Of a stretch of DNA of 35,825 nucleotides, positions 1 to 35,825 are shown piece by piece. The stretch is taken from positions 1 to 35,825 of the forward strand of contig JAADHS010000051.1 of NCBI GenBank assembly GCA_013151745.1. Reading direction: 5' to 3'. This stretch comes from Gammaproteobacteria bacterium (GTDB lineage Bacteria > Pseudomonadota > Gammaproteobacteria > JAADHS01). The notes under the pieces were generated by a model that was not told where the DNA came from, made no database searches, and worked only from the letters and a program-made list of their open reading frames with translations. Made by a program: the position numbers and the translations under genes. Position 1 is the first letter of the stretch, and every line of letters starts with the position of its first letter.

Positions 1-67
1 TTAGCAGCGGTTGATTGTTCTGACAAACCTTAGGGGAGAACGGCATGGAGGCAAAAAACAGAGTGCT

Positions 68-919
68 TTACAATTCAAAGACTGTTTTTAACTTTTTCAT
101 TGCACTGTTTTCAATTTGGCGAATTCTCTCGGCAGACACCTGATATTCTGCTGCTAATTCGTTCAAAGTTGTTTTTTTCTCGGCAAGCCAGCGACGTTCA
201 ATAATGTCGCGGCTGCGATCATTCAATGTGCTTAATGCTGCTGTTAGTTTCTCTGTTTTATGCGCATCCCAATTTTGCGATTCCAGGTGCGCCGCTGGAT
301 CTTGTTTAGGTTCAGTTAAATAACTGGCAGGCGAGGTCACAATGTCCTGGTCGCTGTCATCGACAAGAGGATCAAAGCAGACATCGTAATGACTCATCCG
401 TGCCTCCATCTCCAGCACAGTTTCGGGTTTGACACCCAGATCGGATGCCACAGCATCCACTTCATCTTTTGAAAACCAGCCCAAACGCTTTTTACTGCTG
501 CGTAAATTGAAAAATAATTTTCGTTGCGCCTTGGTGGTTGCGATCTTTACAATGCGCCAGTTTTTTAATATAAATTCATGCATTTCGGCGCGAATCCAGT
601 GAACAGCGAAAGACACCAGGCGCACATTCATGCTCGGATCAAAACGCTTTACCGCCTTCATGAGGCCAATATTGCCTTCTTGGATAAGATCCGCTTGTGC
701 CAATCCATAACCACTGTATCCTCTGGCGATATAAACGACATAGCGCAATTGACTTAATACCAATTTGCGGGCAGATTCTAAGTCATTGTTTTCTTTTAGA
801 CGTATGGCCAGGTCACGTTCTTCATCCATTGATAAAACGGGAACACCAAACACCCTTTGTACGTAGGCTTCCGCACTTCCTACTGGTAATGTTATGTCCA
901 TGTCCATCATTTTTTGCAT
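68..919 (-). CDS. rpoH: RNA polymerase heat-shock sigma factor sigma-32
   Basis: Directs RNA polymerase to heat-shock promoters. The 283-residue product matches the usual RpoH length. Region 2 is clear (LIQEGNIGLMKAVKRFDP, then SFAVHWIRAEMHEFILKNWR), followed by the RpoH-specific box QRKLFFNLR near residue 135. The C-terminal region 4 helix-turn-helix reads TLNELAAEYQVSAERIRQIE. The ATG at 919 is chosen because GGGGGT lies 8 bases upstream and it gives the family length; a longer in-frame start at 961 would add 14 residues unlike the family. ftsY lies upstream on the same strand, but ftsE and ftsX, normally between them, are missing. Its own promoter, overlapped by a CIRCE operator, lies about 130 bases upstream. 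Identification is near certain. Confidence 0.97.
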   Translation of the reverse strand: MQKMMDMDITLPVGSAEAYVQRVFGVPVLSMDEERDLAIRLKENNDLESARKLVLSQLRYVVYIARGYSGYGLAQADLIQEGNIGLMKAVKRFDPSMNVRLVSFAVHWIRAEMHEFILKNWRIVKIATTKAQRKLFFNLRSSKKRLGWFSKDEVDAVASDLGVKPETVLEMEARMSHYDVCFDPLVDDSDQDIVTSPASYLTEPKQDPAAHLESQNWDAHKTEKLTAALSTLNDRSRDIIERRWLAEKKTTLNELAAEYQVSAERIRQIENSAMKKLKTVFEL

Positions 920-1050
920 TTTATATACCCCCAAAACAGAGCAAGTTATTTGTACAGTCAATTATCAAAATGACTTTAAAATATTACAATTATGTTATGT
1001 CAGTCGAGCAAACCTAAATTTAAAGAGTACCCAAAAAACGCTTTATAAAC

Positions 1051-1080
1051 ATTTTAGCACTCTACCTGTAGGAGTGCCAA
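1051..1080 (-). promoter_or_regulatory. sigma-70 promoter of rpoH
   Basis: Read on the minus strand there is a -35 box TTGGCA, an 18-base spacer and a -10 box TAAAAT, pointing at rpoH. The boxes coincide almost exactly with the two arms of the CIRCE operator. Transcription would start near 1043 and leave a leader of about 125 bases. Inferred from sequence only. Confidence 0.65.
1054..1080 (-). promoter_or_regulatory. CIRCE operator (HrcA binding site) upstream of rpoH
   Basis: On the minus strand the sequence is TTGGCACTC, nine bases, GAGTGCTAA. The CIRCE consensus is TTAGCACTC-N9-GAGTGCTAA, so 17 of 18 arm positions match and the spacer is exactly nine. CIRCE is the operator of the heat-inactivated repressor HrcA, usually found before groESL or dnaK. 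Here it overlaps the only obvious rpoH promoter, so HrcA should repress rpoH at normal temperature. It starts 30 bases beyond the ftsY stop. Confidence 0.9.
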
Positions 1081-1110
1081 TCCGTTATTTAGTTCAGCTT
1101 TATTAATCGT

Positions 1111-2100
1111 TTAATCGTCTTCGGTATCCAATAAGGCATCCACAAACTGTGCTGCATCAAACACTCTCAGATCATCGATTCCTTCACCCATACCAATAAA
1201 GCGGATAGGTAAGCCGACTTTTTCTGCGATCGCAAACAAAATACCCCCTTTGGCGGTACCATCGAGCTTGGTAACCACAATTCCAGTTAAATTAACGGCT
1301 TCATGAAATTGTAAAGCCTGGTTCAATGCATTTTGTCCGACCCCGCCATCAACAACTAACAGCACTTCATGGGGGGCTGAGTCATCAAGCTTACTGGCCA
1401 CTCGACGTATTTTTTTCAACTCGGCCATTAAGTTTGTTTGAGTATGTAGACGTCCAGCAGTATCCACAATGAGTACATCTGCGGATCGTGCTTTAGCCGC
1501 AACCAACGCATCATAAACCACTGACCCTGGATCCGCATTGCGTTGCTGTGCAACGACATCCACATTGTTGCGCCGTCCCCAGGTTTGCAATTGCTCAACG
1601 GCAGCGGCTCTAAATGTATCTGCAGCAGCTAATATCACTCTTTTATTTTCTATTTGCAGGCGTTTTACTAATTTGCCTATGCTGGTCGTTTTCCCTGCAC
1701 CATTGATGCCAACCATCATAATGACAAAAGGAGACTTGGTTTCATCGATTTCAAGTGGCTGCGCGCAGGGTTGTAAAATTTGAATCATGTCTTCTCTTAA
1801 TGCCGCAAAAAGTGCATTACCGTCAGCCAGTTGTTTGCGCTGCATCCGGTTCGTCAGGTTTTCAATGATGGACTGAGTGGCTTCAATTCCGACATCGGCC
1901 ATTAATAAGCGGGTTTCCAGTTCTTCAAGCACTTCCTCATCAATGGATTTCTTACCCAGCAATAAGCTCGCAAAGCCATCCGTCAGGCCATGACGCGTCC
2001 GTGACAAGCTCCCTTTTAAGCGCGTCCAAAACCCTTTTTCCTGATCCATTTCCTCTTCAGTTGAGGTGTCTTTATTTTTTTTGAAACTAAATATACCCAT
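1111..2100 (-). CDS. ftsY: Signal recognition particle receptor FtsY
   Basis: SRP receptor GTPase that docks ribosome-nascent chain-SRP complexes at the inner membrane. The NG domain is complete: P-loop GINGAGKTTS at residues 131-140, DTFRAAA from 161, DTAGR at 213-217, DGGVGQNAL near 251, TKLDGTAKGG from 277 and a closing GMGEG motif. The acidic, membrane-interacting A domain is very short (about 20 residues, EEEMDQE), so the protein has 329 residues against about 500 in E. coli; short A domains are common outside the enterics. The start is the ATG at 2100, with a purine-rich GAGA upstream. It diverges from the M16 peptidase pair across 100 bases. Confidence 0.96.
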   Translation of the reverse strand: MGIFSFKKNKDTSTEEEMDQEKGFWTRLKGSLSRTRHGLTDGFASLLLGKKSIDEEVLEELETRLLMADVGIEATQSIIENLTNRMQRKQLADGNALFAALREDMIQILQPCAQPLEIDETKSPFVIMMVGINGAGKTTSIGKLVKRLQIENKRVILAAADTFRAAAVEQLQTWGRRNNVDVVAQQRNADPGSVVYDALVAAKARSADVLIVDTAGRLHTQTNLMAELKKIRRVASKLDDSAPHEVLLVVDGGVGQNALNQALQFHEAVNLTGIVVTKLDGTAKGGILFAIAEKVGLPIRFIGMGEGIDDLRVFDAAQFVDALLDTEDD

Positions 2101-2200
2101 TGGCGGTCTCTAAATTAATAATAAGTAAAACGAAATTAGGTTATGCTATCACTCAAGTTCATATAGGGTAAGCCCAAATCCTGGGGGAAAGGTCTGATTA

Positions 2201-3577
2201 ATGATTAAACATTTAATTTTTATAACTTTCGGCATTATTTATGGTATCACTTCCGTCGCAGCTTCAAGTCAGGTGACTGAATACACTTTAGATAATGGAT
2301 TGCGCATTCTGATTAAAGAAGATCACCGTGCCCCTGTCGTTGTTTCACAACTCTGGTACAAAGTAGGAGCCAGTAATGAGCACTTAGGTATTACCGGCGT
2401 GTCTCACGTACTGGAACACATGATGTTCAAAGGTACAAAAACCCTGGCTCCGGGCGAGTTTTCAAAGATCATTGCAGCCAATGGCGGACGTGAAAATGCA
2501 TTCACCAGTCGTGATTATACGGGTTATTATCAAAAATTAGCTAATGACCGACTAGCTATCAGCTTTGAACTCGAAGCGGATCGGATGCGAAATCTGGTTC
2601 TGCTCGAAGATGAGTTTGCCAAAGAAATTAAGGTTGTCATGGAAGAGCGACGTATGCGGGTTGAAGATAATCCTCAATCCTATATGGTAGAGCGTTTTAT
2701 GGCCACGGCATTCCTCAATAGTCCTTATCAAAATCCGGTTATTGGCTGGATGGATGATCTTGAGAATATGACCTTGGCCGATCTTCAAGTTTGGTATGAA
2801 AAATGGTATGCACCGAACCAGGCGACACTGGTTGTGGTCGGTGATGTGCAGCCTGAAGCCGTGCTTAAATTGGCTAAAAAGTATTTCGGAGTACATCAAC
2901 CGGGCACAGCTCCCCTTGTGAAGCCTCGCAAAGAAATTAAGCAACAAGGCATACGTCGCATGACTGTCAAAGTGCCTGCACAGCTACCGTTATTGTTGAT
3001 GGGGTATCATGTTCCGGGGATTGTTAATGCAAAAGAAGCATGGGAACCCTATGCTCTGGATGTGTTGGCCGAAATTTTTGACGGAGGTCATAGCTCTCGC
3101 TTTGCAAGTGACTTGATTCGAGGTAGCCAAATTGCAAGTAGTACGGGCGTCAGCTACGATGGCTTTTCTCGTCACGATGTCCTTTTTGTTTTGTCTGGCG
3201 TCCCTTCCCAAGGGCATACGGTTACAGATTTAGAACGTGCTTTTCGTGAACAATTAACACACATTCAGGATACACCGCCTTCTCAAGAAGAGCTCTCACG
3301 ATTAAAAGCTCAAGTCGTCGCCGCAAAGGTTTATGAACAGGATTCCGTTTTTTACCAAGCTATGCAGTTGGGTTCGCTCAGCGCGACCGGTCTGGATTGG
3401 CGTCTTGCGGATCAATACGTCGATAACATCAAAGCGGTAACTGCCGACCAAGTACAGCAAGTTGCACAAAAATATTTTCACGATAACAGTTTGACTATAG
3501 GTCATCTGGAGCCCTTGCCCATCGATCCCGAAACCATTAAACCTCACGTTAATGCAGGAGGCCATCATGCACATTAA
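2201..3577 (+). CDS. M16 family zinc peptidase, catalytic subunit
   Basis: Pitrilysin/insulinase-type zinc protease, probably periplasmic. An N-terminal hydrophobic signal of about 22 residues ends near VAAS. The inverted zinc motif HVLEH is at residues 69-73, and the third ligand is one of the glutamates in the MEERR stretch (148/149), the usual spacing. Length is 458 residues, typical for the single-repeat form. AAAGG lies 9 bases before the ATG. The next gene overlaps it by 11 bases and encodes a partner lacking the zinc motif, so the two probably form a heterodimer, as in the processing-peptidase-like pairs found beside ftsY in Pseudomonas. The physiological substrate is not known to me. 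Confidence 0.93.
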   Translation: MIKHLIFITFGIIYGITSVAASSQVTEYTLDNGLRILIKEDHRAPVVVSQLWYKVGASNEHLGITGVSHVLEHMMFKGTKTLAPGEFSKIIAANGGRENAFTSRDYTGYYQKLANDRLAISFELEADRMRNLVLLEDEFAKEIKVVMEERRMRVEDNPQSYMVERFMATAFLNSPYQNPVIGWMDDLENMTLADLQVWYEKWYAPNQATLVVVGDVQPEAVLKLAKKYFGVHQPGTAPLVKPRKEIKQQGIRRMTVKVPAQLPLLLMGYHVPGIVNAKEAWEPYALDVLAEIFDGGHSSRFASDLIRGSQIASSTGVSYDGFSRHDVLFVLSGVPSQGHTVTDLERAFREQLTHIQDTPPSQEELSRLKAQVVAAKVYEQDSVFYQAMQLGSLSATGLDWRLADQYVDNIKAVTADQVQQVAQKYFHDNSLTIGHLEPLPIDPETIKPHVNAGGHHAH

Positions 3578-4883
3578 AATTTTATTTCTGATTGCTCTTC
3601 TACTATTTAATACGGCGCAAGTCACCGCTAATGCACCGGCAATCAATAGCTGGACTACTGAGAACGGTGCCCGTGTTTATTTTGTTTCCGCACCTGAACT
3701 GCCCATGATAGATGTCCGCATTGTTTTTGATGCAGGTGGTGCTAAAGATGGGAAATTAGCGGGTTTGGCATTGCTTACCAATGGGCTGCTCGCGGAAGGG
3801 GCAAAAAATCTGGATGCGACACAAATCGCGAAACGATTTGAAAATCTGGGGGCCCGTTTTTCCGCCAGTTCTCATCGCGATATGGCGGTAATGAGTTTGC
3901 GTTCTTTATCCGACCCCGAGCTATTAACCCCCGCTCTTGAAACACTGGGACTTATCATGAGTCAGCCGAGTTTTCCAAAAGAAAGCCTGGAACGTGAGCG
4001 AAAACGTTTATTAATATCACTACAATCTGAAAAAGAGTCTCCAGGTGAGATTGGTTCTCGTGCATTTTTTGCTGCGGTGTATAAACAACATCCTTATGCA
4101 CAATTACCTCAAGGTACCGAAACCAGTGTTAAAGCCATTACCCGGCGCGATATTACGCGTCATCATGCTGATTATTATGTAGCAAGCAATGCGACGATCG
4201 CGGTTGTGGGTAATGTATCTCAGCAACAAGTTCAAACACTAACCAATAAACTCATGGCTTTGTTGCCAAAAGGTAAACCTGCTAAGCCGGTGCAAGCGGT
4301 TCCCGAGTTAAGTGCCGCTGAATATCTGCCCATACAATATCCCTCCAAGCAAAGTCACATTATGGTAGGGCAGCCGGGTATGCGACGTAATGATCCCGAC
4401 TATTTTCCGCTCTATGTTGGCAACCATGTGCTTGGCGGCAGTGGTCTGGTTTCCCGACTCAGTGAGAAAATTCGTGAAGATCGTGGGCTGGCCTATAGCG
4501 CTTATAGCTATTTTTCACCCATGCGGGCGGAAGGACCATTTATATTAGGTTTACAAACAAAAAACGATCAAGCTGAAGAAGCGTTGACTATTCTCAAAAA
4601 AACTTTAAAAGAATTTATTAATAAAGGACCTGAAGAGCAAGAACTGATCGCGGCAAAACAAAATATCACAGGCAGTTTTCCTCTAAAAATCGCGAGCAAT
4701 TCGAGCATTGTTGAATATCTTTCTTTGATTGCATTTTATCAATTGCCTATGGACTATTTAGATACATTCAACGATAAGGTCAATGCAGTGACTATAAAAC
4801 AAATCATTGATGCGTTTAAACGCCGCGTTCAACCCGATAAAATGATTACTATCGTGGTGGGTGATACGTCCACGGGTTCATAA
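3567..4883 (+). CDS. M16 family peptidase-like protein, non-catalytic partner
   Basis: Second M16 protein, 438 residues, with a signal peptide ending near TANA. The region that should carry HxxEH reads LLTNGLLAEG, so the zinc site is missing and it cannot be catalytic on its own. It retains the C-terminal half-domain motif GGSGLVSRLSEKIRED followed by RGLAYSAYSYF, the Arg/Tyr region that M16 partners contribute to substrate binding. The start at 3567 is chosen because AGGAGG lies 6 bases upstream; an in-frame ATG 15 bases earlier lacks such a site. It overlaps the catalytic gene by 11 bases, implying translational coupling. Confidence 0.92.
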   Translation: MHIKILFLIALLLFNTAQVTANAPAINSWTTENGARVYFVSAPELPMIDVRIVFDAGGAKDGKLAGLALLTNGLLAEGAKNLDATQIAKRFENLGARFSASSHRDMAVMSLRSLSDPELLTPALETLGLIMSQPSFPKESLERERKRLLISLQSEKESPGEIGSRAFFAAVYKQHPYAQLPQGTETSVKAITRRDITRHHADYYVASNATIAVVGNVSQQQVQTLTNKLMALLPKGKPAKPVQAVPELSAAEYLPIQYPSKQSHIMVGQPGMRRNDPDYFPLYVGNHVLGGSGLVSRLSEKIREDRGLAYSAYSYFSPMRAEGPFILGLQTKNDQAEEALTILKKTLKEFINKGPEEQELIAAKQNITGSFPLKIASNSSIVEYLSLIAFYQLPMDYLDTFNDKVNAVTIKQIIDAFKRRVQPDKMITIVVGDTSTGS

Positions 4884-4888
4884 AAAAC

Positions 4889-4931
4889 GGCCTGCCGCCG
4901 ATGGCAAGACAACGCAATTCGTCCGCAGGCC
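4889..4931 (+). repeat. Inverted repeat between the M16 pair and rsmD
   Basis: GGCCTGC at 4889-4895 is repeated inverted as GCAGGCC at 4925-4931, around a 29-base GC-rich loop. It fills most of the 65-base gap before rsmD. There is no T-tract after it, so it does not look like a terminator; an mRNA processing or stability hairpin, or a remnant of a dispersed repeat, is possible. Confidence 0.35.
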
Positions 4932-4948
4932 CGCCAGCTTCTGACTGA

Positions 4949-5533
4949 ATGAGAAAATTAAACCAGCAGGTTCGCATCATCGGTGGAAACTGGCGTGGCC
5001 GCAAGCTTTACTTTCCCTATATAAAAGACTTAAGGCCGAGTTCAGACCGTGTTCGGGAAACGCTGTTTAATTGGTTGTCGCCCCACATTGTGAACAGTCG
5101 CTGCCTCGATTTATTTGCCGGTAGCGGTGCGCTCGGCCTAGAAGCCGCATCGCGTGGCGCTGAACAGGTTTTTTTGGTCGATAAATCGCCTGAAGTTGTG
5201 GCGGCACTAAAAAACAGTATTAGCCTGCTCAATGCTGAAAACACCGTTACGGCTGTTTGCGAAGATGCGGAACATTTTATCTCACGCCATCAACAACAGC
5301 CGTTTGATATTATATTTCTCGACCCTCCCTTTGCCCGAAAAGAGCAACGACAATTCACGTACCACCTTATAAAAAACAAACTCACACAGCAAAATACGCG
5401 CATTTATATAGAAACTGACGCAGGCAATCACGCCCCTGAGATGCCTCAATGCTGGTCAATTTTACGGGAAAAAACTACCCGTCAGGTTCGCTATCAACTT
5501 GTTATTCAATCAGAAGACCCCATTGATAAATGA
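4949..5533 (+). CDS. rsmD: 16S rRNA (guanine-966 N2)-methyltransferase RsmD
   Basis: SAM-dependent methyltransferase that modifies G966 of 16S rRNA. The 194-residue product shows the N-terminal RNA-contact segment RIIGGNWRGRKL, then LRPSSDRVRETLFNWL, SAM motif I LDLFAGSGALGLEA (53-66) and the catalytic motif DPPF at 125-128. The start is fixed, since an in-frame TGA immediately precedes the ATG. No good ribosome site is visible, so translation may depend on coupling or on the upstream hairpin. It follows the M16 pair as in Pseudomonas, but coaD, a frequent neighbour, is not present downstream. Confidence 0.95.
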   Translation: MRKLNQQVRIIGGNWRGRKLYFPYIKDLRPSSDRVRETLFNWLSPHIVNSRCLDLFAGSGALGLEAASRGAEQVFLVDKSPEVVAALKNSISLLNAENTVTAVCEDAEHFISRHQQQPFDIIFLDPPFARKEQRQFTYHLIKNKLTQQNTRIYIETDAGNHAPEMPQCWSILREKTTRQVRYQLVIQSEDPIDK

Positions 5534-5656
5534 ATCGACCTACTCAAAAATAAAAAATCGTGTTAATACTGCTTCATATATTCAATAAACACGCGAATTT
5601 TATGCGGCAAATATTCTTTTGAAGTTTAAAAACTGAGAGACTGAATCGTTTAAGTT

Positions 5657-5689
5657 TTATCAATTACCATACCGTGGTAAGTGTGATAA
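5657..5689. repeat. Nested palindrome, operator-like
   Basis: TTATCA then TTACCA are mirrored by TGGTAA then TGATAA around a 5-base centre (TACCG). Inner arms are at 5664-5669 and 5675-5680, outer arms at 5657-5662 and 5684-5689. There is no following T-tract, so a terminator is unlikely. It could bind a dimeric regulator, but it lies about 280 bases before the next start codon. Confidence 0.45.
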
Positions 5690-5919
5690 ATAGTTATATT
5701 TATTACTATAACTACAAACGGCTGCATTTTGCAATTGGCTATATCACACCAGCTCAGAAGGCACTATTTTTGAAAAGGGTGGCTTAATTTTTTTCCAAAA
5801 AAACTTGACCAGTACACTTTTTTTGAATGTGATGGATCACCGGCAAAGAGAATAAACCTTGGTTTCAAAGGTTCCAAAAAATTGTTTTGAGATCTTTGAT
5901 CTGTGAATTTCGCACTCCC

Positions 5920-5928
5920 TGCTATACT
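5920..5928 (+). promoter_or_regulatory. Probable extended -10 promoter of the secreted protein gene
   Basis: TGC followed by TATACT matches an extended -10 element (TGnTATAAT) and lies 44 bases before the start codon. No good -35 box exists at 17 bases; TTGATC at 5896-5901 is too far (21 bases). Confidence 0.4.
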
Positions 5929-5972
5929 CGACTTTAAATTCATAAACAACATACCCAGAACAGGAGTGATTA

Positions 5973-7250
5973 ATGTATCGCGCTTTTTATTTTAGTTTTG
6001 CATTGTTTTTTAGCTTTATGTCCTTTACTGACCTCTCGCATGCTCAAAAAAATGCCAATAGCCAAATAACGCTTACTATTGAAATAGATAAAATGGCAAC
6101 AGCTATCCCCGTTCAGTCTGTCAGTTGTCATAGCCAAAAAAAGAAAAGGGATGCGAGTGACCTTAACCCCAACTGTTTGAAATTTATTTTCGATGGGCAA
6201 TTTGTTAATTTAGAGGTGACCTCCAAGTTATTAACTGAAGAGCAAAAAACAGAGGCAACGCCATCGATAAAATATCCTGATCCAACCATCGGAATTAATG
6301 AAAAATTTAATCCAGGGCATTATATGATTTCAAGCGGAAATATTAAAAAAGACTGGGAAAACGTAGAAGATGCAGGCGATATTTTTACGGGCATTCACAA
6401 AACGTACTATTGGCGAAACCTGGAGCCTGAGGAAGGCAAATATAATTTCAAAAAAATAGAAAATGACTTGGCCTATGTTAAATCAATCGAAAAACGTTTA
6501 GTTGTCGTACTCAATGATACGAATTGGGTGGCTCAAAACAGAGCCGAGTTCGGTGCGCCGAACTACCTGTTTCAACAAAACTACGCAGACGGTGCTTTTC
6601 GTTTTGATAATTCAATATTTGTAACAAAAGCATATAACACCAACGTCTCTAATAAAATGCAATTGCTAATTCAAGCGATAGGGAAAAAATTGGATCAAAA
6701 CATTTTTTTAGAGGCATTTATTGTCAGTGGTACATTTTTAGGGGTTCGTGACGGCGAAAATTTGGTAAACAACGCCGATGATTATAATGTCGAACAATAT
6801 ATTGATGAAATAAAGAAACGAATGCTGGTGATGAAGAAATCTTTTCCAACGACGAATGTAATACAATATATTGACTATATTGATGATGAAAACGAGGACA
6901 ACAACCTATCTCAGATTGTTGATTTTGGAAAAAAAATAGGGGTTGGTATCGGCGGATTAGATATTGATGTTTACGGTAATGATGATAGCGATAATGAGCT
7001 TAACCCCAGCTACCATTATTATTCCAGTGTGGCGGGATTACTACCACTTGGCGCAGAAATAGGTTGGGACAGCTATAATACAATCAATCCAAGAACGGAG
7101 GAAAAAGTCACACCTGAAGATATTATTGATTTTGGATTAAATAATCTAAAACTTAATTATTTTTTTTGGGATGATGTAATCCCTTATTTTTTTCGAGATG
7201 CCGTTCCTGAGCTAAAAAAAACAGGATCACCGATTAATGATTTAAGGTAA
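5973..7250 (+). CDS. Secreted protein, possible TIM-barrel glycoside hydrolase-like
   Basis: I do not recognise a named family. The 425-residue product begins with a signal peptide of about 24 residues ending DLSHA. CAGGAG precedes the ATG. After a linker to about residue 100 there is a stretch resembling the opening of clan GH-A (beta/alpha)8 barrels: HKTYYWRNLEPEEGKYNF near 137-155, then a hydrophobic strand RLVVVL. Where such enzymes carry Asn-Glu at the end of strand 4, this one reads AFIVSGTFLGV (near 247), so catalysis is doubtful. Asp/Asn-rich segments follow (YIDDENEDNN, YGNDDSDNE), then WDSYNT near 363 and a Trp/Phe-rich end (FFWDDVIPYFF). It stands alone, is AT-rich and may be acquired. 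It could be a polysaccharide-binding or degenerate hydrolase. Confidence 0.5.
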   Translation: MYRAFYFSFALFFSFMSFTDLSHAQKNANSQITLTIEIDKMATAIPVQSVSCHSQKKKRDASDLNPNCLKFIFDGQFVNLEVTSKLLTEEQKTEATPSIKYPDPTIGINEKFNPGHYMISSGNIKKDWENVEDAGDIFTGIHKTYYWRNLEPEEGKYNFKKIENDLAYVKSIEKRLVVVLNDTNWVAQNRAEFGAPNYLFQQNYADGAFRFDNSIFVTKAYNTNVSNKMQLLIQAIGKKLDQNIFLEAFIVSGTFLGVRDGENLVNNADDYNVEQYIDEIKKRMLVMKKSFPTTNVIQYIDYIDDENEDNNLSQIVDFGKKIGVGIGGLDIDVYGNDDSDNELNPSYHYYSSVAGLLPLGAEIGWDSYNTINPRTEEKVTPEDIIDFGLNNLKLNYFFWDDVIPYFFRDAVPELKKTGSPINDLR

Positions 7251-7438
7251 AGTGACCTGAGGGTTTTTTCAAAAAAAGGTGGATGTGAGGTTTTTTATCG
7301 TCACAGAATCTATATTCATAACGCCACGGGTATATGTCTGTGGTGATTGATGTGTTAGCACTTTGCCGGACACCTGACTCTATTTTTTCTTTTCACTTGA
7401 ATTCAGGATCGACAAGAATCCCGTAATATCCAGGATAA

Positions 7439-8332
7439 TCATTCTGGCGTAGTTTGTTTTGTTAAAACTTTAAACAGTCCATCAGGCAAGGGGGTAAGCT
7501 TGATCTCTTCAGCAATATTGTGCTTACTTTGAAAGGTATGAATGGCATTGATACGCTGTTGGGATAGCGGGTGGGTACTCAGAAATTCTGGCGTCAGCCG
7601 GGTGCTCTCTGCTTGTTGCATAATTTCAAACAATTCTGAGGCTCCGAAGACATGGCCATAGATTTTTCGCAGCGACTCAAGAGCGGTTTGATCGGCTTCG
7701 TCTTCCTGGTCTCGACTGAATTTTAGTACGGCCAGGCCACCCGTATTCGTAAGCACTTGGTTGATCATGCTATTACCAAGAGCGCTGCTTACCATGGTTA
7801 GCGCCATACCTATGATTATGCCTCGTCCCGCGCTACGGATGGGGTGGCGGTGTTTGATATGTGCAATTTCATGGGCAAGTACCATGGCCACGGCATTTTC
7901 ATTAGGTAATTCTTCCAATAATCCACGAAACAAAAACACATGGCCACCCAGTGTTGCAAAGGCATTGATCACATCACTGTCCTGATAATGCACCGTGATC
8001 TTCATTTCGGGAGGCAAGGCCTGTGCGGTACTTATTTTTGCAGCCAGCTCATCCAGATAGTGCTTCATGGGTGTGTCTTTGCTGTCAATGACGTTGTTCG
8101 GTTCGCTCTGTTTGTTGGTTTCTCTGTTTTTATATTCTGTTATTTTTTCTGCCCATTTCAGCTCGGTTTCAAAAGGGATATAGATTGCGAGCTGTTCTGC
8201 CAATAAAGCAAAGAGTAAAGCGGCTATCGCAACCACGCCCAGTACGCCAGTGGTCAGCAGAAAAAACTCCTTGAGTGGGTGACTCGTACTGGTGTTGATG
8301 CCTTCAGGAATCTTTGGGTTTTGATAGTCCAT
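7439..8332 (-). CDS. M48 family zinc metallopeptidase, membrane-anchored
   Basis: Ste24/HtpX-type protease. A single transmembrane segment at about residues 23-45 precedes the domain. The zinc motif HEIAH lies at 154-158 within VLAHEIAHIKHRHP, and the third ligand is in the EDEAD motif near 212. Unlike HtpX, which has four membrane segments, the rest is soluble, so the catalytic part is probably periplasmic. It is the last gene of a minus-strand run and its ATG abuts the stop codon of the YbjQ-like gene before it. This pairing suggests a joint envelope role, but the substrate is unknown. Confidence 0.9.
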   Translation of the reverse strand: MDYQNPKIPEGINTSTSHPLKEFFLLTTGVLGVVAIAALLFALLAEQLAIYIPFETELKWAEKITEYKNRETNKQSEPNNVIDSKDTPMKHYLDELAAKISTAQALPPEMKITVHYQDSDVINAFATLGGHVFLFRGLLEELPNENAVAMVLAHEIAHIKHRHPIRSAGRGIIIGMALTMVSSALGNSMINQVLTNTGGLAVLKFSRDQEDEADQTALESLRKIYGHVFGASELFEIMQQAESTRLTPEFLSTHPLSQQRINAIHTFQSKHNIAEEIKLTPLPDGLFKVLTKQTTPE

Positions 8333-8776
8333 TTAGTGTGGATGAATCAATGCTGTTCCATAGGCCAGTACCTCTACGGAACCGATGCTTCCTCGTCCCT
8401 TGTGGATACTTGCCGTCTCTAGTTTTACGTTGAAAATAATATGCCCTCCAAGGTTTAGGGTCTGTTGTTTCATGCGTAAAACTGCCTCTCGTCGTGCTCG
8501 GTCGAGCAAGCTTTCATAGGAAGTCACGCGGCCTCCTGCAAGATTGCGTAGTGCCGCCAAAAATCGTTTGAAGTAGTCAACTGATATGACGACGCTACCG
8601 GTGACCAATTCTGCATTTACGGGGTGATCCAGGGGTGGAAATTTTGTTGTGACGACCGGAATATCCCGTAGCGCGGCTTCACGTTGAATAATTGATTTGT
8701 AGTGGCGTGTCTCCGCATGACGACCAAAACCATAGCCTAATGCCAGGAGTGCGACAAAGATGAGTATTTCTGCCAT
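8333..8776 (-). CDS. YbjQ-like (UPF0145/DUF74) protein with N-terminal membrane anchor
   Basis: 147 residues. A hydrophobic N-terminus (about residues 2-17) is followed by a divergent YbjQ domain: VVTTKFPPLDHPVNAELVTG, then the helix with SYESLLDRARREAVLRM and the closing strand GSVEVLAYGTALI. YbjQ proteins form pentamers and are annotated as putative heavy-metal-binding, though their function is unsettled. The start has GGAG about 8 bases upstream, inside the end of the preceding gene. It lies between a second, shorter YbjQ gene and the M48 peptidase, all on one transcript by spacing. Confidence 0.82.
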   Translation of the reverse strand: MAEILIFVALLALGYGFGRHAETRHYKSIIQREAALRDIPVVTTKFPPLDHPVNAELVTGSVVISVDYFKRFLAALRNLAGGRVTSYESLLDRARREAVLRMKQQTLNLGGHIIFNVKLETASIHKGRGSIGSVEVLAYGTALIHPH

Positions 8777-8781
8777 AGCTG

Positions 8782-9096
8782 CTACTCCAGCACTACTGCT
8801 GTGCCATAAGCGAACAGCTCTGCTGCACCGGCAGCAACGCTGGACGTAGAGAAGCGGACATTCAGTACCGCGTTAGCCCCCACGGCTTCCGCCTGCTGAA
8901 CCATTCGACCCATGGCCTCTTCTCTGGACTCTTGTAATAGCTCGGTATACCCCTTCAGTTCTCCGCCAAAGATGTTTTTTAAGCTCGCCATAATATCGCG
9001 CCCTATATGTTTGGCTCTCACCGAACTGCCTTGAACCAGGCCAAGGTGTTGAGTGATTTTTTTTCCTGGAATTATTTCTATATTGGTAATCAGCAC
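8782..9096 (-). CDS. YbjQ family (UPF0145/DUF74) protein
   Basis: 104 residues, the standard YbjQ length. Family hallmarks are TNIEIIPGKKI at the start, the central GGELKGYTELLQESREEAMGRM helix and the end FAYGTAVV. It lacks the membrane anchor of its downstream paralogue. The start codon is GTG with GGAG 8 bases upstream. It begins 17 bases after the phosphohexomutase stop, so the two are probably co-transcribed. E. coli YbjQ is a pentamer of unknown role. Confidence 0.9.
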   Translation of the reverse strand: MLITNIEIIPGKKITQHLGLVQGSSVRAKHIGRDIMASLKNIFGGELKGYTELLQESREEAMGRMVQQAEAVGANAVLNVRFSTSSVAAGAAELFAYGTAVVLE

Positions 9097-9113
9097 TGTG
9101 TTTTCTCCATTCC

Positions 9114-10628
9114 TTAGTGACTGTTTTTCCAGTCAGTGAGTATCGTCATGCATATTGTGTTCATCTCCTCCGCGCGCAATGCTGAATCCGCTTCATTGTA
9201 ACAACGAAATTCGGGTGCATTTCCTGAGGGGCGCAAGTGGATGATTTCATCACTTTCGAAAGTGATGCGTAAACCGTCCGTTGTATCAATGTTACTGACA
9301 CGGCCAAATTTTTGTTTGAATAAGCATTCGATCGCTGCGATGGATTGGGTTTTGTCACCTTCGATCAGTGTTGCTAGTCGTGCTTTACTGAGCTCGGTTG
9401 GAAACGCTTTAACACGGTTGCTTGCGGTATAACGAGGAGGAAGTTCATTGACTAATGCCGAAACAGGTTTGTTTTTTTCTACTGAAAGTAAAAGCATACT
9501 GAGTGGTACAAGCAGAGCATCACGAGTAGGTAGCGCTTTTAGTGTTTTGTTATTTCGAGTGATATCACACCCGGTGAGAAAACCACCATTGGCTTCGTAA
9601 CCGACAACAATGCCTTCATTTTCTTGCAGGGCAGATTTCATTGCCTCGATGACAAAAGGTGAACCTATTTTTGTGCGGCTGACTCGGTCAAATCGGCCAC
9701 ATTTTTCTACGGCGGTATTACAGCTAACGGGGGTTGCAACGACGTTGGCATTGAGTGCTGAGGCAACGATAATTCCCGCCACGTCGCCACGTACCCAGTT
9801 GCCGTTTTCATCGCTGATCAATGGGCGATCGGCGTCACCATCTGCTGAAATAATGGCGTCAAAATGATATTTTTTTGCCCATTGTAGAGCCAGTGCGATG
9901 TCTTCTGGTCTGATCGCTTCCGTATCGACAGAGATAAAGGTAGAAGCGTGACCTAACTGGGTTACTTGTGCACCTAAACGTGTCAGAATGTCATAAAAAA
10001 TATCTCGACCTACAGTGGAGTGTTCGTATAAACCGAGTGATTTTCCGGCAAGAAAATTGTCAGGGAAAAAGTTTATAAATCGTTGTATATAGTGATCATA
10101 AGCGACGTTGGATGCAGGTGGTAAACCACCATAGCTTGGGTCGATAAACATACCGTTGTTATCGAATATGTGTTGAGGGAGGTGAACTTGCTGTTCACGA
10201 ATACCGGTTTCATCACTTTTGAGTATTTCACCGGTTGGCGAGTTGAATTTAATTCCGTTTCGGTCTTCGGGGATATGGCTGCCCGTGACCATGAGACTCG
10301 CCATGTGATTTTCGAGTCCGTAACCTGCTACAGCCGGAGCAGGGATGCGTCCACAATGAATTGTTGTATAACCACCATCGCGTATTGCTGCTGCGGCGGC
10401 GTTGACGATACGGTTTGTACTGCTACGCAGGTCTCCCGCGATAGCAAGCGTGGCTCCAGGTTCAATTTGTTTGCTGGTACGCAGGTGTTGTATAAAACCT
10501 TGAGTATAGGCATAACAAACCTCATCGGTCATTGCTGTAACCAGGCCGCGAGCGCCACTGGTGCCAAATTTCACACCGCTACGAGTCATTAAATCTGAAA
10601 TTTGAACGGTTTTTTTTTGATTTTCCAT
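9114..10628 (-). CDS. Phosphohexomutase (phosphomannomutase/phosphoglucomutase family)
   Basis: Interconverts hexose 6- and 1-phosphates for exopolysaccharide or LPS precursors. The four family motifs are present: phosphoserine loop TGSHIPEDRNGIK with Ser117, metal loop DGDADRP at 263-269, sugar-binding GYEANGG at 343-349, and phosphate-binding RPSGNAP near 470. The catalytic loop reads TGSHIP rather than the usual TASHNP, as in several gammaproteobacterial homologues. With 504 residues it is slightly longer than AlgC. It follows idh by 41 bases and precedes the YbjQ gene by 17. Substrate choice between mannose and glucose cannot be settled from the motifs. Confidence 0.88.
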   Translation of the reverse strand: MENQKKTVQISDLMTRSGVKFGTSGARGLVTAMTDEVCYAYTQGFIQHLRTSKQIEPGATLAIAGDLRSSTNRIVNAAAAAIRDGGYTTIHCGRIPAPAVAGYGLENHMASLMVTGSHIPEDRNGIKFNSPTGEILKSDETGIREQQVHLPQHIFDNNGMFIDPSYGGLPPASNVAYDHYIQRFINFFPDNFLAGKSLGLYEHSTVGRDIFYDILTRLGAQVTQLGHASTFISVDTEAIRPEDIALALQWAKKYHFDAIISADGDADRPLISDENGNWVRGDVAGIIVASALNANVVATPVSCNTAVEKCGRFDRVSRTKIGSPFVIEAMKSALQENEGIVVGYEANGGFLTGCDITRNNKTLKALPTRDALLVPLSMLLLSVEKNKPVSALVNELPPRYTASNRVKAFPTELSKARLATLIEGDKTQSIAAIECLFKQKFGRVSNIDTTDGLRITFESDEIIHLRPSGNAPEFRCYNEADSALRAEEMNTICMTILTDWKNSH

Positions 10629-10669
10629 CTGTGTTCTCGCAAGTTCTATGGTGGTTAAAATTGAAATAT

Positions 10670-12976
<2,307 letters not shown>

Positions 12977-12982
12977 CTAACA

Positions 12983-13261
12983 TTATGATGACAGTCTCGC
13001 AGAGTGGTTTGATAATCCGGGGTTCTCCTCGGGCAAAGGGGTGGCTTCGACATCTTCGGATAAAGGTCTTATATTTTCGGCTAATAGCCCTTTAGGGCCG
13101 TCAGTAATCTCAAAGCAAACCTTTTGACCGCGCCTGAGGGTGCGGTAGCCATCCATTGTAATGGCGGAGAAGTGGGCAAATACGTCAGCTTCCCTTTCGT
13201 CGGGTGAGATAAAACCGTAGCCTTTAGTATTGCTAAACCATTTTACGATACCTGTCTCCAT
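12983..13261 (-). CDS. cspD: Cold-shock-domain protein, CspD type
   Basis: Single-stranded nucleic-acid-binding protein. The 92-residue product has the cold-shock domain at residues 1-68: METGIVKWFSNT, RNP1 KGYGFI at 13-18 and RNP2 DVFAHF at 26-31. A low-complexity tail rich in Pro, Glu and Ser follows. The start has GAGGGA 7 bases upstream; a longer frame reaching 13324 lacks one and adds residues outside the domain. Its place opposite clpS-clpA is the conserved CspD position; in E. coli CspD is a stationary-phase inhibitor of replication. That role is inferred here. Confidence 0.9.
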   Translation of the reverse strand: METGIVKWFSNTKGYGFISPDEREADVFAHFSAITMDGYRTLRRGQKVCFEITDGPKGLLAENIRPLSEDVEATPLPEENPGLSNHSARLSS

Positions 13262-13624
13262 TGCGAATCCCTCACTGGTGAATATTTCATCGATCTGAAT
13301 CGAATTCGTTATGCACGAGGTCAACTCTTGTCAGTGCTTGCTGTCAATACTATATTACTGAATATTTAGTGTATTATTGCCTGTGAATTTGTGTTTATTT
13401 TTGTCAATTTATTGGCTGATAGAGCCTGTTTTAAAAAATATTTCCTTTTATTTTAGTTGCTTACGCGTATTTTATGAAACTTGAGCTGATTTTTTCACTA
13501 GGACGTTATAAAATAGAGGCTACAAAATTGCTTGTCTCAGTTCTCAAAAGATCTGGCAACATCTTTAATTTATACACTGGGTTTTCTGAGTGTGATCTAA
13601 AATCAGCAATTATAGTGAGATAAC
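13262..13624. other. Divergent intergenic region between cspD and clpS
   Basis: 363 bases carrying the promoters of two divergent genes, though no promoter matches consensus well enough to call. The best -10-like boxes toward clpS are TATAAA at 13507-13512 and TATAGT at 13611-13616, neither with a proper -35. A near palindrome, ACTGAATATTTAGT at 13357-13370, could be an operator. No small gene is evident. Confidence 0.5.
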
Positions 13625-13954
13625 ATGAGTGACGAAAAACACTCGGATCAAGAGAATAACGATGGCGGTGTAGCGCTGCTAGAGGCAAAATCCAAGTTAA
13701 AGAAACCGCCTTTATATAAAGTGCTGATACTTAATGATGATTTCACCCCCATGGACTTTGTGGTTCAGGTTTTACAAATGTTTTTCACTCTATCCGCGGA
13801 TAAAGCAACTGAGATTATGCTTCATGTGCACACTAGAGGAGTAGGCGTGTGCGGTATTTATGTTCGTGATGTGGCGGAAACCAAGGTAGCACAGGTTTCG
13901 CAGTTCTCTCGTGAAAATCAACATCCTCTCAAGTGTACGATGGAAAAGGCTTGA
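13625..13954 (+). CDS. clpS: ATP-dependent Clp protease adaptor ClpS
   Basis: Adaptor that binds ClpA and delivers N-end-rule substrates to ClpAP. The 109-residue product has an acidic flexible N-terminus (about 30 residues), then the domain: [20 protein letters not shown] with the Asn-Asp pair that contacts the substrate N-terminus, [11 protein letters not shown] and [10 protein letters not shown], ending [14 protein letters not shown]. All are standard. clpA follows after 23 bases, so the two form one operon. Confidence 0.98.
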
Positions 13955-13977
13955 GCGGAGCGTATTAGGTAAAAAGC

Positions 13978-16251
13978 ATGCTAAGCAAAGAATTAGAACT
14001 AATCCTTAATGTGGCCTTTAAAGCTGCCCGAGACAAGCTTCACGAGTTTATGACAGTAGAGCACTTGTTACTCGCTCTGGCAGATGATCCGGCAGCAATA
14101 AAGGTTCTTTGTGCTGTTGGAGCCGATATGGAAACGATCAAAAAAGAGCTGGTCGATTTTCTCTCCGAAACGACTCCCCTGCTCGCTGCAAATGATAATC
14201 GTGAAACGCAGCCTACTCTGGGGTTTCAGCGTGTGTTGCAACGCGCTATTTTTCATGTGCAATCGTCTGGAAAAAAAGAAGTCTCTGGGGCGAATGTATT
14301 GGTTGCGATTTTTGGTGAGCAGGACTCGCAAGCCGTCTATTTGTTAAATAAACAGAATATTAATCGGCTCGATATTGTTAACTATATCTCGCATGGAATA
14401 TTAAAAAATTCGCCTGACAGTACAAATTCCGAAGAGACCGATTTGTCTACAGGAGAAGTGGAGCAAGGCGAAGCACCGGCTAAAACACCACTGGAAAATT
14501 TTGCAACAAACCTCAATGAGCAAGCCAAACTCGGAAAAATTGATCCCTTGATAGGCCGTGAAGAAGAGATTCAGCGTACAGTTCAAGTGCTGTGTCGTCG
14601 CAGAAAAAATAATCCCCTTTTTGTTGGAGAAGCGGGTGTAGGGAAAACCGCATTAGCTGAAGGCTTGGCGAAAATGATTGTCGATGGCGAAGTGCCTGAA
14701 GTCCTGGTGGGTTGTACGATTTATGGCCTGGATCTAGGTGCTTTACTGGCTGGAACCAAGTACCGTGGCGATTTTGAAAAAAGATTGAAATCAGTCATCA
14801 ACCAGCTCAAGACAGAAGAGGGCGCGATCCTTTTTATTGACGAAATCCATACCATTATCGGTGCGGGTGCGGCATCGGGTGGCGTGATGGATGCCTCTAA
14901 TTTGATTAAACCGGTGTTAGCATCAGGTGACCTGAAATGTATGGGCTCTACAACTTACCAGGAATATCGTGGTATTTTTGAAAAAGATCGAGCTTTAGCT
15001 CGACGCTTTCAGAAGATTGATATCCTTGAGCCGAACGTGGATGAAACGGTGCAAATTCTCGAAGGACTTAAATCCCGTTTTGAAGATCATCATTCGGTTC
15101 AATATACTCCTCATGCATTGCGTAGTGCTGCTGAGTTATCTGCACGTTATATTAACGAACGTCATTTACCGGACAAAGCCATTGATGTGATTGACGAGGC
15201 GGGAGCCATTCAGAGGTTGACGCCATTGGCTCAGCGCAAAGCCCAAATTGGTGTGACAGAGATAGAGCATATTGTTGCAAAAATTGCGCGTATCCCACCG
15301 AAAAATATTTCTACATCAGATAAAGCTTCTTTGAAAAACCTGGAGCGTGACCTGAAAATGGTTGTTTTCGGACAAAATGAAGCCATCGATACTTTATCTA
15401 CCGCAATCAAATTAGCGCGATCCGGTTTAGGTGATACGAATAAGCCGATTGGTTCTTTTTTGTTCGCCGGTCCGACCGGTGTCGGTAAAACCGAAGTGAC
15501 TCGTCAGTTAGCGATGATCATGGGTGTCGAGCTGATTCGTTTTGATATGTCTGAATATATGGAGCGCCATACCGTTTCACGTTTAATTGGGGCGCCACCT
15601 GGATATGTGGGATATGATCAAGGGGGGTTGTTAACCGAAGCGGTGAATAAGCAGCCCCATGCTGTATTGCTGCTGGACGAAGTAGAAAAAGCGCATCCTG
15701 ATGTGTTTAACTTGCTATTGCAGGTTATGGATCATGGTACGCTAACAGATAATAATGGCAGAAAAGCAGATTTTCGTAATGTTATCATTGTAATGACAAC
15801 GAATGCGGGTGCTGAGCAGATGAGCAGAGCTTCTATCGGCTTTGCACAACAAGATCATTCTGCTGATAGCGGTGAAGCCATTAAACGTTTGTTTACCCCT
15901 GAGTTTCGTAACCGACTGGACAGCGTCGTTTTGTTCGCACCACTGGATAAGAAAACAATCGTTCATGTTGTCGATAAATTTCTGATTGAGCTGGAAGCAC
16001 AGCTTGATGAAAAACAAGTTGTGCTTGATGTTGACGAGGCTGCACGTGAGTGGTTAGGTGATAACGGTTATGATGCAGCTATGGGTGCACGCCCTATGGC
16101 ACGAATAATTCATGACAATATCAAAAAACCGCTTGCGGATGAATTATTATTTGGTTCATTAGCCAATGGCGGTAAAATTCGCGTCACCGTCAAAGACGAT
16201 AAGCTTGATTTAGAGTGCGAAACAACGCCTGAAAAACTGACTGAAGCTTGA
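13978..16251 (+). CDS. clpA: ATP-dependent Clp protease ATPase subunit ClpA
   Basis: Hexameric AAA+ unfoldase that feeds substrates to ClpP. The 757-residue product has the N-domain double repeat (1-145), first AAA module with Walker [10 protein letters not shown] near 216 and Walker B FIDEIHT near 285, and second AAA module with GPTGVGKTE near 497 and [12 protein letters not shown] near 565. The loop SIGFAQQD near 618 matches the IGL/IGF ClpP-docking loop, showing this is a protease partner and not ClpB. There is no ClpB-type middle coiled coil. It ends just before a strong terminator. Confidence 0.98.
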
Positions 16252-16277
16252 GTTACTAGAAAATAACTCACAACAAA

Positions 16278-16320
16278 AACCCCCGTAACGATTTGATAAA
16301 GTCGTTACGGGGGTTATTTT
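16278..16320 (+). terminator. Bidirectional rho-independent terminator after clpA
   Basis: A perfect 14-base stem (AACCCCCGTAACGA with its complement at 16302-16315) closes a 10-base loop and is followed by ATTTT; A-rich sequence on the other side makes it work for the converging EamA gene too. It lies between two converging genes. Confidence 0.92.
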
Positions 16321-16337
16321 ATTGCCTTCGAAAGGCG

Positions 16338-17222
16338 CTATTCTCCTTGCTTTGTGCGTAACAAACGCCCGCCCCATTGATGAAAGACCAATCCAGTTAA
16401 TATAATTGCAGTGCCCATAAAAATTTGCGGTGCAAATTGTTCTCCGTTGACCCAGTGACCAATGGATAGCGCGGTAACGGGGGTGATCAGTGTTGTTAAG
16501 GCAATGGCGTCTGCCGGCAAATGTTTTAAGGCATAGTAGAACAGAAAAAAACCCACTACAGATCCCATTATGCCTAAATAAAGAATAGCAGCACCTGTTT
16601 TGAATGTGATTTCTGATGGCCATTGGCCATCCAGAAAAAACCAGGTTAATAAATACAGTGGCACTGCGATGACCAGGCCGCCGGTTGTCAATTTTAAAGA
16701 CCCCACGTTGGCGCCTATTTTCTTAATCCATAACATGCTGATGGCGTGTAAAAATACCGAAGCGAGTACACCACTGACACCGAGCAACATTGCCGTCTCT
16801 AATTGTACACGCGGATCAAAAATAACAATTAAGCCCATAATGGCTAGTCCAATCCCCACTAATTTGCCAGGGTGCCATAAAGTTTCTTTTAACCATAAAG
16901 GCGCCATGATGGTGGTTACTAGAGGGAATAAACCATAAACTACAGAAATCAATCCAGAGGGAATAAACTGTGCTCCCCAATAGACGCAAATCATGGCGCC
17001 ATAAATACCTAGAGCTGAAGCGATATAACTTTGTTTTTCTTGGCCGGCCCAGGATAAACGCAGGCGAAACATGATGAGCAAAATCAGGCACAGGATAACA
17101 GCCACACTCATTCGTGCGGTGACACCAAAAAGGAAGCCTACTTCTTCGCTGCTCCATTGAATAGCGAGTGGCGTGGTCGACCAAATTATAATGATACCGA
17201 TATAAGCGGCCGGAACCGACAT
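16338..17222 (-). CDS. EamA (drug/metabolite transporter) family permease
   Basis: Inner-membrane exporter of 294 residues with about ten hydrophobic segments in two EamA repeats, for example AAYIGIIIIWSTTPLAIQW at the N-terminus and GSVVGFFLFYYALKHLPADA in the second half, the typical DMT signature. Substrates of the family include amino acids and other metabolites; none can be assigned here. The start at 17222 is chosen for AAGGAG 7 bases upstream; an in-frame ATG at 17258 has none. A terminator hairpin and a small open frame lie immediately upstream on the same strand, suggesting leader control. Confidence 0.9.
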   Translation of the reverse strand: MSVPAAYIGIIIIWSTTPLAIQWSSEEVGFLFGVTARMSVAVILCLILLIMFRLRLSWAGQEKQSYIASALGIYGAMICVYWGAQFIPSGLISVVYGLFPLVTTIMAPLWLKETLWHPGKLVGIGLAIMGLIVIFDPRVQLETAMLLGVSGVLASVFLHAISMLWIKKIGANVGSLKLTTGGLVIAVPLYLLTWFFLDGQWPSEITFKTGAAILYLGIMGSVVGFFLFYYALKHLPADAIALTTLITPVTALSIGHWVNGEQFAPQIFMGTAIILTGLVFHQWGGRLLRTKQGE

Positions 17223-17259
17223 TTTATTCTCCTTAAATAACACCATGGGTATATGCAAA

Positions 17260-17293
17260 AAAAAACCGCAGATGCTGAAGTCTGCGGTTTTTT
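17260..17293 (-). terminator. Terminator hairpin in the leader of the EamA gene
   Basis: AAAAAACCGCAGA at 17260-17272 pairs with TCTGCGGTTTTTT at 17281-17293 around an 8-base loop. Read on the minus strand it ends in a run of nine T and lies only 38 bases before the EamA start codon. That position suggests transcription attenuation or the end of a short upstream transcript. The T-run on the other strand makes it potentially bidirectional. Confidence 0.8.
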
Positions 17294-17319
17294 CGGTTTT
17301 GATATTTTGTATTGATGAG

Positions 17320-17421
17320 CTAAAAATATTTCTCCGAAACGCGCAGGCCGCTATCCGCTAGACGCCATATGACATGGCGACGGACAAAGACAAAACACAG
17401 TTTGTTGGAAATAGGAGTCAT
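17320..17421 (-). CDS. Possible 33-residue small protein or leader peptide upstream of EamA gene
   Basis: A 34-codon frame (ATG to TAG) encodes a basic, hydrophobic peptide with MTPISNKLCFVFVRRHVIWR as its first 20 residues and an end GLRVSEKYF. Its stop is 27 bases before the terminator hairpin. A perfect -35-like TTGACA lies upstream at 17455-17460, but no good -10 or Shine-Dalgarno site is visible, so expression is uncertain. The internal hairpin CGCCAT-ATGAC-ATGGCG (17363-17379) could be an RNA element instead. I do not recognise the peptide. Confidence 0.35.
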   Translation of the reverse strand: MTPISNKLCFVFVRRHVIWRLADSGLRVSEKYF

Positions 17422-17536
17422 GATGTAAAATACATTGCGATATTTAAATGCTAATGTCAAGATCTATATCCTATATCTTTATTATTTATATTGTTTATAC
17501 TGCTTAGTGTTTGTTTATGCTTAATTGGGAGGTAAC

Positions 17537-18403
17537 ATGGGACATCTTGTACTAAAGACGGCATTTAAGGCGTTGTTGCTGGTCTTGTTGATATTGCCTG
17601 CTACCAGTTTTTCTGAACCCAGTGCTCAGGAAATCATGGAGCGTAGCTTTGCTATTGAAAGAGTAGATGATCACATCTCTTCCCTGGTTTTTTATTTTAA
17701 ACAAGCAGATAAACCGGAAAAAAAAGTCGTTTATACGATGGTCTGGAAAAATTCACGAGGGGAGAAGGGCTATGATAATAAGGCTATTTTTTATACTGAA
17801 TACCCTCTGGACAAAAAGGGGATCGCTTATCTTGGTTGGTTAAGAGCATCAGGTAGTACAGAGCAAGATGATGAATGGATTTATTTGCCCGAATTACGTA
17901 TGGTGCGACGTATTGCGCATAGAGACCATGACCATTCCCATGACGATGATGAGTTTGCGGGATCGGTATTGACACGAGAGCATTTAGATCCGCGTTCACC
18001 GAAGCTGGACGATCATAAATTTCTTGGTGTTAAAGAAGAGAAGGGTCGTCAGTATTATGTGATTGAGAGCATCCCCAAAAAAATGTCACATCAACAAGCA
18101 GAGTCCCATCAGGGGAATCATGGGTCTGAGGCGATCCATAAGCGAGTTTCATGGATAGAGCAAGATAGCCATCAATTACACAGCGTTAAATTCTATAATC
18201 ATCATCAGCAAGAGATCCTCAATATGGCGATTAATTGGCATCAGATTGGGGATTTTTGGATGTGGAAACAGGTTATTGCAATTCACCCTAAAACGGGTAA
18301 TCAGACCACTTTGGATATTAAAGATATTGTGATTAACAAAGGTTTGAAAGATAGTCAGTTTTCAAAGCGGGCTTTGCAAAAAGGAATGCGAATATTCAAA
18401 TAA
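17537..18403 (+). CDS. Periplasmic LolA-like (outer membrane lipoprotein-sorting superfamily) protein with His/Asp-rich insertion
   Basis: 288 residues. A signal peptide of about 25 residues (hydrophobic ALLLVLLILPATSF) leads to a beta-rich domain of the uncharacterised 'outer membrane lipoprotein-sorting protein' group: WLRASGSTEQDDEWIYLPEL (101-120), MVRRIAH, then FAGS, DPRSPKLDDHKFLG and YYVIESIPKK. The loop that is usually short before the F-x-GS motif is HRDHDHSHDDDE (128-139), and a second His-rich loop runs 184-201. These look like metal-binding insertions. GGAGG lies just before the ATG at 17537; a TTG start at 17525 is less likely. TATACT at 17496-17501 may be its -10 box. Related proteins often accompany RND/MMPL exporters, but none is here. 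Confidence 0.78.
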   Translation: MGHLVLKTAFKALLLVLLILPATSFSEPSAQEIMERSFAIERVDDHISSLVFYFKQADKPEKKVVYTMVWKNSRGEKGYDNKAIFYTEYPLDKKGIAYLGWLRASGSTEQDDEWIYLPELRMVRRIAHRDHDHSHDDDEFAGSVLTREHLDPRSPKLDDHKFLGVKEEKGRQYYVIESIPKKMSHQQAESHQGNHGSEAIHKRVSWIEQDSHQLHSVKFYNHHQQEILNMAINWHQIGDFWMWKQVIAIHPKTGNQTTLDIKDIVINKGLKDSQFSKRALQKGMRIFK

Positions 18404-18407
18404 GGTG

Positions 18408-18448
18408 TCAGCCTGCTGGTGATCGCGTCAGCAGGCTGAACTTTTTTT
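18408..18448 (+). terminator. Rho-independent terminator after the LolA-like gene
   Basis: An 11-base stem TCAGCCTGCTG (18408-18418) pairs with CAGCAGGCTGA (18429-18439) around a 10-base loop, followed by seven T. The T-run touches the stop codon of the converging yceI gene. Confidence 0.92.
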
Positions 18449-19025
18449 ATTGGCGAACCGCTTCTACTGCAAAAGTCAATTCCATTTTGTCTCCGATATT
18501 GGGTGTGCCATAAGTCACGCCAAAATCGGATCGTTTAATCGTTGCAGTTGCATCGAAGCCACAGACAAACTTTTTCTTGCTGGGGTCAAAGGGGTGAACA
18601 CCGCAATGGATATGACTGACTTGTAATGTGACGGGTTGTGATGAACCCATGATCGTCAATGTCCCCTCTGCAACGGCTGAATCATCGGCGTTAATCGTTA
18701 TTTTGTTTGACTTGTAAGTAATCTCAGGAAATTCAATTACATTTAAAAAATCGGGACCCCGGAGATGCTCATCTCTTTTTTTGTGGCCGGTATCGATAGA
18801 GGCGGCATCAATATTGATATCAACACGGCCCGTTTTACTTTTTTGGTCAAGAGTAATGCTTCCGGTTGTCTTGTTAAAACGACCTTGCATCGTCGAAAAA
18901 CCCAAGTGACTAATAGCGAAATAAGGGTAGGTGTGTTCACTGTCTATTTTATAGTTCTCTTCTGCGGCATGTAATGCGCTGGCAGGCAGCATGATCAAAC
19001 CACATAAAAAAATTACATTTTTCAT
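18447..19025 (-). CDS. YceI family periplasmic protein
   Basis: 192 residues with a signal peptide of about 21 residues (ending LHAA). The lipocalin-like YceI barrel is clear: YKIDSEHTYPYFAISHLGFS, MQGRFNKTTGSI, DTGHKKRDEHLRGPDFLNV, FPEITYKS and the end RSDFGVTYGTPNIGDKMEL. YceI proteins bind isoprenoid chains in a lipid pocket; the cellular role varies and is often unknown. It follows an unknown polytopic membrane protein by 12 bases in the same operon; in other bacteria YceI often pairs with cytochrome b561-type proteins, which this partner does not resemble. Confidence 0.94.
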   Translation of the reverse strand: MKNVIFLCGLIMLPASALHAAEENYKIDSEHTYPYFAISHLGFSTMQGRFNKTTGSITLDQKSKTGRVDINIDAASIDTGHKKRDEHLRGPDFLNVIEFPEITYKSNKITINADDSAVAEGTLTIMGSSQPVTLQVSHIHCGVHPFDPSKKKFVCGFDATATIKRSDFGVTYGTPNIGDKMELTFAVEAVRQ

Positions 19026-19037
19026 TAATGTTACTCC

Positions 19038-19865
19038 TTAGAATCCAGGCGCACCGGTGGTGCGCCACGTTAAAAATATTGCAGAGGCCAGTAATGGTGT
19101 GCTCATTGCAGCAAGAATAAGGCTACGTTTAAAAGGGTGCGCAGCCATTCCCGCAGGAAGATAACTGACCAGAGGAATCAGAGCCAATGGGATGAGGCTA
19201 TACCAGGGTAGTTTTGCATATACAACCGCAGTGATGCTAATTAACCCGCATAATATTGCAATAGGGTAAGTAAAATTAAGTCCGAGTTTTAGTGGTTTAC
19301 TGGAAAAACTTAATAAGATATAAGCGCCGGCCGCAGCACCAATAGCAATACCCAACTGTCCAAGTAATGCGGAGGCGGCAAGCAGGGCAAGAACTCCTGT
19401 GGTAAACCCCAGTAAACAGCTGATTGAGGCGTCTTCTTCAGGGGATGTATTCTCTATGCTGGTTAAAAATAAGCTTAGCCATGTTACATATAAAGCGGGG
19501 TAAGCCATGAATTGATACAGTTCTAATCCAGATTGTCGCATCGCAACGGGCCAAACTAACCACACACTGGCTGCTGTTGCGCCCAGCGTGATGATCAGTA
19601 ATTTGATGAGCCGTTGTGGCTGCAAATAATCTAGTATCAATCCCACTATGACAGCAGCCAAGCCAAGTAAAACAATTTTTTTAGTGCTCGTTATAGGCGT
19701 GAATTGTAAACCTATAACCCAATAGACTGAGCAAGTGTAAGCGATAGCAAAGCCTAATCCTGCCCAAAGCCATCCCAGGTGCCGCAATAACCAGGCGCTA
19801 ATGATGGCGATAAAAAATGGGCCGATACCCGATTGGATTATTGGGTTATTTAAGAGTTCAACCAT
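19038..19865 (-). CDS. Polytopic inner-membrane protein of unknown function
   Basis: I do not recognise a family. The 275-residue product is almost entirely hydrophobic, with about nine membrane segments, for example GPFFIAIISAWLLRHLGWLW, IVLLGLAAVIVGLILDYL and CLLGFTTGVLALLAASALLG. The few charged residues sit in short loops (TSIENTSPEED). ATG at 19865 is preferred, with AAGGA 8 bases upstream; a GTG at 19886 is in frame. YceI follows 12 bases later, so the two are co-transcribed and may share a lipid- or quinone-related role. That link is inference. Confidence 0.75.
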   Translation of the reverse strand: MVELLNNPIIQSGIGPFFIAIISAWLLRHLGWLWAGLGFAIAYTCSVYWVIGLQFTPITSTKKIVLLGLAAVIVGLILDYLQPQRLIKLLIITLGATAASVWLVWPVAMRQSGLELYQFMAYPALYVTWLSLFLTSIENTSPEEDASISCLLGFTTGVLALLAASALLGQLGIAIGAAAGAYILLSFSSKPLKLGLNFTYPIAILCGLISITAVVYAKLPWYSLIPLALIPLVSYLPAGMAAHPFKRSLILAAMSTPLLASAIFLTWRTTGAPGF

Positions 19866-20510
19866 ACTGTAGATCCTTGAATTCACCTAGTTTGAAAATT
19901 AAATTTCAATTGCCATTGGGGTATACATTTTTGTATCTCATTTTCACCTACAACTGTAGGCAGTCCAGAGGGCTAAATATACCATCTTTTCTCCATTAGA
20001 AAAACCGAATCCAAGGCACATTTGCAAAATTTCTGATGCTTCAACTTTACTTGACTGGCCTTGGAAAGTTCAATAGGTATTTTCAGTAGTGGAGCGTTTA
20101 TAGGCCTATCCTGAGTTAGAAAAAAATCGTATTTAAGGCACAGCTATACGCGCTAACACCTACAACAAACGCCATGGTATATTGGCTTTGCAATAGTTAT
20201 TCACTAAGTATGGAGCCAGAGGGAGTTTGATATGCTCAGAGTACTTTCGGACTCAACTACATATCTACGTTGCCACAAAATGACGACGGGTGATTATTAC
20301 AATACCCCCGAAATGTGGCTTACTTAGTATTAACGATCACAGAGTTCAAATTTTACAAAAACCTGAAAACAACGGTGAATATCAGCTCGTGATCATCATC
20401 AGTTTGGAAAATTATCCCCCTCACAGTCCTCGAGTATTGTTTTAGGTCTAGACATTTTTTGGAGTAGTTAATTGCATGCATCGTCACGGGTATAGACTTA
20501 GAGAATTGTC
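19866..20510. other. 645-base intergenic region without a confident gene
   Basis: It separates the divergent membrane protein/YceI operon and the PilZ gene. It holds an imperfect direct repeat (19995-20020 and 20115-20142). A 31-codon frame at 20232-20327 has AGGGAG 8 bases before its ATG but no other support. The stretch may hold a small RNA; no tRNA, riboswitch or remnant of a known gene is recognisable. Confidence 0.5.
19995..20142. repeat. Imperfect direct repeat, two copies 120 bases apart
   Basis: Copy one at 19995-20020 and copy two at 20115-20142 share TTAGAAAAA, then CG and AT, then AAGGCACA in the same order, with small spacing changes. Either a duplicated regulatory site or members of a dispersed repeat. 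Confidence 0.4.
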
Positions 20511-21065
20511 ATGATTGAAACAGAAAAAGATTCGCTAGGCGAAAGCATCTATTATGAAGATGCACGACCGATAAAATGCACTGTAATTGAGGCTGAGCCT
20601 GAAGCGATGCAGCGTTTTCGTTACGAAACGATGAATGACGATGTTTTGACTGTGATTGCTTCATTAGATGAAATGCCGTTAGACAATAATGATGAGTCGT
20701 TGAATTCAGCAGATCTGCAACGTATTGAATATAAGCTCAACCTGACTCTGGAACTTGTTTCTCAATTGTTTGCTCAGCAATTTTCCTTGCCGGAACCGGT
20801 TGACTTACGTTTGAATGCGGAACGTCTTGCCTGGAAAAGTGAGGTGCTGCAACCTGAAAATGCATTGGTCTCCATCAGTCTATATTTGAATGATCGATAC
20901 CCCAAGCCGATCCAGCTTTTTGGCCATACGGTGACCTCAACAGAGAGCGAGTTTCAAAACCATGTAATTCTTTTACCTATGAAGCTGGCAGTACAAGATA
21001 AGCTAGACAAATTTATTTTTCGTCAACATCGGCGTTTTATTGCGCACCGCAGACGCGGGATATAA
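20511..21065 (+). CDS. Atypical PilZ domain protein, putative c-di-GMP-related
   Basis: 184 residues, no signal or membrane segment. After an acidic N-terminus, the helix DLQRIEYKLNLTLELVSQL (near 64-85) and the beta-barrel stretch VDLRLNAERLAWKS ... ALVSISLYLNDRYPKPIQLFGHTV resemble the atypical (tPilZ) form, which has a helix before the barrel and lacks the N-terminal RxxxR motif. The protein ends in an Arg-rich helix, FRQHRRFIAHRRR, that contains an RxxxR-like arrangement. It lies just before fleQ on the same strand, so a role in flagellar control by c-di-GMP is likely. Upstream ribosome site is weak (AGAG). Confidence 0.7.
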   Translation: MIETEKDSLGESIYYEDARPIKCTVIEAEPEAMQRFRYETMNDDVLTVIASLDEMPLDNNDESLNSADLQRIEYKLNLTLELVSQLFAQQFSLPEPVDLRLNAERLAWKSEVLQPENALVSISLYLNDRYPKPIQLFGHTVTSTESEFQNHVILLPMKLAVQDKLDKFIFRQHRRFIAHRRRGI

Positions 21066-21458
21066 ATTCAAAATGATGAGCGTTCCGACGACACCATGGA
21101 GGGCGGAGGTAGAACGACGCAGGATGCCAAAGCCGAGAAAAGTATAGGAATCGGGGTGGTTTTGCGCGGCGTCTTTTGGGGTTGATCGCACGGCTTCCGT
21201 TTTTAATTCACTACGACAAAATTTTGACATCCCGTGCTGAAGATGCTTAACTTTCGTACAGGGAAGTACTGAAGGATACGGCATTTATAAAAATACCAAT
21301 CTTGCTGGCCTTTTTGTTCGTGTTTTCCATTGCAACTTAAGTTACATAGCCTGCTATGCGCTCGTTATTGCAATGTAAACTACAGACAAAATGCGGTATA
21401 GCTTGTTAATTTCTATTTCTTCCCCTGGGATCACTGAAAATCAGCATTAAGGGTGGTT
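21066..21458. other. 393-base intergenic region upstream of fleQ with repeat-like structure
   Basis: The first 130 bases are noticeably richer in G and C than the rest and look like part of a dispersed intergenic repeat, though no second copy is in this window. The second half holds a cluster of inverted repeats (21328-21375). A possible -10 box TATAGC lies at 21397-21402 with no good -35. No coding gene is supported. Confidence 0.45.
21328..21375. repeat. Nested inverted repeats upstream of fleQ
   Basis: Outer arms CATTGCAA (21328-21335) and TTGCAATG (21368-21375) enclose a perfect palindrome AACTTAAGTT (21334-21343) and an inner inverted repeat CATAGC-CT-GCTATG (21345-21358). It lies about 85 bases before the fleQ start. 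It could be a palindromic repeat element or a regulatory site for fleQ. Confidence 0.5.
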
Positions 21459-22922
21459 ATGATAGCGTCGGATATTGTTGTAATTGACTCATCTGAAGTA
21501 CGTCGTGAGCAAATAAAAGCCGTTCTCGATTTTATAGGCAGTGAACCGGTAACACTTTATGATTGCTTGGATTGGCAGCAAGTTCTGAAGTGCACGGAAA
21601 AAATACAAGCTGTTTTATTAGGTGAGTGTTCAGACCCAGAGCAACTGCTGTCTATTTATAATGAAATAAAAGCAGCGGATGAAACGGTTCCGGTATTATT
21701 GCTGGGCGAACCTGGGCAACATAAAAGCTACCCCGAAGTATTACAAAAAGGGGTGCTCGCGTATATTGACCGGCCTATTACCTATAGTCAGCTCACCAGT
21801 GCTTTGCAGCAGGCTCAACTTTATAGAGCTAATTCTGGCAAGCCAGAGATGGATGGTTCGCAACGATCTCCCGAGCTTTTCCGTAGTTTAGTCGGTAATA
21901 GTCTTAGTATTGGTGCGGTGCGTACACTGATCCAGCAAGTTGCGAATACCGATGCGAATGTTTTGATTCTGGGTGAATCGGGTACGGGCAAAGAAGTGGT
22001 TGCTCGTAACGTACATTATTATTCAAGGCGTCGCGACAAACCCTTTGTGCCCATTAACTGCGGTGCGATTCCTGCCGATTTACTTGAGAGTGAATTATTT
22101 GGTCATGAAAAAGGGGCTTTTACGGGGGCAATCAGCACGCGTCGTGGGCGATTTGAGCTCGCTGAAGGAGGGACTCTATTCCTAGATGAAATAGGGGATA
22201 TGAGCATGCATATGCAAGTCAAGTTGTTGCGTGTATTGCAGGAACGAACCTTTGAACGAGTTGGGGGCAATAATACTATCATTGCTGATGTTCGTATCGT
22301 TGCGGCGACCCATCGCCATCTGGAAGAAGAAATCAAAAAAGGGCGTTTCCGGGAAGATTTATTCTATCGTTTAAACGTTTTTCCGATAGAAATGCCACCG
22401 CTCAGAGATCGCGCTGAAGATATTCCCTTATTGGTTAATGAGCTTATTTTACGATTGGAGCATGAACAGCGTGGCTCCACTCGATTGAAACCCGAAGCGG
22501 TACTGGCTTTGACTCATTATCACTGGCCCGGTAATGTTCGCGAGCTGGCTAACTTGATGGAGCGTTTGGTTATTATTTACCCCTTTGGCGTCGTCGATTC
22601 AGCCGATTTACCGAGTAAATTTCAAGTAGGTATTGAAGGCGGCAGTGAATTGCCACCGGTGTCTGCCATTCCACTGACGGCAACGGCGATTCCAGCGCAA
22701 GCTGAATATGCTCCATTTGCGCGGTTACCTCGTGAAGGTCTTGATTTGAAAGAACATTTAACACAGTTAGAATGTGACTTGATTAAGCAGGCATTGGATG
22801 ATTCGGGGGGAATTGTTGCCCAGGCTGCACGTCGGTTGAAGCTGCGACGGACAACCCTGGTTGAAAAGCTGCGTAAATATGGCTTGCAACGGGGCGAGAG
22901 TGATGAATTGACAGAAAATTGA
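21459..22922 (+). CDS. fleQ: Flagellar master regulator, sigma-54-dependent activator FleQ/FlrA
   Basis: Top regulator of the flagellar cascade. The 487-residue product has a receiver-like FleQ domain (1-125) without a phosphorylatable Asp, a AAA+ domain with Walker A GESGTGKE and the sigma-54 contact motif GAFTGA, and a C-terminal helix-turn-helix (AQAARRLKLRRTTLVEKLRK). Residues that bind c-di-GMP in P. aeruginosa FleQ are kept: LFRS at 140-143 and the Arg-Asn pair in VVARN after Walker A. So it is probably c-di-GMP-responsive, consistent with the PilZ gene upstream. ATG at 21459 is preferred over the in-frame GTG at 21453, with AAGGG 5 bases upstream. Confidence 0.95.
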   Translation: MIASDIVVIDSSEVRREQIKAVLDFIGSEPVTLYDCLDWQQVLKCTEKIQAVLLGECSDPEQLLSIYNEIKAADETVPVLLLGEPGQHKSYPEVLQKGVLAYIDRPITYSQLTSALQQAQLYRANSGKPEMDGSQRSPELFRSLVGNSLSIGAVRTLIQQVANTDANVLILGESGTGKEVVARNVHYYSRRRDKPFVPINCGAIPADLLESELFGHEKGAFTGAISTRRGRFELAEGGTLFLDEIGDMSMHMQVKLLRVLQERTFERVGGNNTIIADVRIVAATHRHLEEEIKKGRFREDLFYRLNVFPIEMPPLRDRAEDIPLLVNELILRLEHEQRGSTRLKPEAVLALTHYHWPGNVRELANLMERLVIIYPFGVVDSADLPSKFQVGIEGGSELPPVSAIPLTATAIPAQAEYAPFARLPREGLDLKEHLTQLECDLIKQALDDSGGIVAQAARRLKLRRTTLVEKLRKYGLQRGESDELTEN

Positions 22923-22979
22923 CGTTTTGTTTTGTTCGAAAAGGAACTAAGTGTTTGAATAATATAGGAGTGTTAAGGT

Positions 22980-22995
22980 AGGCATAGCTTTTGCT
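22980..22995 (+). promoter_or_regulatory. sigma-54 promoter of fleS-fleR
   Basis: AGGCATAGCTTTTGCT matches the sigma-54 consensus TGGCAC-N5-TTGC with GG at 22981-22982 and GC at 22993-22994, the required 12-base spacing. It lies in the gap between fleQ and fleS, about 55 bases before the fleS start, where FleQ-dependent transcription of fleSR is expected. Confidence 0.75.
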
Positions 22996-23050
22996 AACTG
23001 CTTCAGGTGTTCTGAACAAGTATTTTTAGCAGGCAGAGCAAGAGCGAATA

Positions 23051-24286
23051 ATGACACAAACACAAAATAAACAAACAGAGCAACAACTCACCGGTGCGTT
23101 CAACGCCTTTACGCAAGTCTCGAAGCAACTGGTACTGGCTTACACTGTGCTGGAAAATCAGGTCGGCAAGCTGAATGCCGAACTGAATGCGGCGCGTAGT
23201 GAACGCCTTATTCAGCTTGCTGAAAAAGAACGTATTGCTTGCCGGTTAGAAAACTTGCTCACCGCTTTGCCCGGTGGGGTCGTTGTTATTGATGGCGAAG
23301 GGCGGGTGCAAGAATGTAACCCTGCTGCGATTGCACTGTTGGGTGAACCCCTGCTCGGCGAGTTATGGCTCACGGTTGCAAAACGAACTTTTGATAGTGA
23401 CGCAGTTGCTGATATTGAAGTTTTGTTACGCAACGGTAGGCGTATTAACGTCACTTCTAGTCGACTTGATTCCGAACCCGGACAAATTCTCTTACTGCAA
23501 GACATCACTGAACAACGTGCATTGCAGCACTCTTTAGAACATCATCGGCGCTTATCTTCAATGGGCGAAATGGTCGCATCACTGGCCCATCAAATCAGAA
23601 CGCCTCTATCTTCTGCTCTCTTGTATTGTACTAATCTAAGACGAGATGATCTTGATCCTGCCGCGCAAAAAAAATTCGCAGAAAAATCGATTGCGCGTTT
23701 ACACCAACTGAACCATATAGTGAATGATATGTTGGGTTTTGCCAAAGGGGGAGAGACGCAATTCGAACAAGTGAGTCTGGCACAACTGGTTACTGATCTG
23801 AAAACCAGCGTAGCGCCTTTGCTGGCCGAGCGAGGTACACAATTAAGCATTAATGACACTGCGCCAGAGGTGACGTTTACCGGTAACCATCAGGCGCTCC
23901 TGAATGCTTTTCAAAACCTAGTGATTAATGCCTCTCAGTCTCGTCATATCGACGATATTGATGTGCATATTATGCTAGAAACGAAAGTGGAACAGCAAAC
24001 CGTCGTGTTTAAAATAAGTGATGACGGACCCGGTATTCCAGCCACGCATATAGAACGTATTTTTGAACCGTTTTATACCACACGAAATACCGGCACCGGG
24101 CTTGGTTTGGCCGTTGTGCGTGCTGTTATTCTCAGTCATCACGGTATCATTGAAGTTGAGTCTGACAAACAGCAAGGAGCGATATTTACCTTAGGGATTC
24201 CGCTCAATATAAAAGCGGATGTATTGCCCAGTGGGCCTTATCTTGCTGCGCCATACCAGACTACGGCGAACATAGAGGTAGCATAA
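23051..24286 (+). CDS. fleS: Flagellar sensor histidine kinase FleS/FlrB
   Basis: Cytoplasmic kinase, partner of FleR. The 411-residue product has no membrane segment. A coiled-coil region (30-65) leads to a PAS domain (about 66-155, LTALPGGVVVIDGEGRVQECN), a HisKA domain with the phosphorylated His180 in ASLAHQIRTPLS, and an ATPase domain with the N box NAFQNLVINASQS, ISDDGPGIP, IFEPFYTTRNTGTGLGL. The stop codon overlaps the fleR start by one base (TAATG). It sits directly after fleQ behind a sigma-54 promoter, the standard class II arrangement. Its signal is unknown. Confidence 0.95.
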   Translation: MTQTQNKQTEQQLTGAFNAFTQVSKQLVLAYTVLENQVGKLNAELNAARSERLIQLAEKERIACRLENLLTALPGGVVVIDGEGRVQECNPAAIALLGEPLLGELWLTVAKRTFDSDAVADIEVLLRNGRRINVTSSRLDSEPGQILLLQDITEQRALQHSLEHHRRLSSMGEMVASLAHQIRTPLSSALLYCTNLRRDDLDPAAQKKFAEKSIARLHQLNHIVNDMLGFAKGGETQFEQVSLAQLVTDLKTSVAPLLAERGTQLSINDTAPEVTFTGNHQALLNAFQNLVINASQSRHIDDIDVHIMLETKVEQQTVVFKISDDGPGIPATHIERIFEPFYTTRNTGTGLGLAVVRAVILSHHGIIEVESDKQQGAIFTLGIPLNIKADVLPSGPYLAAPYQTTANIEVA

Positions 24287-25638
24287 TGAGTCAAGCAACA
24301 ATCCTGGTTGTAGAAGATGATCCCACGTTAAGAGAAGCCTTGAGCGATACGTTAACGTTATCTAATTATAAAGTACTGCTTGCGGATAATGGTGAGACGG
24401 CTTTAAGTCTGTTGAGCAAACACCCGGTTCAATTAGTGATTTCCGATGTGCAAATGCAACCCATGGATGGTCATAGTTTGTTACAAAAAATCAAGAATAG
24501 CGATGCAGAGCTTCCTGTCGTATTAATTACAGCCTATGGCACGATACAAAAGGCAGTTGAAGCGATGCAACAAGGTGCGGCTGATTATCTGGTTAAACCG
24601 TTTGAAGCTCATGTCCTGGTTGATATGGTGTCAAAATTAGCCAGAACGAAACAGCAAGATGAAAACTTGATTGCAGTTGATCCGCGCAGTAAAGAACTAC
24701 TTAATCTGGCCACGCGTGTCGCCGCAACGGAAGCGACCGTCATGATCAGCGGAGAGAGTGGTAGTGGCAAGGAAGTCATCGCTCGACATATTCATAGCAG
24801 TTCTCCTCGAGCCAAGGGCCCCTTTATCGCGATTAACTGCGCTGCCATTCCCGAAAATATGCTGGAGGCGGTGCTTTTTGGTTATGAAAAGGGGGCGTTT
24901 ACCGGAGCCTATCAAACGACCCCCGGAAAATTTGAGCAAGCTCAAGGTGGCACTCTGTTATTGGATGAAATATCGGAAATGGATTTGGCGCTACAGGCAA
25001 AATTACTTAGAGTGTTACAGGAACGAGAGGTTGAGCGCTTGGGCGGACGAAAAATAATTCCGCTTGATGTGCGCGTATTAGCAACGACTAACCGTAACTT
25101 GAAACAGCAAGTGGATGAAAACAAGTTTCGCGAAGACTTATACTATCGCCTTAATGTTTTTCCTTTACGTTTACTGCCATTGCGGCAACGACCTGCTGAT
25201 ATTATTCCTCTGGCTTGCAAAATACTTAAACAGCGCAACGGGTCAGAAAAGGGCGGAAAAATTATTTTGACTGATGCCGCCAAAACGTTGTTATCCGGTC
25301 ATCAATGGCCAGGCAATGTGCGCGAGCTGGATAATGTGATGCAACGAGCCTTGATTTTTATGCACGGTAATGAAATTACCACTGAGGCGCTTCATTTTGA
25401 GGCCGAGGCTTGCATGATGGATCGCCCGGCAACTACTGAATTGCTTTCTTCTGTAGAAGAAGAGAAAAATAATCTGGGTAGTGACTTAAAATTAAGAGAG
25501 CAGCGGCTTATTCTGGATGCATTACAAGCGGGTCAGGGTAGTAGAAAATATGCTGCAGAAAAACTGGGCATTAGTCCTCGTACGTTACGTTACAAGTTAG
25601 CCCGGCTGCGTGAGCAGGGCGTGGCCTTACCTTGTTAA
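24286..25638 (+). CDS. fleR: Flagellar response regulator, sigma-54 activator FleR/FlrC
   Basis: Activates class III flagellar genes (hook-basal body) with sigma-54. The 450-residue product has a true receiver domain (1-120, ILVVEDD and phospho-acceptor Asp54 in VISDVQMQP, Lys in VKPF), a AAA+ domain with Walker A GESGSGKE and GAFTGA, and a C-terminal Fis-type helix-turn-helix (RKYAAEKLGISPRTLRYKL). It is translationally coupled to fleS, and fliE starts 16 bases after its stop. Confidence 0.96.
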   Translation: MSQATILVVEDDPTLREALSDTLTLSNYKVLLADNGETALSLLSKHPVQLVISDVQMQPMDGHSLLQKIKNSDAELPVVLITAYGTIQKAVEAMQQGAADYLVKPFEAHVLVDMVSKLARTKQQDENLIAVDPRSKELLNLATRVAATEATVMISGESGSGKEVIARHIHSSSPRAKGPFIAINCAAIPENMLEAVLFGYEKGAFTGAYQTTPGKFEQAQGGTLLLDEISEMDLALQAKLLRVLQEREVERLGGRKIIPLDVRVLATTNRNLKQQVDENKFREDLYYRLNVFPLRLLPLRQRPADIIPLACKILKQRNGSEKGGKIILTDAAKTLLSGHQWPGNVRELDNVMQRALIFMHGNEITTEALHFEAEACMMDRPATTELLSSVEEEKNNLGSDLKLREQRLILDALQAGQGSRKYAAEKLGISPRTLRYKLARLREQGVALPC

Positions 25639-25654
25639 TCAGGGAGAAAACATC

Positions 25655-25987
25655 ATGAGTGATGTCAACAATATTAATATTAATCAAGTTTTGACTCAAA
25701 TGCGAGCCTTGGCTGCGCAAGCAGAGGCAGCGCCTCAAGGCGGAAATAAAAGTAATGATGCACAGCTGAATTTTTCAGATGTTCTTAAATCTTCGCTTGA
25801 TCAGGTTAATAAAGTAAGTAAAGAAGCAGGCGCCTTGACCAAGGCATTTGAGGCGGGCGATCCCAATGTTGATATTACCCAGGTTATGGTCGGTTTGCAA
25901 AAAGCCAGTGTTTCTTTTCAAGCGATGACTCAAGTCAGAAACAAATTATTAACGGCGTATCAAGACGTAATGAATATGCCCATTTAA
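25655..25987 (+). CDS. fliE: Flagellar basal-body MS-ring/rod junction protein FliE
   Basis: Links the MS ring to the rod and is exported by the flagellar apparatus. The 110-residue product has the family end LQKASVSFQAMTQVRNKLLTAYQDVMNMPI (two helices) and the core FSDVLKSSLDQVN. ATG at 25655 is chosen because GGGAG lies about 9 bases upstream and matches family length; an upstream in-frame start overlaps fleR. No sigma-54 promoter is evident just before it, so it may be transcribed with fleSR. A 232-base gap follows before fliF. Confidence 0.93.
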   Translation: MSDVNNININQVLTQMRALAAQAEAAPQGGNKSNDAQLNFSDVLKSSLDQVNKVSKEAGALTKAFEAGDPNVDITQVMVGLQKASVSFQAMTQVRNKLLTAYQDVMNMPI

Positions 25988-26075
25988 ATACATCCTATAG
26001 TTAGTTGCATAAATGTGACTCAGAACCGTTTCACTGCTTTTAGAGCAGTATCTAAGGCTCGATACTTATGTTTTT

Positions 26076-26090
26076 TGGAATTCACCTGGC
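26076..26090 (+). promoter_or_regulatory. Weak sigma-54-like site before fliF
   Basis: TGGAATTCACCTGGC has GG and GC 12 bases apart as required, but the flanking bases match the sigma-54 consensus only in part. It is in the fliE-fliF gap, 130 bases before the fliF start. A small hairpin (ACTGCT-5 bases-AGCAGT, 26033-26049) lies upstream. FleR-dependent control of fliF would be expected. Confidence 0.3.
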
Positions 26091-26219
26091 GTCATCAGGA
26101 TCAATCCATAAAATATTCTGTTCGTACCTTATACACTACTCTAAAATTGCCTGATTTTAATTTTTTATGCAACGATAGGGTATATGATCGATGATGAGTA
26201 AACGGTAAGGCGAAAAAAC

Positions 26220-27842
26220 ATGGCAGAACAAGATACGCGCGGTGGTTTAGCCCTGACTAGTCAGGGCTTTGCAAATATGCCGGTGTTAAATCAAGTCGGT
26301 TTTTTAATGGGGATCGCTGCGAGTATTGCGATTGGTGGCGCCATTGCATTTTGGGCACAAACCCCTAATTATCATAATCTCTATACCGGGCTTGCAGCAA
26401 AAGATGTGATGGCCGTCACCGATGAGTTGCAAAAAATAGGTGTGCCCTTTGAAATGTCAGGTACGGGCACGGTCAGAGTGCCCAGTGACCAAATTGATAA
26501 GGTTAAAATCAAGCTCGCATCTCAAGGGCTGCCGAATAGTCAGGGAAAAGGGTTCGAATTACTTGATCAGGATCAAGGTTTTGGTACTAGCCAATTTATG
26601 GAAAAGGCACGCTACCAGCGTGCTTTAGAAGGCGAATTATCGAGAACAATTAGTACGATAAGAAATGTAGAAAGTGCTAGAGTGCATCTTGCTGTGCCGA
26701 AGCAAAACTTTTTTTTACGAGACAAACGTAAACCCAGTGCCTCAGTTATGCTTAATTTGTATTCTGGTCGACATATCGATGAAGGTCAAGTGGCCGCTAT
26801 TGTTCACATGGTGGCCTCCAGTATTCCTAATCTTGAATCAGAAAAAGTTACGGTTGTGGATCAGCGAGGTCGTTTGCTCAGCATGCCTGATGCGGGTACA
26901 GAAATGGGATTAAGTTCATCTCGTTTTACCCACAAAAAACGTTTGGAAGCGCATTTGACTGAGCAAATAGAAAAATTAATTACGCCTATTGTTGGTCTAG
27001 GCCGAATCCGCGCTCAAGTCACTACCGAGTTGGATTTTACGGTAACCGAGCAAACTGAAGAAAGCTTTAGCCCTGATGTTACAGCGATACGCAGCGAACA
27101 ATTGAGAGTAGAGGAAGTTTCAGATGGAAGCTCAACAGGTGGTGTGCCTGGTGCTTTGACTAATCAGCCACCAGAAGAAGCCGGTGCTGAGCCGACCCTA
27201 AAAGCAGCGCAAAATCGCAATAAACGATCAAACAGACAATCCACTAAAAATTATGAATTAGATCGGGTCATTAGCCATGTGAAATTACCTGGAGGGAAAT
27301 TAACACGACTCTCTGTCGCGGTCGTTGTTGATGATAAACAGATTGTTGATGAAGCAGGTGGTGTGACTCGTCAACCGTTGACAGAAGAAGAGTTAACGCG
27401 CATTACCACCCTGGTTGAACAAGCCGTTGGTTTTAATCAGGCGCGAGGCGATACGGTGAGCGTAATCAATGCCTCATTCAATGTGCCTGTTGTTGCTGAA
27501 GCCTTACCTGAATTACCTATTTATGAACAGCCCTGGGTTATGGACATCGCAAAAATTGCATTAGGTGTGATCGCTGTTATTTTTTCTTTCTTTTTGCTAC
27601 GTTCTACATTAAAAAATCTAACTGAAAAAGGTCGAGCATTGCCTGCAACCGCAGCCGATGGAAGTCAACTTGCAACGAATCAACCTCTGGCTTTGGAAAA
27701 TAATGGGGGCGTTCCACAACTGCCAGGTCAGGTTGGAGAGGGAGAATATGAACAAAGTCTGGTCGCGGCTAAAGCGATGGTACAGCAAGACCCTAAACGG
27801 GTTGCACAAGTCGTTAAACAATGGGTAGGCGACAATGGGTGA
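26220..27842 (+). CDS. fliF: Flagellar MS-ring protein FliF
   Basis: Forms the MS ring in the inner membrane. The 540-residue product has two membrane segments, at about residues 24-46 (VGFLMGIAASIAIGGAIAFW) and 440-462 (IAKIALGVIAVIFSFFLL), flanking a large periplasmic part with the ring-building motifs. The conserved YKNLYTGL-like stretch reads YHNLYTGLAAKD. The C-terminal cytoplasmic tail binds FliG. Its stop overlaps the fliG start by 8 bases, so they are translationally coupled. Confidence 0.97.
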   Translation: MAEQDTRGGLALTSQGFANMPVLNQVGFLMGIAASIAIGGAIAFWAQTPNYHNLYTGLAAKDVMAVTDELQKIGVPFEMSGTGTVRVPSDQIDKVKIKLASQGLPNSQGKGFELLDQDQGFGTSQFMEKARYQRALEGELSRTISTIRNVESARVHLAVPKQNFFLRDKRKPSASVMLNLYSGRHIDEGQVAAIVHMVASSIPNLESEKVTVVDQRGRLLSMPDAGTEMGLSSSRFTHKKRLEAHLTEQIEKLITPIVGLGRIRAQVTTELDFTVTEQTEESFSPDVTAIRSEQLRVEEVSDGSSTGGVPGALTNQPPEEAGAEPTLKAAQNRNKRSNRQSTKNYELDRVISHVKLPGGKLTRLSVAVVVDDKQIVDEAGGVTRQPLTEEELTRITTLVEQAVGFNQARGDTVSVINASFNVPVVAEALPELPIYEQPWVMDIAKIALGVIAVIFSFFLLRSTLKNLTEKGRALPATAADGSQLATNQPLALENNGGVPQLPGQVGEGEYEQSLVAAKAMVQQDPKRVAQVVKQWVGDNG

Positions 27843-28836
27843 CTCTTTTTCCGGATCCGATAAGGCGGCTATTTTATTGCTGAGCCTGGGTGAGCAAAAT
27901 GCTGCCGAGGTGCTAAGATTATTGGGCCCCAAAGAAGTGCAAAGCGTGGGTATGGCGATGGCCAGTATGGAAAAAGTTAACAAGGAAGAAGCGACCTCTA
28001 TATTGAACGGTTTTGTCGAAGAGGTAGAGAGTCAAACGAATTTGGGGGTTGGTTCCGAGGAGTATATTAAAACAGTCTTGTTAGATGCGTTGGGTGCAGG
28101 TAAAGCCGAAGGTGTGATAGACCGTATTTTAATGGGTCATAACAGTAAGGGTCTGGAGGCATTGAAATGGATGGACTCCAAAGCGGTAGCCGAAATAATT
28201 CGTCTAGAACATCCACAAATTATTGCGATTGTACTTTCATACCTGGATTCAGATCATGCTGCCGATGTACTTTCTCAGTTACCCATACGAACCCGCCCTG
28301 ATGTGGTGATGCGGATTGCCAGTTTGGACGGAATTCAACCGAGTGCTTTGCTGGAGCTGGATGAGATCATGGAAAAGCAATTTTCCAGTAATACTAACGT
28401 TAAATCTTCCAGTGTAGGTGGAACTAAGGTGGCCGCAGATATTTTGAATTTTTTGGATACCTCCACTGAAAGTGAAGTGATGGACAGCATCAAGGAAACG
28501 GATAGTGACTTGGGGCAAACCATAGAAGAACGTATGTTTGTTTTTGAAAATTTGTCGACACTGGATGATCGAAGCGTACAATCTTTGCTGCGTGAAGTTT
28601 CTTCAGACTCCTTGTTGCTTGCACTCAAAGGCTCTGACGAATCACTCAAAGAACTATTTTTCAAAAATATGTCTAAACGTGCGGCTGAAATGTTACGCGA
28701 TGACCTTGAGGCCAAAGGGCCGGTTCGTTTAAGTGAGGTCGAAACCGCACAAAAAGAAATTTTGGTTGTCGCCAGGCGTTTAGCAGATTCGGGGGATATT
28801 TCTCTGGGTGGAGGTTCGAGCGATGAGTTTGTCTAA
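27835..28836 (+). CDS. fliG: Flagellar motor switch protein FliG
   Basis: Rotor protein of the C ring that contacts the stator. The 333-residue product has the N-terminal FliF-binding domain, the middle EHPQIIAIVLSYL motif (near 124-136), and a C-terminal torque domain with the charged helix KGSDESLKELFFKNMSKRAAEMLRDD. Length is normal. It overlaps fliF by 8 bases at the start and fliH by 14 bases at the end. Confidence 0.97.
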   Translation: MGDSFSGSDKAAILLLSLGEQNAAEVLRLLGPKEVQSVGMAMASMEKVNKEEATSILNGFVEEVESQTNLGVGSEEYIKTVLLDALGAGKAEGVIDRILMGHNSKGLEALKWMDSKAVAEIIRLEHPQIIAIVLSYLDSDHAADVLSQLPIRTRPDVVMRIASLDGIQPSALLELDEIMEKQFSSNTNVKSSSVGGTKVAADILNFLDTSTESEVMDSIKETDSDLGQTIEERMFVFENLSTLDDRSVQSLLREVSSDSLLLALKGSDESLKELFFKNMSKRAAEMLRDDLEAKGPVRLSEVETAQKEILVVARRLADSGDISLGGGSSDEFV

Positions 28837-29452
28837 AATTGTCTCCAGTCATGATAGTGTCGCGTTAGAGCGATGGAAGTCTAAACCTGTTAATAGAGCC
28901 TCAGGTCAACAACACAATATGCTCACCGCTAGTCAACTGGAGGCGCTACAAAACCAAGCAAAGGATGAAGGCTATCAAGCCGGTTACCAGGAAGGGTTAG
29001 ATAAAGGTGAGGTTGAAATCAAGCAGAAAGTTAAGAAAATAGAAAAAATAATTTCCATGCTGAGCGTGCCTCTGGAGTTACTGGATGATACGGTAGAAAA
29101 AGAACTGACTACTTTATCGTTGATTATTGCCAGGCAAATTATTCGCAGAGAACTAAAAACAGACCCAGATCATGTCGTTGCTGTTGTTAAAGAAGCTGTT
29201 TCAGCCTTACCTTTAGCATCGCGTAATATTCGTATTATTTTACACCCTGAAGATGCCGTTTTAATCAAAGAGAATTTATCGCTTAATGAAGATGTAGGCA
29301 ATTGGTCGGTGGTCGATGACCCTGCGCTCACTCGCGGTGATTGCAAGGTTTCTACAGAAACATCACATATTGATGCAACGATAGAAAAAAGACTAACAGC
29401 CATTGCCGCAGAATTATTGGGCGGTGAGCGAGAGGGTGAAAAGCATGGCTAG
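28823..29452 (+). CDS. fliH: Flagellar export regulator FliH
   Basis: Negative regulator and stator-like partner of the FliI ATPase. The 209-residue product has an N-terminal disordered part, the GxxxG-like [17 protein letters not shown] repeat region (about 52-70), then the domain [14 protein letters not shown] ... VKEAVSALP and [16 protein letters not shown] at 28823 has GGAGG 8 bases upstream; a GTG at 28808 is in frame but less likely. It overlaps fliG by 14 bases and fliI by 8. Confidence 0.9.
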
Positions 29453-30770
29453 AAGTGCGATGTGGCAGGAGCGGTTGCGTGCCTGTGGCGAACGGGTGAA
29501 AAAGCCTGTACCGCTGATTATTGAAGGCAAACTCACTCGGATGGTGGGTTTGACTTTAGAGGCTGTAGGCTGTCAATCCCCCGTCGGTAGCCGGTGTCTG
29601 ATTTCAGGTGTAGATGGTGAAGAGATAGAAGCCGAAGTGGTCGGTTTTTCGGGAGACAAGACTTATTTAATGGCGACAGATCAGTTGCGGGGTTTGGTGC
29701 CTAATGCGCGTGTTGTGCCCAGTAATAAGGTCTATGCCGCTCGTGTAGGGAATGGTTTTCTCGGTAGGGTCATTGATGGTGGCGGACGACCACTGGATAA
29801 TAAAGGCCCTTTGTTAGCCGATGCTCAAGTTCCCCTTATGGGTGTACCGATCAATCCCTTGTCAAGAAAACCAATAAGAGAAGCCCTGGATGTCGGAGTG
29901 CGGGCAATTAATGGCATGTTAACCGTAGGTCGGGGTCAGCGCATGGGTCTGTTTGCCGGTAGCGGAGTAGGTAAAAGTGTCTTGCTGGGTATGATGACGC
30001 GCTTTACTACAGCAGATATTATTGTGGTGGGCTTGATTGGTGAGCGAGGTCGCGAGGTCAAAGAATTTATAGAGCATAGCTTGGGTCAACATGGGCTATC
30101 GCGCTCTGTTGTTGTTGCCGCCCCAGCTGACACGTCACCTGTAATGCGTTTGCATGGTGCTTTGCTGGCAACCAGTATCGCTGAATATTTTCGAGATCAA
30201 GGAAAACAAGTTTTGTTATTGATGGATTCTTTGACCCGTTTTGCTCAGGCACAACGCGAAATCGCGTTAGCTATTGGTGAACCGCCCGCAACCAAAGGTT
30301 ATCCGCCCTCTGTTTTTTCAAAACTACCTCAACTTGTTGAACGAGCAGGAAACAGTGATGTTAGTGGCGGATCGATTACCGCCTTTTACACCGTATTAGC
30401 CGAGGGGGATGATCAACAGGATCCGATCGCGGATGCTGCCCGAGCTATTTTAGATGGCCATGTGGTGTTATCCCGTCGCCTCAGTGATTCAGGGCATTAC
30501 CCTGCTATAGATATAGAGGCTTCTATCAGTCGTGTCGCACCAGAAATTACCGATGAAAAACACCAAAAAGCGACACGCCGTTTTAAACAAATGTATTCCT
30601 TGTATCAACAAAACCGTGATTTAATCAGTGTCGGTGCTTATACACCGGGCAGTGATGCAAAACTGGATGAAGCTGTTAATCTGCAAGAAAAACTAGCAAC
30701 TTATTTACAGCAAGACATGAATAAGTCTGTTCCTTTGGCGCAATCTATTGAAGAATTATCGGGTATTTGA
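29445..30770 (+). CDS. fliI: Flagellar type III export ATPase FliI
   Basis: F1-beta-like ATPase that powers flagellar protein export. The 441-residue product has Walker [15 protein letters not shown], the LIGERGREV motif, [14 protein letters not shown] and the ATPase signature [11 protein letters not shown] near the C-terminus. ATG at 29445 is chosen (AGAGGG about 9 bases upstream, start MARSAMW); an upstream frame extends into fliH. fliH overlaps it and fliJ begins 8 bases after its stop. Confidence 0.97.
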
Positions 30771-30777
30771 TCTTCTT

Positions 30778-31215
30778 ATGTATAAATCAAAAAGACTCAA
30801 ACCAATAGAGCAGCTTGCGGAAGAAAAAGAACTTGCCGCGGCCAAAAATTTGGGTGCGAGTCTGAACCTTGTTGCCGAACGAAAAAAAAAACTTGAAGAG
30901 CTTGATTTTTATCGGACTGAATACAGCCAACGTTTTCAAAGTACCAATAATGCACCTACCCTAGCTTACCAGTTTCATGATTTTCGTAATTTTTTACATC
31001 GCCTGGATTTAGTAATAGAAGAACAAAAAAAATTGCTACTTTTTAGTGAGCAAGATGTAATAGAAAAAAAGAAAATTTGGAAAGCTTGTCGAAGCAAGGC
31101 AAAAGCCTTGGGTAAGGTAGTGTCTCGTTTGGAAGTAGTGGAATTGATGCAAGAAACCCGACAAGAACAGAAAGAACTCGATGAGAGGTCATTGCGTCGA
31201 CAGCACCACAGATAA
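30778..31215 (+). CDS. fliJ: Flagellar export chaperone FliJ
   Basis: 145-residue, Lys/Glu-rich, wholly helical coiled-coil protein, as expected for the FliJ that sits in the FliI hexamer. Visible pattern: YKSKRLKPIEQLAEEKELAAAKNL, then long heptad-like segments to the C-terminus. Its position right after fliI, start at ATG 30778, supports the call. Shine-Dalgarno is weak. The usual next gene, fliK, is not here; an intergenic gap and chemotaxis genes follow. Confidence 0.85.
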   Translation: MYKSKRLKPIEQLAEEKELAAAKNLGASLNLVAERKKKLEELDFYRTEYSQRFQSTNNAPTLAYQFHDFRNFLHRLDLVIEEQKKLLLFSEQDVIEKKKIWKACRSKAKALGKVVSRLEVVELMQETRQEQKELDERSLRRQHHR

Positions 31216-31374
31216 AAAATAAGGAACGTGCACGAAATAACTTTTCTGTTTGGTTTCAGGCGTTACCTCCGTCGTTGGTTTTGTTTTCTGAGTGGTTTTA
31301 TTTTTCCTTTCCTGGAAAAGATTTATTTCAGCTCGCTTTATTCTCTTTGTGTTTTAAGTCGATATATCAATATA

Positions 31375-31394
31375 CCCCCCCCCCCTTTTTTTTT
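31375..31394 (+). repeat. Homopolymeric tract C11 then T9
   Basis: Eleven C followed by nine T, 74 bases before the sigma-28 -35 box. Such tracts vary in length by slipped-strand mispairing and can also be sequencing error sites. It lies between two operons, not inside a gene. Confidence 0.9.
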
Positions 31395-31417
31395 AGGTTG
31401 AATACAACCTTTTCTCT
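31395..31417 (+). terminator. Possible terminator of the fli operon
   Basis: AGGTTG-AATA-CAACCT forms a perfect 6-base stem with a 4-base loop, followed by TTTCTCT. The stem is short and the tail mixed, so it is a weak intrinsic terminator at best. Confidence 0.4.
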
Positions 31418-31467
31418 GATTCGAAATATAAAGTTATTTTTCATATTTTAAACATGGTTTTTCAGGT

Positions 31468-31494
31468 TAAAGATTTAAAATTGCTCGCCGATAG
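31468..31494 (+). promoter_or_regulatory. sigma-28 (FliA) promoter of the STAS-cheYAW operon
   Basis: TAAA, a 15-base spacer and GCCGATAG match the flagellar sigma-28 consensus TAAA-N15-GCCGATAA with one mismatch. It lies 57 bases before the STAS gene start. So this chemotaxis operon is a late flagellar (class IV) unit. Confidence 0.88.
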
Positions 31495-31551
31495 TTGAGG
31501 TTGAATATACAGAGAGTTTAACGTCTACATAGACCAGTAGGATGATAAGCA

Positions 31552-31842
31552 ATGACAACCGGGGATGAAGTTATCAATATTGAAGTGGATCTGGGTGATG
31601 CGCTGGATATATCCCATGTCAGGGGGTTATGGGAAAAGTTGAGCAAGGCGATGGAGAGTGCAAAGTCAATAAGTTTGAAGGCCGGTCAGGTTGATGTTGC
31701 TGATACCGCTGCTTTACAGATGTTGAGTGTCTTTTTCCTCGATGTAAAAGGTCAAAATATTGTGGTGCGTTGGGACGGGGTAGCAGAGAGTATGTATAAG
31801 GCAGCGGCCTTGCTGGGTTTGACAAAACACCTGGATTTGTGA
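31552..31842 (+). CDS. STAS domain protein of the chemotaxis operon
   Basis: 96 residues, a single STAS domain of the anti-sigma-antagonist/MlaB-like type: strand IEVDLGDALDISHV, strand KSISLKAGQVDVADTAALQML with the Asp51-Thr52 pair where phosphorylation occurs in related proteins, and the end AALLGLTKHLDL. No membrane part. It is the first gene after the sigma-28 promoter and precedes cheY by 37 bases. STAS genes are known beside cheY-cheA in chemotaxis clusters of the Pseudomonas Che2/Vibrio cluster III kind; its role there is not clear to me. Confidence 0.82.
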   Translation: MTTGDEVINIEVDLGDALDISHVRGLWEKLSKAMESAKSISLKAGQVDVADTAALQMLSVFFLDVKGQNIVVRWDGVAESMYKAAALLGLTKHLDL

Positions 31843-31879
31843 ATTTTCATTTTTATTGAAATGGTAAAGGGATAGCCTA

Positions 31880-32242
31880 ATGGCAAAGATACTTACAGCA
31901 GATGATTCAGCATCAATGCGACAAATGGTTAGCTTCACCTTAAAAGGAGCAGGGTACGACGTGGTTGAAGCTGTCGATGGTATGGACGCGTTTAATAAAG
32001 CGGAAAAAGAAAAAGCGGATTTGGTGATCACGGATGTGAATATGCCGAATCTTGATGGTATTGGGCTTGTTAAAAAGTTACGTGGTTTGCCAACCTATAA
32101 ATTCACACCGATTTTACTACTGACAACGGAGTCAGGAAAAGAAAAAAAATCTGAAGGACGAGCAGCTGGAGCGACGGGATGGTTAGTCAAACCATTTAAC
32201 CCGGATCAACTTTTGGCGACAGTGAAAAAAGTATTGGGGTAG
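31880..32242 (+). CDS. cheY: Chemotaxis response regulator CheY
   Basis: Single receiver domain, 120 residues. ILTADDS at the N-terminus supplies the acidic pocket, phospho-acceptor Asp52 is in ITDVNMPN, Thr is in LLTTE and Lys in VKPF. The residue that corresponds to Tyr106 of E. coli CheY is Trp (GATGWLVKPF), as in many non-enteric CheY proteins. A good ribosome site (AAAGGG) precedes the ATG. It is directly followed by cheA. Confidence 0.95.
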   Translation: MAKILTADDSASMRQMVSFTLKGAGYDVVEAVDGMDAFNKAEKEKADLVITDVNMPNLDGIGLVKKLRGLPTYKFTPILLLTTESGKEKKSEGRAAGATGWLVKPFNPDQLLATVKKVLG

Positions 32243-32248
32243 CCTGCT

Positions 32249-34387
32249 ATGTCGTTTGATATGGAACAATTTCTCGAAACCTTTTATGAAGAAAGTTTCG
32301 AGGGGCTGGATATAATGGAAACAGCATTACTGGATCTTGACGTGGGAGCCACTGATTCGGAGACAGTCAATACTATTTTTCGATCTGCCCATTCTATCAA
32401 AGGGGGAGGAGCCACCTTTGGACTTACGGATATTGCTGAATTTACTCACGGCTTAGAAACTCTTTTGGACGAAATGCGGGATGGTCGAAGGGCTGTGACG
32501 CAGGAAGCCGTTAGTTTGCTGCTGCGTTCTGTTGATTGTATCCGTGACATGTTAACCGCAGCTAAAACAAAATCTGATTTTAATCAGGACGAAGTGACGC
32601 TGGTTGATCAAGCAGTTAAAGTCATGTTGGGTTCTGAGCAAAATATTAACGAACCGGAATCGACAATAACCGTGTCCGAAAATACAGAGTCTGAGCAGAA
32701 AAAAAACTCTGGTGAAACAGGTTGGTTGATTCATTTCAGACCTCATGCAAATTTATTTCATACTGGAAATGATCCGGTTCGTATGTTTCGTGAGCTGGAG
32801 GCATTAGGCTCTCTGACTGTTGAAGCTGATATGAGTTCATTACCTGCGTTTGTTGATCTGATTCCTGAAGATGCTTGTATGGGCTGGGTTATTACGCTAC
32901 TCGGTGATGTGACACGTGAAGATATTGATGACGTTTTTGCTTGGGTGGAAGATGAATGTGATCTTACCATTACATCACTTAACGATGGGGCTGTAACCGC
33001 GATAGAACCTGTTTCTGAATCCATCGTTGTTGAGCCAGAAAAAGGAAAAATAGAAGTTGAGGCGAAACCGGTCGTAGCGATAAAATCGGTACCGCCTCCT
33101 GAAGAACAACGTCAAGGGGATGATCGACGTAAGATCAATGAACGTCGTCAAACAGCAAAGCCTACCGGGGAAAGTACCTCTATTAGAGTGGGTATCGATA
33201 AAGTCGATGCCTTGATCAATATGGTGGGTGAATTGGTGATTACCCAATCCATGCTGAATCAATTAAGCAAAGATTTTGATATGAGTCGCCTTTCCAAATT
33301 GCAAGAAGGGGTGACGCTGTTAGAGCGCAATACTCGAGAACTTCAAGAGAATGTGATGCGCATTCGCATGTTACCGATTAGTTTTGCCTTTAATCGTTTT
33401 CCCAGAATGGTACATGATTTGTCGCAAAAATTGGATAAAAAAATAGAGTTAAAGTTGTTAGGTGAGCAAACCGAGCTTGATAAAACGGTCATGGAAAAAA
33501 TTGGCGACCCTTTAGTTCATTTAGTTCGTAATTCCCTGGATCATGGTTTAGAAACGCCGGATGTACGTCAACAGGCAGGAAAATCGGAAACCGGAACACT
33601 ACAGCTTAATGCCTTTCATCAAGGTGGCAATATTGTCATTGAAATTAGTGATGATGGCGCGGGTCTGAATAAAGAACGTATTCTGAATAAAGCCAAAGAA
33701 AAAGGCTTGGTCGGAGTTGATGAGGTTTTGAGTGATGACAAGATTCATGAATTGATTTTCCGGCCTGGATTTTCTACCGCCGAAGTTGTGAGTGATGTCT
33801 CGGGTCGTGGCGTGGGTATGGATGTTGTAAAACGTAACATCAAAGATTTGAGTGGAACGATTGAAGTGGCTTCAGAAGAAGGCGTCGGTAGTAAATTTAC
33901 GATTCGCTTGCCACTCACTCTGGCCATTCTTGATGGTCAATTAGTTAAGGTGGGAGAGGAAACCTACATTATTCCTTTGGTTTCGATTGTCGAATCATTA
34001 CAAATGAAAAAAGAACACATCAATATCATTGCCGGAAAGTCAGAAGTTTATAAAATGAGAGAAGATTATTTGCCTATCGTTAGGTTGCATGGCTTGTTTG
34101 ATCATGAAAAAGACGAAAGTATTTTAGACAATGCTTTGCTCGTGGTGGTTGAAGGTGAGGGCCAACGCGTGGGCCTAGTTGTCGATGATTTGCTCGGCCA
34201 ACAACAAGTTGTTATTAAAAGTCTGGAATCTAATTATCGAAAAGTAGATGGTGTGTCTGGCGCGACCATACTGGGCGATGGAACCGTTGCATTGATTTTG
34301 GATATTGCAGGGTTGATTGTATGTGCTGAGCGTGTGAATTATGGACAAAGCGAGTCTGTCGATAAAAATTATATAGGTATGGGATAG
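32249..34387 (+). CDS. cheA: Chemotaxis histidine kinase CheA
   Basis: 712 residues. An HPt domain at 1-110 carries His48 in FRSAHSIKGGGATFG. A second domain (about 160-250, WLIHFRPHANLFHTGNDPVRM) is the P2-like module of this CheA type. The dimerisation helices start near 313 (IDKVDALINMVGELVITQS), the ATPase has N box HLVRNSLDHGLE near 420, ISDDGAGLN near 467 and GRGVGMDVV, and a CheW-like domain ends the protein (from about 560). Start 6 bases after cheY. Likely signals to CheY and to a methylesterase beyond the window. Confidence 0.96.
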   Translation: MSFDMEQFLETFYEESFEGLDIMETALLDLDVGATDSETVNTIFRSAHSIKGGGATFGLTDIAEFTHGLETLLDEMRDGRRAVTQEAVSLLLRSVDCIRDMLTAAKTKSDFNQDEVTLVDQAVKVMLGSEQNINEPESTITVSENTESEQKKNSGETGWLIHFRPHANLFHTGNDPVRMFRELEALGSLTVEADMSSLPAFVDLIPEDACMGWVITLLGDVTREDIDDVFAWVEDECDLTITSLNDGAVTAIEPVSESIVVEPEKGKIEVEAKPVVAIKSVPPPEEQRQGDDRRKINERRQTAKPTGESTSIRVGIDKVDALINMVGELVITQSMLNQLSKDFDMSRLSKLQEGVTLLERNTRELQENVMRIRMLPISFAFNRFPRMVHDLSQKLDKKIELKLLGEQTELDKTVMEKIGDPLVHLVRNSLDHGLETPDVRQQAGKSETGTLQLNAFHQGGNIVIEISDDGAGLNKERILNKAKEKGLVGVDEVLSDDKIHELIFRPGFSTAEVVSDVSGRGVGMDVVKRNIKDLSGTIEVASEEGVGSKFTIRLPLTLAILDGQLVKVGEETYIIPLVSIVESLQMKKEHINIIAGKSEVYKMREDYLPIVRLHGLFDHEKDESILDNALLVVVEGEGQRVGLVVDDLLGQQQVVIKSLESNYRKVDGVSGATILGDGTVALILDIAGLIVCAERVNYGQSESVDKNYIGMG

Positions 34388-34399
34388 GAGTAAGGCAGT

Positions 34400-34909
34400 A
34401 TGAATATTGAGGAGGCAGTCAATTCAGGTGGTGTACATGGTGCCGCAGAAGGTATGAATCAGTATCTGACATTTATTATGGCTGAAGAAGAATATGCGGT
34501 TGATATTTTACGTGTCCAGGAAATAAAAGGATGGGATGTCGCCACCGCATTGCCTAATACACCAGACTACGTCAGAGGTGTGATAAACCTGAGGGGGACA
34601 ATCGTTCCTATTATTGATCTTCGGCAACGGTTTGGTCTGGACTCTATTCAATATGGAGCGACAACGGTGGTGATTGTATTGAAAGTACTTTCTGATGCTG
34701 GAGAACGAATTATGGGTGTGGTGGTCGATGCGGTATCTGAAGTCTATAACGTTTCTCCAGATGAAATAAAGCCTGCACCCAGTTTTGGTGAAGTTCAAAA
34801 AGAAGTTGTGAAGGGTTTGGCTACCGTTGAAAATAAAATGATTATTATTCTCGACATTGATCAGCTTTTAAACGAGCGAGAGCTACAAATGGCTACCGCC
34901 AGCCAATAA
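34400..34909 (+). CDS. cheW: Chemotaxis coupling protein CheW
   Basis: 169 residues linking receptors to CheA. The CheW fold is plain: YLTFIMAEEEYAVDILRVQEIKG, then PNTPDYVRGVINLRGTIVPIIDLRQRFG, ending in the helix near IILDIDQLLNE. An extra 20 residues precede the domain. AGGAG lies 8 bases upstream of the ATG. It follows cheA by 12 bases and a small gene follows. Confidence 0.95.
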   Translation: MNIEEAVNSGGVHGAAEGMNQYLTFIMAEEEYAVDILRVQEIKGWDVATALPNTPDYVRGVINLRGTIVPIIDLRQRFGLDSIQYGATTVVIVLKVLSDAGERIMGVVVDAVSEVYNVSPDEIKPAPSFGEVQKEVVKGLATVENKMIIILDIDQLLNERELQMATASQ

Positions 34910-34934
34910 TCTTGTCTATAAAGGTTTGTGTGTG

Positions 34935-35105
34935 ATGAATAAAAATAAATTATCAACAGATGATTTTTTTCTGAATACGACTTCAGCAAAGAAGCAAGAA
35001 CAAGATATAAAAAGAGACAAATTTTTTATATCGAATAAAGTTGTACGATGTCCCGTACTGACACCATTGGAGCGCTTGGCAGCAGATTTGGCATGGAATG
35101 GATAA
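34935..35105 (+). CDS. Small uncharacterised protein between cheW and the globin receptor
   Basis: A 56-codon frame from ATG (AAGG 10 bases upstream) to TAA that fills the 208-base gap between cheW and the receptor gene, leaving 12 bases before the next ATG. The product is Lys/Asp-rich at first (KKQEQDIKRDK), then FFISNKVVRCPVL and the end TPLERLAADLAWNG. No signal or membrane segment. Codon use and spacing fit a real gene of the operon, but I do not recognise it and cannot test conservation. Confidence 0.55.
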   Translation: MNKNKLSTDDFFLNTTSAKKQEQDIKRDKFFISNKVVRCPVLTPLERLAADLAWNG

Positions 35106-35117
35106 AAGGATTTTGAA

Positions 35118-35825
35118 ATGAAAACTGGAGCAAATAAAAGGAACAACATCGATCCTCGTTTGGCTGAGATTGATTCAAACTTACTGAAACAAACCTTTGA
35201 GGCTTTGATCCCGGAAGGGGAAGCCTTGTGTGTGCGTTTCTATGAGAGATTATTTGATCAATACCCAGAGGTGAAGCCCCTTTTTGAAAAAAGTGATATG
35301 GCGAAGCAGAGTAAAAAGCTGTTATCTGCCCTTTCATTAGTCGTTTCCAGTTTTGTTAAAAAAGAGCTTCCGATTGATGCGCTTAAACAATTGGGTGAAC
35401 GACATCAAACCTATGGCGCAGTAGAAGGGCATTATCAAGCCGTAGCAGAAGTATTGTTGGGTGTGATGCAAGAGTTTTCTGGACAAATTTGGACGAATGA
35501 AGTGGAAAAGGTATGGCGCGATGCATTAAATATCGTCGCGACGACGATGATAAGTGCATACAGTATAACGGAGGGTTCATCAATGGAATCAACTAAACAA
35601 ACAGTACAGGTGGAGATGGAGAGCAAGGACGTGGAAAATAATGATACGCAGCACATGCAGTCCGCAGTCGACAATGCGATGACGGCAATCATGATGGTTG
35701 ATCTCGATTTAATTATTACTTACGCGAATAAAGCAACGATTTCTCTGCTCAAAAAACACGCTGATGCACTCAATGCACTCTACTCAGGGTTCTCTGCTGA
35801 CAATATCGTCGGTACTTGTATTGAT
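35118..35825 (+). CDS. Globin-PAS chemoreceptor (methyl-accepting chemotaxis protein), truncated by the window end
   Basis: The first 236 residues are present; the frame is open to the window end. Residues 15-150 form a haemoglobin domain of the flavohaemoglobin/Vitreoscilla type: RFYERLFDQYPEVKPLF with B10 Tyr42, E7 Gln64 (AKQSKKLLSAL), and the proximal F8 His96 in GERHQTYGAVEGHY. A charged linker (155-178) leads to a PAS domain from about 180 (AVDNAMTAIMMVDLDLIITYAN), whose end NIVGTCID matches the PAS found in Aer2-like receptors. The signalling domain must lie beyond 35825. AAGGA precedes the ATG. Being in the cheYAW operon, it is probably an O2 or NO receptor. Confidence 0.85.
   Translation, partial: MKTGANKRNNIDPRLAEIDSNLLKQTFEALIPEGEALCVRFYERLFDQYPEVKPLFEKSDMAKQSKKLLSALSLVVSSFVKKELPIDALKQLGERHQTYGAVEGHYQAVAEVLLGVMQEFSGQIWTNEVEKVWRDALNIVATTMISAYSITEGSSMESTKQTVQVEMESKDVENNDTQHMQSAVDNAMTAIMMVDLDLIITYANKATISLLKKHADALNALYSGFSADNIVGTCID

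Follow-up and report, generated by a model that had tools for sequence, protein, structure and literature searches.

What kind of receptor spans the end of this contig, and what would a globin do in it? The window, that is, the whole stretch of 35,825 nucleotides that was analysed, is contig C19 of the source genome. It ends at position 35825 inside a gene whose product begins with a globin domain and runs on into a PAS domain (Table 1). Upstream of this gene lie cheY, cheA and cheW, with a STAS gene in front of them, as expected from an earlier note on this DNA, which had placed the gene in a cheYAW operon. A 56-codon ORF (window 34935-35105; MNKNKLSTDDFF...ADLAWNG) lies between cheW and the receptor gene.

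Table 1. Features of the chemosensory cluster and of the receptor gene in the window
Feature	Position	Strand	Remarks
STAS protein (anti-sigma-factor-antagonist type)	31552..31842	+	first F7 cluster gene
cheY	31880..32242	+	
cheA	32249..34387	+	F7-like
cheW	34400..34909	+	
5' part of globin-PAS-MCP receptor gene	35118..35825	+	236 aa, frame open to contig end
Receptor start ATG	35118	+	AGGA-like RBS about 10 bases upstream
F-family globin domain, residues 18-149	35169..35564	+	Pfam and structure matches
Tyr42 (B10), distal haem pocket	35241..35243	+	invariant, 56/56 (window plus 55 relatives)
Gln64 (E7), distal haem pocket	35307..35309	+	invariant, 56/56
His96 (F8), proximal haem ligand	35403..35405	+	kept in 55/56
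Globin-PAS linker, residues 150-177	35565..35648	+	pLDDT <50 at 152-171; flexible
First half of Aer2-type PAS, residues 178-236	35649..35825	+	ends NIVGTCID, just before FHKNP haem-His motif

We asked to which class the globin belongs. Pfam Globin (PF00042) matched the receptor ORF with 55.3 bits (cut-off 22), and Protoglobin reached only 20.7 bits against a cut-off of 25. The nearest solved globins were the F-family bacterial globins HGbRL, Hell's Gate globin I (HGbI) and Vitreoscilla Hb. An AlphaFold model of the 236-residue fragment (mean pLDDT 88.5) consists of a 3/3 globin followed by the start of a PAS domain, and its best PDB match was 3s1i, the oxygen-bound form of HGbI (TM 0.91 by target, 33% identity). 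In an alignment with Vitreoscilla Hb, HGbI and HGbRL, Tyr42, Gln64 and His96 fall on B10, E7 and F8, the positions to which the earlier note had assigned them in an Hmp/Vitreoscilla-like globin. With Protoglobin below its cut-off and F-family globins as the PDB matches, a HemAT-type (S-family) globin is ruled out, in line with the difference of class seen earlier. A flavohaemoglobin (Hmp) was also rejected, since there is no C-terminal FAD/NAD reductase and the globin is followed by PAS and, in relatives, by an MCP domain as well. For the part after the linker, the NCBIfam Aer2 model NF041847 matched window residues 167-236 (2.6e-14), which confirms the Aer2-like PAS domain with its NIVGTCID motif; the Pfam PAS score was slightly under its cut-off because the domain is truncated by the contig end.

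A search of the same genome with the PAS-to-MCP part of a relative found contig C17. From base 3 on, this contig has an open frame that codes for the end of a last PAS domain, a HAMP domain (HAMP_2, 53.9 bits), an MCP signalling domain (MCPsignal, 195 bits) and the tail DWEEF, a CheR-docking tail that is mostly EWEEF in relatives; the GWEEF tail of P. aeruginosa McpB binds CheR2 (PMC6739360). NF041847 matched C17 with 566 bits over model positions 391-804, and the window fragment with 52 bits. Downstream of the receptor end, C17 carries cheR-cheD-cheB, a response-regulator/phosphatase gene (RsbU-like) and fliK. No exact overlap was found between the ends of C19 and C17. The GC content of the two contigs matches (0.420 and 0.417), the source genome yielded no Aer2-type C-terminal half other than that on C17, and the gene order of C19 plus C17 is the same as in the related loci L027, L059 and L105. 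Among the relatives, the upstream neighbour of the receptor gene is cheW or parA in 66 of 67 cases and the downstream neighbour is cheR in 48 of 55. From this synteny on both sides, we strongly infer that C17 continues the window gene and that the middle is missing from the assembly; the missing part would hold the remainder of the first PAS domain and further PAS domains. Given this join, the earlier prediction of a chemoreceptor with an MCP domain past position 35825 is borne out. A GGDEF or other output was rejected in view of the MCP domain on C17 and in relatives. The number of membrane segments, which the same note had proposed to count, is zero by hydropathy in both fragments (maxima of 1.33 and 1.26 versus 2.69 for a membrane MCP on contig C65) and across 83 relatives.

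Scanning contigs with just the window protein as query brought up no relatives, and a 9-row alignment was too diverse as a query; a 4-row alignment returned 80 loci, including Methylophaga, Thioalkalivibrio sulfidiphilus, Thiohalobacter, Thiogranum, Kineobactrum, Mangrovimicrobium and a Nitrospirota bin. When the class was sampled evenly, 44 of 369 genomes had globin and PAS in a single ORF, so their pairing is not due to chance. In a sample across the phylum that favoured well-studied genera, it was only 3 of 399; thus, the abundance depends strongly on sampling. The globin was present in 43 of the 49 genomes with a close Aer2-type PAS, a share that the globin-bearing query biases upwards. 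Complete relatives scored 827 and 1064 bits to NF041847 and did not reach the curated cut-off of 1200. Judged by sequence score, the window receptor is a relative of the Vibrio Aer2 equivalog described by this model, not that exact equivalog.

The earlier note knew of no characterised receptor with this domain order. The order is in fact common in gammaproteobacterial genomes, and in 2018 Sharma et al. reported the combination PAS+Bac_globin+MCPsignal, in silico, in 7 proteins among 8,075 genomes (PMC6194562). Their list comprises Corallococcus coralloides Cc_4972, Halioglobus japonicus, Nitrospira defluvii and four others. Since Halieaceae and Nitrospirota loci are among the relatives found here, the Halioglobus and Nitrospira entries probably belong to the family of the window receptor. 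A 2026 review still treats the PAS+Bac_globin+MCP case as unique and only predicted (PMC13401364), and our literature search found no experimental characterisation and no haem or O2 measurement for the globin-bearing subfamily. Some proteins depart from the usual build: one receptor has six tandem globins and then four PAS domains (L081:6646-12165), another four or more globins in tandem, likewise ahead of four PAS domains (L065:1-4602), and that of L073 one globin and seven PAS domains. Cyanobacterial proteins from Okeania (L117, L118, L119) carry two or three tandem globins of this receptor's type and no MCP domain; in L118 and L119 a strongly hydrophobic stretch follows the globins, and L119 also has pentapeptide-like repeats.

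How many haems might one subunit hold? Both Aer2 haem residues, the axial His and the distal Trp, were kept in 212 of 215 PAS domains from 83 distinct related receptors, a figure in which loss of the His is possibly somewhat under-counted, as the PAS profile was made from domains bearing the His motif. The aligned positions are those that we take to be H234 and W283 of Aer2, and the spacing of 49 between His and Trp in the relatives fits this numbering. The best PDB matches of these PAS domains were V. cholerae Aer2 (6CEQ) and P. aeruginosa Aer2 (3VOL, 4HI4). In the source genome, the window PAS sequence stops just before the haem His, and the PAS piece on C17 retains only the part with the Trp (VEW at the start of the contig). 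The relatives have 1-7 PAS domains per receptor, mostly 2-3, and three in each of two other genomes of the source genome's family (L027 and L029). Because the relatives mostly carry two or three PAS-haem domains, the subunit probably binds more than two haems, one in the globin and two or more in PAS domains. Of the two potential haem sites proposed earlier, the idea of several sites in one receptor is upheld, but not the number two.

The window CheA scored 640 bits to the E. coli CheA model, and the two other CheAs of the genome 387 and 449. One of the other systems, cheY-cheZ-cheA-cheB, is on contig C39 beside flhF/fleN/fliA-type genes, and the third CheA is on C65. The order STAS-cheY-cheA-cheW-aer2-cheR-cheD-cheB plus phosphatase, with an F6 system elsewhere in the genome, is that of a stage-1 F7 cluster (PMC7184735), an assignment based on gene order and CheA score and not on an F7 class HMM. 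Three genes of stage-1 F7, an mcpA-like receptor, a second cheW and a second STAS, were not seen here, where there is one cheW only. The cluster lies within a flagellar fli cluster, with fliH-fliI-fliJ before it (window 28808-31215) and fliK after it; the same was observed at L039:5827-7065. The output of stage-1 F7 arrays is possibly a stress response and not the motor (PMC7184735). As this may hold here too, with a STAS/phosphatase branch as the output, and a second che system lies beside the flhF/fleN/fliA-type genes, aerotaxis as the behaviour is uncertain.

We consider it likely that the gene encodes a soluble cytoplasmic Aer2 (McpB)-type receptor of the ancestral F7 cluster, with an F-family globin fused before tandem haem-PAS domains, and that it is an O2 sensor. 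"Aer2 receptor with an added globin" is the better description because all that is seen from the PAS domain on fits the Aer2 model. Sensing of O2 in E. coli is reported for Aer2 receptors that have 1-3 haem-PAS domains (PMC13401364). By analogy, both parts of the receptor would bind haem and O2: the globin in a Tyr B10/Gln E7 pocket, as in the very-high-affinity HGbI, and the PAS domains in Aer2 His/Trp pockets. The conformational change would then travel in line along the stacked dimer, through HAMP into the MCP hairpin, and determine how active CheA is; CheR would dock at the C-terminal DWEEF, and CheR, CheB and CheD would reset the receptor. As to the division of labour, one idea, drawn from the high-affinity O2 binding of HGbI (PMC4476040), is that the globin, lying distally, would act as a high-affinity stage and widen or adjust the range of O2 to which the PAS stages respond.

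The same globin was also found outside the receptor. In five loci it is inserted into CheA, between the Hpt and dimerisation domains (L026:4389-6884, L076:5056-7476, L081:2687-5329, L107:4618-7146 and L116:4967-7564). It is fused to CheW C-terminally in L053:198-1148 and internally in L108:7954-8898 (L108/L161) and L156:454-1398, and a DPLAWL-globin-STAS fusion lies beside the receptor in L159:3583-4530 and L160:1118-2071. The copies in CheA and CheW retain the residues at B10, E7 and F8. In L076 and in L116, the CheA globin groups with the receptor globin of its own genome (support 100/99 and 99/96), and the globin tree, although weakly resolved, suggests that the CheA, CheW and STAS fusions arose several times independently. 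No papers on globin fusions to CheA, CheW or STAS were found in open-access text. It is possible, but we hold it only tentatively, that the haem globin is a shared, re-used module of the F7 array, through which the array would sense O2 at more than one level, or by whose O2-dependent pairing its components would be coupled; the receptor would then be the default site of the globin, with repeated independent additions to CheA, to CheW and to the cluster's own STAS output regulator. These fusions, and the grouping of the L076 and L116 CheA globins with the receptor globins of their genomes, would also suit a globin that is mainly a haem-dependent dimerisation or scaffold module by which the receptor is linked to the kinase and the coupling protein within the array. 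We think this unlikely, as the haem-pocket residues are as conserved in these copies as in the receptors, which a purely structural role would not need, and in most clusters the globin is confined to the receptor.

Instead of signalling, the globin might buffer or scavenge O2 or NO and so protect the PAS haems or supply them. Both NO dioxygenases and single-domain globins that handle O2 belong to the F family, whose typical pocket is found here, and the six tandem globins of the L081 receptor look like capacity more than a switch. Against this, one globin per receptor is the rule, the position apparently matching the H23 Glu of flavohaemoglobin is Tyr in 43 of 56 sequences, and the receptors have no FAD/NAD reductase for autonomous NO turnover. 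We therefore regard this role as distinctly improbable. As to the NO sensing that the earlier note had offered beside O2, nothing points to a specific NO role beyond what holds for any haem globin, and the reductase domain for NO dioxygenase turnover is missing. Finally, that C17 belongs to another receptor and the window gene ends otherwise, for example without an MCP output, is very improbable: the contig ends do not overlap, but the two-sided synteny recurs in dozens of relatives, the GC is the same, and C17, the genome's sole Aer2-type C-terminal half with 566 bits to the Aer2 model, opens within the last PAS at its first bases.

Some relatives carry a further element at the receptor N-terminus, the motif (M)GxDPLAWM/L, which occurred only in clusters with a ParA gene: both were found in 35 cases, ParA only in 9, the motif only in 0 and neither in 33 (Fisher p 8e-14, uncorrected for shared ancestry). 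Motif-bearing receptors include those of L023, L026 and L047-L051. Four of the nine ParA-only loci have the motif in another ORF, apart from the receptor. In L159/L160 the STAS-globin protein bears it. The window locus has neither the ParA gene nor the motif. MGxDPLAWM is a candidate ParA-contact peptide, and the pairing resembles TlpT-PpfA of Rhodobacter sphaeroides, in which the receptor N-terminus acts on a ParA (PMC3964821). This rule offers a testable handle on the positioning of soluble arrays.

The receptor would join globin and haem-PAS, two known haem strategies for oxygen taxis, in one protein. Its build is not a rarity; it is common in sulfur-oxidising, methylotrophic and other gammaproteobacteria, many of them uncultured. 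The E. coli chemotaxis system descends from the stage-1 F7 system, about whose input little is understood; a receptor with a globin and several haems would make O2 the testable input. The globins inside CheA, CheW and STAS are natural constructs with which to ask if the kinase or the array lattice can be a direct target of gas sensing.

How does the receptor compare with known systems? Like Aer2/McpB, which has one PAS domain in P. aeruginosa, two in V. cholerae and three in V. vulnificus, it is soluble by the hydropathy of its two fragments and combines Aer2-type PAS domains, which in relatives carry the axial His and the Trp, with HAMP, an MCP hairpin, a WEEF-type CheR tail and an F7 cluster containing cheR-cheD-cheB. 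Unlike Aer2/McpB, it adds an N-terminal F-family globin, and some relatives have up to seven PAS domains or several globins; the globin-bearing receptors also lack the N-terminal HAMPs of P. aeruginosa Aer2. The proteins of Sharma et al. share the domain combination, are soluble and were predicted to be O2 receptors; they were annotated with the truncated-globin model PF01152, and in the accessible part of that paper they are linked neither with Aer2 and its haem residues nor with F7 clusters (PMC6194562). As in HemAT and other globin-coupled MCPs, an N-terminal haem globin would feed a soluble MCP, but HemAT has an S-family sensor globin and no PAS, whereas here an F-family globin is followed by predicted PAS-haem domains and HAMP. 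The closest solved globins, HGbRL of Methylacidiphilum and HGbI, share Tyr B10 and Gln E7. HGbRL is likewise an F-type globin fused to a signalling domain, but its output is Roadblock/LC7 and HGbI has none, whereas that of the window receptor is an MCP.
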